NCBI RefSeq assembly: GCF_007681555.1
Contig: NZ_VELE01000006.1
Span: 62,001-126,000, forward strand
Direction of reading: 5' to 3'
From: Kocuria salsicia
GTDB lineage: Bacteria > Actinomycetota > Actinomycetes > Actinomycetales > Micrococcaceae
Length of the DNA: 64,000 nt
Under the pieces are notes generated by a model, which saw nothing but the letters and a program-made list of their open reading frames with translations, ran no database searches and was not told where the DNA came from. Position 1 is the first letter of the stretch. Each line of letters starts with the position of its first letter. This document shows, piece by piece, positions 1-64,000 of this stretch. The translations under genes and the position numbers were made by a program.

Positions 1-445
1 CCGATCATGCGGTCGCAAGCTTCAGGACATCTGTTGTGAGAGGTAGTCACGCCAGAAAGCATCATCCGCCCAGCCCTCGAACATTCCCCTGGGCCTCAGC
101 GCAACGGCCGGCGTCTGGTCCAGACGTTCGACCAGTCATTACACCCAGCTGCTTCGAGGAGACAGCGTGTCGAGAACGGATACAGAGACGCTAGGACCGG
201 GTAGAGACGCTTCCGCCGATGCGCCTCCTCCTCCAGGACGCTTCTTTCGTCCAGCCAGGCTATGGAACAGCCGGCGGGAATGGCGGGGTACACTCCCAGG
301 CCAACATTTCAGAGACGACCGTGGTGAGCACAGACATTCAGCACTCGAACATATGTTTTCAGCCAGGACGACATCACGGACTCATTGAGCCCCAACCACC
401 TGGCGACCGGTGCTCTGCGCCGCCGCACTCACTACCCTTGGCCCC
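1..445. other. No convincing gene; possible 3' gene remnant
   Basis: This stretch looks less GC-rich than the genes that follow and has no open frame with good codon usage. On the minus strand a frame open from about 135 to a TGA at 22-24 ends in MFEGWADDAFWRDYLSQQMS, which reads like a genuine protein C-terminus, but TAA and TGA codons lie immediately upstream of it. It may be the tail of a decayed gene. I cannot name the family. Confidence 0.3.
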
Positions 446-1123
446 ATGACCTCCTCCCCCACCCACCGCTTCACCGGCCACATCGCCGGCGTCGGAACCG
501 AAGGCGGCACGCGCCTTGTCCTCGGCTGCTGGTCGAGCACCCCGCACGGGCCGTTCGCTGACGTGATGGTCGCGCACCCGGACGGCCGCCGTGAGCTGCT
601 CGCCCCGGACCCGTGGGTCGCCGAGTTCGTCTCCGCCACCTACACGTTCGACGCCGTCACCCGCGTGCCCGTGAGCGTGACCCGCACCGGGTTCTCCCGT
701 GGCTCGCGCTGGACGGTCACCGCCGGGCCCCTCGCCTGGCAGTTCAGCGTGGGCCCGCGAGCACCGCTGGGGTACCTCCTGCAGGCGGTGCCGCGCCCGC
801 TCGGCGCGTCGCTCGGTTTCGCCCGCCTCACGGATCCGGTGGCGCGCCGCGTCATGCCCGGCGTGCGCACGCTGGGCACCGCGGGCGGCGGCCGCACCGA
901 GTGGTACTCCGCGCACGACCTCCACACCATCACGTTCTCGCATGCCACGTGGGGCGGCCACGATCTGGGCCCCCTCACGGACATGACCCCCGCCCCGGAC
1001 TTCGGCTTCAGCTCCACCCCGCGCCGCCCGAGCCTCACCGCCCTGACAAGTTCCGTCCGCCTGCCGGACGACGCCGCTCACGCGCCCTCCGCACAGCAGC
1101 TCACCTCGGGCGCACCCACGTGA
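446..1123 (+). CDS. Hypothetical protein, 225 aa
   Basis: The frame uses strongly GC3-biased codons as real genes here do, starting at the ATG before TSSPTHRF. An in-frame start 36 nt upstream is less likely because codon quality drops there. The product is soluble, has no signal peptide or membrane span, and is rich in Gly, Arg and Pro, with a Trp/His-rich stretch (WYSAHDLHTITFSHATWGGH) around residues 150-175. I do not recognise the family. Its 3' end overlaps, tail to tail, a small hydrophobic ORF on the other strand. Confidence 0.6.
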   Translation: MTSSPTHRFTGHIAGVGTEGGTRLVLGCWSSTPHGPFADVMVAHPDGRRELLAPDPWVAEFVSATYTFDAVTRVPVSVTRTGFSRGSRWTVTAGPLAWQFSVGPRAPLGYLLQAVPRPLGASLGFARLTDPVARRVMPGVRTLGTAGGGRTEWYSAHDLHTITFSHATWGGHDLGPLTDMTPAPDFGFSSTPRRPSLTALTSSVRLPDDAAHAPSAQQLTSGAPT

Positions 1124-1187
1124 CGATCCGGCTGTGGACCACCAGCCCGGCAATCGCCAGCGCGAGCCACTGAACGGACTGAGCCAT
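1101..1187 (-). CDS. Possible 28-aa hydrophobic peptide
   Basis: The minus strand reads MAQSVQWLALAIAGLVVHSR and continues to a basic tail ending VRPR, then TGA. A well-placed ribosome site (AGGAG, then AAACG before the ATG) supports translation. Residues 5-18 would form one short membrane segment with a positive C-terminus. It starts 22 bp after the stop of the acetyltransferase gene on the same strand, so it could be its operon partner. No homolog is recognised; the evidence is the start context and hydrophobicity alone. Confidence 0.4.
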   Translation of the reverse strand: MAQSVQWLALAIAGLVVHSRIVTWVRPR

Positions 1188-1209
1188 CGTTTCTCCTGGG
1201 GTGGCGGGC

Positions 1210-1797
1210 TCAGCGCCGGGCCACCCGCGCCTCCAACCCGGTCTTCACCGAGGGCCACTCGTGGGCGAGGACCGAGTACACCACGGTGTCCCGCAGCACC
1301 CCGTTGCGCTCCAACCGGTCCGCGCGCAGCACACCGTCCAGGCGCGCGCCAAGGCGTTCGATGGCGGTGCGCGACTGCTGGTTGGCCCAGCTGGTCTCGT
1401 AGCGCACGCACTGGCAGCCGAGCTCCTCGAACGCGTGGGTCATCAGCAGCAGCTTGGACTCCGCGTTGGTGCCCGTTCCGTGGGTGGAGGCCCGGTTCCA
1501 CGTGTGGCCCACGCTCACGCGCGGCACTGCCCACTGGGGGTCGTAGAACGTGGTCATCCCCAGCACGGCGCCGTCCGCCTGCCGCACGGTCACGAAGGGC
1601 AGCATGAATCCCTCGTCCTGCCACGTGAGCCGCTGCTCCACGGCCGCCGCCATCCCGTCCGGGTCCGCGACGCTCGTGTACCAGCGCTCCCACATGCGCC
1701 CGTCCTCGGTGGCCCCGATCAGCCCGTCCAGGTGCTCGCGGCTGAGGGGTTCCAGGCGGACCAGCCGCCCGCGCAGTGTCACCGGTGTCCACGTCAT
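1210..1797 (-). CDS. GNAT family N-acetyltransferase (RimJ/RimL type)
   Basis: The 195-residue product begins with VTLRGRLVRLEPLSREHLDGL, typical of the RimJ/RimL branch of acetyl-CoA-dependent N-acetyltransferases. Family features are visible: the central beta strand GMTTFYDPQWAVPRVSVGHTW, the THGTGTNAESKLLLMTHAFEELGC region corresponding to the acetyl-CoA loop and helix, and the C-terminal AIERLGARLDGVLRADRLERNGVLRDTVVYS that is standard for this group. The acceptor may be a ribosomal protein N-terminus or a small amine; the sequence does not decide. It is transcribed away from the catalase gene. Confidence 0.9.
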   Translation of the reverse strand: MTWTPVTLRGRLVRLEPLSREHLDGLIGATEDGRMWERWYTSVADPDGMAAAVEQRLTWQDEGFMLPFVTVRQADGAVLGMTTFYDPQWAVPRVSVGHTWNRASTHGTGTNAESKLLLMTHAFEELGCQCVRYETSWANQQSRTAIERLGARLDGVLRADRLERNGVLRDTVVYSVLAHEWPSVKTGLEARVARR

Positions 1798-1981
1798 GGG
1801 ATCACTGTCTCACGACGACGCCGCGCGGTCCGCGCGCGCAGCCCGTGACAGGTTCACAACCGGGCATGACGGCGACTGCCTCCCTACAGGTGTATGCCCA
1901 CCCCCAAGGGTGCTGACAGTATGGGAGCACCAGGTCGCACTCCATGTCCGCGGCGTGCGTCAGCTTCGTAGGAGGATCGTC

Positions 1982-4201
<2,220 letters not shown>

Positions 4202-4231
4202 TGAATAGGAAGTAGTCGTACTATTTCCGCC

Positions 4232-4271
4232 GATTGCCCGCGGACCGCACCACCGCGGTCCGCGGGCAATC
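4232..4271 (+). terminator. Hairpin terminator after katE
   Basis: Perfect inverted repeat GATTGCCCGCGGACCGC, a 6-nt loop, then its complement, 30 bases after the katE stop. There is no T-run, as is usual in high-GC actinobacteria. It separates katE from the downstream pair. Confidence 0.8.
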
Positions 4272-4333
4272 CCCGTCTTCAGAGGCACCCCGCCCGCGCC
4301 GAGCACCCATCTTCCCGAGCGGAGAACACCATC

Positions 4334-5431
4334 ATGACGACCGCCCCCACCCGAACCGTGGCCCCGACCGCTCGCGGACCCGTGAGCACGGCCCTCCTGG
4401 AGATCCTGACCGGCCCGGAGGAGACCCCGGCGAGCGGGTACGCGGCAATGTCCGAGGCTGCGGCCACCGCGGTTGACGCGTCGCAGGACGTCCTCGCGGA
4501 CGAGGACCTGCAGCTGGCCCTGTTCCTGCTCTACCTGTTGCACTACGGGCCCGCGGAATTCGTGACCGCGGACCGCGAGTGGGATCCCGAGCTGCTGCGC
4601 GTGCGCACAGTGCTCGAGGCCGGTTTCGAGGCCGAGCTGCGCCGTCGCGTGCCCCTGCCCGATCCCCTGCCCGGTGACTCCGCGCAGCTCGTGGACACGA
4701 TGTTCGCCATGACCGGCGGGGACGCCAAGCCCACCCTGGCCACGTGGCTCGCCCGGCACCCGAGCGAGGAGATCCTGAGCGAGTTCCTGGTCCACCGCTC
4801 CATCTACACGCTGCGCGAGGCGGACCCCCACGCGTGGGGCATCGCCCGGTTGCGGGGCCGCGCGAAGGCAGCGCTCGTGGAGATCCAGTCGGACGAGTAC
4901 GGCGGGGGCCGTCCCGAGCGCGTGCACGCCACGATCTTCGCGCAGACCATGCGAGGTTTCGGCCTGGACGACACCCCGGACCACTACCTGGACCTCGTGC
5001 CCGCCCCCACGCTCGCGTCCATGAACCTCATGAGCCTGTTCGGACTGCACCGCCGGTTGCGCGGGGCCATCGCGGGTCACCTCGCGGCGTTCGAGATGAC
5101 GTCCTCGATCCCCAACAAGTACTACGGACGGGCGTTCCGCAAGCTCGGCTACGACGCGGACGTCACCTGGTACTACGACGAGCACGTGGAGGCCGACGCC
5201 GTTCACGAACAGATCGCCGCGCGTGACCTCGCCGGGGCGCTCGCCCAGGACGAGCCCGAGCTGCTCGAGGACGTCCTGTTCGGCGCGGCCGCGTGCCTGT
5301 ACGTGGACGGGCTCATGGGTGATCACATGCTCGAGTGCTGGTCTGACGGGAGGACCTCCCTGCGCGGGAGCATGCCGGGACTGCAGACCGTGGGTTCCGA
5401 GGCCCCGGCCGAAGAGCGGGTGGCCCTGTGA
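4334..5431 (+). CDS. Iron-containing redox enzyme family protein (heme-oxygenase-like fold)
   Basis: The 365-residue protein resembles the heme-oxygenase-like diiron oxidase superfamily, which uses two irons bound by Glu/His/Asp residues to oxidise small substrates. Candidate ligand motifs are E-I-Q-S-D-E-Y-G near residue 190 and H-V-E-A-D-A-V-H-E near residue 290, the usual ExxxD and DxxxH arrangement. A start with moderate ribosome site (GAGCGGAGAACACCATC then ATG) is used. Its last codon overlaps the start of a CDGSH iron-sulfur gene (GTGA), so the two are translationally coupled and the small protein may be its electron donor. Substrate unknown. Confidence 0.8.
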   Translation: MTTAPTRTVAPTARGPVSTALLEILTGPEETPASGYAAMSEAAATAVDASQDVLADEDLQLALFLLYLLHYGPAEFVTADREWDPELLRVRTVLEAGFEAELRRRVPLPDPLPGDSAQLVDTMFAMTGGDAKPTLATWLARHPSEEILSEFLVHRSIYTLREADPHAWGIARLRGRAKAALVEIQSDEYGGGRPERVHATIFAQTMRGFGLDDTPDHYLDLVPAPTLASMNLMSLFGLHRRLRGAIAGHLAAFEMTSSIPNKYYGRAFRKLGYDADVTWYYDEHVEADAVHEQIAARDLAGALAQDEPELLEDVLFGAAACLYVDGLMGDHMLECWSDGRTSLRGSMPGLQTVGSEAPAEERVAL

Positions 5432-5739
5432 GCGAGCAGGATCCCCGCACCACGGACGACGGGAGCCCCGTCCTCTCGGTGGCGCACGACGCCGAGGATC
5501 CCGTGGTGATCACCCCGTGCCCGGACGGACCGCTCTTGGTGCGCGGTGACGTGCTGATCGCCCCGGAACCGGGGGCCGAGCCGCAGAAGCCGCCGCGGCG
5601 CGTCGTCGCCCTGTGCCGGTGCAACATGTCGTCGATCGCGCCGTTCTGCGACGGTTCGCACAAGCTCGCGAACTTCCGCACCCGCCCGCCGCGGTACAAC
5701 ATCGGCAACCCCCGCGAGGATCCCGGCGAGGAGGACTGA
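5428..5739 (+). CDS. CDGSH-type [2Fe-2S] protein
   Basis: This 103-residue protein carries one CDGSH motif: C-R-C-N-M-S-S-I-A-P-F-C-D-G-S-H near residues 67-82, giving the three Cys and one His that bind a [2Fe-2S] cluster in MitoNEET-like proteins. The N-terminal half (PVVITPCPDGPLLVRGDV) is the usual lead-in strand of bacterial CDGSH proteins. The GTG start overlaps the preceding gene's TGA by four bases, implying coupled translation and a role as redox partner of the upstream iron enzyme. Confidence 0.9.
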   Translation: MSEQDPRTTDDGSPVLSVAHDAEDPVVITPCPDGPLLVRGDVLIAPEPGAEPQKPPRRVVALCRCNMSSIAPFCDGSHKLANFRTRPPRYNIGNPREDPGEED

Positions 5740-5760
5740 GCCGGACACCAGAGACCTGAG

Positions 5761-5802
5761 TACGCGATCGGCCCGTGGCATGTGCCACGGGCCGATCGCG
5801 TA
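5761..5802. terminator. Bidirectional hairpin terminator
   Basis: Twenty-base perfect inverted repeat starting TACGCGATCGGCCCGTGGCA, with almost no loop. It lies between two convergent genes ending at 5739 and 5813 and so can terminate both strands. Confidence 0.85.
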
Positions 5803-5812
5803 GTGGTTCAGG

Positions 5813-5980
5813 TCAGTTCTCGGTGGCGGGCTCGTCGCCCTTGTTGTCCGTCATGGCGCCCACGCCCTCGTCGGCGGGTTCGGCGTCCTCCTGGGTCTCC
5901 TGACCTAGGGCCGCGCTCTCTTCCTGGGGGCTCATCTTGATGGATTCCTCGCCCGCGTTGGCGGGATTCTTCTCTGCCAC
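5813..5980 (-). CDS. Small acidic protein, 55 aa
   Basis: The minus strand encodes a 55-residue, very acidic, Ala/Glu-rich peptide beginning AEKNPANAGEESIKMSPQEE and ending DEPATEN. A GTG start follows GAAAGGA by seven bases. Codon third positions are mostly G or C, and the shared terminator at its 3' end supports a real transcription unit. It has no Cys, no Trp and no predicted fold, resembling intrinsically disordered actinobacterial small proteins. Function unknown. Confidence 0.6.
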   Translation of the reverse strand: MAEKNPANAGEESIKMSPQEESAALGQETQEDAEPADEGVGAMTDNKGDEPATEN

Positions 5981-6201
5981 GTGCTGTCCTTTCCTCGGAC
6001 GTCTCGGTCGGCGGAATCGCTGACCCTCCCATCCTCGTCAGCGTACTGACGGCTGACAAGGGGAGACGCCCCCCCGGCCGATGTCAAGCGGATGTCATCG
6101 CACTACACGTTGTGACGCACGGCGCAACATTCCTTAGGTGAGCGCCCGCCCGGTTCCTAGGCTGAGCCATCTCACCCCTTCGACTGCACAGGAGTCGCAC
6201 C

Positions 6202-7119
6202 GTGCGCACATTGATCTTGCTGGCCCTGGTGGGTTTCGGGGCGCAACTCGTGGACGGTTCGCTCGGTATGGCCTACGGCGTGACCTCCTCCACCCTGCTG
6301 TTGGCCGTGGGCCTGACCCCCGCCTCGGTCTCCGCGACCGTGCACCTCGCGGAGGTGGGCACCACCCTGGCCTCCGGGCTCTCGCACTGGCGCTTCGGCA
6401 ACATCGATTGGCGCGTCGTGGGCTTCATGGCGGTTCCCGGCGGGATCGCCGCATTCGCGGGCGCCCATCTGCTGACCCTCTCCGGGGAGGCCGCCACACC
6501 GGTGATGTCCGTGATCCTGCTGCTGCTGGGCTGCTACGTGGTGTGGAGGTTCTTGCGGCTCGGCGGGCGGCGCCCGAACTTCACGGGCAAGGTGCGCGGA
6601 TTCTTCCTGATCCCCCTGGCCACGGTCGCGGGCTTCATGGACGCGATCGGCGGCGGTGGGTGGGGCCCCGTGGGCACCCCCACCCTGCTGGCCTCCGGCA
6701 AGATCGCCCCGCGCAAGGTCATCGGATCCATCGACACGTCCGAGTTCGTGGTCAGTCTGGGTGCCTCCATCGGGTTCCTGATGGCACTCGGCAGCCAGGG
6801 CGTCGACTTCGGCATGGTCCTGGCTCTGCTGATCGGCGGTGTGGTGGCCGCGCCGATCGCCGCGTGGCTCGTGCGTTGGCTCGCCCCGCGCATCCTCGCC
6901 GTCGGCGCCGGCGGACTCATCATCTTCACGAACACGCGTACCCTGTTGCGCCTGGACGCCGTGCAGGCGCGCCTCCCCGGCGACGCCGCGTACTACGCGA
7001 TCCTCGGCGCGCTCGCCCTGCTGTGGATCGTCGCGGTCGTCTGGGTCGTGCGCCGCGAACTCGCCGACCGCCGCTCCGCGACCCTGCGCACCGAGGTGCG
7101 CGTCCCCGAGAGCGTCTGA
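6202..7119 (+). CDS. TSUP (TauE/SafE) family sulfite/organic-acid exporter
   Basis: A 305-residue membrane protein of the TSUP family, which moves sulfur-containing or organic anions across the cytoplasmic membrane. It shows the duplicated TSUP pattern: LVDGSLGMAYGVTSSTLL at residues 16-33 and GFMDAIGGGGWGPVGTPTLL around 146-165, each followed by hydrophobic helices (about eight segments). The GTG start is preceded by AGGAG. The gene stands alone between two terminators, so the substrate cannot be inferred from neighbours. It is a paralog of the broken TSUP gene at 7990-8318. Confidence 0.88.
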   Translation: MRTLILLALVGFGAQLVDGSLGMAYGVTSSTLLLAVGLTPASVSATVHLAEVGTTLASGLSHWRFGNIDWRVVGFMAVPGGIAAFAGAHLLTLSGEAATPVMSVILLLLGCYVVWRFLRLGGRRPNFTGKVRGFFLIPLATVAGFMDAIGGGGWGPVGTPTLLASGKIAPRKVIGSIDTSEFVVSLGASIGFLMALGSQGVDFGMVLALLIGGVVAAPIAAWLVRWLAPRILAVGAGGLIIFTNTRTLLRLDAVQARLPGDAAYYAILGALALLWIVAVVWVVRRELADRRSATLRTEVRVPESV

Positions 7120-7129
7120 GGGCGACGTC

Positions 7130-7161
7130 GCGCCGAGGGGACGTGACATCCCCCTCGGCGC
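7130..7161. terminator. Hairpin terminator after TSUP gene
   Basis: Inverted repeat GCGCCGAGGGG, 10-nt loop, CCCCTCGGCGC, starting 11 bases after the TSUP stop codon. It lies between convergent genes. Confidence 0.75.
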
Positions 7162-7278
7162 CGTGGGGCTCGTGGCCCCCGCCCGTGCGTCACGGCACGG
7201 CCCCGTCAGGGCCTCAGTGGGCCCCAGGACGCCGGGGACGTGCCGTGCGCTCTCGTCGGGCGCGGTGCGACGCGCTCG

Positions 7279-7701
7279 TCAGTCCTCCACCACGGTCACG
7301 GTGACCTCGATGTTGCCGCGCGTGGCGTTGGAATAGGGGCAGACCTGGTGCGCGGCGTCCGCGAGCTCCTGGGCCGCGTCGTGCTCGAGTTCGGGGATGA
7401 TCACTTCCAACTGCACGGCCAGGGTGAACCCGCCTGCGCCGTTGTCGCCGATCTGCACGCGGGCACCCACGGCGGAATCACCGAGCGAGACCTTCTGCTG
7501 GCGGGCGACCATCTGCAGGGCGGAGTGGAAGCAGGCCGCGTACCCGGCGGCGAAAAGCTGCTCGGGATTGGCGCCGTCCCCGGATCCCCCCATCTCCTTC
7601 GGCACGGCCAGGTCGAACTGCAGCGACCCGTCCTTGGTGGCGACGCTGCCGTTGCGGCCCGCGCCCTGGGCAAGCGCTTCCGCGGTGTACATAGCGTTCA
7701 T
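7279..7701 (-). CDS. ohr: Organic hydroperoxide resistance protein (Ohr)
   Basis: The 140-residue protein is an Ohr/OsmC-fold thiol peroxidase that reduces organic hydroperoxides to alcohols in the cytoplasm. The two catalytic cysteines are present: C57 in GYAACFHSAL and C121 in HQVCPYSNATRGN. The conserved Glu in the PKEMGGSGDGANPEQLFAAGY stretch is also present. The ATG before NAMYTAE is preceded by GAGGAA; an upstream in-frame start would only add non-conserved residues. A palindrome about 90 bases upstream may be its operator. No ohrR is adjacent; an OhrR-like gene lies 9 kb away. Confidence 0.95.
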   Translation of the reverse strand: MNAMYTAEALAQGAGRNGSVATKDGSLQFDLAVPKEMGGSGDGANPEQLFAAGYAACFHSALQMVARQQKVSLGDSAVGARVQIGDNGAGGFTLAVQLEVIIPELEHDAAQELADAAHQVCPYSNATRGNIEVTVTVVED

Positions 7702-7790
7702 GGTGATTCCTCGTCCTTTCCGTGGCCGGTGAGCCCCGGCACTGAACGCCGGGTGGTGCGACCGCAATCGATGGTAGGTCGCGGTATTTG

Positions 7791-7804
7791 GATTGTCCAC
7801 AATC
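7791..7804. promoter_or_regulatory. Candidate OhrR/MarR operator upstream of ohr
   Basis: Perfect palindrome GATTGT-CC-ACAATC, 90 bases before the ohr start. OhrR operators in other bacteria are AT-rich palindromes of the TACAATT...AATTGTA kind, so this is a plausible peroxide-responsive site. This is inference from symmetry and position only. Confidence 0.5.
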
Positions 7805-7910
7805 TAGACGTGCACTTTTCATGCGGGACGGGCCGGTGAGGGCCACCCGGAATCCCCCTCCCCTGCACCCCACCGCGTGATCCGCACGCCGTTCTCCCTC
7901 GCTCCAAAAT

Positions 7911-7927
7911 TGCCCCCCCGGGGGGCA
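7911..7927. promoter_or_regulatory. CsoR/CstR-like GC palindrome before broken sulfur operon
   Basis: TGCCCCCC-C-GGGGGGCA is a perfect 17-bp palindrome of the type bound by CsoR-family repressors (C-run followed by G-run). It lies 63 bases before a decayed TSUP gene and a decayed rhodanese gene; that gene pair is commonly controlled by the persulfide sensor CstR. It is probably a vestigial operator. Confidence 0.45.
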
Positions 7928-7989
7928 TGTGCTGCAGCGAGCACGGCTCGCTTCGGCACGCACCCCAGGACCGTCATCATCCCGCAGGG

Positions 7990-8318
7990 GTGATCGCGCT
8001 CATCGTCGTCATCGCAGGGCTGCTGGTGGGGCTCGTCATGGGCGCGCTGGGCGGCGGCGGGGCCATCATGACCGTGCCGATGCGCACCTTCGCCCCGGGA
8101 CTCCCCCGACCCACGCAACGGTGGGTTCCCTGGTGGTCGTGATCTCGGGTGCGATTTCGGGCCTGGTCCCGCCCGTCCTCGAACCACGACGACCCCGAGA
8201 ACCGTCCCGCGTGGGCCACCGGATCAACACGCGCCTGCTGTCGTTGGGCTTCGCCGGTCTGCTGGTGCTCACGGGGTGTTACACCGCCCTGCAAAGCGTG
8301 CCCCGGCTCCTGGGCTGA
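7990..8318 (+). pseudogene. TSUP family transporter, frameshifted and internally deleted
   Basis: The frame starting GTG at 7990 reads IALIVVIAGLLVGLVMGALG, the TSUP N-terminus with its glycine-rich loop, then breaks near 8100. The family sequence continues in the +1 frame as THATVGSLVVVISGAISGLV, then jumps straight to a C-terminal helix (LSLGFAGLLVLTGC) before a stop. Intact TSUP proteins are about 250-300 residues, so well over half of the middle is missing. It once probably exported sulfite or related anions together with the following rhodanese. Confidence 0.8.
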
Positions 8319-8385
8319 CCCTGTGACACCCCGCACCCGAGCCGGGCACCGTCCCGTCCGACAGCCACTCGAGAAGGAGAACACC

Positions 8386-8812
8386 ATGTCCTCACCCGCC
8401 ACCGTTTCCGCCTCCGAACTCCAGGACCCCCATGAGGGTGCACCGCTGTTCCTGGACGTCAGGACCCCCGTGGAGTTCGGCATCAGTCACATTCCGGGCT
8501 CCGTCAACGCCCCCTGGCTCTCATCGAGAAGCACACCCGGCAGATCGGGCAGCTACTACCCCGCGTCACCGTGGTGATCTGCCGCTCCGGAGCCCGCTCA
8601 ACGCGCGCCGCGGAGCTGTTGACCTCGGCGGGTATGACGAGCGCAACCGTCCTGACCGGCGGGATCGACGCATGGCGCGACGCCGGACGCGCGGTGCGCA
8701 CCGGTCACGAACGCTGGGATCTGGAACGCCAGGTCCGACTGACCGCCGGGTCCCTGGTACTCGCAGGGATTCTGACGAGCACCGTGGCGCCGCGTGCCAC
8801 ATGGTTCTCCGG
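8386..8812 (+). pseudogene. Rhodanese with DUF2892-like tail, frameshifted and 3'-truncated
   Basis: A good ribosome site (AAGGAG) precedes the ATG of SSPATVSASELQDPHEG, a rhodanese start (FLDVRTPVEFGISHIPGSVN). Near 8513-8521 the frame shifts by one base. In the second frame the catalytic loop is intact (VVICRSGARS, active Cys), followed by GGIDAWRDAG and the LERQVRLTAGSLVLAGIL membrane helix typical of rhodanese/DUF2892 fusions. The helix region ends abruptly near 8812, where sequence of an unrelated acyl-CoA synthetase begins. A deletion fusing the two genes is the simplest explanation. Confidence 0.8.
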
Positions 8813-9752
8813 CGCCGCCGCTGTACCACTGCTTCGGGATGGTGATGGGAAACCTCGCGGCCACGTCCCACGGCAGCGCGATCATCCTGTCGGGGCCGGG
8901 GTTCGACCCGCGGGCCGCGCTGCGCGCCGTCTCCCAGGAGAAGGCCACAAGTGTGTACGGGCTGCCCACCATGTTCATCGCCGAGCTCGAGCTGCCAGAC
9001 TTCGGGGACTACGACCTGTCCTCGCTGCGCAGCGGCGTGATGGCTGGTTCCCCGTGCCCCATGGAGGTCATGCGCAAGGTGATCGACAAGATGCACATGA
9101 GCGAGGTCGCGATCTGCTGCGGCATGACGGAGACCTCGCCGGTGAGCTTCCAGACGCGCGCGGACGACTCGTTGGACCGCTGCGTGGAGACCGTGGGCCG
9201 GGTGCGCCCGCCCGTGGAGGTCAGGATCGTGGATCCCTCCATGGGTGAGACCGTGCCGCGCGGCACGGCCGGGGAGTTCCACACCCGCGGCTACTCGGTC
9301 AGGAGGGCTGCTGAGGTCAGGAGGAGAAGACCCGCGAGACCATCGATTCCGACGGCTGGTTGCACACCGGGGACATCGCCGTGATGGACCAGGACGGCTA
9401 CGCGCGGATCACCGGGCGCATCAAGGACATGGTGATCCGCGGCGGCGAGAACATCTACCCGCGCGAGGTGGAGGAGTTCCTCTGCACCCACCCGGACATC
9501 GTGGACGCCCAGGTGATCGGCGTGCCCAGCGAGAAGTACGGCGAGGAGCTCATGGCCTGGCTGCGGCTGCGCGACGGCGCTCCCGCCCTCACCGCCGAAG
9601 CCATCCTGGAGTTCGCGGACGGGAAGATCTCCCGCCACAAGATCCCCCGCTACGTGCACGTGGTGGACGAGTTCCCCATGACCGTGACCGGCAAGGTCCG
9701 CAAGGTGGAGATGCGCGAGGAAGCGCTGAAGCTCCTGGACCTGGAGCGGTGA
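8813..9752 (+). pseudogene. AMP-binding acyl-CoA synthetase, 5'-truncated and frameshifted
   Basis: The sequence opens in the middle of an acyl-CoA synthetase: [12 protein letters not shown], then [26 protein letters not shown] and the adenylation motif [11 protein letters not shown]. The frame breaks around 9301-9325 and resumes with [40 protein letters not shown] and the C-terminal catalytic lysine region MTVTGKVRKVEMREE. Roughly the first 240 residues, including the P-loop, are missing. It cannot encode an active ligase. The 5' edge coincides with the broken rhodanese. Confidence 0.88.
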
Positions 9753-9834
9753 GAGCACCAGTCGTTCGTTTATAAGTGGAAATGCGTTAGGTCTAACTGC
9801 ACGAACAGTGACCACTGCACTCCAGGAGCACGCC

Positions 9835-10266
9835 ATGACGACCACCGTCGAACGGATCAACATCTCGGCACAGACCGTGCGGGAGGCGCAACCCCCGGCA
9901 CAGCACGGCACGAGCCTGGTTCTTCGCGATGCCGCAGGCCACGATGTAGCCCTCCCGGCGGAGGTTCAGAGAACACTTCTCCGCGCGCTGTCCGCCATCG
10001 CGGAACACGGCTCGGCGAACATCGCCCAGACGCCCGAGGAGCTGACGAGCACCGTGGCCGCCAATCTCCTGGGCGTCTCCCGCCCCACTCTCCTGCGGTG
10101 GGCTCGCGAGGGCATGATCGACTCCTTCAAGGTCGGATCCCATGCCCGGTTCCGCCGCACTGACGTGCTCCGCTTGCGCGAGGAGCGCGAAGCACAGCGG
10201 CGCACGGCCTTCCAGAAGCTGCGGGAGCTGGATGCCGACAACGACTTCGAGTTCTACACAGACTGA
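9835..10266 (+). CDS. Excisionase/HTH-domain protein, antitoxin-like
   Basis: This 143-residue protein has a MerR/excisionase-type winged helix at about residues 70-115 (TVAANLLGVSRPTLLRWAREGMIDSFKVGSHARFRRTDVLRL). The N-terminal region (SLVLRDAAGHDVALPAEVQRTLLRAL) matches the layout of HTH antitoxins that pair with PIN-domain toxins. An AGGAG site fixes the ATG; a GTG 27 bases upstream lacks one. No PIN gene follows: the next 120 bases have no open frame. It may be an orphan antitoxin or a regulator. Confidence 0.75.
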   Translation: MTTTVERINISAQTVREAQPPAQHGTSLVLRDAAGHDVALPAEVQRTLLRALSAIAEHGSANIAQTPEELTSTVAANLLGVSRPTLLRWAREGMIDSFKVGSHARFRRTDVLRLREEREAQRRTAFQKLRELDADNDFEFYTD

Positions 10267-10394
10267 CGACGCCCGCCCACAAGCGGTGGGCACCTTCCCG
10301 AAATGCCCGTGGCCTGCGAGGGCGCAGAGGCGCTGCGCCGCTTCTGGGGATCGACTGCGGCTGACCCGGCCCCGGAGTGCGACGCACGGGGCCC

Positions 10395-11317
10395 TCAGCG
10401 GGCCGGCGGCGTCCAGACCTGGATCTCAGCGGTGTCGTCGTACCAGTGCCCGCCCGGGATGGCCTGCAGCTCGAAGAGCGTTCCCCACGGCGCGCGCACG
10501 TAGACGCTCGCGTTGCCCTCCGTGTCCTCGTGCGGGGAGTTCGGGTGGGGCTCCGAGAGGGCTTCGCCGCCCGCCGCGACAGCCCGGCGCAGGGCGTCGT
10601 CGACGTCGTCCACGAACACCGAGAGGTGGTTCAGCCCCAGGTCGCTGAGCTTCGCGGGGGCCTGCTGCTGGGCCCCTCGACCTGGAACATCTCGATGCTC
10701 GGGCCCGTCCCGATCTGCACCATGCGCTGCCGGGTGATCGCGGCCCCGGACGGCAGCCCCAGCTGCTGCTCGGTCTCCTCGCCCTCGCGCGGCGGATCGC
10801 CGGGTCCCAGGCCGTCGTAGGCGAGCTTCGCGTCGAAGGCCGCGCGCAGGAAATCCGTGGCGGAGTCGATGTCGGGGACGGTCAGCCCCACGTGGTTGCA
10901 CCCGCGGGGCAGGGTCCCGAACCGGTCCTCCCGGGGCCCCAGGGGCAGCACGGCGGACGTCTCGGTGGTCGCGTCACCGATGATCGGGTGGGCCTCGCCC
11001 ACCACCACGAGCGTGGCCCGCTGGTCCAGGAAGTTCGGCTCGTCCGCTGCCACCACGTTCCTGAACGTCTCGGAGCCCATGACCGCGTCGAGCCCCTCGG
11101 GGCTGTCGAACCACAGCTGCGCGGTGCCGTCGAAGTCCGCGGGCGTGACCGAGGAGATGCCCGTGTCCCCCGGGTGGGTCTGCAGGTAGCGCAGGATGTG
11201 CTGGCGCCCCTCCGGAATGGAGCGCATCAGCGCGCCGTGCACCGTCACGTGGTGGTGCACGAACTCCTCGTGGGTGATGCCCGGGGCCTTCTTCAGGGAC
11301 ATGGTCATGGTGATCAT
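10395..11317 (-). pseudogene. EthD-VOC fusion protein, single frameshift
   Basis: The first part (from MITMTMSLKKAPGITHEEFV) is an EthD/DABB-like ferredoxin-fold domain with FVHHHVTVHGALMRSIP, followed by a glyoxalase/VOC domain starting CNHVGLTVPDIDSATDFLRAAF. Near 10675 the frame breaks after MFQVEG. The VOC C-terminal half (LNHLSVFVDDVDDALRRAV to GTLFELQAIPGGHWYDDT) continues in another frame, consistent with one lost base. Intact length would be about 307 residues. It is divergent from a LacI-family gene with an operator between them, suggesting local sugar- or aromatic-linked control. The single lesion could also be a sequencing error. Confidence 0.75.
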
Positions 11318-11426
11318 TCGGGGGTGCCTTCCTCGTGGGACTCGGTGTGCTTCCGCTGTCGTTCCCCAGTCTGCTGAGCACCCGGCCACCGGATCCACGC
11401 CGCAGCACCGTTCCGGCCAAGTGGCG

Positions 11427-11444
11427 TGGTCAAACGATTTACCA
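11427..11444. promoter_or_regulatory. LacI-type operator
   Basis: TGGTCAAACGATTTACCA is a near-perfect palindrome with the central CG typical of LacI/GalR-family operators. It sits 12 bases before the lacI-like start and in the divergent region shared with the EthD-VOC gene, so it probably controls both. Confidence 0.7.
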
Positions 11445-11456
11445 AAGGATGGGGCC

Positions 11457-12509
11457 ATGCACCGTTCCAGGATCACCATGTCGGAGGTGGCCCGCGCCGC
11501 CGGGGTTTCCGTCTCGAGCATCTCCAACGCCTACAACCGCCCGGAGAAGCTCTCACCCGCGGTGCGCAACCGCATCCTCGACGTCGCAACCTCCCTCGGT
11601 TACGTGGGACCGGACCCCGTGGCCCGCAGCCTGCGCCGCCGCCGGACAGGAGGCGTGGGGGTGGTGTTCACGGACGACCTCGAGTTCGCCTTCTCCGACC
11701 CCGCCTCCTCGGGCTTCCTCGCCGGGGTGGGCCGGGAGCTCATGGCCCGCAGCAACCACCTGGTCCTGCTGCCCACGGGCACCCCGGACCGGGACCGGCT
11801 GGCGGAACTGGACCGTGCCGCCGTGGACGGGGTGATCCTGCACTCCCTGCCCTCGCGCAACGCCACCCTGGACCTGCTCGAGCGCCGCGGTGCACCCGCT
11901 GTGGTGGTGGACCAGCCGGGCCCCGTCCCCGGCCTGGGATGGGTGGGCCTTGACGAGGTCGCCGGAATGCGCGCCGTGGGCGAGCACCTGCGCGACCTCG
12001 GCCACCGCCACGTGGGCGTCATCACCTCGCGCCTGTCCACCCGGCCCTACGACGGCCGGGTCGGCGGGGCACGGCGTCGCCGCAGCGTCTACGACCTCCC
12101 CCGCTGGCGGATCCACGGACTGGAGGAGGGCCTCGGCCGCACCGTCACGGTGGAGGAGCGGTGGCGGGTCAGTGAGGACGACGGCGCCCGGGCGGCCGCC
12201 GCGCTCTGGTCACAGCACCCGCGGGTCACCGCGATCGCCTGCATCGCGGACACCTACGCGCTCGGGGTGCTGCGCTGGGCGCGGGAGCGCAGCATCGAGG
12301 TCCCGCACCACCTGACCGTGACGGGCTACGACGACGTCGCCCGGGCCGCGGAAGTGGGTCTGACCACCGTGGCCCAGCCGTTCAGCGAGAAGGGACGCGC
12401 GGCCGCCGGCCTCCTGCTGGAGATGGTCGACGGCGTAGACCCCCGCCACGTGGTCCTGCCCACCCGCCTGCACGAACGCGCCAGCAGCGGCCCGCCCCTC
12501 GTCCGCTGA
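11457..12509 (+). CDS. LacI/GalR family transcriptional regulator
   Basis: The 350-residue protein has an N-terminal LacI helix-turn-helix and hinge (MSEVARAAGVSVSSISNAYN, then GYVGPDPVARSLRRRRTGGVGV) and a periplasmic-binding-protein-like effector domain. The latter ends with the family signature LTVTGYDDVARAAEVGLTTV and QPFSEKGRAAAGLLLEMV. The ATG lies 7 nt after AAAGGA and immediately downstream of a LacI-type palindrome, indicating autoregulation. Its only obvious partner is the divergent, frameshifted EthD-VOC gene, so the ligand is unknown and the regulon may be largely lost. Confidence 0.93.
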   Translation: MHRSRITMSEVARAAGVSVSSISNAYNRPEKLSPAVRNRILDVATSLGYVGPDPVARSLRRRRTGGVGVVFTDDLEFAFSDPASSGFLAGVGRELMARSNHLVLLPTGTPDRDRLAELDRAAVDGVILHSLPSRNATLDLLERRGAPAVVVDQPGPVPGLGWVGLDEVAGMRAVGEHLRDLGHRHVGVITSRLSTRPYDGRVGGARRRRSVYDLPRWRIHGLEEGLGRTVTVEERWRVSEDDGARAAAALWSQHPRVTAIACIADTYALGVLRWARERSIEVPHHLTVTGYDDVARAAEVGLTTVAQPFSEKGRAAAGLLLEMVDGVDPRHVVLPTRLHERASSGPPLVR

Positions 12510-12557
12510 CCCGTCCGGCTGCCGACACGGGGTATGACCGACCCCGAATCTACAGTT

Positions 12558-12571
12558 GACTACAAGTAGTC
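12558..12571. promoter_or_regulatory. Palindromic operator/promoter of relBE
   Basis: GACTAC-AA-GTAGTC is a perfect palindrome overlapping a TTGACT -35-like hexamer, 32 bases before relB. RelB-type antitoxins autorepress through such sites. Confidence 0.5.
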
Positions 12572-12602
12572 CTCTTGCTCCCAGCAGGAGAGGAAAACCA
12601 TC

Positions 12603-12835
12603 ATGACCACCGCGACATCAGTCAAACTGTCCGACGAGACGGCGGCGAAGCTCGAACGGCTGGCGGCCGAACCGGGCGCTCCAAGCGCTACTACCTTCGT
12701 GAGGCAGTAGAGACCCACATCAACCGGCTGGTACAGGAATACGAGATCCTCGAGACCGCCCAGAACGTCCGAGCTGGGCGGGAACGCACCTACACCCTTG
12801 CCGAGGTAGAGAAGATCCTTGACCTGGGCGATTGA
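12603..12835 (+). pseudogene. RelB-family antitoxin, frameshifted
   Basis: AGGAGAGG precedes an ATG that begins TTATSVKLSDETAAKLERLA, a ribbon-helix-helix antitoxin N-terminus. A one-base loss near 12671 shifts the frame. The family sequence resumes in another frame as TGRSKRYYLREAVETHINRL and EYEILETAQNVRAGRERTYT, ending LDLGD. Restored, the protein would be about 77 residues, the usual size. As read, translation ends after about 35 residues, so no functional antitoxin is expected. Confidence 0.85.
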
Positions 12836-13093
12836 GTTCTCTGAAACGTCCCTGCGAGCGTTGAAAAAACTCGACCGACAGGTCGCCAGGCAAATCACGG
12901 CATATCTCCGTGACGTGGTGACGTGGTTTCCCTGGACGACCCGCGAGCAGGCGGCAAGGGACTCACCGGAAACCTCGCGGGGCTCTGGCAATACCGCGTG
13001 GGCAACTACCGCGTCATCTGCGAGATCCACGATGAGATCGTGACCATCTACGTCATTGACGTCCCGCACCGATCAAGTGTCTGCCGCGGGTGA
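12819..13093 (+). pseudogene. RelE-family toxin, broken by 8-bp tandem duplication
   Basis: A TTG start overlapping relB opens WAIEFSETSLRALKKLDRQV, the RelE/ParE N-terminus. At 12910-12925 the octamer GTGACGTG is present twice in tandem, shifting the frame. Removing one copy restores SLDDPRAGGKGL, LAGLWQYRVGNYRVICEIHD and a normal end, for 88 residues in total. This is a clean replication-slippage lesion. With the antitoxin also broken, loss of the toxin would have been required for survival, so the toxin probably decayed first. Confidence 0.88.
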
Positions 13094-13123
13094 GATCCTC
13101 CCCGCCGCACTCTCCCGGCAGCC

Positions 13124-13882
13124 CTACCCCGCAAGCCACTCCTCGAACCGCGTGCTCGTGACGAACGCGTCCTGCGGGATGAGCCCGCCGTTGGCGATGC
13201 CCCGGCCGAGGTACGGCGCCTCCTTGACCGTGCGGGGTCGCTGACCGCCCAGGTCCCCGCCGGCCGCGAGGATGCGGCGTGCAAAGTTCGCGATGGTGTC
13301 CGCCTCCGGGCCGCGGATCGCGCGGATCTCGTGCCGCGCCTGCCCGGGTGCGGTTACGACGTCGGCGACGAAGTCCGCGACCTCCTCGCGCAGGGCCGGC
13401 GCCATGAGCATGGTGGGCGCCAAAGCCACGGACCCCTTGGAGACCATGCCCACGGTGGCGGGGACGAGGTCGAACCACTGGGTGGAGCGCACCGTGGTGG
13501 AGGGCACCGGGGCCTGCTGGTAGATGCTCTCCTGCGCGGCCTTGCCCTTGTAGTAGCCGAACCCGCCGTTCACGCGGGGATCCGCGGCACCGGCGATGGA
13601 CAGGCACACGATCCGGGACACGCCCTGCTCGTGCGCGGCGGACGCGACGTTGCCGGCGGCCGCGGTGAAGAACGGGACGGACTTCCGCGCCCCGAACGTG
13701 TTGATGTGCAGCGCGTCCACCACGGCGTCAGCACCCTCGAACGCCCGGGCCAGCCCCTTGCCCGCCACCGCGTCCACGCCGGTGCTGCGGCTCGCGCGTA
13801 CCACTGTGTGACCCCTCTGCTCGATGACGTCCGCCACGTTCGTCCCGAAGTTTCCACTTGCTCCCAGCACTGCGATCTTCAT
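13124..13882 (-). CDS. NmrA-like NAD(P)-binding protein
   Basis: The 252-residue protein starts MKIAVLGASGNFGTNVADVI, a Rossmann GxxGxxG nucleotide-binding turn of the atypical short-chain dehydrogenase/NmrA group. It continues with VVDALHINTFGARKSVPFF and VSRIVCLSIAGA strands. Several actinobacterial relatives act as quinone or hydroxylase-associated oxidoreductases or redox sensors, but the Tyr-xxx-Lys pair of classical SDRs is present only as Y-Y-K-G-K. A slightly longer start at 13900 is possible. It stands alone, with no partner that fixes a substrate. Confidence 0.8.
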   Translation of the reverse strand: MKIAVLGASGNFGTNVADVIEQRGHTVVRASRSTGVDAVAGKGLARAFEGADAVVDALHINTFGARKSVPFFTAAAGNVASAAHEQGVSRIVCLSIAGAADPRVNGGFGYYKGKAAQESIYQQAPVPSTTVRSTQWFDLVPATVGMVSKGSVALAPTMLMAPALREEVADFVADVVTAPGQARHEIRAIRGPEADTIANFARRILAAGGDLGGQRPRTVKEAPYLGRGIANGGLIPQDAFVTSTRFEEWLAG

Positions 13883-14019
13883 GGACCCCAGCGTAGCCAC
13901 TGTCTCTTACGCCCTCACAGCCCCGGCACAGCACCGCCCCACACCCGACAAAGCCTCGGTTCGTAGCGTCGTGGGCAGCACGAAACCAGGACCACCACCT
14001 GTCGATGAGGAGACCCTCC

Positions 14020-15135
14020 ATGACCCCGATCTTCCCCCGCCGCAGCATCCGCACCTACCCGGCCGCGTCCGAGGCGCCGCGGGTGCGCAACGACACAGGG
14101 GACGCCGCCCCGGGAGCGCAGGGCACGACGTCGCCCGCGGACTCCGCGCGCTCCGACCAGCAAGGTACCGGGCAGCAGGCCGGCACCACCCACGAGCAGC
14201 CCACCTTCGAGGGGCGCCCTCTGGACCGCCCGGAGGAGGACGTCGAGGACCAGGGCCTCGCTTTCGACCTCGGAACGCTGATCGACCGCCGCCGCGCGCT
14301 CGGCATCTTCGGGGCCGGCGCGAGCGTCTTCGCACTGGCGGCGTGCACGGGCACCACGACGTCGGGCTCGTCCGGCTCCGCCTCCGCGACGGCATCGGCG
14401 TCCGAGACCGCGAGCGCCACGCCATCGCCCTCCAAGACCTACGACGAGGAGATGCCGCAGGAGACCGCTGGGCCCTACCCCGGTGACGGCTCCAACGGTG
14501 CAGACGCGCTGGACGTCTCCGGGGTGGAGCGCAGCAACATCACCGCGAGCATCGACGGCGGCGCCGCGGTGGACGGCGTAGCCATGACCCTGACGATGAA
14601 CATCGTGGACATGGTCAAGGACAACGGCCCCATGACGGGCGCGGCCGTGTACGTGTGGCACTGCGACCCGGACGGCAACTACTCCATGTACTCGGAGGGC
14701 GTGGAGGACGAGACGTACCTGCGCGGCGTCCAGGTGGTGGGTGACGACGGCAAGGTCACCTTCACGTCGATCGTCCCGGGCTGCTACGCGGGCCGCTGGC
14801 CGCACATCCACTTCGAGGTCTTCCCGGACATCGGCTCGATCACGGACGCCACCAACGCGGTGCTGACCTCGCAGATCGCGCTGCCGGAGGAGATGGCCAA
14901 CACGGTCTACAAGGACTCCCGCTACCCGGACTCCGCCACGAACATGTCCCAGATCACCCTGGAGACGGACAACGTCTTCTCGGACGGGGTGGACATGCAG
15001 ATGCCGAAGGTCTCAGGCAGCGTGGCCAAGGGGTACACGGTGACGATCGACGTCCCCGTCGACACGAGCACCGAGCCCACGGCCGCCGCAGCACCGGGCG
15101 GCGCGGGCGGTCCCGGCGGCGCCCCGGGCCAGTGA
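14020..15135 (+). CDS. Exported intradiol ring-cleavage dioxygenase-like protein
   Basis: This 371-residue protein has an intradiol dioxygenase domain in its second half. The likely ferric ligands are in GAAVYVWHCDPDGNYSMYS and CYAGRWPHIHFEVF (Tyr, Tyr, His, His), as in catechol dioxygenases. Ahead of it lies a twin-arginine-like lipoprotein signal: R90-R92, hydrophobic core GIFGAGASVFAL, lipobox cysteine C109. Unusually the signal is internal, after 89 hydrophilic residues. The C-terminus is Gly/Pro/Ala-rich. AGGAG supports the ATG. Substrate unknown; bacterial secreted members are often annotated as protocatechuate-dioxygenase-like. Confidence 0.88.
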   Translation: MTPIFPRRSIRTYPAASEAPRVRNDTGDAAPGAQGTTSPADSARSDQQGTGQQAGTTHEQPTFEGRPLDRPEEDVEDQGLAFDLGTLIDRRRALGIFGAGASVFALAACTGTTTSGSSGSASATASASETASATPSPSKTYDEEMPQETAGPYPGDGSNGADALDVSGVERSNITASIDGGAAVDGVAMTLTMNIVDMVKDNGPMTGAAVYVWHCDPDGNYSMYSEGVEDETYLRGVQVVGDDGKVTFTSIVPGCYAGRWPHIHFEVFPDIGSITDATNAVLTSQIALPEEMANTVYKDSRYPDSATNMSQITLETDNVFSDGVDMQMPKVSGSVAKGYTVTIDVPVDTSTEPTAAAAPGGAGGPGGAPGQ

Positions 15136-15166
15136 TTCCGTCGAACGAGTGATCCCGCAGGTCCCG

Positions 15167-15249
15167 CCGCGGACGACGCCGCCGCACCGCCGGCTCCCCG
15201 GCACCCGTGCGCCGGGGCGCGAAGCCGGGTGGAGCGGCGTCGTCCGCGG
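15167..15249. terminator. Large nested inverted repeat between convergent genes
   Basis: A perfect 16-bp outer stem (CCGCGGACGACGCCGC and its complement) encloses a second hairpin (CCCCGGC...GCCGGGG). It lies between genes ending at 15135 (+) and 15295 (-), so it probably serves both. The outer arms contain the GACGACGCC motif repeated in other intergenic gaps of this window. Confidence 0.75.
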
Positions 15250-15294
15250 GTCAGGCGTCGCCGCCCGGGCGTGGGAGCCTGCCGGGGTGGGGAC

Positions 15295-16623
15295 TCAGGG
15301 CAGCAGCCCGTAGACGATCCCGCTCACGGCCACGATGCCGGCCACGGTGACGAACACGTTGGAGATCTTCCCGCGGTACGGCTCCAGCGCGGGGAGCCTG
15401 CGGATGGCGTACATGGGCATGAGGTAGAGGATCACGGCGATCACGGGTCCGGCCAGGGACTCGATGAGCGAGAGGATGCTGGGGTTCGCAATGGCCACGA
15501 GCCACGTGGTGATGAAGATGAACACGGCCACGGCGGTCTTCAGGGCCTTGTCGCTGATCTTCGTGCCCCGGGGGTCCACGGTGGAGCGGACGATGCCCAC
15601 GGCGCCCTCCGCGGCACCCATGTAGTGCCCGAAGAAGGAGGAGGCGATGGCGGCGAGCGCCACGCCGGGGCCCAGGTAGGTGATGAACGGGCTGCCGTGC
15701 TCGTTGGCCAGGTAGGACAGCACGGGCAGGTTCTGGTCCTTGGCGGCCTGCAGCCCGGTGGGGCCCAGTGCCAGGACGCAGGACCACACGAAGCCCATGG
15801 TGAAGATGACCAGCAGCACGGTGCTGCGCTTGAGCACCACGGAGGCACGCTCGCTCGCGCGGTCCCCGTACTCGTGCTTCATGGCCACGGAGAACTGGGA
15901 GATGGCGGGCGAGTGGTTGAACGCGAACACCAGCACCGGGATGATCGTCCACACGGACATCAGGAAGTCGCCCGGGGCGTGCGCGCCCTGGAAGACGCTG
16001 AGGTCCCACCTGGGGATCAGGTAGAGCGTCACGCCCAGCAGGATCAGGATCAACGGGTAGACCAGCCACTGCGTGATGATCAGCATGATCCGCTGGCCCG
16101 CGAGCATCACGGCCATCATGGCGGCCACGAGCAGTCCGGAGAGCAACCAGCGCGGCGGGGAGGCCAGGTGGAACTGGTTGACCAGGAGGCTGTCCACGGT
16201 GTTGGTGATGCCCACGCCGTAGATCAGCACGATGGGGTAGATCGCCAGGAAGTACACCACTGTGACCACCCGGCCCAGCCCCTCACCGAAGGCGCGGCGG
16301 GCCACTCCGGTGATGTCCTCGCTGGGCACGGGCGAGGCGCACACGAACCGGGACAGCGCCCGGTGGGACAGGTACGTCATGGGCCCGATCAGGACGGTCA
16401 CGACCAGCAGCGGCCACAGTCCACCGAGGCCCGCGTTGATGGGCAGGAAGAGCACACCCGCGCCCACCGCGGTGCCGAAGAGTGAGATGGCCCAGTTGGT
16501 CTCGAACCGGCGGTTCGCGTGGTCCGAAGCCGGGGCCGGCGCGGAAGTCGCCGTGGCCGTGGACGACCCCCCGGTGCGGGCGGTCGTGGGGTCGTGGTCG
16601 TGTTCCGCCACCGGGGTCTCCAT
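15295..16623 (-). CDS. Serine/threonine-type transporter (SdaC/HAAAP family)
   Basis: A roughly 442-residue protein with eleven hydrophobic segments. It opens with NWAISLFGTAVGAGVLFLPINAG, the first helix of the hydroxy/aromatic amino acid permease family (SdaC, TdcC), and has family landmarks PIVLIYGVGITNTV, FNHSPAISQFSVAMKHEYG and FFGHYMGAAEG. These permeases import serine or threonine with protons or sodium. The first 50 residues are a His/Thr/Ala-rich cytoplasmic tail. The start is uncertain: ATG at 16623 has no ribosome site, and a TTG at 16647 is in frame. It is divergent from an OhrR-like regulator. Confidence 0.85.
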   Translation of the reverse strand: METPVAEHDHDPTTARTGGSSTATATSAPAPASDHANRRFETNWAISLFGTAVGAGVLFLPINAGLGGLWPLLVVTVLIGPMTYLSHRALSRFVCASPVPSEDITGVARRAFGEGLGRVVTVVYFLAIYPIVLIYGVGITNTVDSLLVNQFHLASPPRWLLSGLLVAAMMAVMLAGQRIMLIITQWLVYPLILILLGVTLYLIPRWDLSVFQGAHAPGDFLMSVWTIIPVLVFAFNHSPAISQFSVAMKHEYGDRASERASVVLKRSTVLLVIFTMGFVWSCVLALGPTGLQAAKDQNLPVLSYLANEHGSPFITYLGPGVALAAIASSFFGHYMGAAEGAVGIVRSTVDPRGTKISDKALKTAVAVFIFITTWLVAIANPSILSLIESLAGPVIAVILYLMPMYAIRRLPALEPYRGKISNVFVTVAGIVAVSGIVYGLLP

Positions 16624-16700
16624 GCTGTCGGGGAAAGGGAAGAGCAAGAGGATGCGGACACCCTGTGAGCCGGGTCATAGCTATACGCGACTCCCCCGGA

Positions 16701-16711
16701 TTGTTCAACAA
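16701..16711. promoter_or_regulatory. Small palindrome in divergent promoter region
   Basis: TTGTT-C-AACAA, preceded by GA, resembles the palindrome before ohr (both begin GATTGT). It lies 78 bases before the transporter start and about 140 before the OhrR-like gene. It may be a site for that regulator; weak evidence. Confidence 0.3.
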
Positions 16712-16851
16712 GTTTGCGTTGACCCAGTTCACGCGGCCCTCGCCGCCGCTGCCTCCGCGACTCGGCGAAGGGTGGCGGGCAATTGCGTGGCACGCCGCAC
16801 GATGTGCTGTCGCATGTCCCCTGCACGCAGTGCGCCCCGTAGCATGTGTGC

Positions 16852-17274
16852 ATGACTCCCGACCTCCGCCTGGACACGCAGCTGTGCTTCGCGCTGTACT
16901 CGGCTTCCCGCAAGGTCACCAGCGCGTACCGGGAACCCCTGTCGAAGATGGGGCTCACCTACCCCCAGTACCTTGTGCTCCTGGTGCTGTGGGAGCAGGA
17001 CGAGCGCACCGTGAACCAGCTGGGGGAGGCGCTGATGCTGGACAGCGGCACTCTCTCCCCCCTGTTGCGCCGCATGGAGAACGCCGGTTTTGTGACCCGC
17101 CGACGCTCCGAGCAGGACGAGCGCTCCGTGATCGTGTCCCTCACGGACACCGGCCGCGCCCTCGAGGAGGACGCGGCCGGAATGCAGGAGAACCTGCTGG
17201 ACAGTCTGGACATGAGCGTCCGGGACCGGCTGGCCCTGCACGGGCTGGCGCAGAAGCTGTGCCGCATGCTCTGA
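16852..17274 (+). CDS. ohrR: MarR-family regulator, OhrR-like
   Basis: The 140-residue protein belongs to the one-cysteine peroxide-sensing OhrR branch of MarR regulators. It starts LRLDTQLCFALYSASRKVTS, with the sensing C12 at the usual place, followed by LTYPQYLVLLVLWEQDERTV and the winged helix LGEALMLDSGTLSPLLRRME and RRRSEQDERSVIVSLTD. OhrR normally sits beside ohr and represses it until oxidised; here ohr is 9 kb away and the neighbours are a transporter and oleate hydratase. A GTG two codons upstream is an alternative start. The regulon assignment is inference. Confidence 0.88.
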   Translation: MTPDLRLDTQLCFALYSASRKVTSAYREPLSKMGLTYPQYLVLLVLWEQDERTVNQLGEALMLDSGTLSPLLRRMENAGFVTRRRSEQDERSVIVSLTDTGRALEEDAAGMQENLLDSLDMSVRDRLALHGLAQKLCRML

Positions 17275-17317
17275 CACCTCCTGCGCCGCGCCCGCGCGGC
17301 CACACCGGTCATCGGGC

Positions 17318-19075
17318 TCACATCACGCCGTACTCCTCCAGCAGCTCGCCGATCTCGCCGTCCTCCAGGCGACGGCGCAGCCGCTTGCGCAGCGGCTCCG
17401 GGCCCGGGATCCGGACCTTCTCACCGTCACGCAGCCGCGTCAACGCATCCAGCAGCACGCGGACGTCGTAGGTGCTGCCCCAGGTCTCGGGCACGCCGCG
17501 GTCCAGGTCCAGCAGCTCGTACACAGCCTCCATGCCGGTGCGCACCGAGTACTCGGTGGTGAAGATGCAGTCCCGGCCGGTCTCCGCGAACTGGCCCAGG
17601 AACGCGAAGTTCTTGGCGCCCTCGGGAACCACCTGCGGGCGGTCGCCGGCGTGACGGGGCATGAAGAAGCTGGTCACGTACGGCATCATCACGGGCACCG
17701 TCTTGGCGCCGGTGGCCGCGAGCTCCGGGATCTCCTCCACGGGCACACCCATGTGGTACAGCCACTCCTGGGTGATCTCCTCGCCGGTGCACTCGGACAT
17801 GGACTTCTTGACGAAGTCGCCCGGGGTGTCCACGAACAGCGAGTAGACCCACACCACGATCTGGTCCTTGGGCTGCTTCTTGAAGTGCGGCTGCCGGTTG
17901 ACCGTCCAGCTGAGCAGCCACGAGGAGTCCTCGGCGGTGACGATGCCGCCGGTGACCACGCGGCCGCTGAACGGGTCCCGCTGCGCGATCTTGCGGATGT
18001 ACTCCGGGATCCGCTCGTCCAGGGTGGTGACGGTGGCGGACTCCCACTTGGTCTCGTCGATCGAGGAGCAGAACACCTCGGGACGCCCGAACGAGGGGTC
18101 CTTGGCGGCAATGCGCTTCCACAGGTCCCACGCGGAGGCGGGTCCGCGGTCCAGCTTCGCGGGGGTGGCGTGGTCGCCGTCGTTCGAGTTGTCCACCAGG
18201 GAGCCGATGGTGGTGAACACGAGGTCGTGCTCACCGAGCTCCTGGGTCTCCTCGGCGCCCTCGCGCGTCCAGTGGATCGCGGTGGCACGGATCTCGCCGT
18301 TGCGGTGGGAGAAGTCGATGTCGCGGACGTCCGTGTCGTACTGGAACGTCACACCCTTCTCCGTCAGGTACTTGATCAGGGGCAGCACGAAGGACTCGTA
18401 CTGGTTGTACTTGGAGAACTTCAGCGCGGAGAAGTCCGGCAGACCGCCGATGTGGTGCACGAAGCGGTGCAGGTAGAGCTTGAACTCCAGCGCGGAGTGC
18501 CACTCCTCGAACGCGAACATGGTGCGCCAGTACATCCAGAACGGGGAGGCCAGGAACTCCTTGCTCATCACGTCCTGGATGCGCTTGCCCTCCATCTCCT
18601 CACGGGTGGCCAGGAAGACGTGCAGCAGGTCCTTCTGGGCGCGCTGCGGGAGGTCGAACTTCCCCTCGTGCCCGGCGTCCTGCCCGCGCTTCACCGTGGC
18701 GCGGCGCAGGGAGTAGTTGGGGTCGTCCCGGTTGAGCCACGCGAACTCGTCCAGCACGGACGCGCCCTCGATCTCCAGGGACGGAACGGAGCGCATCATG
18801 TCCCACAGGCACTCCATGTGGTTCTCCAGCTCGCGTCCGCCGCGGATCACGAAGCCCTTCTCGGGGACGTCCAGGCCGTCCAGGGCCCCGCCGGGCAGGT
18901 GGCCCTTCTCCACCACCGTGACGTTCTCGCCGGGAACACCGCCGTCACGGACCAGGAACACGGCGGCGGCGAGCCCCGCGAGCCCGGACCCCACGATCCA
19001 GGCGCGGGTGTCCTGCGCGTGCTCTGCCGGCCGTGCTTTCACGAAGGCCTCGTAGTTTCCTGCTGTGTGCTGCAT
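17318..19075 (-). CDS. ohyA: Oleate hydratase
   Basis: This 585-residue FAD-dependent enzyme adds water to oleic and related unsaturated fatty acids to give 10-hydroxy fatty acids, a membrane-associated detoxification step. Visible marks are the nucleotide-binding GSGLAGLAAAVFLVRDGG near residue 28, VIRGGRELENHMECLWDMMR (the substrate/FAD RGGR-E segment), SYSLRRATV-like YSLRRATVKRG, and the C-terminal FAFLGQFAETGRDCIFTTEY that binds FAD. GGAGG lies just before the ATG. A divergent TetR-family gene with palindromes between the two promoters suggests fatty-acid-responsive repression. Confidence 0.95.
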   Translation of the reverse strand: MQHTAGNYEAFVKARPAEHAQDTRAWIVGSGLAGLAAAVFLVRDGGVPGENVTVVEKGHLPGGALDGLDVPEKGFVIRGGRELENHMECLWDMMRSVPSLEIEGASVLDEFAWLNRDDPNYSLRRATVKRGQDAGHEGKFDLPQRAQKDLLHVFLATREEMEGKRIQDVMSKEFLASPFWMYWRTMFAFEEWHSALEFKLYLHRFVHHIGGLPDFSALKFSKYNQYESFVLPLIKYLTEKGVTFQYDTDVRDIDFSHRNGEIRATAIHWTREGAEETQELGEHDLVFTTIGSLVDNSNDGDHATPAKLDRGPASAWDLWKRIAAKDPSFGRPEVFCSSIDETKWESATVTTLDERIPEYIRKIAQRDPFSGRVVTGGIVTAEDSSWLLSWTVNRQPHFKKQPKDQIVVWVYSLFVDTPGDFVKKSMSECTGEEITQEWLYHMGVPVEEIPELAATGAKTVPVMMPYVTSFFMPRHAGDRPQVVPEGAKNFAFLGQFAETGRDCIFTTEYSVRTGMEAVYELLDLDRGVPETWGSTYDVRVLLDALTRLRDGEKVRIPGPEPLRKRLRRRLEDGEIGELLEEYGVM

Positions 19076-19129
19076 GACGTTCCTCCTTCGTCTCCTGGGA
19101 CGCCCGTCCGGCGTCCCGTGGGAATGTTC

Positions 19130-19161
19130 TTGAGTGTACTCAATATTGAGTGTCATACAAT
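19130..19161. promoter_or_regulatory. Overlapping TetR-type operators and leaderless promoter
   Basis: Two overlapping palindromes, TTGAGT-GT-ACTCAA (19130-19143) and ACTCAATATTGAGT (19138-19151), lie between the divergent ohyA and tetR genes. A TACAAT -10 box at 19156-19161 is followed seven bases later by the GTG of tetR, which implies a leaderless transcript. Binding here would block both promoters. Confidence 0.7.
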
Positions 19162-19168
19162 AATTTTC

Positions 19169-19882
19169 GTGCACACTTCAGCCCAGCCTTCGTCGCAGTC
19201 CCCCGAAAACATTCGGGGGACGACGCCGCCCGCGCCCCGCCGCGCGGCTGGCGCAACGCCCCCGACCACCGGCCGCCGGGCCCGTGCCAAAGCGGAGAAG
19301 CGGGCCAGGATCCTGCGCTCGGCGCGCTCGCTCATCAGCGAGAAGGGCTACGCGCAGATGTCCATGAGTGAGGTGGCCGCCCGCGCGGACGTGGCCGCCG
19401 GAACGGTGTTCCAGTACGCCGCCACCAAGGCGGAGCTGCTCATGATGGTCACGGAGAGCCTGTGGGCGGAGCACATCACCACCGTGGTGGCCACTCCGCT
19501 GGCCCCGGGCAGGCAGTCCCCCGCCGCGGTCGTGGAGCGGATCGTGGAGTTGCTCTCCCCGTTCTTCGAGATGTCCCTGCACTGGCCGGAGACCACGGCA
19601 TGGATCGCGCGGGAGATCCTGTTCGGGGAGGAGCTGCCCCACCGAGCAGAGGTGCTCGCCCTGGTGGAGAAGCTGGAGGAGCACATCGCCCGGGTGCTGG
19701 GCGGGTGCCTGGACGAGGTGTCCCCCCGGCACGTCGCACACCTGGAGGTGGGGGCACGCATGATCGTCACCAGTTCGCTCGCGGAGCTCAACCGCGCGCG
19801 GCAGGGGCGCACGGAGGAGCGCACCCTCACGGACCGCATCCGGGGCGCCGCCACCCTCGTGGCCGCGGGCGTGAGCCACTGA
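19169..19882 (+). CDS. TetR family regulator, divergent from oleate hydratase
   Basis: The 237-residue protein has a low-complexity Pro/Ala/Arg-rich N-terminus, then a TetR helix-turn-helix (AEKRARILRSARSLISEKGY, MSEVAARADVAAGTVFQYAA) at about residues 48-95. The C-terminal ligand domain includes TTAWIAREILFGEELPHRAE. The GTG start has no ribosome site but lies seven bases after a TACAAT -10 box, consistent with leaderless expression. Because it faces ohyA across palindromic operators, it most likely senses a fatty acid or acyl-CoA and represses both genes; the ligand is inferred. Confidence 0.9.
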   Translation: MHTSAQPSSQSPENIRGTTPPAPRRAAGATPPTTGRRARAKAEKRARILRSARSLISEKGYAQMSMSEVAARADVAAGTVFQYAATKAELLMMVTESLWAEHITTVVATPLAPGRQSPAAVVERIVELLSPFFEMSLHWPETTAWIAREILFGEELPHRAEVLALVEKLEEHIARVLGGCLDEVSPRHVAHLEVGARMIVTSSLAELNRARQGRTEERTLTDRIRGAATLVAAGVSH

Positions 19883-20048
19883 ACGGGCGGCCCCATGCTG
19901 CGGCGGTGCGCTGCCCCTGGAGGCGCAGCGCCCGCTCCCGCGCACGACGCCACCGCTCCCAGCCCCCCGTGGTCGCCCGGTGGCTTGCGCCCGAGAGGGC
20001 GAGGCAGCGCGAGGGGCCGGGCGTGCGGCGTCGTCTCCCGGGCATGAA

Positions 20049-20080
20049 AGAGCCCCGGCTCGCTGACGGGCCGGGGCTCT
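20049..20080. terminator. Bidirectional hairpin terminator
   Basis: AGAGCCCCGGC, a 10-nt loop, GCCGGGGCTCT, between the tetR gene and the convergent permease gene. The flanking A-tract and CTCT make it a plausible terminator on both strands. Confidence 0.8.
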
Positions 20081-20092
20081 CTCCGGGGCTGA

Positions 20093-21562
20093 TCAGGTGC
20101 GCGGCAGGGTGATCAGTGCGGTGTGGTCGTCGAGGTGCGGACGGTTGCGGCCGTTGCCCCTCACGAACAGGACATAGCCCACGCCGAGCAGCACGAGCCA
20201 CACGGCTCCCACGATCAGCGCTACCCGGGTGTCCGGGAACCAGCCGAGGAGCACGATCACGAAGAGGATAGCGGCGGTGGCCACCCACGAGGCCACGGGC
20301 CACAGCGGCACCTTGAACGCGGACTCCGGGCGGCCCTTCTTCTCGATCTCGCGGCGCATGGCGATGTGCGAGAAGAGGATCATGAGCCACACCCACACGG
20401 TGGCAAACGTGGCGATCGAGGCGATCACCAGGAACACGTTCTCCGGGATCACCGCGTTGAGTACCGCGCCGATGCCCAGGGCCACACCCATGACCACCAC
20501 GGTCAGCCAGGGCACGCCGTTGCGCGAGACCTTGGTGAACGCCCGGGGGGCCTGACCCTGCTCGGCGAGGCCGAAGAGCATGCGCCCGGCGCCGAAGGTG
20601 TCCGCGTTGATCGCGGAGATCGCCGCCACGATCACCACCACGTTGAGGATCGCGGGGGCGGCGGGGATGCCGAGGGCGGAGAAGATCTGCACGAACGGGC
20701 TGGCGTCCCCGGTGATCTGGTTCCACGGGACCAGGGACATGATGACCACCATGGTGCCCACGTAGAACAGCATGATGCGCGCGGGCACGGCGTTGACGGC
20801 CTTGGGGATGGAGCGCGCGGGATCGCCCGCCTCACCGGCGGTGATGCCGATGGTCTCGATGCCGCCGAACGCGAAGACCACCACGGACAGCGCGGCCAGC
20901 AGACCGCCCACGCCGTTGGGCATGAACCCGCCGTGGTCCACGAGGTTCTGCGGGCCCACGGTCTCCCCCGGGGCGAACGAGACACCGATGACCATCAGCG
21001 CGATGCCGCCGGCGATCATCGCGAGGATGGCGCCCACCTTGACGATGGTCAGCCAGAACTCGAGCTCACCGAAGATCTTCACGTTGCGGGTGTTGATCGC
21101 GGCGATGAACAGGATCACCGCGGCCACCCAGATCCAGCGGGGCGTGTCCGGGAACCAGAAGCCCATGTAGACGCCGAACGCGGTGACGTCCGCGATGGCC
21201 ACCACTATCATCTCGAACACGAACGTCCAGCCCGTCACAAAGCCCGCGAACGGGCCCAGGTAGCGGGCGGCGTACTGACCGAAGGAGCCGGGCACGGGGT
21301 GGCGCACGGCCATCTCACCCAGGGCGCGCATGACCATGTACACCGCCGCACCCGCGAGCACGTAGGCCACGATCACGGCGGGACCAGCCATCTGGATGGC
21401 GGTCGCCGAGCCGTAGAACAGCCCCGTGCCGATCGCCGAGCCCAGCGCGATGAACTGGATGTGGCGCATGCTCAGACCGCGGGCCAGGGTGTGGGTCTCG
21501 TGCGCAGACGCCTGTGGAGCCGGGCTCTGCGGTGCGGGCGATGGGGACGCGGGACTACTCAT
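20093..21562 (-). CDS. APC-family amino acid permease, probably histidine
   Basis: A 489-residue permease with twelve hydrophobic segments. The start of the transport domain, [20 protein letters not shown], is the signature of the AAT group (ProY, AnsP, LysP, histidine permeases), and [33 protein letters not shown] follows. It is translated immediately after hutG, with overlapping stop and start codons, and shares its operon. That placement makes histidine (or urocanate) the likely substrate, an inference from context. A Ser/Pro/Ala-rich cytoplasmic tail of about 25 residues precedes the first helix. Confidence 0.9.
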
Positions 21563-22583
21563 GGCGCTCTCCTGTGGTGTTCCCGGCGCGGCCGGTCGGT
21601 GGGGTGGGTGTCGTGCTCAGGACGTCGTGCGCCAGGGTGGTGATGAGGCGCGCGGCGGTGCGGGCGGTGCGGCCGTCCACGTCCAGGCGGGGCAGCAGCT
21701 CCACGACGTCCACCAGCACAAGCTTGCCGCTGCGGGCCACCCGGTGGCACACGGCCTGGATGGTCTCCACGGGGACACCGTATCCCGCCGGGGCGCTCAC
21801 ACCGGGAGCCACGGAAGCGGGGAGGACGTCCAGGTCAATGCTCAGGTGGATTGCGTCCACACGCTCGACGAGGCGGTCCACGACCTCCAGGACGGCGTCG
21901 AGGTGGCGGGGCTGGCACTGCTCGTCCGTGAGGAACTCGACGCCCAGCTCCTCCGCCGTGCGGAACAGGATCCCGGTGTTGTTGGGCTCGCTGATGCCCA
22001 GCACGGTGTAGTCGAACTCGCGGCCGGCCGCCTGGTCCGCCTGTGCCATCTGCAGGAACGGGGTGCCGGATGAGGGCTCGTCCGCCTGGCGGAGGTCGAA
22101 GTGGGCATCCAGGTTCAGCACGCCCACCCGCTGGCCCCGCAGACGGTCGCTGCGGATGCGGCCCAGGTAGCTGCCCCACGCGGTGTCGTGCCCGCCGCCC
22201 AGGACCACCACGGGATTGCCTGTGTCCAGGAGCTTTGCGACCTCGTTGCCCAGGGTGTCCTGGCCGCCCTCCAGGTCACGGTCCGGGACCACCACGGTGC
22301 CGGCGTCGTGGATGCCGACATCGGCATGGAGGGCGAGCGGGGCGAGAGCGGCGCGCAGGGCGTCGGGCCCCTCGGAGGCACCCACGCGGCCCTTGTTGCG
22401 GCGCACACCCTCGTCGCAGGAGAAGCCAACGAGTTCGACGGCGGGCGCCTCCGCACTGGCGCCGCCCTGGTCGCTCCTTGCGGGGCGCACCCTCTGGTGC
22501 CAGCGCAGGTGCTCGGGGGTGTCCCCGTCCGTCCTGCCGCTCCACACCTCGGGGTTCGGCGGTGTGATCCGGGTGGTCGTCAT
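21555..22583 (-). CDS. hutG: Formimidoylglutamase
   Basis: HutG hydrolyses N-formimidoyl-L-glutamate to glutamate and formamide, the last step of the short histidine pathway. The 342-residue protein is of the arginase/ureohydrolase fold with its manganese-binding motifs: [25 protein letters not shown] and [30 protein letters not shown] site precedes the ATG. A long upstream in-frame extension is noncoding promoter sequence. It leads an operon with the permease and faces an IclR regulator across a 16-bp palindrome. Formamide from this step is used by the FmdA formamidase 11 kb away. Confidence 0.94.
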
Positions 22584-22709
22584 GCAGCGTCCTCCCCCGC
22601 AGTGCCGCCTCCCCGGGCCGCCTCGCGGTACTCGCGTGTGATCTGAATTACCTTCTGCTCCACACAAGCCCATCACCGGGGATCGCGGGGCATCCCGACA
22701 CCAGATATC

Positions 22710-22725
22710 GTCTGGTATTCCAGAC
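22710..22725. promoter_or_regulatory. Hut operator, copy 1
   Basis: Perfect palindrome GTCTGG-TATT-CCAGAC in the divergent region between hutG and the IclR gene. The same half-sites occur before hutU (26822-26839), marking a shared regulator, most simply the IclR protein encoded alongside. Confidence 0.8.
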
Positions 22726-22867
22726 ACGCAGATCGTACGACACACGACGTCGACGGCGCCGCTCACCAGCTCTTCGGGGTGGGGCGCGGCACGGTGGAGA
22801 CGGCCGGGGTGCGCGCAGGGTGACCGTGCGGCGTCGTCGAACACCACCACCGACCGGAGGAAACGCG

Positions 22868-23653
22868 ATGACCGGAGCGAAAGTCCCCGCGGCGCAGAAC
22901 ACGCTGCGGATCCTGCGGTTCCTGGCGTCGCGGAAGGGGCCGGTGGCGGCGTCGTCAATTGCGACGGCGCTGGAGCTGCCGCGGTCCAGCGTGTACCACC
23001 TGCTGGCGGTCATGACGGAGCAGGGGTTCGTGGTCCACCTGCCGGAGGAGCGGCTGTACGGGTTGGGGATCGCGGCGTTCGAGTTGTCCTCTGCGTACAC
23101 GCGGCAGGACCCGATGGCGCGGCTGGGCGAGCCGCTGCTGCGCGCTCTCGTGGACGCGGTGGGCGAGAACGCGCACCTGGCGGTGATGCACGGGCGGGAC
23201 GTGGTCTACGTGGTGGAGGAGCGGGCGCCGTACAAGCCGTCGCTGGTGACGAACGTGGGGGTGCGCATCCCGGCGCACCTCACGGCGAGTGGGCGGTCGA
23301 TGCTCGCGGGCCTGCCTGCGGCTCAAGTGCGGGCGCTGTACCCGGACCGGGGCTCGTTCGCGTCGCGCTGGGAGAGCACGGCGATCACGACGCCGGGTCA
23401 ACTGCGCGCCGAACTGGAGCGGACCCGTGAGCGCGGCTGGGCCGTGGAAGAGGGGGACGTGACGCCGAACTTCGCATCCGTGGCAGTGGCGGCCCACGAC
23501 CATCGGGGACTGCCGGTGGCGGGGGTGGCGCTCACGTTCCTAGGGCACAAGATCGACGACGAGCGGCGGGCAGAGCTGGTGGGGCACGTGCGGCGGACAG
23601 CGGAGGCGCTGACTCGGCGCTTGCACGGGGCGGTGCCGGGGGTTGGGGGCTGA
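22868..23653 (+). CDS. IclR family regulator of histidine utilisation
   Basis: The 261-residue protein has an IclR winged helix (NTLRILRFLASRKGPVAASS, ELPRSSVYHLLAVMTEQGFV) and a C-terminal effector domain with AVMHGRDVVYVVEERAPY, VRIPAHLTASGRSMLAGLPA and the terminal FASVAVAAHDHRGLPVAGVAL. The ATG has a GGAGGAAA site; a GTG further upstream is less likely. It is divergent from hutG and shares a perfect palindrome with hutU, so I infer it controls the hut genes, probably in response to histidine or urocanate. In other actinobacteria hut regulators of this family exist, but which effector applies is not visible. Confidence 0.9.
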   Translation: MTGAKVPAAQNTLRILRFLASRKGPVAASSIATALELPRSSVYHLLAVMTEQGFVVHLPEERLYGLGIAAFELSSAYTRQDPMARLGEPLLRALVDAVGENAHLAVMHGRDVVYVVEERAPYKPSLVTNVGVRIPAHLTASGRSMLAGLPAAQVRALYPDRGSFASRWESTAITTPGQLRAELERTRERGWAVEEGDVTPNFASVAVAAHDHRGLPVAGVALTFLGHKIDDERRAELVGHVRRTAEALTRRLHGAVPGVGG

Positions 23654-23768
23654 CAGTTGGGTGACTCAGCTAGTGCGTTCGCCGCAAGGGCCGATCCAAT
23701 CCCACTTAAAGAGAAGCGGGTTTCGCTCACTTAGGGTGGCGTCAACAGCGACACACCTGCACTTCGCC

Positions 23769-23774
23769 TATCAT
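23769..23774 (+). promoter_or_regulatory. -10 box of a leaderless promoter
   Basis: TATCAT lies seven bases before the ATG of the STAND gene, with no ribosome site between them. This spacing places the transcription start at or next to the ATG, so the message is probably leaderless. Confidence 0.5.
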
Positions 23775-23781
23775 TACCGCC

Positions 23782-26070
23782 ATGTCCGACTACGACTTCC
23801 GCTCCCTCTCCCCCATCGATTTTGAACAGTTCGTCCGAGATCTACTCAACGCCGACCTTGGAACGCGCTTCGTGAGCTTCGCCGTGGGCCCGGATGGTGG
23901 GGTGGATCTGCGTGACACGAGCCATAATCAAGAAATTATAGCTCAATGCAAACACCGCCCCGACGCAAAAAAAGGCGAGCTGGCTGCAATGGCCAAAGCG
24001 GAAACCAGCCCTGATCGCTGGCAAAACAAAAACCTTAGCAAGTATTACTTCGTCGTGTCAGCACCCATGACCCCCGCCGTAGAGCAACAGGTGAAATTAG
24101 CCCTAGCGCCCCTCCCCGTAGATTCCGATTCAGTTTGGCATCAAGGTTCGTTGAACGCAGCCTTAGCGCGCCAACCGCATGTAGAAGAATCCCACTTTAA
24201 ACTCTGGTTGTCGAGCGCAACCGTGCTCGGCAACATCATTGACGCAGCTTTATGGAAGCGGAGCGAGGAGCTGTTGCAACGAGTCAGCGAGCGTGTCAAG
24301 CTTTATGTACACACGCCCGCATATGCTCAAGCTTCGGACATCTTAAAGCAAGAGTCTGTAGTAATAATTTCCGGCGCCCCTGGCGTGGGCAAAAGTACCC
24401 TGGCAGAAATGATGCTGCTGGCCCTTTGGAACCAAGGCTGGACGGTGGTAAATATAGCTTCTGACATCCAGGAGGCATGGAGAAACCTCAAGGTCCAGGA
24501 CGAAAAGATTGTATTTTTTTACGATGACTTTTTGGGTCAAACCAATGTCGCTGAGATGCAGAAAAACGAGGCTCCTGAAATTCTCGCATTGATGGATTTG
24601 GTTCGAAAAAGCCAAGGAAAGAAATTACTCATATTGACGACCAGGGAACAGGTACTCGGACAGGTCGAGTCAGGGGGAGACGATAGGGCACGTCGAATTG
24701 CTAAAGACCGCGCGAAAATGCGGGTTGAATTAAAAGAGATAGATCGAAGCAAGCGGGCTCAAATATTATTCAACCACTTACATTTTGGGTTTTCAGATAA
24801 AACGTCACGTCGATTGCTTGCGCATGATGTTCGATATCGCGATGTGGTCGATCATCAAGGTTTCAATCCGCGCGTATTAGAGTCAGTAATCTTGCGGCAG
24901 GACCACAAGAATATTGACTCATTTTATGCTACCCTCATGCATTCCCTTGACCATCCTGAAGATATCTGGTCCGGCAGTTTCCGTCAGCTTTCAACCACAG
25001 CTGTAGACATTTTGTTTCAGATCGCGAGCTGTCCCCCCTCCATGATTTCACTGGAAGAACTAAGGGAATTTGTCAGCTTCACAGATGCTCGAGAGTGGAA
25101 TTCCGCCCTCAAAGTCCTTGAAAATACATGGGTGCGCCTTGTCTCTAAAAATAAGCAGAAAAATCCTGGGGTCGTCGACACAATTACACTCTTTGATGCT
25201 AGTCGCCGGGATTTTTTGCTAGATCTATTAAACGATCCAGCTTATTTCGATATGAATCTGGATAAGTTGTCATCTCTAAAACAATTGAATTATTTGTTGC
25301 GTCTTGCCAATTTATTAGGTTCTAAAATTACTAGAACGAACACTAGCCCCAAGGTGTTTCTGACCCAATCTTTCAAGCGTAGATCGAATGAAATCGACCA
25401 AATTTCCGCTTATCTGGCTAAAAAGGACCTCGAACGGGCAACCCGAAAGAAACAGAATTCACAAGAAAAAATTGAAGTTTTGATAAGGCTTGCTACCGTA
25501 TGTTTTGACTCAAAATTACCCACTATTGAATCTGAGAGTTTCCTATATCAGCAGCTCGATGGGCTACTGCAGGTGCTCGGTCAGCGTAATTACATGCGTA
25601 CTTCGTCAATTTTCAAGCTTTCTAGTCTTCTAGCAACTGATCTTGAACTACCCCATTTTGAAAAATACGCTTTCCCACTTGCACGTCTGGCCATTGAGGA
25701 AATGGATGATTTAGATGGCTTGGAGGCTTACTTTGAGTTGCCGGATGTATTTCGCGAAGATTACTTGGATCAACTTGCGAAAGTTCAAATCCAAAATGTA
25801 TTTGATTGGGAATTGGAGAGTATAGATCAGGAAAATGATCCTGAGCTAATGAGATCGCTCCTGGACGACCTTGAAATGCTCGCACATATCAACGGATATG
25901 AGATCGATTCAGAGGCACTAAGTGAAAAAATTGAAAGTCTGGAAGACCTGGAGGAGATGCGGCGTGCAGACCGCGCACAAGATGGCTACTTCATGCCCGC
26001 ACCTAGCGAATATTCTAGTCCCAGCGACGGCAATGAGGAATTGCAGGAACTTTTTAAAAAACTTATATAG
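23782..26070 (+). CDS. Restriction endonuclease-STAND NTPase (nSTAND3-like), candidate phage defence
   Basis: This 762-residue protein joins two domains. Residues 1-135 form an Mrr/PD-(D/E)xK-like nuclease: E15, D42 in GPDGGVDLRD, and Q55-x-K57 in IIAQCKHRP. Residues 190 onward are a STAND P-loop ATPase: Walker A G198-T206 (GAPGVGKST), Walker B D248-D249 in FFYDDFLGQ, and a sensor LLILTTREQVL. The YDDFLG box is the hallmark of the nSTAND3 group. The remaining 400 residues look helical and would be the target-sensing part. Such proteins oligomerise on recognising phage products and cut DNA. Codon usage is AT-rich (TTT, AAA, TTA) and unlike every neighbour, so it was acquired recently. It interrupts the hut locus. 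Confidence 0.82.
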   Translation: MSDYDFRSLSPIDFEQFVRDLLNADLGTRFVSFAVGPDGGVDLRDTSHNQEIIAQCKHRPDAKKGELAAMAKAETSPDRWQNKNLSKYYFVVSAPMTPAVEQQVKLALAPLPVDSDSVWHQGSLNAALARQPHVEESHFKLWLSSATVLGNIIDAALWKRSEELLQRVSERVKLYVHTPAYAQASDILKQESVVIISGAPGVGKSTLAEMMLLALWNQGWTVVNIASDIQEAWRNLKVQDEKIVFFYDDFLGQTNVAEMQKNEAPEILALMDLVRKSQGKKLLILTTREQVLGQVESGGDDRARRIAKDRAKMRVELKEIDRSKRAQILFNHLHFGFSDKTSRRLLAHDVRYRDVVDHQGFNPRVLESVILRQDHKNIDSFYATLMHSLDHPEDIWSGSFRQLSTTAVDILFQIASCPPSMISLEELREFVSFTDAREWNSALKVLENTWVRLVSKNKQKNPGVVDTITLFDASRRDFLLDLLNDPAYFDMNLDKLSSLKQLNYLLRLANLLGSKITRTNTSPKVFLTQSFKRRSNEIDQISAYLAKKDLERATRKKQNSQEKIEVLIRLATVCFDSKLPTIESESFLYQQLDGLLQVLGQRNYMRTSSIFKLSSLLATDLELPHFEKYAFPLARLAIEEMDDLDGLEAYFELPDVFREDYLDQLAKVQIQNVFDWELESIDQENDPELMRSLLDDLEMLAHINGYEIDSEALSEKIESLEDLEEMRRADRAQDGYFMPAPSEYSSPSDGNEELQELFKKLI

Positions 26071-26392
26071 TTCAGAGTTACGTAACTTTCACAATCTTCA
26101 TTAGGCACTTATGTTTTTTTGCTATTTTGGCCTCGCAGAATTTCAATCGCATAATATACGCTCTACCCGAATTGCATGCTCCGTGAACCAGTTGATTGCC
26201 TGTCGAACAACCTACTCCACGTGAGCTTCACGTGTGCCCTACACGTTTTGGATACCGCCCCGATGGTCTCCCTTGGCCAAAACCATACCCGTCCATCATA
26301 GCGACGTAGACAGGGCCAGCGCTAGTGCACTATTTTTCCTTCGGTACATCTAACTGTTGTGGGTTATGACTTTGTTGACGCGGGCCCCACCA
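26071..26392. other. AT-rich noncoding flank of the defence island
   Basis: No open frame with coding character. The first 100 bases continue the AT-rich composition of the island, then GC content rises toward chromosomal level. An inverted repeat CACGTGA-GCT-TCACGTG (26218-26234) is the only clear structure. No attachment site or transposase remnant was recognised. Confidence 0.5.
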
Positions 26393-26662
26393 TCACGCCA
26401 CGAGCCGGGTGTACCGCTGCCGAGCGGCCTCACCGGTCGTTCCGACGAAAGTGCCGATTGCAGCCCATGACATGCCCGCGTGGCGAGCCGTGCGCACGGC
26501 GTCGATGACATGACGTTCCGCAACAGACTGTTCCGCAACGGCCGCGCGCAGAGCCGTGATTGCATCCACGTCCAGCTCGTCCTCGGGCCGCGCCTCGTAC
26601 TGCTCGAAGCGCGCGGCCAGCTCATCGGCGTGCGCGAGGATCTCCTCCACAGTTCGGGGCAT
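26393..26662 (-). CDS. Small HTH-containing protein, 89 aa
   Basis: The protein starts MPRTVEEILAHADELAARFE, has an acidic middle (RPEDELDVDAITALRAAVAE) and ends with GMSWAAIGTFVGTTGEAARQ, which has the look of a sigma-70-region-4/HTH motif. GAGGTG six bases before the third in-frame ATG sets the start; GTG and ATG codons up to 26671 are alternatives. It is GC-rich and thus native-like, unlike the STAND gene next to it. Relatives are small actinobacterial regulators often linked to toxin-antitoxin loci, but no partner is visible here. Confidence 0.65.
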   Translation of the reverse strand: MPRTVEEILAHADELAARFEQYEARPEDELDVDAITALRAAVAEQSVAERHVIDAVRTARHAGMSWAAIGTFVGTTGEAARQRYTRLVA

Positions 26663-26821
26663 GGTCATCACCTCAGATATTTCCGACGGACAGGCATGGC
26701 GTGGAGAATGTCAGCCTCCGCGAGTCCATGCTTCAACGCTGACGGCGCGATGATCGGCTCATCCACACTTACAAGTTATTTCGCATTGCAGTAGAGCTAT
26801 AAGGGTTTTGCCCCGCGCCTC

Positions 26822-26839
26822 TGTCTGGGATCCCAGACA
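26822..26839. promoter_or_regulatory. Hut operator, copy 2
   Basis: TGTCTGG-GATC-CCAGACA, an 18-bp perfect palindrome 108 bases before hutU. The half-sites match those in front of hutG, so hutU-hutI and hutG-permease are probably one regulon. Confidence 0.8.
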
Positions 26840-26946
26840 CAACCCCCTCCGGAACCCGTGACCCCCGTCACCGTCCGTGGTCCCATGGACTCATTCGCCG
26901 TCCGCAGCCCGCACGCCCCGGACCGACCCGCACCAGGAGGCACCTC

Positions 26947-28661
<1,715 letters not shown>

Positions 28662-28665
<4 letters not shown>

Positions 28666-29837
28666 GCGAGCTCATCACCGGCATCGGCGAGCTGCACACC
28701 GTGGACCCCGCCCGCGGCGAGGACTCCGTGCTCAGGGACGCGGCCGTCGTCGTCGAGAACGGGCTGATTGCGTGGGTGGGTCGCGCTTCCGAGGCGCCCG
28801 CGGCGGACCGCGCCGTGGGCGTGGAGGGACGCGCGGTGCTGCCCGGCTGGGTGGACTCGCACACGCACCTGGTGTTCGCCGGGGACCGCGGGGAGGAATT
28901 CGCGGCGCGTATGGCCGGTGAGGCATACGCGGCGGGCGGCATCGGCGTGACCACGAACGCCACCCGGGAAGCCAGCGACGAGACCCTGCGCGGGCTCGTG
29001 GCCGGGCGCGTGCGGGATGCCGTGGCCGGTGGCACCACCTACCTGGAGACGAAGACGGGCTACGGCCTGGACGTCGAGCAGGAGCTGCGCGCCGCGAAGA
29101 TCGCCGCGGACGCCGCGGACGAGGTCACGTTCCTGGGCGCCCACCTGGTGCCCGAGGGTGTGGACGCGGACGAGTACGTGGAGACGGTGTGCGGGCCCAT
29201 GCTCGAGGCCGTGACCCCGTACGTGCAGTGGGCGGACGTGTTCTGCGAGCGCGGCGCGTTCAATCCGGAGCAGTCCCGCCGCGTGCTGGAGGCGTGCCGG
29301 GAGGCGGGGCTCGGGCTGCGGGTGCACGGCAACCAGATCGGCCCCGGTGAGGGTGTGTCCCTGGCCGTGGAGCTGGGGGCGGCGTCCGTGGACCACTGCA
29401 ACTTCCTCTCGGACGAGGACGTGGCGGCGCTGGCCGGCTCGGACACCGTGGCCACCGTGCTGCCGGCGTGCGACCTCTCCACCCGCGCCCCGCTGGCCCC
29501 GGCCCGTGACCTGCTGGACGCGGGTGCCACCGTGGCGATCGCCTCCAACTGCAACCCCGGCACCAGCTACACCACCTCCATGAACTTCTGCATGGCCACC
29601 GCCGTGCTGCAGATGAAGCTCACGGTGGACGAGGCGATCCGCGCGGCCACGCTCGGCGGTGCCAAAGCGCTGCGTCGGGACGTCTCCACCCCGGACCGCC
29701 CCGCCGTGGGCCACCTCGCGGTGGGAACGCGCGCGGACCTGCACGTGCTGGACGCCCCACAGGCCGTGCACCTGGCCTACCGCCCCGGCATGCCCCTCAC
29801 GTGGGGCGTGTGGCGGGCGGGCCGCCGGGAGATCTGA
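28662..29837 (+). CDS. hutI: Imidazolonepropionase
   Basis: HutI opens the imidazolone ring to give N-formimidoyl-glutamate. The 391-residue amidohydrolase has the metal-binding [13 protein letters not shown], the substrate-binding [33 protein letters not shown] and [19 protein letters not shown], all expected for the family. The GTG start shares four bases with the hutU stop. A frame extending far upstream overlaps hutU and is not coding. A strong hairpin follows the stop, so hutU-hutI may form the core transcript with partial read-through to the next genes. Confidence 0.97.
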
Positions 29838-29840
29838 GCC

Positions 29841-29870
29841 GGAGGCCCCGCGATGTGCCGCGGGGCCTCC
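29841..29870 (+). terminator. Hairpin after hutI
   Basis: GGAGGCCCCGCG, 6-nt loop, CGCGGGGCCTCC, beginning three bases after the hutI stop. It may attenuate transcription between hutI and the membrane protein gene. Confidence 0.7.
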
Positions 29871-29951
29871 CGGATCGGGTTCTTGCCCGGCACTGCCGCA
29901 CCACGCGGCACACGACCACCACCCGCGATCCACCCATCACGAGGACGTGAC

Positions 29952-31271
29952 ATGAGCACACTCCAGGAACCCGCGCGCACCCGCCGCGCCGACGTGCTGC
30001 GCTTCGTGCTCTACAGCGCCATCGGCATTTTCATGTTCTTCGTGCCCGTCACCATCGGCGGCAAGAGCACCATTCCGCTGGATCACATTGTCACGTGGCT
30101 CCGGGAGAATGTGGGCGCCGCCGTGCCCTATTACGCGCTGGCGGTGATTCTCGCCGGGACGGTGTTCCCGTTCGTCACGGGCTCCTGGCGGGCCTCCCCT
30201 GTGAAGATGGTGTTCGCACTCCTGAACATCCTGGGTCTGGTGGTCGGCTGCGCCCTGGTCTTCGGTGTGGGCCCGGACTGGCTCATGGCCAAGGACATGG
30301 GCCCGTTCCTCTTCAACTCCCTGGTGATCCCGGTGGGTCTGATCGTGCCCATCGGCTCCGTGTTCCTGGCCCTGCTGATCGGGTACGGGCTCATGGAGTT
30401 CATCGGGGTGTTCCTGCAGCCGGTCATGCGCCCGGTGTGGCGCACCCCGGGCCGCTCGGCCATCGACGCAGTGGCGTCCTTCGTGGGCAGCTACTCCCTG
30501 GCACTCCTGCTCACCGACCGCGTCTACCGGGAGGGCCGCTACACGGCGCGGGAAGCCGCCATCATCGCCACGGGCTTCTCCACCGTGTCCGCGAGCTTCA
30601 TGGTGATCGTGGCCAAGGCCCTGGACCTCATGGACCACTGGCTGCTCTACTTCTGGCTGGCCCTGGTGGTCACCTTCCTGGTCACCGCCATCACCGTGCG
30701 GATTCCTCCGCTGAGTCGCATTCCGGACGACCCGTACCCCGGCGTGGAGCACCAGCCGGAGAAGCTGGTCACCGGGCGGCGGTTTCACCACGCATGGGCC
30801 GAGGCACGCGAGGCCCTGCACACCGCCCCCAGCCTGGGCCGCAACGTGTGGGACAACCTGCGGGACGGTCTGAAAATGGCCATGTCCATCCTCCCGTCGA
30901 TCCTCTCGATCGGTCTGATCGGACTGGTGCTGGCCCGCTACACTCCGATCTTCGACTGGCTGGGGTACCTCTTCGTGCCGTTCGCATGGATCGTGGGCCT
31001 GCCGGAGCCCCTGCTTGCGGGTAAGGCCTCGGCAACGGGCATCGCGGAGATGTTCCTCCCCGCAACCCTCGTGGCCGGGCAGGAGTCGCTCGTCCTGCGC
31101 CTGGTGATCGCGATCGTGTGCGTCTCGGCGATCATCTTCTTCTCCGCCCTCGTGCCCTCCATCCTGGCCACCAGGATCCCGGTCTCCATCCGATCGCTGG
31201 TGGTCATCTGGTTCGAGCGCGTGGCCCTCACCATTCTCATCGCCACTCCCCTCGTGAAGCTGCTCACCTAG
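29952..31271 (+). CDS. YjiH family membrane protein (nucleoside-recognition/gate domains)
   Basis: A 439-residue protein with about ten to eleven hydrophobic segments, beginning RFVLYSAIGIFMFFVPVTIG and containing the gate-like stretch AIDAVASFVGSYSLALLLTD and a second one near KASATGIAEMFLPATLVAGQ. Proteins of this YjiH type recur inside hut operons of many bacteria, which suggests a role in uptake or efflux of a pathway compound, but the transported molecule has not been fixed by anything visible here. The ATG follows GAGGACGTGAC. It is placed between hutI and hutH on the same strand. Confidence 0.88.
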   Translation: MSTLQEPARTRRADVLRFVLYSAIGIFMFFVPVTIGGKSTIPLDHIVTWLRENVGAAVPYYALAVILAGTVFPFVTGSWRASPVKMVFALLNILGLVVGCALVFGVGPDWLMAKDMGPFLFNSLVIPVGLIVPIGSVFLALLIGYGLMEFIGVFLQPVMRPVWRTPGRSAIDAVASFVGSYSLALLLTDRVYREGRYTAREAAIIATGFSTVSASFMVIVAKALDLMDHWLLYFWLALVVTFLVTAITVRIPPLSRIPDDPYPGVEHQPEKLVTGRRFHHAWAEAREALHTAPSLGRNVWDNLRDGLKMAMSILPSILSIGLIGLVLARYTPIFDWLGYLFVPFAWIVGLPEPLLAGKASATGIAEMFLPATLVAGQESLVLRLVIAIVCVSAIIFFSALVPSILATRIPVSIRSLVVIWFERVALTILIATPLVKLLT

Positions 31272-31338
31272 CGCGCGGCACCCGGACTGCCCTGACACAC
31301 TTCGCCCGAACCACTCCCGACCGGAAGGACCCTTCCCC

Positions 31339-32901
31339 ATGACTCTCTTCGACACCGACCTCCCCACCACCGTGCAGCTGGGATCCTCCGGCGTCACGGT
31401 GGGTGACGTGATCGCCGTCGCCCGCCACGACGCCGGCGTGGAGCTGACCGGGGAAGCCCGCGAGCACGTCGCGACGGTGCGGCGCCACATCGACGAGCTG
31501 GCGGCGTCGGACGTGCCCGCGTACGGCATCTCCACCGGCTTCGGGGCGCTGGCCAACAAGCACATCCCGCTGGAGAAGCGCACGCGGCTGCAGAAGTCCC
31601 TGGTGCGCTCCCACGCCGCGGGCACCGGGCCCACCGTGGATCGCGAAGTGGTGCGGGCGCTCATGTTCCTGCGCGCCAAGACCCTGGCGTCCGGACACAC
31701 GGGCATCCGGGTGGAGACCCTGGAGACGATGCTCGCCGTGCTCAACGCGGGCATCACCCCGGTGGTGCACGAGTTCGGATCCCTTGGCTGCTCGGGGGAT
31801 CTAGCCCCGCTCGCGCACTGCGCGCTCGTGCTCATGGGCGAGGGCCGCGCCGTCGGACCGGACGGCACCGAGCGCCCCGTGCCCGAGCTGCTCGCCGAGG
31901 CCGGGATCGAGCCCGTGATCCTCGCCGAGAAGGAGGGCCTGGCGCTGATCAACGGCACCGACGGCATGCTGGGCCAGCTCATCATGGCGCTGGCGGACCT
32001 GCAGAACCTGCTCACCGCCGCGGACATCACCGCCGCGTTCTCGGTGGAGGGTCTGCTGGGTACGGACCGCGTGTTCGTCCCCGAGCTGCACGAGCCGCTG
32101 CGCCCCCACCCGAGCCAGAAGTATGCCGCGGCGAACATGCTCAAGGTGCTGGAGGGCTCCGGCATCGTGGCCTCCCACCGCGTGGGTGACAATCGCGTGC
32201 AGGACGCCTACTCGCTGCGCTGCGCCCCCCAGGTGGCGGGCGGCAGCCGGGACACCGCGGCGTACGCCCTGAACGTCGCGCAGCAGGAGCTCGCCGCGGC
32301 CGTGGACAACCCCGTGGTGCTGGACGACGGCACCGTGAGCTCCAACGGCAACTTCCACGGCGCCCCCGTGGCCTACGTGCTGGACTTCATGGCCATCCCC
32401 ATCGCGGACCTGGCCTCCATGTCCGAGCGCCGCACGGACCGCATGCTGGACCCGGCCCGCTCCCACGGCCTGCCCCCATTCCTCGCGGAGGACCCGGGCA
32501 CGGACTCTGGGCTGATGATCGCCCAGTACACCCAGGCCGGGCTGGTCTCGGACATGAAGCGCCTCGCGGTGCCGGCCTCGGTGGACTCGATCCCCAGCTC
32601 GGCCATGCAGGAGGACCACGTGTCCATGGGCTGGCACGCCGCCCGCAAGCTGCGTCAGGCCGTGCTGAACCTGCGCCGCGTGCTCGCCATCGAGCTGCTC
32701 ACCTCCACCCGCGCAATCGCCCTGCGCGCTCCCCTGGAACCGGGCGCGGCGGCGTCGGCGGTCATTGCGGACCTGGACGGCCGCGTGGGCGCACCCGGTG
32801 AGGACCGTTTCATGGCGCCGGAGATCGAGGCCGCCGAGGAGTACGTGGCCTCGGGGCGCCTGGTGCGCACGGTCGAGTCCGCGGTGGGTCCGCTGAACTG
32901 A
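31339..32901 (+). CDS. hutH: Histidine ammonia-lyase
   Basis: HutH removes ammonia from L-histidine to give urocanate, the first committed step. The 520-residue enzyme carries the self-forming MIO cofactor motif as C151-S152-G153 in GCSGDLAPLAH. The usual triad is Ala-Ser-Gly; the Cys variant occurs in actinobacterial enzymes. Other marks are VPAYGISTGFGALAN, LINGTDGMLGQL, RVGDNRVQDAYSLRCAPQV and MQEDHVSMGWHAARK. An in-frame ATG follows GGAAGGACCCTTCCCC. It closes the hut gene string before fmdB. Confidence 0.97.
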   Translation: MTLFDTDLPTTVQLGSSGVTVGDVIAVARHDAGVELTGEAREHVATVRRHIDELAASDVPAYGISTGFGALANKHIPLEKRTRLQKSLVRSHAAGTGPTVDREVVRALMFLRAKTLASGHTGIRVETLETMLAVLNAGITPVVHEFGSLGCSGDLAPLAHCALVLMGEGRAVGPDGTERPVPELLAEAGIEPVILAEKEGLALINGTDGMLGQLIMALADLQNLLTAADITAAFSVEGLLGTDRVFVPELHEPLRPHPSQKYAAANMLKVLEGSGIVASHRVGDNRVQDAYSLRCAPQVAGGSRDTAAYALNVAQQELAAAVDNPVVLDDGTVSSNGNFHGAPVAYVLDFMAIPIADLASMSERRTDRMLDPARSHGLPPFLAEDPGTDSGLMIAQYTQAGLVSDMKRLAVPASVDSIPSSAMQEDHVSMGWHAARKLRQAVLNLRRVLAIELLTSTRAIALRAPLEPGAAASAVIADLDGRVGAPGEDRFMAPEIEAAEEYVASGRLVRTVESAVGPLN

Positions 32902-33128
32902 CCGGCACGCGCGGGGGTGGGGCACGACGTCGCCCGCGCGTCTCCCCGCGCGCGGCGGGTACGCGCGGTGCGGAACGCCGCGTTTGCGGAGAGGCTCTGC
33001 CGCTGGATATTGCGTTGTCGGGGGCAGGACCTCTCCCTGCACGTCCGGCCTCCCGCAGGGCAGCCCCCGGCCCTGTCCCCTCTTCAGACCGGGTTGTATT
33101 GTGGCTTACACGCGTGAAGGGAGCATCC

Positions 33129-33422
33129 ATGCCCGTCTACGAGTTCCGGTGCGAGGCCTGCGGGCCGTTCGACGCCCACCACGCCATGGCGCAGGTGCCG
33201 CGCTCCCAGGACTGTCCCGCGTGCGGCGCGGACGCACGGCGCGTGTTCTCCGCTGTGGGCCTGTCCCGCGCGAACTCTCCCCGGGCACGCGTGATTGACG
33301 ACGCCGCCCGCACGGCTGACGCGCCAGACGTCGTACGATCCCTGCCCCGCCAGCTCGGCGCCCCCGGCGCGGCCCCGGCCGTGACCCGGGACCCCCGGCA
33401 CGCGAAGCTGCCGCGGCCGTAG
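33129..33422 (+). CDS. fmdB: FmdB family zinc-ribbon protein
   Basis: The 97-residue protein begins MPVYEFRCEACGPFDAHHAM and has a second cysteine pair in DCPACGADARRVF, forming the zinc ribbon of the FmdB family. FmdB was described as a putative regulator of formamidase expression; its exact action is unclear. The C-terminal half is Pro/Ala/Arg-rich and variable. It lies 58 bases upstream of fmdA on the same strand and is probably co-transcribed. Confidence 0.9.
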   Translation: MPVYEFRCEACGPFDAHHAMAQVPRSQDCPACGADARRVFSAVGLSRANSPRARVIDDAARTADAPDVVRSLPRQLGAPGAAPAVTRDPRHAKLPRP

Positions 33423-33480
33423 CTTCCCCGCACTGCCGCGCGGGAACCGCCCGCGGGGCTCTCCAGAAAGGTCACGGACC

Positions 33481-34737
33481 ATGCCAGAAGTGATTTTCCC
33501 GCTGGACTCGACCAAGCCCTTCACCGAGCAGAAGCTGGCCGGCCACAACCGCTGGCACCCGGACATCCCGCCCGTGGCCACGCTCAAACGTGGCGAGAGC
33601 TACCGCATCGACTGCCGCGAGTGGTTCGACGGCGCCATCAAGAACGACGACTCCGCGGACGACATCAGGGACGCACCCCTGAACCGGGTGCACGCACTGT
33701 CCGGGCCGTTCCGAATCGAGGGCGCGGAGCCCGGTGACCTGCTGATCGTGGACATCCTGGACGTGGGTCCCATTCCGCAGGAGGAGGGGCCGCTGGCCGG
33801 GCAGGGCTGGGGCTACACCGGGATCTTCGCGCAGAAGAACGGCGGCAGCTTCCTGGTGGACCAGTTCCCGGACGCCTACAAGGCCGTGTGGGACTTCCGC
33901 GGCGGCGAGTGCACGTCCCGGCACATCCCCGGCGTGAAGTTCACGGGCATGGTCCACCCCGGTCTCATGGGCACCGCGCCGTCCTCCGAGCTGCTGAAAA
34001 CGTGGAACAAGCGCGAGGGCGATCTGATCGCCACCGATCCGCAGCGCGTGCCCCCGCTGGCTCTGCCACCCGAACCCGACGCCGCGATCCTGGGTTCGCT
34101 GACCGGTACCGACTTCGACCGCGTGGCCGGCGAGGGCGCCCGCACGGCTCCCCCGCGCGAGAACGGCGGCAACCAGGACATCAAGAACTTCACCAAGGGC
34201 TCACGAGTGTTCTACCCGGTGTACGTGTCCGGGGCGAACCTCTCCATGGGGGACCTGCACTTCTCCCAGGGGGACGGTGAGATCACGTTCTGCGGCGGCA
34301 TCGAGATGGGCGGGTTCATCGACATCCACGTGGACGTAATCAAGGGCGGCATGGACACCTACGGCGTGAGCGAGAACGCCATCTTCATGCCCGGGCGCAA
34401 CGGTCCCGTCTACTCGGAGTGGCTGGCGTTCTCGGGCACGTCCGTAACGCTCGACGGCGAGCAGCGCTACCTGGACTCGCACCTGTCCTACCAGCGCGCG
34501 ATCCTGCACGCGATCGACTACCTCGCCAAGTTCGGCTGGTCCAAGGAGCAGGCGTACCTGCTGCTGGGCGCCGCGCCCATCGAGGGCCGCTTCTCCGGGG
34601 TGGTGGACATCCCCAACTCGTGCGCCACGGTGTACCTGCCCACGGAGATCTTCGACGTGGACATCCGCCCCTCCGCCAGCGGCCCCACGCAGGTGGACCC
34701 GGGAATGGGCGCGCCGCGGGCGATGAACCCGGGCTGA
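33481..34737 (+). CDS. fmdA: Formamidase
   Basis: FmdA hydrolyses formamide to formate and ammonia. The 418-residue length and sequence (LAGHNRWHPDIPPVATLKRG, EPGDLLIVDILDVGPI, GWGYTGIFAQKNGGSFL, HPGLMGTAPSSELL, FYPVYVSGANLSMGDLHFSQ, GEITFCGGIEMGGFIDI) match the FmdA/AmdA acetamidase-formamidase family throughout. GAAAGG lies upstream of the ATG. Because HutG produces formamide, this gene completes histidine degradation by recovering the fifth carbon as formate and another ammonia; it follows hutH directly on the same strand. Confidence 0.95.
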   Translation: MPEVIFPLDSTKPFTEQKLAGHNRWHPDIPPVATLKRGESYRIDCREWFDGAIKNDDSADDIRDAPLNRVHALSGPFRIEGAEPGDLLIVDILDVGPIPQEEGPLAGQGWGYTGIFAQKNGGSFLVDQFPDAYKAVWDFRGGECTSRHIPGVKFTGMVHPGLMGTAPSSELLKTWNKREGDLIATDPQRVPPLALPPEPDAAILGSLTGTDFDRVAGEGARTAPPRENGGNQDIKNFTKGSRVFYPVYVSGANLSMGDLHFSQGDGEITFCGGIEMGGFIDIHVDVIKGGMDTYGVSENAIFMPGRNGPVYSEWLAFSGTSVTLDGEQRYLDSHLSYQRAILHAIDYLAKFGWSKEQAYLLLGAAPIEGRFSGVVDIPNSCATVYLPTEIFDVDIRPSASGPTQVDPGMGAPRAMNPG

Positions 34738-34861
34738 TCCCGCCACGGCCCCGCGCGGACGACGCCGCTGGGTCGCCTCGCGCAGGTGGGCGCACTTCCG
34801 TCGCGGGAACCACGGTTGCCCGCCGGTGGGAGTGCGCACGCATGTCTAACGGGAGACCCCC

Positions 34862-35740
34862 TCAGTTTCGTGCAGCGGCCGCCAGGTGCTCCTGGATCTC
34901 CGCCAGCACCTCGTCCGGGCGCTCCTCCACCATGAAGTGCCCGGTGGGAACCGCCCGGCCGGTGATGCGCGGCAACCACGGCCGCCACGCCTCCAGCGGA
35001 TCCGTCTGGGCACCCACCACGCCGTTGCTGCCCCAGAGCAGCAGGGCGGGGAGGTCGCGGGAGGTGCCGCGGTCGGCGTCGTCGTGCTCCCGATCCACCC
35101 CGGCGGCTGCGGCGTAGTCCGCGCACCACGCGGCCACGACGGACGGGTTCCGGGCGGCGGCCTCGTAGGCGACGAGCGCCTCGGGGTCGAACGTGTCCAG
35201 GGAACCGGGAGTGCCACTGAGTCCCCCGAGGGCCGCGTGCAGGAACGTGAGGGGCTCGGCGCTGATGAGCCCCTGCGGCATGGGTGCTGGCTGGGCCAGG
35301 AACAGCCAGTGGTAGTACCGGATGGCCAGCCAGTCGTCCATGAGCTCCCACACGGTGGGGGTGGGGAGGATGTCCAGCAGCGCCACGGAGCGCACGGCGT
35401 CCGGGGCGTCCAGAGTCATGCGGTGGGCGGTGCGGGCGCCGCGGTCGTGGGCCACCACGTGGAAGGACTCGTGGCCCAGGTGGCGCATCACGGCCACCAT
35501 GTCCGCGGCCATGGCCCGGAAGCTGAAGTCCTCACTGTCCGCGGTGGATTCTCCGTAGCCGCGCAGGTCCGCGACGACCATGCGGTGGTCCCGCGCGAGG
35601 GCCGGACCCAGGCGGTGCCACATGGCGTGGGTCTGCGGGAAGCCGTGCAGCAGCAGGAGCGGCTCGCCCCGCCCGGCGGTCCGCACGTGGATGGTGGCCC
35701 CGGGGACCGGGATGCGGTGGGTCTCGAAGTTCTCGAACAT
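34862..35740 (-). CDS. Alpha/beta hydrolase, haloacetate dehalogenase-like
   Basis: The 292-residue protein has the alpha/beta-hydrolase layout: oxyanion HGFPQTHAMWHRL, ADLRGYGES, and a nucleophile elbow whose residue is Asp, in VVAHDRGARTAHRM. The D-R-x-x-R arrangement, the later RYYHWLFLAQ with its His-Trp pair, and the catalytic His in PTGHFMVEERPDEV match fluoroacetate/haloacetate dehalogenases rather than Ser esterases. Such enzymes cleave carbon-halogen bonds of haloacids, though epoxide hydrolases share the Asp. The start ATG has no clear ribosome site. It is transcribed toward fmdA and stands alone. Confidence 0.87.
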   Translation of the reverse strand: MFENFETHRIPVPGATIHVRTAGRGEPLLLLHGFPQTHAMWHRLGPALARDHRMVVADLRGYGESTADSEDFSFRAMAADMVAVMRHLGHESFHVVAHDRGARTAHRMTLDAPDAVRSVALLDILPTPTVWELMDDWLAIRYYHWLFLAQPAPMPQGLISAEPLTFLHAALGGLSGTPGSLDTFDPEALVAYEAAARNPSVVAAWCADYAAAAGVDREHDDADRGTSRDLPALLLWGSNGVVGAQTDPLEAWRPWLPRITGRAVPTGHFMVEERPDEVLAEIQEHLAAAARN

Positions 35741-35898
35741 GGGGCCATTGTGCGCTTCCCAGGTGGGAGACCATCCATGTAGCCGGGCCCGCGCCACCAG
35801 GCCCGTCAATACGTTCGAGGCGGGATGCCACACGGCTGCGGTCGGAGCAGCACCGCGAGACGGCCGACGACGTCCCGTGGGCCTGGGTTGTCGGAGCC

Positions 35899-36462
35899 CT
35901 ACTCCCCCTCGAACGGCCAGCCGTGGGCCTCGAGCATCGCGCGGATGCGTTCGAGCTCCTCGGGCTTGGGCTCGTCCTCGGTGGCGCGCTGGATGGCGGC
36001 GCGGGCGTCCGCCTCGGAGGGCGCCACCCCCTGCTCACGGGCGTCGTGGGCGAGCTGGTCCGCGATCGCGGCCATGTCCTCGTCGTTGAGCTGCGGGCGC
36101 AGCACGGCGAGCACGGGCAGGTAGTCCTGCGCGGGTACCCCGTTGGGGTAGTCTGCGCGCAGCCAGTTCATCACCCGGGCCACGTAGCCCGGCTGCCGGG
36201 GTGGCTCGTCCTGGCTCGCGCCCACCAGGGGCCACCCGGCGCGCGCGAGCTCCGCGGCGACGTCGCCCAGCTGTTCCGCGGAGGCCGCGGCGGGCCCCAG
36301 AAGGTCTCCCGCCTGGATGCCCAGGGTCTCGAGCAGCCGCTCGGTGCGGTGAGGGCCTACCGTGCGGGCCAGCAGCTCCGCGAGCGCCACGTGCTGCTCC
36401 GAGGGAACACCGTGGGGGTAGGCGGCGCGAATGTGGTCGAGTGCCGCATCGAAGGTCATCAT
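35899..36462 (-). CDS. DUF3349 domain protein, two repeats
   Basis: The 187-residue acidic protein contains two copies of the DUF3349 pattern: HIRAAYPHGVPSEQHVALAELL near the start and WLRADYPNGVPAQDYLPVLAVL near residue 100, each followed by helices. Function is unknown. It overlaps the end of the small membrane protein gene by four bases and is third in the pitA operon. The order pitA, small membrane protein, DUF3349 is the same as Rv0545c-Rv0544c-Rv0543c of Mycobacterium tuberculosis, which supports a phosphate-linked role by association only. Confidence 0.9.
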   Translation of the reverse strand: MMTFDAALDHIRAAYPHGVPSEQHVALAELLARTVGPHRTERLLETLGIQAGDLLGPAAASAEQLGDVAAELARAGWPLVGASQDEPPRQPGYVARVMNWLRADYPNGVPAQDYLPVLAVLRPQLNDEDMAAIADQLAHDAREQGVAPSEADARAAIQRATEDEPKPEELERIRAMLEAHGWPFEGE

Positions 36463-36731
36463 CCGAACACCGAGATCCCTAGGTAGTGGTCCAAGCTCTT
36501 GCGGGTGATCCACAGGACCCCGATCACCACGGCAGCGAGCACGATCGCAAAGCAGAGTACCGCCCCGGCGAGCGCCAGCGGTTTGCGGCGGGCAACGCCG
36601 TCCGGGCCGGGCTCGGGGGTGGCCCGGCTCCACAGGGTGATGCCCACCGTGAACAGCGCGGGCAGTCCCGCCCCGAAGCACAGCCCGGCGAGCAGCACGG
36701 CGAGGACAGATCGGGCCATCTCGACAATCAT
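36459..36731 (-). CDS. Small membrane protein of the pitA operon
   Basis: A 90-residue protein with two hydrophobic segments (SVLAVLLAGLCFGAGLPALF and PLALAGAVLCFAIVLAAVVI) separated by a charged loop. Its ATG shares one base with the pitA stop, and its end overlaps the DUF3349 gene, so all three are translationally coupled. It corresponds by position and size to the M. tuberculosis membrane protein encoded next to pitA. No function is known. Confidence 0.85.
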   Translation of the reverse strand: MIVEMARSVLAVLLAGLCFGAGLPALFTVGITLWSRATPEPGPDGVARRKPLALAGAVLCFAIVLAAVVIGVLWITRKSLDHYLGISVFG

Positions 36732-37954
36732 CAGCGGGCCACCTCCTGGGCGTCGGCGCGGTCGGAGTCGGCGGGGACCACGGAGTGCGTGTCCTCGTCC
36801 CAGTCCGCGTTCACGTTGTGGCGGTCCACCTTCTGGTGCCGGGACCGCGCGAAGATCACGGCGGAGGCCACCACCAGCAGCAGGAAGATCACCACGGCGC
36901 CGGACAGCCCGCCCACGGCCCGAGCGATGATGAAGCACACCGCACCCACCACGGCCGCGGCGGGCAGGGTGAGCAGCCACCCCACGACCATGCGCCCGGC
37001 CACACCCCACCGCACGCGCGCGCCGGGCTTGCCCACGCCCGAGCCCAGGATGGAACCGGTGGCCACGTGCGTGGTGGACAGCGCCATGCCGAAGTGGCTG
37101 GAGGTCAGGATGATGGCCGCCGAGGATGCCTCGGCCGCCATCCCCTGCGGCGGTTCGATCTCCACAAGGCCCTTGCCGAGCGTGCGGATCACGCGCCATC
37201 CGCCCAGGTACGTGCCCAGGGCGATGGCCACCGCGCAGCTCACGATGATCCACACCGGCAGCCCGCTGCTCTCGATTCCCTGGACGCTGAGGCTGCCGTG
37301 GGCGATCAGCGCCAGGGCGATCACGCCCATGGTCTTCTGCGCGTCACCGGTGCCGTGGGCCAGGGACACCAGCGACGCCGTTCCCACCTGTCCCCAGCGG
37401 AACCCCCGGTCCCGGTGCGCCTGGGACGCCGCGCGGCCGATGAGGTAGACCAGGGCGGTGCCCACGGCGGCCACGCACCCGGCGATGAACGGCGCCAGCG
37501 CGGCCGGGACGAGGATCTTCTGGACCACACCGGCCCAGTTCACGCCGGCCACGCCCAGGGAGGCGAGCCCGGCCCCGATCAGCCCGCCGAACAGCGCGTG
37601 GGAGGAGCTGGAGGGCAGCCCGAACAGCCACGTGGCAAGGTTCCAGAGGATGCCCCCGATCAGCCCGGAGAAGATGAGGGTCAGGGCAATGGTGGGGTCC
37701 AGCCCGGAAACGAGTCCGCCGTCCTTGGTCTGGATGAGCAGCACGTCCTTGGTGACCGTGGTGGCCACTTCCACCGACAGGAACGCGCCCACCAGGTTCA
37801 GCACCGCGGACAGGGCCACCGCGGTACGGGGCTTGAGCGCCCCGGTGGCGATGGAGGTGGCCATCGCGTTGCCGGTGTCGTGGAATCCGTTGGTGAAGTC
37901 GAAGGCCAGAGCGGTCACGACCACCAGGCCCAGGATCACCAGTTCAGCTGTCAT
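36731..37954 (-). CDS. pitA: Low-affinity inorganic phosphate transporter
   Basis: PitA imports metal-phosphate complexes using the proton gradient. The 407-residue protein has about ten membrane segments and both PiT signature repeats: GFHDTGNAMATSIATGAL near residue 25 and HGTGDAQKTMGVIALALI in the second half, plus GLPSSSSHALFGGLIGAGLA and SSHFGMALSTTHVATGSILG. The last 35 residues are hydrophilic. An upstream in-frame extension is not coding. It leads a three-gene coupled operon. Confidence 0.95.
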   Translation of the reverse strand: MTAELVILGLVVVTALAFDFTNGFHDTGNAMATSIATGALKPRTAVALSAVLNLVGAFLSVEVATTVTKDVLLIQTKDGGLVSGLDPTIALTLIFSGLIGGILWNLATWLFGLPSSSSHALFGGLIGAGLASLGVAGVNWAGVVQKILVPAALAPFIAGCVAAVGTALVYLIGRAASQAHRDRGFRWGQVGTASLVSLAHGTGDAQKTMGVIALALIAHGSLSVQGIESSGLPVWIIVSCAVAIALGTYLGGWRVIRTLGKGLVEIEPPQGMAAEASSAAIILTSSHFGMALSTTHVATGSILGSGVGKPGARVRWGVAGRMVVGWLLTLPAAAVVGAVCFIIARAVGGLSGAVVIFLLLVVASAVIFARSRHQKVDRHNVNADWDEDTHSVVPADSDRADAQEVAR

Positions 37955-38092
37955 GGTCCCAGGATGACGGCCCCTGGCGCCGCACACCAAACCCGCCCCC
38001 AGGACGGCCCAGAGGAGCATGCGACGGGCAACCAGTTCATGCACACGAACAGGAGCGTTGGGCGCGTCTGAACCCGGGGGCATACTCTCCCC

Positions 38093-39658
38093 ATGACCTC
38101 TGGCTCCCACCACGGACCGGGCTCCGGCGAGACCTGGCACGAACGCTCCCCGGCCACGGGAACCGGCGAGCTGCCCATCCTCAGCCCGCGCCCGGATCCC
38201 CAGACCCACCGGGGCTACGCCCACGGCACGGATCCGCGGCGGTGGCGGATCCTGGCCGTGCTGCTCGTGGCCATCTTCATGTCCCTGGTGGCCGTGAGCA
38301 TCATCAACGTGGGGCTGCCCTCCATCCAGGAGGGGCTGGGCGCCTCCGAGTCCCAGCTGCAGTGGATCCTCTCCGGCTACGCACTGACCTTCGGGGTGGT
38401 CCTGGTGGCGGGTGGCCGCGCCGGGGACGTGTTCGGGCGCGGGTTCCTGTGGATGCTCGGGGTGGCCATCTTCACGCTGTCCTCGATCGCCGCGGGCCTG
38501 GCAGCGGATCCCACCATGCTGATCGTGGCGCGCTTCGTGCAGGGGGTGGGCTCCGGGCTGCTCAACCCTCAGGGCGTGGCCATGATCCAGCAGTACTTCA
38601 AGGGAGCGGAGCGCGGGAAGGCGTTCGGCATGCTGGGCAGCGCCGTGGGTGTCTCCGTGGCCATCGGCCCGGTCCTGGGAGGTCTGCTGATCCAGACGGG
38701 CGGCGCGGCCGAGGGGTGGCGGTGGCTGTTCGTGGTGAACGTCCCCGTGGGCGTCGTCGCGCTTGTGCTCGCGTTCCTGTGGTTCCCCCGCCCGCTGCTG
38801 CGCGGGCCCGAGGGCACCACCATCCGCCACGCCCTGCGGGAGATGGACCCCACGGGTGCGGTGCTCCTGGGCATCGCGCTGCTCGCCACCCTGCTCCCGT
38901 TCATCGAGATCGGCTCCCCCGGCACGAGCCCGTGGGTGTGGGCCCTACTCGCGGTCGCCGCCATGTTCCTGGCCCTGTGGATCGCGTGGGAGAAGCACTT
39001 CAAGGCCTCTGGGCACCAGCCCATGGTGGACCTGAACATCTTCAAGGTCAGCAGTTTCCTCAACGGCACCCTGCTGATCTCGCTGTACTTCCTGGGCATC
39101 ACGAGCGTGTGGGTGCTTGTCACCCTCTACATGCAGAAGGGGCTCGGCCACACCGCGCTGGCCGCCGGTTGCGTGGGCCTGCTCAATGCCCTCGCGAGCG
39201 CGGTGGCCTCCAACCTTGCCGGCAGCCGCGTGAACCGGATGGGCCGCAAGATCGTGGTGCTCGGCATGCTCAGCGTGGTCGTGGGCCTGCTGCTGAGCAT
39301 GGCGGTGATCCTGCTGCACGACTCCTGGCACATCAGTGAGTGGTGGCTCGTGCTCACCCTGGGCTTCGTGGGTTTCGGCCAGGGCGCCGTGGTGAGCCCC
39401 AACCAGACACTCACGCTCGCGGAGGTGCCGCTCGAGTACGCGGGCAGCGCCGGTGGTGTGATGCAGACCGGCCAGCGCGTGGGCACCGCCGTGGGCATCG
39501 CCATGATCACCGCGGTGGCGTACGGAGTGATTGCCGACCAGGGCTGGTCCGTGGGCATCGCGGCGGGACTGGGCGTTGTGGTGCTCGTGGTGCTCGTCGC
39601 CCTGGCCGTGGCCCTGCGGGACATGCGCCACCGCGCCCGGCAGGACTCCCGCGCCTGA
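38093..39658 (+). CDS. MFS drug-efflux transporter, DHA2 (EmrB/QacA) type
   Basis: A 521-residue proton-driven exporter with fourteen predicted membrane segments. After a 50-residue hydrophilic tail come the DHA2 marks: LVAVSIINVGLPSIQEGLGA in helix 1, LQWILSGYALTFGVVLVAGG, GRAGDVFGR (motif A), and RFVQGVGSGLLNPQGVAMIQ (motif C region GSAVGVSVAIGPVLGGLLI). These pumps export hydrophobic drugs or dyes. No ribosome site is obvious before the ATG. It is divergent from pitA and ends at a strong GC hairpin. No regulator is adjacent. Confidence 0.93.
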   Translation: MTSGSHHGPGSGETWHERSPATGTGELPILSPRPDPQTHRGYAHGTDPRRWRILAVLLVAIFMSLVAVSIINVGLPSIQEGLGASESQLQWILSGYALTFGVVLVAGGRAGDVFGRGFLWMLGVAIFTLSSIAAGLAADPTMLIVARFVQGVGSGLLNPQGVAMIQQYFKGAERGKAFGMLGSAVGVSVAIGPVLGGLLIQTGGAAEGWRWLFVVNVPVGVVALVLAFLWFPRPLLRGPEGTTIRHALREMDPTGAVLLGIALLATLLPFIEIGSPGTSPWVWALLAVAAMFLALWIAWEKHFKASGHQPMVDLNIFKVSSFLNGTLLISLYFLGITSVWVLVTLYMQKGLGHTALAAGCVGLLNALASAVASNLAGSRVNRMGRKIVVLGMLSVVVGLLLSMAVILLHDSWHISEWWLVLTLGFVGFGQGAVVSPNQTLTLAEVPLEYAGSAGGVMQTGQRVGTAVGIAMITAVAYGVIADQGWSVGIAAGLGVVVLVVLVALAVALRDMRHRARQDSRA

Positions 39659-39686
39659 GTCACGGCGCGCACACCACGACGACGCC

Positions 39687-39721
39687 GGAGCGCTCACCCC
39701 CCCGGGGGGGGCCGCGCTCCG
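39687..39721. terminator. GC-rich hairpin between convergent genes
   Basis: GGAGCGC, then a C-run meeting a G-run, then GCGCTCC, form a long stem between the MFS gene and the convergent sulfur-transporter gene. GACGACGCC-type motifs flank it on both sides (39679 and 39808) in inverted orientation. Confidence 0.7.
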
Positions 39722-39837
39722 CACTCTCCCGGTGGTACGACGATGCCGCCGCGCCCTCCCAGCCCCGGCCCCCGGCAGACGGGGATGTGAGGCGCGGAGG
39801 TGGCGCGGCGGCGTCGTGAACCGGGATGCCTGCCGGG

Positions 39838-41292
39838 TCAGCCCTTCTTCAGGGTGATCTGCCAGCTGGCGTCGCCCTTCTCCACGAAGTCGGTGACCTC
39901 GTGGCCGTCCGTGGCCGCCCACTGCGGAATGGCCTCGGTGGCCTGGGTGCAGTCGAAGTCGATCACCAGGTGGTCGCCGGTCTGCAGGGTCTGCATGACG
40001 TCCTTGGCCTCGATCAGCGGGAACGGGCACACGGCACCGAGCGAGTCCAGGGCGTAGTAGCCGTCGCCCAGGTCCGTGAGCTTCTTCGACGGTGCACCTG
40101 CCGGGTCCTTGACCATGAGCGCGGTGGGTGCCGCGGCGAAGCCCGAGAACACGTTCGCACCCGAGGTGCGGGGAGCGCCCGCGGTGGGGGCGGCGTCGAT
40201 CGAGTTGTCGTCCGGTGCGGTGGCGTCCACCGTGTGGTCCAGGCTCTGGGCGGTGGAGTAGGTGCCGTCTTCGCCGGTGGCGGGCTGCGTGACGGTGGGC
40301 TTGAGCCAGATCTTCGTGGCCGCCCCCACGCCCAGGGCGATGAACAGCAGCGCGATCCAGCCCTGGAAGGTGAACAGGCTGGTCTGGACCATGCCGTTGC
40401 CCACTGTGCAGCCACCGGCCAGGGCCGCGCCCACACCCATGAGCAGGCCGCCCGCGATGGAGCGCACCGTGGTGGTGGCGTCCGGGACGCGCACGCGGAA
40501 CTCACCCGTGGACTTGGCGGCGATGAACGAGCCCACCAGGATGCCGAGCACGAGCATCACGCCCCAGTCCAGCTTCCCGTCCGCTCCGGTGACCAGGAAG
40601 TTCAGCAGGTTGGCGGTGGGAGTGGTGATGCCCAACCCGTCATTGCGGCCGGTCGCGGCGGACAGCGGCCACGCGATGACGCCGATCAGACCCACGAGCG
40701 CGCCGGCGGTGTAGACGTGCAGGGGCTTCTTCCATGCGGGACGGCCGTTCAGCCGTGCGGGCTTCACAGTGTTCTTCTCGCGGTTGAGGAAGTGGCGCAC
40801 CATCACACCGGTGACCGCGGCCAGGACGATCACGAACAGCCACGGGGAGACGCCCAGGGCACTGGGGATGGTGGTGAGCCCGGTGTCCCACTGCTTCATA
40901 CCGGAGTTGAAGCCCTTGAGCACGCCGGTCTTCATGGCGGACGCGGACAGCGCGTACATGGCCAGCGCAATCCAGGAGCCCACGAGGCCCTCGCCGGAGC
41001 GGTACCACGTGCCGGAGGCGCAGCCACCGGCCAGGATGATGCCCACCCCGAACATGAACCCGCCCACGACCACGGCCAACGGCATGAACGAGGGGTAGTC
41101 GGGGGAGATCACCCCGAGGGTGGTGAGCGCAGCGAGCCCCACGGCGTGCACCGTGATCACCACGAGCAGAGCCGTGAACGTGCGCCACGAGCGCTGCAGG
41201 AAGATGTCCCGCAGCATGCCCGTCACGCAGAAGCGCCCGCGCTGCATCACGATGCCGAGCACGGCACCCAGGACGAGTCCGGAAAGGATCAT
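39838..41292 (-). CDS. YeeE/YedE thiosulfate transporter fused to TusA/SirA domain
   Basis: The 484-residue protein has an N-terminal YeeE/YedE membrane domain (residues 1 to about 335) with the three cysteine motifs used by thiosulfate channels: QRGRFCVTGMLRD, LAGGCASGTWYRSGEG and LAGGCTVGNGMVQTSLF. A Thr/Ala-rich linker of about 60 residues leads to a C-terminal TusA/SirA domain (DSLGAVCPFPLIEAKDVMQT) whose CPxP cysteine accepts sulfur. In other bacteria transporter and TusA are separate neighbouring genes; here they are one chain, so imported thiosulfate sulfur could be handed straight to the carrier. The start is the ATG of ILSGLVLG; upstream in-frame codons are possible. Confidence 0.9.
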   Translation of the reverse strand: MILSGLVLGAVLGIVMQRGRFCVTGMLRDIFLQRSWRTFTALLVVITVHAVGLAALTTLGVISPDYPSFMPLAVVVGGFMFGVGIILAGGCASGTWYRSGEGLVGSWIALAMYALSASAMKTGVLKGFNSGMKQWDTGLTTIPSALGVSPWLFVIVLAAVTGVMVRHFLNREKNTVKPARLNGRPAWKKPLHVYTAGALVGLIGVIAWPLSAATGRNDGLGITTPTANLLNFLVTGADGKLDWGVMLVLGILVGSFIAAKSTGEFRVRVPDATTTVRSIAGGLLMGVGAALAGGCTVGNGMVQTSLFTFQGWIALLFIALGVGAATKIWLKPTVTQPATGEDGTYSTAQSLDHTVDATAPDDNSIDAAPTAGAPRTSGANVFSGFAAAPTALMVKDPAGAPSKKLTDLGDGYYALDSLGAVCPFPLIEAKDVMQTLQTGDHLVIDFDCTQATEAIPQWAATDGHEVTDFVEKGDASWQITLKKG

Positions 41293-41639
41293 GAGTGTGT
41301 ACCTGGTTCCTGTGCGCCCGGGAGAGCGCACGTGTCGGAAATGGTTGACGAGGGAAGGACCACTACTGAACTACGCTCGAGCGCCGAGGTCCAGGGAGGT
41401 GTCACACGGCGCAACAGTGGGCCCAAGTTTGCTGCCCGAGTCGATGTTCCAGACTGAGGTATGCAGTCCACCCCCGCACCACCCCCGAGCAGGCTCCCGG
41501 CGACCACAACGGCGTCGTGATCCCCACGGACACGCATTTTGGGATCAGATGCACCGGCGGGTCCACCGCGCCCGCGTGGTCCGGGGCGTTTGCCAACAAC
41601 TGTGCCACCCAGCTGATCGGGGGCGATGACTCAAGCCGA
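41293..41639. other. Promoter region and unassigned spacer
   Basis: About 350 bases with no convincing gene. The first part is the upstream region of the thiosulfate transporter. The rest has a short plus-strand open frame (VVIPTDTHFGIRCTGGSTAP around 41520-41575) that could be a decayed gene piece, but it lacks a start and a recognisable family. Confidence 0.4.
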
Positions 41640-42122
41640 TCACCCGGAGCAAAACTGAGGTTTTGTCGGCCATGATGAGAGGCCCCTGCTCAACACCGCC
41701 TTGAGCGCCTCCCCCACCCGCCCCACCGACATCGGCACCTGCCCGAACACCGCTCTGGGGATCGGGCAGCGGCACAGCTCCGCCGTGCGGGACTCGTCCC
41801 AGTCCACGTAGACGTACCAGCCGCCCTCGTTGTCGCCTCGGACCTCCGCGGGGTCGGCCTCCACACCGTCCACCTCGAACGCCGTCCGCCGCACCCTCCC
41901 CACCGCGCACAGCTCCTGCCGCTTGGACAGGTACGCCCAGATCACGTCCCCCGACTTCATGGTGCGGAAGCCCGTGCGCAGGCACCAGCGGTCGATGGGC
42001 TGCGAGCGCCCGATGGCCTCCCACACCTCGGTCGCGTCCTCACGGGTGCGCCAGTCCGCGGGCATGTGCTCCGCGTGCGATGCGGGGTTGATGGGCAGGA
42101 ACCAGTGGACGTCCTCGCTCAT
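41640..42122 (-). CDS. EVE/PUA-like domain protein
   Basis: The 160-residue protein reads MSEDVHWFLPINPASHAEHM, then DRWCLRTGFRTMKSGDVIWA and CAVGRVRRTAFEVDGVEADP. The GDVIWAY strand followed by a glycine-valine turn resembles EVE/PUA-like folds, which bind modified bases in DNA or RNA. The fold assignment is tentative. The last residues (SWPTKPQFCSG) look unrelated to the domain. Its ATG overlaps the stop of the preceding SDR gene, so they are coupled, but the functional link is unclear. Confidence 0.6.
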   Translation of the reverse strand: MSEDVHWFLPINPASHAEHMPADWRTREDATEVWEAIGRSQPIDRWCLRTGFRTMKSGDVIWAYLSKRQELCAVGRVRRTAFEVDGVEADPAEVRGDNEGGWYVYVDWDESRTAELCRCPIPRAVFGQVPMSVGRVGEALKAVLSRGLSSWPTKPQFCSG

Positions 42123-43108
42123 CCTCGCCCCACCCACGAGTCCGCGGAGCCGTCCGCCAGCAGCGCGTCGTACCCCTCCCGGTACGTGGGGTACCGCCAC
42201 TCCTCGCGGGGCACCAGGGCGTGCACCAGCTCCCCGTCCACGATCTTCCCGAGCGGCCCCTCCCCCGGCCCGGAGTCGTCCGGGGGCACGGGCACGCCCA
42301 GCCGGTGCGCGAGGTGCGCGGCCACGTCACCCAGCAGGGCGGCGTCGTGGTCCACGGCGTGCAGCAGCCGCGGGAGGCGGGAAGCAGCCGACGACGCCGC
42401 CGCGCCGCCTCCCCCCGTGACCGTCCCGTTCTGCGGGACGTCCGTTCGCTCACTCTCTGCAGCACCGCCCCCACCGGTGGTCAACGCCCGCTCGCCCGCC
42501 ACGGTGCCCCGCTCCAGCAGGGTGGCCAGAACCGTCACGAGGTCGTCCCGGTGGATCCGGTTGGTCACCCGCCGGTGGGCCAGGGGCGCGCCGCGGCGCA
42601 CCCGGTCGACCATGGACGTGCGCCCCGGGCCGTAGATCCCCGCGGGCCGCACGATCACGAGGTCCGGGAACAGCTGCCCGGCCAGCTCCTCCGCCGCGAG
42701 CAGCACGTGGGCGGTGGGCCGCTGCGGATCGGGCGGGGTGGCCTCGGTGACACGTTCGCCGTCGCCGCCGCCCAGCACACCCGTGGAGGACACCAGGACC
42801 ACGAGTGGCTCTTGCTCCCCGAGTGCGCGCCGCAGCCCTCGCAGGCCGCCCAGGTAGGTGTGCTCGTAGCCGGCGACGTCGTGGCCGTCCGACGTGAGGG
42901 TGACCACCACCGCGTCGACCGCGGGAAGCTTCGTGCCCGCGGGGTCGGTGAGGTCCAGCGAGAGGCCGGTGAGCGGTGCGGGTAGCCGGTCCGCGTGGCG
43001 GCGCACACCCGTGGCCGCCCACCCCCGCTCCACCAGTCGCAGGCCCAGCGCGGTTCCCACGTCCCCGCAACCGGCCAGCAGAACGGTTCGCGTCGCGTTT
43101 TCAGTCAT
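42119..43108 (-). CDS. NAD(P)-dependent epimerase/dehydratase (YeeZ-like SDR)
   Basis: The 329-residue protein begins TENATRTVLLAGCGDVGTAL, a Rossmann GxGxxG turn, with RLVERGWAATGVRR following. The mid-part VVVTLTSDGHDVAGYEHTYL, LVVLVSSTGVLGGGDGERVT and VIVRPAGIYGPGRTSMVDRV matches the YeeZ/SDR_a5 group of extended short-chain dehydrogenases. Its substrate is not known. An insertion rich in Gly/Ala/Ser (residues 220-245) is a linker. The start ATG is good and the stop overlaps the EVE-like gene. Confidence 0.85.
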   Translation of the reverse strand: MTENATRTVLLAGCGDVGTALGLRLVERGWAATGVRRHADRLPAPLTGLSLDLTDPAGTKLPAVDAVVVTLTSDGHDVAGYEHTYLGGLRGLRRALGEQEPLVVLVSSTGVLGGGDGERVTEATPPDPQRPTAHVLLAAEELAGQLFPDLVIVRPAGIYGPGRTSMVDRVRRGAPLAHRRVTNRIHRDDLVTVLATLLERGTVAGERALTTGGGGAAESERTDVPQNGTVTGGGGAAASSAASRLPRLLHAVDHDAALLGDVAAHLAHRLGVPVPPDDSGPGEGPLGKIVDGELVHALVPREEWRYPTYREGYDALLADGSADSWVGRG

Positions 43109-43252
43109 GCCCTCAGCCTGTCACGCGCACACCGCGTCGCAACCCCGCCGCCCGTTCCCCGGCCGCTCAGCACGACGACGCCGCCCGCCCCCGTTCCGCG
43201 CCACCCGCCCTCGTCCAGGGGGCCGGGCGCCAACTTCCGGCACTGCTGCGCG

Positions 43253-45583
43253 CTACGCGGTCGAACCGGCCAGGAGCTCCTGCACCGCACGCGTCATCGG
43301 CCCCGGGGCCCACGAGCCCACACCCGCGATACGACCCACGGGCCGGGCGCCGCGCAGAGCGTTGGTCACGAACACCTCCGAGGCCTCAACGCAGTCCTGC
43401 ACGGTGAACGGCCGCTCCCGCACCTCGACCCCCGCGGTGCGCAGCGCCGAGAGAACCCGGGCGCGCATCACCCCGGGCAGGATCCGGCCGTCCACGGGCG
43501 GGGTGGTGACCACGCCGTCGCGCACCACGAACACGTTGGCCCGCCCGGTCTCCAGCACCGTGCCGTCCTCGTCTACCAGCAGCGGATCGCACACCGGGGA
43601 CCACGGCCCGGGCACGGCGTCCAGGGCGCAGCGGTCCGCCCACTTGTGGCACCCCCACCCGCCGGGCACCACCACCGGGCGCAGCACCCACGGCTCCACG
43701 GGAGGGGCCGCGCCGGGAGGGTTCAGCGGCGCGTGGGGCATCTCGGTGCAGAGACCGCCCGCGTCCGGGACCGCCGTGACCCGCAACCGGTGCGGGCCGT
43801 CCAATCCGGCGGCACGCTGGATGATCTGCTCCGCGAGCGCCCCCGGCAGCTCACGGGAGAAGCACTCATGGACGCTGCTCCCGAGTCGCGCCAGGTGCTC
43901 CGCCAGCTGCTCGGGGCGGCCCTCACGCACGAGCATCGTGGTGAAGATCCCCAGGGAGGGGTCGGGGGTCGAGCGGATCACGGGCGCGCCCCGCAGGATG
44001 GCCGCGCACCCCGCAGGCTCGCGTTCTTTCGTGGCGGACCGCCCGACGAGCGACGTCGCAGAAACCGGTCCCCACCCGTCACCGCCGGGCGCCGCCCCGG
44101 CACGAGCGGACGGGCCCGGCGAGGCGGTCGGACCCGTCACGCTGCCGCTTCCCTCAGCCGCCTCGTCGCGGGCTCCGCCGTCCTGGGAGGCATCGACCAC
44201 GCACCCCGGGGTCTCCACCTCCGCGGACTCCGCGTGCTCCCGCCACTCCCGGGACAGCCCCGCCCCGAACCGGGCGCCCACCGCATCCAGCAGCGGAGCG
44301 GCCTTCACGAGCGTCTCGAACGCCTCCCCGTCTGGGTCCGAGTCCGCGACGATCCCGCCGCCCACACCCAGGCGCACGGCCCCGCCGGAGAACTCGAAGG
44401 TCCGGATGGCCACGTTCATCGCGAGCCCCGCCACCGGGCTCACGCACCCCACGGCGCCGGTGTAGACGCCCCGGGCCGTGGTCTCCAGCGCGTTGATGAT
44501 CTCGGTGGCCCTGATCTTCGGCGCCCCCGTGCACGAGCCGGGCGGGAACGTGGAACGCAGCAGGGCGGCGTCGTCGAGCCCGGGGCGCAGCGTGCCGTGG
44601 ACGTCCGCGACCAGGTGGTGCACGCCCGTGTGCGGCTCCACACGCGGCACGGCGGGGCTCAGGACGGAACCGGGGACGCACGCGCGGGAGAGGTCGTTGC
44701 GCATGAGGTCCACGATCATCACGTTCTCCGCGCGGTTCTTGGCGGAGGAGTGCAGCGCGCGGGGGTCCGAGTCCGCGGGCGCGGTGCCCTTGATCGGGGA
44801 GGTCAGCACGTCGCGGCCGGTGCGGCGCAGGTAGAGCTCGGGCGAGAAGCTGGCCACCGCGCCGCCCGGCACGCGCAAAAACCCGGCGAAACGCGGCCGC
44901 AGCCACTCGTACCCGGCGCAGAACAGGTCCAGTGGGTCACCGTCGAATGCCGCCGTGAGCTCGCGGCAGATGTTCGCCTGGAAGATGTCCCCGTCCCGGA
45001 TGTGCTCCAGCGCGCGCCGCACGGCCTTCGCGTGGGCCTCGCCGGTCACGGCGGCTTCGAACGGCCCGCACCGGTACGGGCGCGGGGCGCACACCCCGGA
45101 CGACGACGCCGGGCCGGACCCGAGCGCCCGCCCCACCGCCGCGATCGTCTCGGCCACCCGGGCAGGGTCTGCTCCGGGAAGGGACTCGCAGAACCAGCGG
45201 TCCGCGGCGGCGTCGTGCACCAGGACGTGGTCATAGTGCGCGAGGTGGTGCTCCGGCAGGCCGCCCGAGCGCGGAGGGGCGGGCGGAAGCGACTCGAGGC
45301 GACGCGAGAGCTGGTAGCCGAGGTAGCCGATCCACCCGCCGCCGAACCGCGCGGGACCAGCGTCATTGCTTCCCGCAAGAGCGCGGACCGGAGCGTCGTC
45401 GGTCGCGGAGCCCAGCGCGGCGAACGGGTCCTCGTCCGCACCCACCACGCGCGTGGGCCGGACGCCGATCACCGCGTCCCCGTGCGCCCAGTCGCCGAGC
45501 AGCGCCGCGAGCCCGGGCTCGTCGCGCAGCGCGCGCAGCATCTGCACGGGACTCACGCGGTGCGGCAGGGCGGTGCGGGGCAC
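43253..45583 (-). CDS. pabBC: Aminodeoxychorismate synthase component I-lyase fusion
   Basis: The 776-residue protein fuses two steps of p-aminobenzoate (folate) synthesis. The N-terminal PabB part converts chorismate to aminodeoxychorismate, with FQANICRELTAAF, SPIKGTAPADSDP, RAENVMIVDLMRNDLSRACV and GSCTGAPKIRATEIINALE. After a low-complexity linker of about 90 residues, the PabC part (PLP-dependent lyase) has LGIFTTMLVREG, the likely cofactor lysine in GGWGCHKWADR, and LETGRANVFVVRDGVV. The GTG start follows GAGAGGAA; the frame stays open far upstream but is noncoding. The glutamine amidotransferase subunit (PabA) is not in this window. Confidence 0.93.
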   Translation of the reverse strand: MPRTALPHRVSPVQMLRALRDEPGLAALLGDWAHGDAVIGVRPTRVVGADEDPFAALGSATDDAPVRALAGSNDAGPARFGGGWIGYLGYQLSRRLESLPPAPPRSGGLPEHHLAHYDHVLVHDAAADRWFCESLPGADPARVAETIAAVGRALGSGPASSSGVCAPRPYRCGPFEAAVTGEAHAKAVRRALEHIRDGDIFQANICRELTAAFDGDPLDLFCAGYEWLRPRFAGFLRVPGGAVASFSPELYLRRTGRDVLTSPIKGTAPADSDPRALHSSAKNRAENVMIVDLMRNDLSRACVPGSVLSPAVPRVEPHTGVHHLVADVHGTLRPGLDDAALLRSTFPPGSCTGAPKIRATEIINALETTARGVYTGAVGCVSPVAGLAMNVAIRTFEFSGGAVRLGVGGGIVADSDPDGEAFETLVKAAPLLDAVGARFGAGLSREWREHAESAEVETPGCVVDASQDGGARDEAAEGSGSVTGPTASPGPSARAGAAPGGDGWGPVSATSLVGRSATKEREPAGCAAILRGAPVIRSTPDPSLGIFTTMLVREGRPEQLAEHLARLGSSVHECFSRELPGALAEQIIQRAAGLDGPHRLRVTAVPDAGGLCTEMPHAPLNPPGAAPPVEPWVLRPVVVPGGWGCHKWADRCALDAVPGPWSPVCDPLLVDEDGTVLETGRANVFVVRDGVVTTPPVDGRILPGVMRARVLSALRTAGVEVRERPFTVQDCVEASEVFVTNALRGARPVGRIAGVGSWAPGPMTRAVQELLAGSTA

Positions 45584-45741
45584 GGGTTCCTCTCGAGGGC
45601 GGGGCTGGTCGAGCCCATGATACGAACCCACCGCCCCGCGCGGGTGCGCGGAGCGGCGGGTTCGACGAGGCAGGGGCGGGTGGCAGCGGCGTCGCCGTCC
45701 CGGGGGGGGAGGCACCCGCGGGGCACGACGACGCCGCGCGC

Positions 45742-45954
45742 TCAGTCCTCGGGCGCGGCCTCCAGGGCAGAGGCGTGGTGCGCGGCCCGCGAGCCGGTCT
45801 TCTCCGACTCGACCTCGTGCACCGGATCGTCGTCCGTGGCCTTGAACGTCTGACCCTTGAACTCGAACTCGTCCGTGTGCGTGGACCGGACCGTCCCCCG
45901 GGTGGGCCCCTGCGGGGTGTTCCACTGGACGCGGTCGCCCGTGCTGAACGCCAT
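45742..45954 (-). CDS. DUF2945/hypervirulence-associated TUDOR domain protein
   Basis: This 70-residue protein begins MAFSTGDRVQWNTPQGPTRG and contains TVRSTHTDEFEFKGQTFKAT, a small beta-barrel of the HVA1 TUDOR-like (DUF2945) family. GAGGAGAGG precedes the ATG. The function of this family is unknown. It follows the oxidoreductase gene by 30 bases on the same strand and may share its transcript. Confidence 0.85.
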   Translation of the reverse strand: MAFSTGDRVQWNTPQGPTRGTVRSTHTDEFEFKGQTFKATDDDPVHEVESEKTGSRAAHHASALEAAPED

Positions 45955-45984
45955 GGTGTGCCTCTCCTCAGTGGTGCGCGGTGA

Positions 45985-47004
45985 TCAGATCTTCACGACC
46001 ATCTTGCCGGTGTTCGCGCCCTTCATCATGTCGATGAAGGCGTCCACGGCGTGGTCCAGGCCCTCCACCACGGTCTCGTCGTAGGCGATCTTCCCGGAGG
46101 TGAACCACTCGGTCATCCGGGAGGTGTACTCCTCGGTGACGTCCCAGTGGTCACCCATGGTGAAGCCTTCGAGCATGAGCGAGTTCTTGATGATGTTGCC
46201 CATGTTGTCCGGACCGCAGGGGCGCTCGGTGGAGTTGTACTGGCTGATCGCGCCGCACACCGCCACCCGGCCGTGCCGGTTCAGCACGTCGAGGGCCGCC
46301 TCGAGGTGGTCGCCGCCCACGTTGTCGTAGTAGACGTCCACGCCGTCCTCGCCCACGGCCTTCGCGAGCTGCTCACGGATGGGGGCGTCCTTGTAGTTGA
46401 GCACCGCGTCGAAGCCGTACTTCTCGGTCAGCAGCTTGGCCTTCTCGTCCGAACCGGCGGAGCCGATCACGTACGAGGCGCCCAGCTGCTTGGCGATCTG
46501 ACCGGCCGCGGAGCCCACGGCACCGGCAGCACCGGAGACGAACACGCGGTCGCCCTCCTTCAGCCCGGCAATGCGGGTGAGTCCGGTGTAGGCGGTCATG
46601 CCCGTCATCCCCAGGATGCCCAGGTACACGGACAGCGGGGTGTCCGGGAGCTCCTGGATGGCGGTGAACTCGTCCGCGGAGCCCTGTGCGAGGTCCCGCC
46701 AACCGTACTGGTGCAGCACGGGGGTGCCCTCAGGCAGCTTCTCGGAGCGGGACTCGACCACGCGGCCCACGGCGCCGCCGGTCATGGTCTCGTTCAGCGC
46801 GAACGGCGGCACGTAGCTCTTCTCGTCCCGCATACGGCCGCGCATGTAGGGGTCCACGGAGATGAACTCGTTGCGCACGCGCACCTGGCCGTCCTGCAGC
46901 TCGGGCAGCTCCACGGTCTCGGTGCGGAAGTTCTCGGGCTCGGGCCACCCCTCCGGGCGGGAGACGAGCTGGATCTGTGTGCTGATGGAATCGTTGGTAG
47001 CCAT
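45985..47004 (-). CDS. NADPH-dependent medium-chain reductase (alkenal/curcumin-reductase type)
   Basis: The 339-residue zinc-independent medium-chain dehydrogenase has the leukotriene-B4-dehydrogenase/CurA layout: IQLVSRPEGWPEPENFRTET, SVDPYMRGRMRDEKSYVPPF, MTAYTGLTRIAGLKEGDRVF, the NADPH-binding VSGAAGAVGSAAGQIAKQLG, and DVYYDNVGGDHLEAALDVLN. The zinc-binding cysteines of alcohol dehydrogenases are missing, as in this family. It reduces C=C bonds of alpha,beta-unsaturated carbonyls or quinones, often as a stress defence. Confidence 0.93.
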   Translation of the reverse strand: MATNDSISTQIQLVSRPEGWPEPENFRTETVELPELQDGQVRVRNEFISVDPYMRGRMRDEKSYVPPFALNETMTGGAVGRVVESRSEKLPEGTPVLHQYGWRDLAQGSADEFTAIQELPDTPLSVYLGILGMTGMTAYTGLTRIAGLKEGDRVFVSGAAGAVGSAAGQIAKQLGASYVIGSAGSDEKAKLLTEKYGFDAVLNYKDAPIREQLAKAVGEDGVDVYYDNVGGDHLEAALDVLNRHGRVAVCGAISQYNSTERPCGPDNMGNIIKNSLMLEGFTMGDHWDVTEEYTSRMTEWFTSGKIAYDETVVEGLDHAVDAFIDMMKGANTGKMVVKI

Positions 47005-47169
47005 GTATGCATCGTGGCACGCCCGGACGCTTGCCGCAGCAAGGATTCGCGCCCAGCGGACGTTGCCCCCGGTTGCTCGTCACATGGGGCAGCCCAGGAG
47101 TAATTTACGCGCCCCACGGTGATTGCCGACGCCGCACGGACCGGCTCCCGGGGGCACCCCGCGCGCGGC

Positions 47170-47292
47170 TCAGCCCTGACGAGCCTTCATGCGCGGGTTC
47201 TTCTTGTTGATCACGTAGGTCTTGCCCCGGCGGCGGACCACCTGCGAGCCGGGGATCTGCTTGAGGGAGCGGAGCGAGTTGCGGACCTTCAC
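47170..47292 (-). CDS. rpmJ: Ribosomal protein bL36, zinc-free form
   Basis: The 40-residue product, starting [20 protein letters not shown] and ending [12 protein letters not shown], is the large-subunit protein L36. The four Cys/His zinc ligands of the standard form are absent, so this is the alternative zinc-independent paralog (YkgO type), usually made when zinc is scarce. GTG start after AGGAGG. A 15-bp Zur-like box lies directly upstream, overlapping the end of the histidine kinase gene. Confidence 0.94.
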
Positions 47293-47305
47293 GGACCCTC
47301 CTTTT

Positions 47306-47320
47306 TGCGAATAATTCTCA
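47306..47320 (-). promoter_or_regulatory. Zur/Fur-type operator before rpmJ
   Basis: On the minus strand TGAGAAT-T-ATTCGCA is a 7-1-7 inverted repeat with one mismatch, the format of Fur/Zur boxes. It overlaps the stop codon of the kinase gene and ends 13 bases before the rpmJ start, fitting Zur repression of the zinc-free L36. Confidence 0.65.
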
Positions 47321-48907
47321 TTCAGGAGAATAGCACGGCGGGTCGGCATCCACGGCCCGCTGCACCGGTTCGCCCTGCTGGGTCGCCAGGGGGAGATCCA
47401 GCGTGACGGTGGTGCCTTCCCCCTCCACCGACTCCAGGGCCACGGACCCCCCGTGCTGCTCCACGATGGTGCGCATGATCACGAGCCCCAGTCCCGTTCC
47501 GGGCACCTGCTGGGCCGTGGCGTTGGAGGCCCGGGTGAAGCTCGTGAAGAGGGACCCCACCTCTTTCTCGGGAATGCCCATCCCGGTGTCCGTGCACGTC
47601 AGGCGGACTCCCGTGCCACCGGAGGTGCGTTCCAGCGTCAGCGTGACCGCGCCGTGGGGCGGGGTGAACTTGATGGCGTTGCCCACCACGTTGGTGACGG
47701 CCCGCTCCAGACGGTCCCGGTCCCCGGACACGGGCCACGAACCGTCCGTGTCCACGTGGACGGTCACCTCGCCCGCCGCGGCCTGGGGAACGAGATTGGT
47801 GACCACCCCGGACACGCACTCTGCGAGGTCCATCACACGGTGGCGCGCCGAGCGGTTCTCCTGGTCCTGGTCCAGCTTGTTGATCAGCAGCAGGTCCTCG
47901 ATCAGCAGCCGCAGCCGTTCCGTGTTGCGCCGCACCACTTCCAGCACGCGGGCCTGTTCCGGGCCGACACTGCCGAAGTCCCCGTCCTGGAGCATCTCCA
48001 CATAGCCGCTGATGGACGTGAGCGGGGTTCGCAGCTCGTGGTTGGTGGTGGAGACGAACACGGATTTCTGGCGGTTGAGCTCCGTGAGCTGCTCCAAGGT
48101 GCGCTCCCGCTGCTCCGCCACGTCCCGGGCCTCGCGGGTGAAGGCGTTGAAGGACGCGGCGAGGCCCACCACTTCACGAGCGCCGTGGGAGGTTTCCGCG
48201 ACGGCGTCGTGATCGCCCGCGCGCTGCCTCGCCACCGTGCACTGCAGCGCGAGCAGCGGCGCCCCGAGGGCGCGGTCCGCGCGGCCCAGGGCGAGGAACG
48301 CCACCGCGATCGACAGCATCGCGGCAGTCACCACGGCGGCCGCGGCCAGGGTCATGGACCGGTTCAGATCCGCTCTGCGCTGCTCCCGCAGGCGGGAGGC
48401 GTCCGCCCGGACGTCCTCCAGTGTGCCGAGGGCCCGGTCCATGGCGGATGTCGTAGTGGGCAGGTCCAGAGATCTCCGCGGGGTGTCCCTCCCTGGTTCC
48501 CGGGTGAGGCCTAGCCACGTGTCCACGGACTCGTTCAAGGACCGCAGCTGCGGCAGCCGTCCGGCCGCCACCTCACCCAGGACGTCCTGGGCTGCAGTGA
48601 GGTCCGCAGTGGCCTCAGCGTACTCCCGCGCGAAAGCCTGGTCTCCGCTGACCGAGTAGCCCCGCGCGGCCGTCTGGGCGCGCAGCAGCGTGGCCTCCAC
48701 CTGGTGCGTGGCATCCATCAGGGGTGTGATGGTGGTGCGCGTGGCAGCCACGTTCTGCTGCACCGTGTGCAGTCCCCACAGTGCGGTGGCGCCGGTGAAG
48801 AGCAGTGCGAGGCACAACAGGGCGAGCACCTGCAGGAGGATGGCGCGCACCCCGCGGTGGCGGACACCGTCCCGCACGCGGGTTACTGCCGGGAAGCGGG
48901 CGCTCAT
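47318..48907 (-). CDS. CHASE3-domain sensor histidine kinase
   Basis: A 529-residue membrane kinase. Two hydrophobic segments (about residues 20-42 and 180-200) flank a CHASE3-type sensor with [25 protein letters not shown]-like linker follows, then the phosphoacceptor box [20 protein letters not shown] and ATPase motifs [24 protein letters not shown] and [25 protein letters not shown] precedes the ATG. It is the last gene of the receiver-HEAT-glycosyltransferase operon and overlaps the glycosyltransferase stop, so it may control polysaccharide output; the receiver at 57537 is its likely partner. Confidence 0.94.
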
Positions 48908-49733
48908 TCGTTCACCTCCGTGAAACCCGAACGGGTCATGGTGCCCCACTTCTGCTCACGCCGGGTCAGGGCGGCGAACCAGCCCTCCATGCGCCACCAC
49001 GCCGTGAGTTGGCGGTAGCCCACATTCTCGAGCACCGTGGCCACGAGGGTGACCCCCAGGTCCCGCCAGCGCGGGTACTTGTGGTAGCTCAGCTCCTCCA
49101 CGGTCACGGCGGCAAGCGTCACGATGATCGCGTACGCATAGGCCACGAGCATGAATAACAGGAAGTACTGCCAGGACACGAGTCCCAGCGCGAAGCCCAG
49201 GGCGATCAACACCAGTCCGGCGAGTTCCAACAGCGGGGCAATCAGCTCGAAGAGCCAGTAGTACGGCACCGCCACGAGTCCCAGGCGGCCGTAGCGGGGG
49301 TTAAACAGCATGCCCCGGTAGGCCCACAGGGTCTCCCACAGACCGCGGTGCCAGCGGGAGCGCTGTCGGCGCAGCACGGGCAGGGTGCTGGGGACCTCCG
49401 TCCAGCAGATGGGCTCCGTGAGAAAGGTGACGCGGTAGGACCGGCGCTGCCTGCGGAAGGTCCGGTGCAGACGCATCACCAGTTCGAAGTCCTCACCGAT
49501 GCTCGAGGCGTCCAGGCCTCCCACCGCCACGAGGGCATCCCGGCGGAAGACACCGAACGCGCCGCTGATCAGCAGCAGCGCGTTGATCCGGGACCAGCCT
49601 GCGCGTCCCAGGTGGAAGGCTCGCAGGTACTCCATCACCTGGATGTCCGCGAGCGGCGTGCCCGGCATGCGCACCTCCAGGACACGGCCGCCCTTCACGC
49701 GGCACCCGTTGACTGCGCGGATCACTCCCCCGG
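48904..49733 (-). pseudogene. Processive glycosyltransferase, 3' part (split by transposon)
   Basis: This is the C-terminal 275 residues of a family-2 glycosyltransferase. It begins with GGVIRAVNGCRVKGG and contains ISGAFGVFRRDALVAVGGLD, the catalytic base region SIGEDFELVMRLHR, and the QxxRW polymer-binding motif in LRRQRSRWHRGL, followed by four membrane helices. The first half lies at 55828-56446. Joining the two at the outer transposon edges gives one 482-residue frame without gap or shift. The QxxRW box indicates a processive synthase (PgaC/HasA type). The insertion must inactivate it, since translation of this part would need a new start. Confidence 0.93.
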
Positions 49734-49767
49734 CGGAATTTTTCAAGGTGTTTGAGGCCAGTGGGTG

Positions 49768-50763
49768 TCAGGCGGCTACCGGTTCGGCGGCGGTTGGTTG
49801 GTTGATCCAGGCGTGGGTGGGTAGCGCGAGGATTTTCGGGTCAGCGGTGGTGGAGAAGCGCTCGGGGTGAGTAGCGCGGGCCGCGGCCAGGGCCGCTGAG
49901 CGCTGCTGACTCACGGTCGCGGCGTGGCCGTAGTGGACGTCGGCGGGGGTGTGCAGCCCGATCCCGGTGTGACGGTGTCCGTGGTTGTAGGTCTCGACGA
50001 AACCGGCCATGAACGCGCGGGCGTCGGCCAGAGACCCGAAGCGGTCCGGGAAGACCGGGGCGTACTTCAAGGTCTTGAACCACGCCTCGGAATACGGGTT
50101 GTCATTGCTCACGCTGGGTCTGGAGTGGGAACGGGTGACGCCGAGGTCGGCCAGCAGCGCGGCCACAGGTTTGGAGGTCATCGAGGTGCCGCGGTCGGCG
50201 TGCACCACGGTGGGCACACCGTGAACCCCGAAGATCTCCTTCATCATCTCCTCGGCCAGAGGCCCGGACTCTCGGGCGTGGACGTGGGCGCCGACGATGT
50301 AGCGGGAGTAGACGTCGAGCATCACGTAGGCGTCGTAGTAGACGCCCTTGGCCGGGCCGGGCAACTTGGTGATGTCCCAGGTGTAGACCTGACCGGATCC
50401 GTCGGCCATCAGCTCAGGGATCGCTCGGGCCGGGTGACGGGCCTGGCGCCGGCGTTCCTTCACCTGCGCGGCGGCTGCGAGGATGCGGTACATGGTGGCG
50501 ATCGAGCACAGGTACACCCCGCGCTCCAGCAGCGTGGCGTAGACCTGGGCCGGGGGCTGGTCGACGAATTCGTCACTGTTGAGCACCTCCAGCACCCGTT
50601 CCCGCTCAACGCGACTGAGCCGGTTGGCCGGCTCCACCGCGGTCCGAGGTCCCGGTGCTGTCCGGGCCCGCCGGCGGGTGGCGGTGGCCCGCGACACCCC
50701 GGTCAGTCCCGCTGCGTCCCGGGTGGTCACGCCTGCGGCGGTGAGCTCGGTGTAGGCGCCCAT
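49768..50763 (-). CDS. IS3-family transposase OrfB, copy 1
   Basis: 331-residue transposase with an N-terminal HTH (LTAAGVTTRDAAGLTGVSRA) and an rve integrase core: D in YTWDITKLPGPAKGVYYDAY, D in VVHADRGTSMTSKP, and E in NDNPYSEAWFKTLKY, the DDE triad. Its ATG shares one base with the orfA stop (TGATG), so it is expressed by stop-start coupling rather than the usual IS3 frameshift. Compared with copy 2 one residue differs noticeably (GSLADARAF here, GSLAAARAF there). Confidence 0.92.
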   Translation of the reverse strand: MGAYTELTAAGVTTRDAAGLTGVSRATATRRRARTAPGPRTAVEPANRLSRVERERVLEVLNSDEFVDQPPAQVYATLLERGVYLCSIATMYRILAAAAQVKERRRQARHPARAIPELMADGSGQVYTWDITKLPGPAKGVYYDAYVMLDVYSRYIVGAHVHARESGPLAEEMMKEIFGVHGVPTVVHADRGTSMTSKPVAALLADLGVTRSHSRPSVSNDNPYSEAWFKTLKYAPVFPDRFGSLADARAFMAGFVETYNHGHRHTGIGLHTPADVHYGHAATVSQQRSAALAAARATHPERFSTTADPKILALPTHAWINQPTAAEPVAA

Positions 50764-51209
50764 CAGCGCTTCTTGCGCGGCTGCTCGGTGTCCGCGCTCT
50801 CGGAAATCTGCTCCAAGAGCGCGTGTGCTTTTCCCATGATGTCCAGGGCGGTCTCGGTGGTGGCCAGCTTCTGCTGGGAGGCGGCCAGCTGGCGGCGCAA
50901 CCGGGCGATTTCGGCCTGCTCCGCACTCGGCCGGCCAACGGCTTCATCGGCCGCCTTGCCTTCGAGCACGCCAGCATCGCGCATCCGGCGCCATTCGCTG
51001 ATCAGCGAGGAGTACAGGCCCTCCCGGCGAAGGTAGGCCCCACCCTGCTGCTCCTGGCAGGCCTGTTCGTAGGCGGCCAGATGCGCCAGCTTCTGCTCCG
51101 GGGTGAAGCTCCGGCGCCGAGCCGGGCCACCAGCACGAGGGTGAGCGTCACTCATCTGTCCATCATCGGCGATCGCGGACAACGGCGGGGCGAACGTGGA
51201 ACTACTCAT
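50763..51209 (-). CDS. IS3-family OrfA, copy 1
   Basis: 148-residue HTH protein: RRRSFTPEQKLAHLAAYEQA and LYSSLISEWRRMRDAG form the DNA-binding region, and the C-terminal half (SAEQAEIARLRRQLAASQQK) is a leucine-zipper-like coiled coil. It binds the IS ends together with OrfB. A shorter start at the Met before SDAHPRAGG is possible. Confidence 0.9.
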   Translation of the reverse strand: MSSSTFAPPLSAIADDGQMSDAHPRAGGPARRRSFTPEQKLAHLAAYEQACQEQQGGAYLRREGLYSSLISEWRRMRDAGVLEGKAADEAVGRPSAEQAEIARLRRQLAASQQKLATTETALDIMGKAHALLEQISESADTEQPRKKR

Positions 51210-51311
51210 GGTGATCGATCCTGAATCTCGCCCTGCGTCAGGCGGACTTGCTGTGAACCACTGGACTCAACTCACCCTGACACGCAGGGGCCGGGGACCG
51301 TTGAAGCCGTC

Positions 51312-51737
51312 ATGAACACTGGATACGACAACTACCGGCCCGAGGTGCACAAGAGTGAGGAGCAGTGGCGTGAGGAACTGACGCCGCAGGAGTTCCAGGT
51401 ACTCCGGAAGGCGGGCACCGAGAGGCCGTACACGGGCCAGTACTACGACGCGCACACCACCGGTGTCTATCAGTGCCGGGCGTGTGGCCAAGAGCTGTTC
51501 ACCAGCACTGATAAGTTCGACTCGCACTGCGGGTGGCCCTCGTTCTGGGCTCCCCTGGCCGAGGACAGGGTGCGTTACCTACGTGATCGGTCCTTGGGGA
51601 TGGAGCGCATCGAAGTGCGCTGTTCCCGATGCGACTCCCACCTGGGGCACCTCTTCGAAGGTGAAGGTTTCCAGACCCCCACCGATCAGCGGTTCTGCAT
51701 CAACTCGATCTCCATGAAACTGATTTCCTCCGACTGA
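51312..51737 (+). CDS. msrB: Peptide-methionine (R)-S-oxide reductase
   Basis: MsrB repairs oxidised methionine in proteins. The 141-residue enzyme has two zinc-binding pairs, CRAC near residue 55 and CSRC near residue 103, the substrate motif FDSHCGWPSFWAP, HLGHLFEGEG, and the catalytic Cys in QRFCINSISM. It starts 22 bases after the IS3 copy 1 edge, so its promoter may lie in the IS end; no ribosome site is obvious. It is first of four cargo genes and fits an oxidant-defence package. Confidence 0.94.
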   Translation: MNTGYDNYRPEVHKSEEQWREELTPQEFQVLRKAGTERPYTGQYYDAHTTGVYQCRACGQELFTSTDKFDSHCGWPSFWAPLAEDRVRYLRDRSLGMERIEVRCSRCDSHLGHLFEGEGFQTPTDQRFCINSISMKLISSD

Positions 51738-51912
51738 GTGGCCGCCCACCGGCTGAACCCTCAGCGCGCCGGCTCCAGGGCTTCGCCGCCGCCGGCGCGC
51801 TGACCAACCGGCCCCCAGGTCACCGGGGCAGAGAACATGGGCCGGGACGGGGTACCGCACCAGCAGTTCCCGTCCCGGCTCGTTCCGGGTCACGGCAACG
51901 GTCGTTTCCGGG

Positions 51913-52380
51913 CTACCGGCGGCGGGCGTGCTGCAGCGACTCGGCAGCCGTGAGGATGGATGCCCCCAGAAGCACGGTGTCCTTGAGCAGGAACTGCCCC
52001 ACCATGGACAACTTGGTTTTCCCGTGGTTCTCCTGCTGCACTCCCGGGGTCGTGGCCATGAAACTGAGCGTGGTGACGAACATCCCTACCGCCCCGAGGC
52101 TGCCCAGGGCCGAAGCGCGCGGGGCGAGGGGCTTGGCGGCGATGAGAGCTCCCATACCGATCTCGGCCACCCCGATCAGCTGCGCTGTCTTCTTCTCCCC
52201 CAGCTTCTTGAGCACCCCGGAGAACAAGGGGCTGGAGGTGACCAGGGGCCTGATGTTCTCCATCTCGTAGTCCTGGAATTTCAGGGAACCGATCCAGACG
52301 AGGTTCGTCACCAGGGAATAGCGCAGTACCGAATTCCCCATCTGCTCGATCCCCGTGGTGGAAGTGTTCTTCGTCATCAT
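51913..52380 (-). CDS. DUF417 membrane protein (RclC/YkgB type)
   Basis: A 155-residue protein with four hydrophobic segments. NLVWIGSLKFQDYEMENIRP, VTSSPLFSGVL, IGVAEIGMGALIAAKPLAPR and FVTTLSFMATTPGVQQENHG match the DUF417 family, whose E. coli member RclC belongs to the reactive-chlorine resistance operon. GAGGAG supports the double-ATG start. In the cargo it accompanies msrB, which repairs methionine oxidised by hypochlorite, so protection against reactive chlorine is a reasonable inference. Confidence 0.85.
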   Translation of the reverse strand: MMTKNTSTTGIEQMGNSVLRYSLVTNLVWIGSLKFQDYEMENIRPLVTSSPLFSGVLKKLGEKKTAQLIGVAEIGMGALIAAKPLAPRASALGSLGAVGMFVTTLSFMATTPGVQQENHGKTKLSMVGQFLLKDTVLLGASILTAAESLQHARRR

Positions 52381-52674
52381 TTTCTTGTCTCCTCGTTTTT
52401 TCTTGTAGATATCACTCGGACTTGAAAAGGAACCCACGGTTCCATGCTCATGCAGCACCTGGTTCTGCACCGGCAACCCGCGGTTTCCCACCGACGCAGC
52501 GTGGTACGCACACCCCGTCTTCCGCGTTGTCTGTGCCGCAACCCTTTCCCCGGGCCACCTGCGGAACTCGCGCGCACAGGCGCGTCGGGACGACCTCGTC
52601 GGCTTCGTGCGCCACCTCACGTGCTTCCGGACGCATCATGGTCCGGAATCGTCGTCGCCAGGTGTCAACAGGGC

Positions 52675-53313
52675 TCATCCCTTCCGAGCTATCGGCCTGC
52701 GAGTCGAACCGTGCCCATGAACAACTTCGCAGGCCATGTCGGCGGCCAGCTCGACCAGCGCAGGATCCCGTGTCATCTTGGCGGACGTTTTCGCCCCGTC
52801 GTACAGCACCATCACCTTGTCCACCGCGGTCGAGGACCCGTCCTCCCCGAGCAAATGGGCGATATGTGAGGCCAGTGCTTCCCGGTAATGAGCGATCACC
52901 TGGCCCACCCCGAGATCATCCGGGCGTTCGATGGCGGCGTTCATGAACGGGCATCCGTGGAACGTGCCGGCCAGAACATCGACAGAGATTCCATCGAAGA
53001 AGACTCTCAAGCGCTCAGTCGCGCTGGCCCGGGGGTCGTCCCTGGTTTCGGAAGCGGCTTTCCAGGTGGCCTCCTCCTGCTGGAGGTAAGCCACTACCAG
53101 AGCCTGTTTGTTGCCGAAGTGGTGATACATGCTGCCCTTGGCCACGCCGACCTCAGCGATCACCAGATCGATGCCGGTGGCATTGATGCCGCGTGTGTAG
53201 AACAGCCGGCGGGCGGTCGCCATGATCCGCTCACGAGCTCCCGTGGACCTCGCAGGCGACCGGTTCGGCGCAGTGGCCTGGGCTTCGGGGATGACTGCCA
53301 TCATGCGCACCAT
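52675..53313 (-). CDS. TetR family regulator of the transposon cargo
   Basis: The 212-residue protein has a TetR helix-turn-helix (GARERIMATARRLFYTRGIN, VIAEVGVAKGSMYHHFGNKQ) at residues 24-70 and a C-terminal ligand domain with GISVDVLAGTFHGCPFMNAA, whose cysteine could sense oxidants or electrophiles. Two identical 16-bp palindromes lie immediately upstream of the start, between it and the divergent MOSC gene. In-frame ATG codons three and four codons downstream are alternative starts; none has a ribosome site. It probably represses the cargo operons. Confidence 0.9.
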   Translation of the reverse strand: MVRMMAVIPEAQATAPNRSPARSTGARERIMATARRLFYTRGINATGIDLVIAEVGVAKGSMYHHFGNKQALVVAYLQQEEATWKAASETRDDPRASATERLRVFFDGISVDVLAGTFHGCPFMNAAIERPDDLGVGQVIAHYREALASHIAHLLGEDGSSTAVDKVMVLYDGAKTSAKMTRDPALVELAADMACEVVHGHGSTRRPIARKG

Positions 53314-53315
53314 GC

Positions 53316-53354
53316 TAGACGGATCCGTCTATTCTGGCTAGACGGATCCGTCTA
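53316..53354. promoter_or_regulatory. Twin TetR operators
   Basis: TAGACGGATCCGTCTA, a perfect 16-bp palindrome, occurs twice (53316-53331 and 53339-53354), 23 bp apart centre to centre, about two helical turns. This spacing would let two TetR dimers bind the same face and repress both divergent promoters. Confidence 0.85.
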
Positions 53355-53433
53355 CAATCGTGGCTGGCGCCGCGCCGGAGGCCCGTAAGACAACCGATCC
53401 CCCGGGTCTCTGACGGGGCTTGGAGGAGGAAAC

Positions 53434-53523
53434 CTGAACGCTGAAATTCTCGCTATCAACGGTGCGTCCGGTGGTGTCTACGGTGTGCCGGCAACCGTGG
53501 TGACGAAGGGAATGATGGCATGA
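53434..53523 (+). CDS. Possible CTG-start leader peptide or gene remnant
   Basis: A strong GGAGGAGG at 53422-53429 is followed by no ATG or GTG at normal distance, only CTG. From that CTG runs a 29-codon frame reading NAEILAINGASGGVYGVPAT and ending KGMMA, whose stop overlaps the MOSC start (ATGA). It may be a leader coupling translation to the MOSC gene, or the fused ends of a deleted oxidoreductase gene. Non-standard start; low confidence. Confidence 0.3.
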   Translation: MNAEILAINGASGGVYGVPATVVTKGMMA

Positions 53524-54092
53524 TGCAGACCTATCAGTACGACGTGGAGATCCTGCACCTGCTCGTGTCCCCGGGCCATGCCTACTTCGGCCGCGCCCGG
53601 GACGGCGCGGCGGACGTGCCCACCACGGATGCCGACCGGGTCGAGCTGGTGGCCGGCAAGGGCGTGGTGGGCGACCGGTTCTTCGGCAAGGCCGCGCACA
53701 TGGACGCCGCCCTCACCCTGCTCGCCGTCGAAGCACTCGAGGCCATGGCGGCAGATCTGGGCACACCTCCCTTCGACCCGCTCCTGACCCGGCGCAACGT
53801 GGTCCTCCGGGGCGCCGAGCTGGCGCCCCTGCTCGGCGGGGAATTCGCGTTGGAGTCCCAAGGTGCTTTCGTGCGGCTGCGGGGTGGGCGGCCGGCCCAC
53901 CCCTGCGCCTGGATGGACCGGGTGCTCGCCCCGGGCGCGCACGCCGCCATGCGCGGCCGGGGCGGCCTGCGCTGCCAAGTGCTCTCGGACGGGTTCCTGC
54001 ACCGCGGGCCGGCCGTACTGCACAGCCCTGTCCCGCTCGAGGCCGAACGAGCCGGGGATTCCGTCCGGCGGCGACCGACACGGCTGCCATAG
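53520..54092 (+). CDS. MOSC domain protein
   Basis: The 190-residue protein has MOSC landmarks: VELVAGKGVVGDRFFGKAAH, LLTRRNVVLRGAELAPLLGG and HPCAWMDRVLAPGAHAAMRG, whose cysteine is the candidate sulfur- or molybdenum-linked residue. MOSC proteins act with molybdenum cofactor and sulfur transfer and can detoxify reactive compounds. GAAGGG lies upstream of the ATG. It is divergent from the tetR gene across the twin operators, so it is likely under its control. Confidence 0.88.
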   Translation: MMQTYQYDVEILHLLVSPGHAYFGRARDGAADVPTTDADRVELVAGKGVVGDRFFGKAAHMDAALTLLAVEALEAMAADLGTPPFDPLLTRRNVVLRGAELAPLLGGEFALESQGAFVRLRGGRPAHPCAWMDRVLAPGAHAAMRGRGGLRCQVLSDGFLHRGPAVLHSPVPLEAERAGDSVRRRPTRLP

Positions 54093-54305
54093 CGCCCCTC
54101 GTAGGTGACGCAGCCAGGGACCCCCTTGCTTTACGTAAGGCCCGGCTACCGGTCACCCGCGGCAACGATGACGCAGTTGGGGTTCCCGCGGGGGCCGTAC
54201 GGGTAGATCGATGTGGCAGTGCGCTGTGTGGCGTATGCCGCCTCGGGATTCCTGTGGCCGCTGGTCGTCTCCGGAATTTTTCAAGGTGTTTGAGGCCAGT
54301 GGGTG

Positions 54306-55301
54306 TCAGGCGGCTACCGGTTCGGCGGCGGTTGGTTGGTTGATCCAGGCGTGGGTGGGTAGCGCGAGGATTTTCGGGTCAGCGGTGGTGGAGAAGCGCT
54401 CGGGGTGAGTAGCGCGGGCCGCGGCCAGGGCCGCTGAGCGCTGCTGACTCACGGTCGCGGCGTGGCCGTAGTGGACGTCGGCGGGGGTGTGCAGCCCGAT
54501 CCCGGTGTGACGGTGTCCGTGGTTGTAGGTCTCGACGAAACCGGCCATGAACGCCCGGGCGGCGGCCAGAGAGCCGAAGCGGTCCGGGAAGACCGGGGCG
54601 TACTTCAAGGTCTTGAACCACGCCTCGGAATACGGGTTGTCATTGCTCACGCTGGGTCTGGAGTGGGAACGGGTGACGCCGAGGTCGGCCAGCAGCGCGG
54701 CCACAGGTTTGGAGGTCATCGAGGTGCCGCGGTCGGCGTGCACCACGGTGGGCACACCGTGAACCCCGAAGATCTCCTTCATCATCTCCTCGGCCAGAGG
54801 CCCGGACTCTCGGGCGTGGACGTGGGCGCCGACGATGTAGCGGGAGTAGACGTCGAGCATCACGTAGGCGTCGTAGTAGACGCCCTTGGCCGGGCCGGGC
54901 AACTTGGTGATGTCCCAGGTGTAGACCTGACCGGATCCGTCGGCCATCAGCTCAGGGATCGCTCGGGCCGGGTGACGGGCCTGGCGCCGGCGTTCCTTCA
55001 CCTGCGCGGCGGCTGCGAGGATGCGGTACATGGTGGCGATCGAGCACAGGTACACCCCGCGCTCCAGCAGCGTGGCGTAGACCTGGGCCGGGGGCTGGTC
55101 GACGAATTCGTCACTGTTGAGCACCTCCAGCACCCGTTCCCGCTCAACGCGACTGAGCCGGTTGGCCGGCTCCACCGCGGTCCGAGGTCCCGGTGCTGTC
55201 CGGGCCCGCCGGCGGGTGGCGGTGGCCCGCGACACCCCGGTCAGTCCCGCTGCGTCCCGGGTGGTCACGCCTGCGGCGGTGAGCTCGGTGTAGGCGCCCA
55301 T
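54306..55301 (-). CDS. IS3-family transposase OrfB, copy 2
   Basis: 331 residues, identical to copy 1 except at least one substitution (GSLAAARAF). The DDE residues are intact, so either copy could mobilise the unit. Start overlaps the orfA stop by one base. Confidence 0.92.
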   Translation of the reverse strand: MGAYTELTAAGVTTRDAAGLTGVSRATATRRRARTAPGPRTAVEPANRLSRVERERVLEVLNSDEFVDQPPAQVYATLLERGVYLCSIATMYRILAAAAQVKERRRQARHPARAIPELMADGSGQVYTWDITKLPGPAKGVYYDAYVMLDVYSRYIVGAHVHARESGPLAEEMMKEIFGVHGVPTVVHADRGTSMTSKPVAALLADLGVTRSHSRPSVSNDNPYSEAWFKTLKYAPVFPDRFGSLAAARAFMAGFVETYNHGHRHTGIGLHTPADVHYGHAATVSQQRSAALAAARATHPERFSTTADPKILALPTHAWINQPTAAEPVAA

Positions 55302-55747
55302 CAGCGCTTCTTGCGCGGCTGCTCGGTGTCCGCGCTCTCGGAAATCTGCTCCAAGAGCGCGTGTGCTTTTCCCATGATGTCCAGGGCGGTCTCGGTGGTG
55401 GCCAGCTTCTGCTGGGAGGCGGCCAGCTGGCGGCGCAACCGGGCGATTTCGGCCTGCTCCGCACTCGGCCGGCCAACGGCTTCATCGGCCGCCTTGCCTT
55501 CGAGCACGCCAGCATCGCGCATCCGGCGCCATTCGCTGATCAGCGAGGAGTACAGGCCCTCCCGGCGAAGGTAGGCCCCACCCTGCTGCTCCTGGCAGGC
55601 CTGTTCGTAGGCGGCCAGATGCGCCAGCTTCTGCTCCGGGGTGAAGCTCCGGCGCCGAGCCGGGCCACCAGCACGAGGGTGAGCGTCACTCATCTGTCCA
55701 TCATCGGCGATCGCGGACAACGGCGGGGCGAACGTGGAACTACTCAT
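55301..55747 (-). CDS. IS3-family OrfA, copy 2
   Basis: 148 residues, same sequence as copy 1 as translated: HTH plus C-terminal coiled coil. Translation of orfB is coupled through TGATG. Confidence 0.9.
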   Translation of the reverse strand: MSSSTFAPPLSAIADDGQMSDAHPRAGGPARRRSFTPEQKLAHLAAYEQACQEQQGGAYLRREGLYSSLISEWRRMRDAGVLEGKAADEAVGRPSAEQAEIARLRRQLAASQQKLATTETALDIMGKAHALLEQISESADTEQPRKKR

Positions 55748-55827
55748 GGTGATCGATCCTGAATCTCGCCCTGCGTCAGGCGGACTTGCTGTGAACCACT
55801 GGACTCAACTCACCCTGACACGCAGGG

Positions 55828-56446
55828 CGGCGGCGACCGTGGAGATCGGGTCCTCGATGAAGGGCCGGGACACCGTCAGCAGCGCCCCGGGGTCCAGGAT
55901 GGAGTCCGAGTCCACGAACAGCACCAGGTCCTCGCGGGCCAGGTTGACGCCCACGTTGGTGGAGTCGGAGCGGCCCGAGTTGCGCTTGTGCACCACGGTC
56001 AGCCGGGTCCGCCCGTCCCGTGGGACGTGAATGCTGGCCGGTGCCTCCCGCACCGGAACGTCCTCGGGCATCTGCCGGGACACCGGCACCAGGTCGAAGG
56101 CCCGGCGCAGCACCTCGAAACCGTTGTCGGTGCTGCCGTCGTCCACCACGATCACCTCGTGGCGCGGGTGCTGCAGCGACAGAAAGGACTCCACGGCCAC
56201 GCGGATGCCGACCTCCTCGTTGTGCATGGGTGCCACCACGCTGATGCCGGGCATGGTGCGGGAGCGCATCAGTTCCTCCCGCCCCGCAAACGGGATCCGG
56301 CGGCGGTAGGCCACGAAGTCCACCGCCGCCAGGACGATCATCACCAGGTAGGACGTGTTGATCAGCAGGAAGTAGATCAGCACCGGCACCGCAATGAACG
56401 CCAGGATCCCGGCCACAGCGCCGCGCAGCAGCTCAAGCCACTCCAC
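55828..56446 (-). pseudogene. Processive glycosyltransferase, 5' part (split by transposon)
   Basis: The first 206 residues of the family-2 glycosyltransferase. Two membrane segments (MEWLELLRGAVAGILAFIAV and LLINTSYLVMIVLAAVDFVA) precede the nucleotide-sugar domain: ISVVAPMHNEEVGIRVAVES, EVIVVDDGSTDNGFEVLRRA, and the DxD region LVLFVDSDSILDPGALL. The frame runs into the IS copy and stops after eight foreign residues (LRVRVS end). Its start overlaps the end of the HEAT gene, consistent with one operon. The 3' half is at 48904-49733. Confidence 0.93.
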
Positions 56447-57530
56447 GGCCGGCTCCTCTCATGGCGCTCAGCTGCAGCGCGTAGTGGGCGGGGTGCACGG
56501 CAGGGGTGTCACCGTCCAGGGCGCCCAGCAGCCGCTCCCTCCCGGCAGGGCCCAGTTCGGTGAGAGCCACCGCGGCCCGCTCCGCCAACCGGGGCCGGGT
56601 GTCCTCGACCAGGGGGCCCAGGGCCGCCACGGAGGCGGGCAGACCCAGCCGTTCGAGGGACTCCACGGCGGCGAGCGCCACGCTCTCGTCCCGGTGGCGG
56701 GCGAGCCCGGACAGGACGGCGAGGTCCTGCGCTCCCCCCACCCATCCCAGGGCGCCGACGAAGGCGGTGAGGGCCCGGGGGTCGGTCTCCTGTGCCAGGC
56801 GCTCACGCACGACGGGAGCGGCACCTGGCACGGGGCGCACTCCGATCACAGTTGCCGCCACATGGCGCACCGCCGGGTCCGGGTGCAGGGTGGCCTCCTC
56901 GATCACGGGTGCCGCTGCGTCGTCGAAGGCGCACAGGGACTCCACGGCCACCCAGCTGGGCAGTCCGCGGGGACGACGCCGCGGCGCCACCGCGCGCAGC
57001 ACGGCGCGGGCCGCGGAGCCGTCGCCGAGCAGCGCCAGGGCACGGGCGGCGGCAACCACCACGTCCGCGGAACGGTCCTGGAGCAGGGGCAGGAGCCGGG
57101 GCGCGGACTCGCGAGCGCGCATCAGCCCGAGGGTCCAGGCAGCGTGGGCACGGCGCACCGCGCTGTGGGAGGAGAGCCCCGTGATGGCCCACTCGGCGCG
57201 TCCGTGGGCGTCGAGCACCCGGGCCAGAGCACGGGCGGGCTCCCCCCTGACCTTGGAGAGCATCGCGGAGACGGCGCGGTCCACCACCGGTACGCGGCGC
57301 CGGGGCACCGCAGTCAGGCGGCGCAGGGCGGAGGCGTCGTCGTCCTCACCGGACGCGACCTCGAGCATTGCGGGGCGCAACTCACCGAGCAGCTTCGCGT
57401 CCCGGCGTTCACGCCACTGCCGGCCTGCACGCGATCCCAGGACGGTCGCGAGGAGCAGGGCCGCGGCCCATACCAGAACCCACAGCACCCAGGACAGCAG
57501 CTGCGCGGAGACCACCGTGGGGGTCGCCAC
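56433..57530 (-). CDS. HEAT-repeat membrane-anchored protein
   Basis: The 365-residue protein starts with one membrane helix (LLSWVLWVLVWAAALLLATV) and continues with repeated helical pairs of the HEAT/PBS-lyase type, for example SAVRRAHAAWTLGLMRARES, SADVVVAAARALALLGDGSA and ESVALAAVESLERLGLPASV, ending RPRLAERAAVALTELG. Such repeats are scaffolds for protein contacts. It lies between the receiver gene (6 bases upstream) and the glycosyltransferase (overlapping), so it may link the signalling protein to the synthase. Confidence 0.88.
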   Translation of the reverse strand: MATPTVVSAQLLSWVLWVLVWAAALLLATVLGSRAGRQWRERRDAKLLGELRPAMLEVASGEDDDASALRRLTAVPRRRVPVVDRAVSAMLSKVRGEPARALARVLDAHGRAEWAITGLSSHSAVRRAHAAWTLGLMRARESAPRLLPLLQDRSADVVVAAARALALLGDGSAARAVLRAVAPRRRPRGLPSWVAVESLCAFDDAAAPVIEEATLHPDPAVRHVAATVIGVRPVPGAAPVVRERLAQETDPRALTAFVGALGWVGGAQDLAVLSGLARHRDESVALAAVESLERLGLPASVAALGPLVEDTRPRLAERAAVALTELGPAGRERLLGALDGDTPAVHPAHYALQLSAMRGAGRGVA

Positions 57531-57536
57531 TGCGGG

Positions 57537-57953
57537 TCACCGCCCCCGGCCGAGGAGGCTGTTCACACGGTGCACCAGCTCACGGGGGCTGAAGGGCTTG
57601 GTGACGTACTCGTCCGCACCGGTGTTGTACCCGTCGTCCACGTCCGTGTCCCTGGCCCGGGCGGTCAGCAGGACCACTTTGAGGTGTTTCAGAGCCTCGG
57701 TGGCACGGATCTGGCGCAGCACGTCCAGTCCGCTGAGACCGGGCATCATGACGTCCAGCACCACGACGTCTGGGATGCCGTCCTCCAGCGCGCTCAGCGC
57801 AGCGGTGCCATCCTCCACCGCCCGGACCTCGTATCCCGCCTGCTGCAGTTTGAAGACCACGAGGTCGCGAATGTCGGGGTCGTCGTCCGCAACGAGGACG
57901 GACGGGTGTTCAGGGCTCTCGAGGGCGCTCCGTGTGTCTGGGGGGATGGACAC
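57537..57953 (-). CDS. Single-domain response regulator
   Basis: A receiver domain without output domain. SVLVADDDPDIRDLVVFKLQ contains the acidic pair, VVVLDVMMPGLSGLDVLRQI the phospho-accepting Asp, VVLLTARARD the switch Thr, and ADEYVTKPFSPRELVHRV the Lys. GTG at 57953 (138 aa) is chosen; a TTG at 57989 would add twelve residues. It heads the operon HEAT-glycosyltransferase-kinase and is probably the partner of the CHASE3 kinase, acting through protein contacts rather than DNA. Confidence 0.92.
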   Translation of the reverse strand: MSIPPDTRSALESPEHPSVLVADDDPDIRDLVVFKLQQAGYEVRAVEDGTAALSALEDGIPDVVVLDVMMPGLSGLDVLRQIRATEALKHLKVVLLTARARDTDVDDGYNTGADEYVTKPFSPRELVHRVNSLLGRGR

Positions 57954-58041
57954 GCTCCGAATCCGCGGCAGCGGAGGAGATGAAGCCAAGAGTATTCAAA
58001 AACATGCAGGTTGGCGGGAGATGACACTTGGTGCGGTGAAA

Positions 58042-58668
58042 TCAGCCGCGGGGCTTCATCTCCTTCTCCACGACCCACTTGTGGTTGGTCATGGTCATGC
58101 CGTCCGCCTTGTAATCCACCATGTAGACGGTCTGGGTGGTGGAGGAGGCAACGGTGCCCGCGGCGCCCTTCATGCCGGGCATGTGGTCCGCCTCGATGGT
58201 GACCTCGGTGCCGTCCGCGAGGCGCTCCGAACCGGCACCCTGGAGTTCCTCCTGGACCACCCACTTGTGGTTGATGACCTCGGGCCCACCGTCCGTGGGG
58301 GTGTAGTTCACGGCGTAGGCCACGGTCTTGTAGGCGCCCACCACAGTGGCCGGGGCGTCCCTCATGCCCTCCATATGGTCGGTGGTCAGCGTGACCTGCG
58401 TGCCCACCGGGTAGGTGGGCTTCTCCGCGGCGGCGATGCCCTCCGGGGCGGGGCCACCGTCCATGGCGTGCATGTGCTCGTGCCCGCCCTGGCTCGCGCT
58501 GGGCGTGCCACTCGCGGAGGACGACGTCGCCTGGCTCGTCGCGCTGGAGGTCGCGCTGGTCTCGTGGCCCTCGTGGGCGGAGTGGTCCGCGGAATCGGAA
58601 CCGGCGGAGCAGGCGGTGGTGGTCACCAGGATGGCGAGACCGGCGAGGGTGAGGGGAAGTCGACGCAT
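58042..58668 (-). CDS. YdhK family lipoprotein (two DUF1541 repeats)
   Basis: The 208-residue protein has a lipoprotein signal (LTLAGLAILVTTTACSAG, lipid Cys at 20), a His/Ser/Thr-rich linker (HEGHETS, GGHEHMHAMDGG) and two DUF1541 repeats: QVTLTTDHMEGMRDAPATVV with INHKWVVQEELQ, and EVTIEADHMPGMKGAAGTV with TNHKWVVEKEM. The Met/His pattern suits metal binding. With a CsoR-like operator upstream of its neighbour, a copper role is plausible, but none is demonstrated for the family. It is about 105 bases downstream of the DUF4396 gene on the same strand. Confidence 0.9.
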   Translation of the reverse strand: MRRLPLTLAGLAILVTTTACSAGSDSADHSAHEGHETSATSSATSQATSSSASGTPSASQGGHEHMHAMDGGPAPEGIAAAEKPTYPVGTQVTLTTDHMEGMRDAPATVVGAYKTVAYAVNYTPTDGGPEVINHKWVVQEELQGAGSERLADGTEVTIEADHMPGMKGAAGTVASSTTQTVYMVDYKADGMTMTNHKWVVEKEMKPRG

Positions 58669-58773
58669 GGGAAAGGATCCTTTCTGCGGGCCCGCCCGGG
58701 TTGCTGGACCCCGGTACGGGCGGGTTTCTGGTGGGAATGCGCGGTGGCAGCGGGGCCCCGCTGCACTGGTTCC

Positions 58774-59391
58774 CTACAAGAGGGTACCGAGGGACGCGAC
58801 GAAGCCGCCCAGCATGAACGCGCTGATGCCGTACGCCAGGGGGCGGTTGTCCATGGGGCCGCCGCCGGAGGCGTGGTGGGTGATGGCGTGGCCCTTGCCG
58901 CGGCGCAGCAGGGCCTTGTTCACCGGGTATGCCGCGAAGTACGCGATCACGAGGGACAGGGCCATGGAGCCCCAGAAGAGGGCGTCGAGCAGGCCTGCGT
59001 CCATGGCGCCGGGAACCAGCCACATGACGAGGTTGTCCACGACCTCCATGGTGAGGATGGAGACGGTGTCCGCGGCGAGCACGAGGCGCAGGGCCTGGCC
59101 CACACTGATGCCCGAGCGCAGCAGGGGCAGGGAGGACAGGGCGTAGCCGAACACGAAGGCCAGGGCGATGGCCACGGCAGTGCTGGTGACGTTGCCCCAC
59201 CCGAACACAGTGGCCAGGATCAGGCCGAGGATCTCACCGATGGAGCAGCCGGTGAGGCAGTGGAGGGTGGCGCTGGCGGCCATGTTGGACATGTCGTGGC
59301 CTGCGTGGCTGGAGGGGGCGTGGTCGTACATGTCGTGGCCCGAGAGGGAGTCCGAGTGATCGGTGGGGTGGGTGGTGGCGGGCGTGCTCAT
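58774..59391 (-). CDS. DUF4396 membrane protein, His-rich N-terminus
   Basis: The 205-residue protein has a 40-residue N-terminus rich in His and Met (SGHDMYDHAPSSHAGHDMSN), then SATLHCLTGCSIGEILGLIL, the conserved Cys-containing start of the DUF4396 domain, and five hydrophobic helices. The two Cys with the His/Met tail suggest binding of a soft metal such as copper. A TACCC-N2-GGGGGGTA palindrome directly upstream is of CsoR type. No transport substrate is proven. Confidence 0.88.
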   Translation of the reverse strand: MSTPATTHPTDHSDSLSGHDMYDHAPSSHAGHDMSNMAASATLHCLTGCSIGEILGLILATVFGWGNVTSTAVAIALAFVFGYALSSLPLLRSGISVGQALRLVLAADTVSILTMEVVDNLVMWLVPGAMDAGLLDALFWGSMALSLVIAYFAAYPVNKALLRRGKGHAITHHASGGGPMDNRPLAYGISAFMLGGFVASLGTLL

Positions 59392-59404
59392 AGCATCAAC
59401 CGTA

Positions 59405-59419
59405 TACCCTCGGGGGGTA
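59405..59419 (-). promoter_or_regulatory. CsoR-type copper operator
   Basis: TACCCTCGGGGGGTA lies 14 bases before the DUF4396 start. Its TACCC/GGGTA half-sites around a GC-rich core resemble the CsoR operators before copZA in Bacillus. No csoR gene is in the window. Confidence 0.65.
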
Positions 59420-59493
59420 CCCAGTCACAACATTTTACTTCCCGCGTTTATGGAGCGGCCCAGTGGTTTCCGCCAAAATGAGTCGGAGATGCC

Positions 59494-60480
59494 CTAGGTG
59501 TACTGACCGGACACGTTGATCAAACGTGAGAAAGGCGGCTGGTTCCCGCAGGCCGTGTGGGAACGGTGCTGGTTGTAGTAGTGCAGCCAACCGTCCAGTT
59601 CGCCCCGTCGCTCGGCCTCCGAGGAGTAGCAGCGGGCGTAGGCCCAACCGTCAGCCAGGGTGCGGTGGAACCGCTCGATCTTCCCATTGGTCTGCGGACG
59701 ATACGGACGGGTCCGCTTGTGCTTGATCCCGAGCTCGGCGCAGGTGTCTCGCCACAGGTGAGACCGATAAGCCCCGCCGTTGTCCGAGAGGACCCGCTCG
59801 ACGGTGACGCCTCGCTGGTTGAACCACTCGACAGCTCGTACCAGGACCGCGGTCGCGGTGAGTGCGGTTTCGTCGTCGTGGATCTCGGCGTAGGCGACGC
59901 GGGAGTGGTCGTCGATGACGGTGTGGACGTAGGCCTTGCCCATTAACGGGTCGTAGTGCTTGTTCTTCGGCTTGTCCGGTGTGGCGGCGCGGTTCTTCTC
60001 GCCTTGGCGGCGGCCGACGTAGCGCCAGCCGCTGCCGTCGGGGATGTTGCCTAGTTTCTTCACATCGACGTGGAGCATTGCCCCGGGATGGTCGTGCTCG
60101 TAGCGGCGGACCGGTTCGCCCGTGGCCCGGTCAACATGGGACAGCCGGTTCAGGTGAGCGTCGGTCAGGATCCGATGGACCGTCGACGGCGCGATCCCCA
60201 AGCGACAGGCCAACTGAACTGGCCCCTCTCGGAGGCGGAGACGGAGCTGGATGCAGCGCTTCGTGGTCTTCGCGTTGGTCTTGTTCGGCGAGTGGTGGGG
60301 ACGTGAGGGCCGGTCCTGCATCGACTGGCCGGCACGGTAGCGGTCAGCCCAACGCTTCGCCGTCGGCCACGAGACCTGGAAGCGGGCAGCGACCTCGCTG
60401 ATCGGCCAGCCCTCGTCCACGACGAGACGACCAACGATCAGGCGGTGGCGTGGGGTGAGTGCTGCGTTGGCGTGAGACAT
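59494..60480 (-). CDS. IS481-family transposase
   Basis: The 328-residue transposase has two HTH segments (LTPRHRLIVGRLVVDEGWPI, LGIAPSTVHRILTDAHLNRL) and an rve core: D in GAMLHVDVKKLG, D in RVLSDNGGAYRSH, E in PQTNGKIERFHRTLADGW. Its stop codon TAG lies within CCTAGG, the duplicated target site: the element itself ends two codons earlier, so the gene borrows its stop from the chromosome. The catalytic residues are intact. Confidence 0.95.
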   Translation of the reverse strand: MSHANAALTPRHRLIVGRLVVDEGWPISEVAARFQVSWPTAKRWADRYRAGQSMQDRPSRPHHSPNKTNAKTTKRCIQLRLRLREGPVQLACRLGIAPSTVHRILTDAHLNRLSHVDRATGEPVRRYEHDHPGAMLHVDVKKLGNIPDGSGWRYVGRRQGEKNRAATPDKPKNKHYDPLMGKAYVHTVIDDHSRVAYAEIHDDETALTATAVLVRAVEWFNQRGVTVERVLSDNGGAYRSHLWRDTCAELGIKHKRTRPYRPQTNGKIERFHRTLADGWAYARCYSSEAERRGELDGWLHYYNQHRSHTACGNQPPFSRLINVSGQYT

Positions 60481-60521
60481 GGCATTCCCTTCGGGTGCGC
60501 CACCAGCCCGAAGAGCGCTGA

Positions 60522-61286
60522 TCAGAGGTGCTGGGCGTAGTGGCGCAATGCCTGGGCGGCAAAGTCTGCGGCTGCGGCTCCCCCGAACGCGGGATGGAAG
60601 TCTGGGTTGGTGGTATAGAGGTTGGCCATGCCGGTGAGCATGGCGCGGGTCTTATCGATGTCACCGGCGTGCCCCGGTGTGCCCGGGATCTGGGCGAACC
60701 AGGCTGCGTGGACCGCTGCGTGCTGTTGAGCCTGATCGCTGGACGGGGAGACACCGGATTGGTGGAGCTCGCCCCACTGGGTCAGGAGTTGCTCGGCATC
60801 GGCTTGAAATTGGCGTTGCTGGGTGAGGTTCTTGGCATGCCACCACCGATTGGACTGCTCGAACACGTCGCGGCCCCACTGCTCGGTGACCTCCGCCTCG
60901 TACCGGTCATTGAAGCCTTCGAGCATCATGTCCATCCGCGGTTGCCGTCCCTCGCGTCTCATCGCCAGAGTGTGCTCGACAGAAGCGATGCGAAGTCCCA
61001 GCGCTTCCTGCTCATGCTCGAGGTGTGCCAGGTGCCCCTCGAGTGCGTTGATCTCGTCATCCGGGTTCGCGCCGGAGGCCAGTGCCTCGCTGATGGCAGC
61101 GAGGCTCAGCCCAGCTTCACGCAGGAGCAGAATCCGTTGCAGGCGTGCCACAGCGGTGGGGCCGTAGTAGCGGTAGCCGTTCGCGCCGATCCGGTCCGGG
61201 GTCAGCAACCCGATCTGGTGGTAATGGCGCAGCGTCCGGCCGCTCACACCGGCGCGATCAGCGAGTTCTTGGACAGTCCACTCCAC
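60522..61286 (-). CDS. MerR family regulator with TipAS domain (IS passenger)
   Basis: The 254-residue protein has a MerR winged helix (VQELADRAGVSGRTLRHYHQ, LTPDRIGANGYRYYGPTAVA), a coiled coil, and a C-terminal TipAS-like domain (EVTEQWGRDVFEQSNRWWHA, MLTGMANLYTTNPDFHPAFG) that binds peptide antibiotics in TipA. AGGAGG nine bases before GTG at 61286 sets the start; GTG at 61292 is an alternative. It follows the protease-like gene by 16 bases, downstream of a MerR-type promoter, so it is likely autoactivating. Confidence 0.9.
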   Translation of the reverse strand: MEWTVQELADRAGVSGRTLRHYHQIGLLTPDRIGANGYRYYGPTAVARLQRILLLREAGLSLAAISEALASGANPDDEINALEGHLAHLEHEQEALGLRIASVEHTLAMRREGRQPRMDMMLEGFNDRYEAEVTEQWGRDVFEQSNRWWHAKNLTQQRQFQADAEQLLTQWGELHQSGVSPSSDQAQQHAAVHAAWFAQIPGTPGHAGDIDKTRAMLTGMANLYTTNPDFHPAFGGAAAADFAAQALRHYAQHL

Positions 61287-61302
61287 GAGCACGGCCCTCC
61301 TG

Positions 61303-62208
61303 TTAGCGAGTTGGCATCCCCAGACCCAACTGGGACAGGGATACCGCCAGGATCTCTTCGGCCGGCGTGGTCACCGCCGCCGCGGCCGGCTGCCCAGTGG
61401 CATCCAGGTAGGCCGTGACGATCCGGGCTCCCGCCGCGTACCCGGCCCCGGTGGGAAGACCGACCGGTGTCGCGCCGAACAGGCGAGCACTCGCGTCGCC
61501 CAACACCCACGCTGCGAAGTCCTGCATTCCGGTCACGGCGAGTCCCTCACCGACGCGGTGCAGCACCGCGTTGCTGGTGCGGGTCTCCTGGCTGACGAAG
61601 TGTGTGAACCCCTGCTCGCCCACAAGGCCCACCGCGAAGAGGTCCGCGAGACCTTCAGCGACCACATGTTCCCCGACCGTGACCGTCTGCGGCTCCCACA
61701 CCACACCGCCTGGCGAGTAGCGCACATTGTGATGCAACTCGTGCAGGGCAATGCCTTCCAGGCGATCCAGGACCTCCTTGGTCGGCCAGACAGTGATGGC
61801 GATGTAGCCGCTGATCCCGCCGAAGGCCGACAAGCCGCGGATTTCATCCATAAAGTGCCTGTTCGTGGGATCACCAAGCACGAGCAGTACCTTGAGGTCG
61901 GGCACCGTCAGTGTCGGATTCGCCGATGCGAGCTCTCGAAGCCCCATATCGAGCGCTCGCTCGATACGGCCCCACGCATCGGCTCGCTCCAGATCGTCGA
62001 TCGCACCCAGGATCTCGTCGTTGGCGGCATCGGGCCCGAACCCGAAATTCTGAGTATGGACTGCGGCTAAGTCCGGCCCACCAGGGATGAAGAAGTACAT
62101 CCCAGCCATCGGCTGCCAGAGTCTGCGAGCTGCGTCCTGCCAGTCCTCGGGGGAGCTGCTCACCATCGCCCGCATCCGGGCTGGACTGTCGATCATCGTC
62201 ACGGTCAT
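61303..62208 (-). CDS. DUF2268-type putative zinc protease (IS passenger)
   Basis: The 301-residue protein contains GIALHELHHNVRYSPGGVVW, an HExxH-type zinc site, in the setting of the DUF2268 (putative Zn-dependent protease) family, and EHVVAEGLADLFAVGLVGEQ, which supplies a likely third ligand Glu. No signal peptide is seen, so it acts in the cytoplasm. The ATG at 62208 follows the promoter; there is no clear ribosome site. It is co-directional with the MerR gene and transposase inside the IS481 element. Substrate unknown. Confidence 0.8.
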   Translation of the reverse strand: MTVTMIDSPARMRAMVSSSPEDWQDAARRLWQPMAGMYFFIPGGPDLAAVHTQNFGFGPDAANDEILGAIDDLERADAWGRIERALDMGLRELASANPTLTVPDLKVLLVLGDPTNRHFMDEIRGLSAFGGISGYIAITVWPTKEVLDRLEGIALHELHHNVRYSPGGVVWEPQTVTVGEHVVAEGLADLFAVGLVGEQGFTHFVSQETRTSNAVLHRVGEGLAVTGMQDFAAWVLGDASARLFGATPVGLPTGAGYAAGARIVTAYLDATGQPAAAAVTTPAEEILAVSLSQLGLGMPTR

Positions 62209-62215
62209 GCCAGCA

Positions 62216-62246
62216 ACGCTAAACATTGCCGTTGCGTCAAGGTCAA
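62216..62246 (-). promoter_or_regulatory. MerR-type promoter with 19-bp spacer
   Basis: On the minus strand TTGACC (-35), a 19-bp spacer and TAGCGT (-10). The spacer contains TTGACGCAACGGCAA, a palindrome with one mismatch. Overlong spacers with a palindrome are the hallmark of MerR-activated promoters, so the TipAS-type regulator probably acts here. Confidence 0.75.
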
Positions 62247-62281
62247 CCCAGAACGTCAATCAATGTGCCCGGTCAGTACAC

Positions 62282-63355
62282 CTAGGAGATGTTCTCGTCC
62301 ACCACGTAGATTCGCTTCAGTGGCAGCTTGTCCCGCCACGTGGCGGGGAGTGACTCGTAGTAGGTCAGCGTAAGGTCCGTGATTTCCTTCCCGCCCAGCA
62401 ACCGGAGGTTGTGGCGTTCACGTTCCAGTGCGGCCGCCTCGCTGCTGTACGAGCCCAGGGTCACGAACAAGCCATGTTCGTCTTTGGCTCCCAGCGTCCC
62501 CAGGAGGCCTTGAATATCGGGGCGCCCTTTGGTGGAGGCGGTGTGTTTGCATTGAACCTTGATGAGGGGCGGTTCAAGACCGAGGACGTCCCTGTGAGCG
62601 AGCACGTCTACGCCCCCGTCCGCCGTGTAGGTGGTGACGCGCGCTTGATAGCCCATGGCCCTCAGGAGATCAGCCACGAAGTTCTCGAACTCTTGATGCG
62701 TAAGGTCCTCCAGGAGGGTCCGCGTGATGAAGTCGTTGGTGTTGTCCTCGATCTGCTTCGCAGTCGGTAGCGCATCGTGCCCGTCCTCTTCCAGATTGGC
62801 CGGGGAGGCCATTTCCTCAAGAGGGGCCGGCAGCCCCGCTGGGACAGAGGAGGTCCTTTCGCCGGTCTGCAGCGACGCTACGAAGGCGTCTTCGGAAGGC
62901 GCGTTTAAGAACTCCTGAAAGAGACCCGCATGGCGTTTCACTTGGAACAGCGTGAGTGCTGATCCAATCTCATAGAGGGCCGACTTCGGAAAGATCCCGC
63001 GGGGGACACCAGTCTTGAGCCACCGCACGGCACGTCTGTGCTTATGGGTTCGCTCTCCGGCGTGGTACCGGTACTGCCCTGTGACCTCACCAAAGTTCAA
63101 CGTCCGATCCGTCTTGCTGGGAAAGATCACGATGTCCCCCTCGGCCATCTCGAAGGCGAAACGCCGCTGAATCCCCGCCCAAACAGCGATGGCCCCCTGC
63201 TTGGCACTGGGTTCACTGGCAACAAGGGCCGCCTTGATGCGCTCGGGGTTGTCGCCCAGGTGAGAGATATCCCCGATCTCCCATCCGATCGAGACAAACC
63301 CTTCGGAGAGCAGCTCCTCAGCGAGAACGTCGTTGTGGATACCCCACATTGTCAT
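62282..63355 (-). CDS. Mrr-type endonuclease with N-terminal PUA/EVE-like domain
   Basis: The 357-residue protein has an N-terminal region (GDIVIFPSKTDRTLNFGEV, then AVRWLKTGVPRGIFPKSALY) that resembles PUA/EVE-like readers of modified DNA, and a C-terminal Mrr nuclease: FENFVADLLRAMGYQARVTT, D in ADGGVDVLAHRD, and Q-x-K in IKVQCKHTASTKGRPDI. This would suit cutting of modified DNA. Its stop TAG is within the CCTAGG copy at the IS481 edge, so the insertion left the protein intact. The ATG overlaps the helicase stop (ATGA). Confidence 0.88.
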   Translation of the reverse strand: MTMWGIHNDVLAEELLSEGFVSIGWEIGDISHLGDNPERIKAALVASEPSAKQGAIAVWAGIQRRFAFEMAEGDIVIFPSKTDRTLNFGEVTGQYRYHAGERTHKHRRAVRWLKTGVPRGIFPKSALYEIGSALTLFQVKRHAGLFQEFLNAPSEDAFVASLQTGERTSSVPAGLPAPLEEMASPANLEEDGHDALPTAKQIEDNTNDFITRTLLEDLTHQEFENFVADLLRAMGYQARVTTYTADGGVDVLAHRDVLGLEPPLIKVQCKHTASTKGRPDIQGLLGTLGAKDEHGLFVTLGSYSSEAAALERERHNLRLLGGKEITDLTLTYYESLPATWRDKLPLKRIYVVDENIS

Positions 63356-64000
63356 GACCGGACCTCTTCTGCTAACGGCAAGAACTGGCTCGCCTTCTTA
63401 CTCCACGAAATCGCCAGCACATCCCGAGCGCGCGTGGCTCCCACATACAGCAGCGAGCGCTCCCGCAGGGCGTTGTCCTCGTGGGCCTTCTCGTCATAGT
63501 CGCTGCCGGCAAAGAACCGCGGAATGGACGCTTCACTCACGTCGAACAACAGCACGCGGGAGAACTCGGTGCCCTTGGCCCGGTGGAGGGTCATCACTGC
63601 GGGGGTTCCCTGCGGAATGTCCTGCTTATCCACCGGGGCCGCGTTGACGCCCAGTTCTCCCAGGGTGCGGACCAGCGCGTCGCGCTGCTTCTTGGTGCGG
63701 GTAAGGATGCCCAGGGTGCTGGCGGAAAGGCCCTCGTCCGCCAGTTCTTTGAGCCACCTGGTCACCAGTCCGGCCACGAGCTCGTATTCCTGCGCGAGAT
63801 CCCGAGCGGGCAGCAGAACGGGCACGGGCCCGGAGCGGCTCGACACGTAGCGCTCATTCGAGTGGTCCGCTGCTTCGCCTTCGACCTCGTCCAGGTTGTA
63901 TTCGCCGCCCTCCAAAACCTTGAGAGCCAGCGCGAGGTTCTGTTCGGTGGTGCGGTAGTTCAGCCGGAGCCGCCGAGAACGCCCCACCACTTTGATGCCG
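63352..64000 (-). CDS. UvrD/Rep-family helicase, C-terminal part (runs off window)
   Basis: The frame is open to the window edge, so only the last ~215 residues are seen. They contain superfamily-1 motifs: LRLNYRTTEQNLALALKVL (motif IV), TPAVMTLHRAKGTEFSRVLL (motif V) and ERSLLYVGATRARDVLAISW (motif VI). The ATPase N-terminus must lie beyond 64000. Coupled translation with the Mrr-like gene suggests a two-gene nuclease-helicase unit, reminiscent of defence operons. Confidence 0.92.
   Translation of the reverse strand, partial: GIKVVGRSRRLRLNYRTTEQNLALALKVLEGGEYNLDEVEGEAADHSNERYVSSRSGPVPVLLPARDLAQEYELVAGLVTRWLKELADEGLSASTLGILTRTKKQRDALVRTLGELGVNAAPVDKQDIPQGTPAVMTLHRAKGTEFSRVLLFDVSEASIPRFFAGSDYDEKAHEDNALRERSLLYVGATRARDVLAISWSKKASQFLPLAEEVRS

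Follow-up and report, generated by a model that had tools for sequence, protein, structure and literature searches.

The DNA analysed here (the window) comprises 64,000 nucleotides of Kocuria salsicia contig NZ_VELE01000006.1 and contains a complete IS481-type element of 2782 bp at positions 59499–62280. Three genes belong to it, all on the minus strand: one for a predicted zinc metalloprotease of the DUF2268 family, one for a MerR-family regulator with a C-terminal TipAS domain, and the transposase gene. The left, transposase-side inverted repeat TGTACTGACCGGACACGTTGA lies at 59499–59519 on the plus strand and the right, cargo-side repeat TGTACTGACCGGGCACATTGA at 62260–62280 on the minus strand (read from 62280 to 62260). 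Both start with TGT, as the IS481 family requires, and they agree at 19 of 21 positions or, as already recorded in the initial annotation, at 18 of the first 20. Chance was ruled out as their origin by searching the repeat pattern TGTACTGACCGGNNACNTTG backwards, which gave 0 matches in 27 genomes of the genus and 0 in 396 of the order (the two sets overlap). CCTAGG flanks the element on both sides (59493–59498 and 62281–62286), a target duplication of the NCTAGN type required of IS481 and proposed for this locus from the outset. In genome G008 the corresponding site is empty: GATGCCCTAGG runs directly into AGATGTTCTCGTCCAC, that is, the window's left flank, a single CCTAGG and 16 bases of the right flank, on which the right side of the comparison rests because G008 diverges beyond them. 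The right duplication is thus placed by sequence and empty site, and the left one also by the end of the transposase ORF. The right CCTAGG also contains the TAG stop of a flanking Mrr-like gene (62282–63355, minus strand).

The transposase gene (59494–60480, minus strand) encodes an IS481-family DDE enzyme of 328 amino acids that scores 340.6 bits against NF033577 (IS481 family transposase; cut-off 224) and matches rve/rve_3 in Pfam. Its catalytic residues D233 and E269 are separated by 35 residues, which we take to be an intact D-35-E motif, in agreement with the initial description of the transposase as intact. The TAG stop of the gene sits inside the left CCTAGG duplication (CTA at 59494–59496, the gene being on the minus strand). 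An open reading through the last 20 codons with a TAG at the transposase-side end was found in 36 of the 42 elements that share these ends and carry cargo, including four (L079, L118, L138 and L157) where other DNA separates the transposase from the end. Judging from this count, it is the target that supplies the transposase stop codon in IS481 elements with these ends.

Copies running from one inverted repeat to the other with the same two passengers were found 8 times at 6 sites, and 3 more are cut by contig ends; the same ends and cargo at different sites was the test of joint movement set beforehand. Two of the copies, found in metagenome bins that belong to different orders, share 98.6% identity over 2803 columns and have flanks without similarity, although their hosts depend on the binning because both lie in metagenome-assembled genomes. 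A clean 6-bp duplication flanks 2 of the 8 copies (CCTAGG/CCTAGG in the window and CCTAGA/CCTAGA at L087), three Dermabacteraceae copies have flanking duplications matching at 5 of 6 positions, the copy at L073 stands between the unlike CCTAGG and GCTAGC, and no duplication was seen at L084 or, in a noisy assembly, at L021. The proposed passenger-bearing unit of about 2.78 kb is therefore borne out by the empty site and by whole copies elsewhere. As read from these comparisons, the MerR/TipAS-DUF2268 passengers and the ends form one unit that moves together, and the element is a transporter IS (tIS), a term defined for an IS holding passenger genes within its ends (PMC9330008).

The ORF of the first passenger spans 61303–62259 on the minus strand and is open up to a TTG at 62259, yet the gene itself is probably 61303–62208 (301 amino acids), because homologues support a start at the conserved ATG at 62208. 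The protein matches Pfam DUF2268 (7.4e-31) and contains HExxH, and H156, E157, H160 and E185 are unchanged in all 40 aligned homologues; we infer that E185 is the third metal ligand beside HExxH. With the family match, HExxH and the conserved distal Glu, it fits PF10026 (DUF2268 predicted Zn proteases), and family knowledge suggests zinc hydrolase chemistry. Its structure model (pLDDT 94.4) is nearest, weakly, to M61/M1 aminopeptidases among solved folds, with none at E ≤ 0.001 in Foldseek, nor any at that threshold among viral models; searching the sequence against solved structures gave 2 rows (E 0.29 and 0.43).

The second passenger (60522–61292, minus strand, 256 amino acids) combines a MerR helix-turn-helix (MerR_1, 9.7e-19) with a TipAS domain (4.1e-18), as TipA-class MerR regulators do, and its profile aligns over the full length with SkgA (7cla, 7.7e-41); its structure model has a pTM of 0.50. 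In the description of the TipA/SkgA class, the same two parts are shared and autoregulation is the principle (PMC7762955), but the window regulator differs from that class in sitting behind a DUF2268 protease gene and in having no cysteine among its 256 residues. TipA is described as capturing thiopeptides covalently through a TipAS cysteine (PMC7762955); this covalent antibiotic-binding route is therefore absent here, which argues against thiopeptide capture in the manner of TipA. We also rejected an anti-phage role of the passengers: at E ≤ 0.001, PADLOC matched nothing to the DUF2268 protein and, for the regulator, a single model, mad1, over residues 5–53 only.

Ahead of the protease gene lies a MerR-type promoter (62216–62246, minus strand) with TTGACC as -35 (62246–62241), a 19-bp spacer and TAGCGT as -10 (62221–62216). 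The ATG at 62208 follows 7 bp past the -10, so that the operon is probably leaderless and read from this ATG. Among 51 distinct homologous upstream regions (counted after merging those that precede identical 200 nt and skipping any too near a locus start), 44 have TTGACC, a 19-bp spacer with a dyad, TANNNT and an ATG 7–8 bp further on; the other 7 depart from this pattern, and a 17- or 18-bp spacer occurs in 0 of the 51. Mononucleotide shuffles gave the promoter with 19-bp spacer in 0.135 of 51 on average and in 3 at most. The putative operator dyad TTGACGCAACGGCAA (62226–62240, minus strand; consensus TTGACGnnnCGTCAA), identified by pairing in the homologous upstream regions, lies inside this spacer and fits the TipA-class rule, a regulated spacer of 19–20 bp being reported for MerR-type promoters (PMC9909328). 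Dyad positions are paired in 84% of cells, and paired changes at the outermost pair amount to 41 of 44 vs 27.9 by shuffling, with 4 of the 6 pairs not above shuffles. The regulator may well bind this dyad in its own promoter, and activation by DNA distortion is suggested by what is known of the family. Of the self-regulated, possibly drug-responsive pair first proposed, conservation supports the MerR promoter with its 19-bp spacer and the self-regulation. The conserved operator offers a handle on the signals and the substrates of DUF2268 proteases.

The earlier premise that a transposase is normally all that an IS481 member encodes fails for the subgroup with these ends, to which the published ISArsp12 and ISPfr21 also speak: we count 42 cargo-bearing elements (47 rows minus 5 nested doubles, with 7 inverted-repeat places at contig ends left out) vs 1 bare element delimited. 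Other cargo is carried by 34 of the 42, with a recognisable regulator in 31 of these 34, and 0 of 20 flanking genes hand-picked from 69 rows is a regulator, in a control that compares a single long ORF per flank with several per element and that disfavours short regulator genes. Between different cargos, homology on the transposase side begins at oriented position 1792–1813 in 33 of 34 elements, the transposase ATG being at 1801; the transposase ORF and the ends therefore form a chassis with an interchangeable cassette. So sharp a border at the start codon renders cargo capture a precise and testable question.

We regard as probable, for the whole locus, a transporter-type IS481 with an exchangeable cassette, here an inducible DUF2268-MerR/TipAS operon. 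The chassis would run from the transposase start codon through the ORF to the left end and would include about 21–27 bp of the right end; it would insert at CTAG, duplicating 6 bp, with the target providing the transposase stop, and would hold the cassette between the transposase start codon and the right end. A MerR/TipAS dimer would occupy the dyad within the over-long 19-bp spacer and, once bound by an inducer, twist the promoter into register, giving more metalloprotease and more regulator. The protease may then destroy, or the extra TipAS domain sequester, the inducing toxic compound, probably peptide-like. That the cassette protects against a peptide antibiotic is in itself doubtful. Perhaps, and here we stop a little short of an even chance, the subgroup is a dedicated shuttle into which self-regulated cassettes, each one regulator and its target gene or genes, have repeatedly been fitted as far as the transposase's start codon, and which took up MerR/TipAS-DUF2268 at least twice as a mobile, inducible peptidase module that counters peptide-like toxins; within this reading, such a fit implies that the expression signals of the transposase, too, come from the cassette.

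The passengers could instead be ordinary chromosomal genes beside a landed IS481, with a remnant of a second IS481 as the right repeat. Indeed, the element is absent at 36 of 48 rows of the DUF2268 tree (named records duplicating genome-search loci were merged), many of these homologues having a MerR/TipAS gene next door, and at L077 a separate element is inserted beside a chromosomal DUF2268 gene. Against this stand the recurrence of the unit with both ends at other sites and the empty site in G008, which rules out the remnant; the right end can be explained without a second IS481. Passengers lying at this locus in relatives without the IS, the other objection raised initially, were not encountered either, with no tblastn match in the 5 relatives' loci fetched for the insertion site; we consider this origin hardly credible.

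If the exchangeable-cassette reading holds, the purpose of this cargo may still differ from drug protection, and it is quite conceivable, if not our first choice, that selection favours the cassette as a general stress module with which the cell, under stress, controls the turnover of one of its own proteins or signals. The DUF2268 family is widespread and diverse outside elements and its catalytic residues are conserved, and in the sister elements examined the cargo is a mixture of enzymes and transporters whose Pfam matches include no classic resistance gene; yet regulators of the TipA class are described as minimal systems of multidrug resistance (PMC7762955) and mobility suggests an advantage across hosts. 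Cargo and transposase may also form one transcription unit, in which case the inducer would trigger transposition as well. The three genes share a strand, with 41 bp from the MerR gene to the transposase, and the transposase's expression signals must come from cargo or end because different cargos share no upstream region of the transposase. However, several sister elements have a strong hairpin just ahead of the transposase, a possible insulator, and such drug-triggered movement seems unlikely to us; in the window, the RNA fold ahead of the transposase does not exceed shuffled sequences in stability (z 0.89).

Passenger-carrying IS481 elements have already been published, and the MerR/TipAS-DUF2268 cargo differs from theirs; our literature search found no paper mentioning TipAS and DUF2268 together. 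ISArsp12 (L159), of Arthrobacter plasmid pA2H1, is described with two passengers, a regulator and a second gene, with an NCTAGN duplication (CCTAGA) and with an inverted repeat, TGTACTGACCGGACACGTTG, that matches the window element's left end at every position, but its cargo is ArsR and a permease (PMC6305408). The transposase on the pA2H1 record is 91.5% identical to that of the window. ISArsp12 is in turn reported to be 86% identical to ISPfr21 (PMC6305408), an IS481 of Propionibacterium freudenreichii that, by its description, combines a transposase with a TetR regulator and a second protein, a cargo different from that of the window (PMC2909200). Such single reports now become a pattern, one IS lineage with small, mostly ready-regulated modules, which extends over several actinobacterial families. 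TnRErm46 of Rhodococcus equi is likewise described with an IS481 transposase, NCTAGN repeats, the repeat's TAG as stop and passengers that include a TetR regulator, but, unlike the window element, it is 6.9 kb long and has a different inverted repeat and erm(46) as cargo (PMC6794481).

A complete IS481-family element occupies positions 59499-62280 of the window, and CCTAGG adjoins each of its ends. Three genes are transcribed from its minus strand, in the order DUF2268 metalloprotease (61303-62208, starting at the conserved ATG), MerR/TipAS regulator (60522-61292) and transposase (59494-60480), and the TAG stop of the transposase falls within the duplicated target CCTAGG. The element is flanked by an Mrr-like restriction endonuclease gene (62282-63355; Pfam Mrr_cat, PADLOC PDC-S02) whose stop codon also falls within the target duplication. 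A weak second transposase match (26.7% identity) at 49945-50409 is perhaps another transposase-like gene.

By sequence comparison, the window element is one insertion. In a genome of the same genus (G008), the left flank is 95.7% identical to that of the window through a single CCTAGG, which is followed by 16 bases, AGATGTTCTCGTCCAC, equal to the beginning of the window right flank; beyond these, G008 diverges. In another relative (G026), homology to the right flank begins within the target sequence. Passengers residing at this locus without the IS, named by the initial annotation as the opposing scenario, were not encountered: the loci fetched from five relatives gave no tblastn match to either passenger at E <= 1e-3, and the match at the G024 locus was to a 38% identical transposase.

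The initial annotation had also proposed that the whole unit moves as one, and copies with the same ends and cargo were indeed recovered at sites with unrelated flanks. DNA searches of 27, 395 and 396 genomes (overlapping sets), a genome-contig scan (21 loci) and plasmid records yielded eight copies that run from one terminal inverted repeat (IR) to the other and encode the transposase, MerR and DUF2268. They lie in the window, on a Kocuria rhizophila plasmid of noisy assembly, in three Dermabacteraceae at one common site (flanks 95-97% alike), and in Candidatus Avipropionibacterium, Microbacterium sp. 69-10 and the searched genome G707. Three more, in Brevibacterium luteolum, G569 and a Rhodococcus metagenome-assembled genome (MAG), are interrupted by contig ends. 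Over 2803 aligned columns, the copies from Avipropionibacterium and Microbacterium reach 98.6% identity, with no similarity between their flanks; the two host families belong to different orders, the host assignment resting on binning as both are MAGs. In the other pairs compared, the window flanks likewise do not resemble those of loci L087, L073, L070 and L021, nor the cargo-side flank of L073 that of L074. Clean 6-bp target site duplications (TSDs) are confined to the window and Microbacterium copies; the other six agree at 5/6 positions (three, at one site) or 4/6 (one) or have no duplication (two), which counts against the mobile-unit reading. At L083:2923-2930, a WYL element and a DUF2268 element abut with just TCTAGG between their ends, so that the duplicated CTAG of one may be the target for the next.

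That IS481 members normally encode only a transposase, as was initially stated, is not borne out in this subgroup. IS481 elements with passengers already published are ISPfr21, carrying TetR and one gene (PMC2909200), ISArsp12, whose ends are identical to those of the window element but whose cargo is ArsR and a permease (PMC6305408), and TnRErm46 (PMC6794481). The end pattern was present in 11/27 genus genomes and 23/396 order genomes. The fetched loci allowed 42 elements with cargo (1.9-5.9 kb) to be delimited, together with one bare element (1112 bp; transposase 68% identical to that of the window). An identical 6-bp TSD borders 24 of the 42, being NCTAGN in 23. The element at L077:7400-11026, inserted some 490 bp away from the start codon of a DUF2268 gene in the chromosome, has a TCTAAT duplication, not CTAG. 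A recognisable DNA-binding regulator occurs in 31 of the 34 elements with other cargo (21 called by Pfam directly, 10 by similarity to those); L131 holds a broken AraC-like piece instead, and none was called in L119 and L142. The families are TetR, WYL, AraC/GlxA, HxlR, LysR, MarR, Rrf2, XRE-cupin, MerR and, in three related elements, a MazE-antitoxin type that we label AbrB-like. Their Pfam-matched partners include EamA, alpha/beta hydrolases, zinc alcohol dehydrogenase-like, cupin, NAD-binding, SDR, ABC transporters, DUF2938, MDMPI and DUF1348, while the VOC and DoxX labels were read from the sequence, with Pfam matches at 1e-5 absent. Regulator domains were found in 0/20 flanking proteins, a hand-picked control (20/69 rows, one long ORF per flank) that is not like-for-like with the element rate. 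Among the papers listed, judged by their titles and the openings of their abstracts, none surveyed the regulator cassettes of IS481 elements; such a survey may exist in ISfinder or in the IS review cited in PMC6794481.

Several sister elements hold further genes. An abortive-infection HEPN_AbiV gene lies between the transposase and its end at L118:4973-5713 and L157:5224-5964 (both by Pfam) and at L079:127-828 (by similarity), a Schlafen AlbA_2 protein is encoded at L142:1703-2935, and an AAA_15 ATPase at L079:3668-5656. At L104:4810-5784, L121:3512-4537 and L119:14891-15520, the outermost regulator gene runs into the IR (C-terminus NVSGQY) and heads for the TAG of the TSD, like the transposase at the opposite end; the target would thus terminate two genes.

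The seven other DUF2268 elements align with the window element along their whole length (in L021, starting at position 5). In the elements with other cargo, the transposase-side match starts at oriented position 1792-1813 in 33/34, a range that spans the transposase start codon (1801); the exception, L107 (cut transposase), starts at 2367, and the L110 match is in pieces. A far-end match of 26-44 bp was reported in 5/34. Strong hairpins of varying sequence stand directly before the transposase start codon in several elements (hairpin statistics cover the window), possibly terminators insulating the transposase. In the transposase tree (39/42 elements), the neighbour nearest to the window, both in path and in identity (93%), has LysR and EamA as its cargo, and DUF2268 cargo is found in both main groups.

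The DUF2268 tree of 48 proteins comprises 9 borne on an IS, 3 that retain an end remnant but no transposase, and 36 with neither at the mismatch limit used, the count of 3 being possibly low as L026 and L077 have partial end look-alikes upstream. The window falls within an IS-borne clade of 8 (support 100/96), the G707 protein lies elsewhere, and a single clade of all 9 was rejected (p-AU 0.00015). Since the IS-borne proteins do not form one clade, the pair probably began as an old chromosomal operon that elements either acquired at least twice or repeatedly lost. L075, L078 and L103, where IR remnants stand upstream of DUF2268 at 71-72 bp from its ATG (72 bp in the window) and the locus has no transposase match, are apparently settled former elements.

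MerR promoters follow a 19-20 bp spacer rule (PMC9909328). Among 51 distinct DUF2268 upstream regions, 44 fit TTGAC[CT], a 19-bp spacer and TANNNT with the ATG 7 or 8 bp on (one with TGGACC as -35), and none has a 17- or 18-bp spacer; among the 7 misses are the noisy Kocuria copy, two rows that lack a start codon where one is expected, and an incomplete gene. Pairing across the dyad TTGACGnnnCGTCAA holds in 84% of cells. Co-variation is seen at the outermost pair (T-A to C-G; 41/44 versus 27.9 by shuffling) and at the third (40 versus 34.2), the other four not exceeding shuffles, a control that leaves relatedness among the sequences in. The same promoter is kept in several DUF2268 homologues without a detected adjacent MerR.

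Literature naming TipAS and DUF2268 together was not found. The regulator profile matches SkgA over its full length (7.7e-41) and its C-terminal part matches TipAS structures; unlike TipAS, which captures thiopeptides covalently via a cysteine (PMC7762955), it contains no cysteine. In DUF2268, H156, E157, H160 and E185 are invariant in 40/40 proteins, and its confident structure model (pLDDT 94.4) has M61 and M1 aminopeptidases as its nearest solved folds, though weakly (best E 0.0041).
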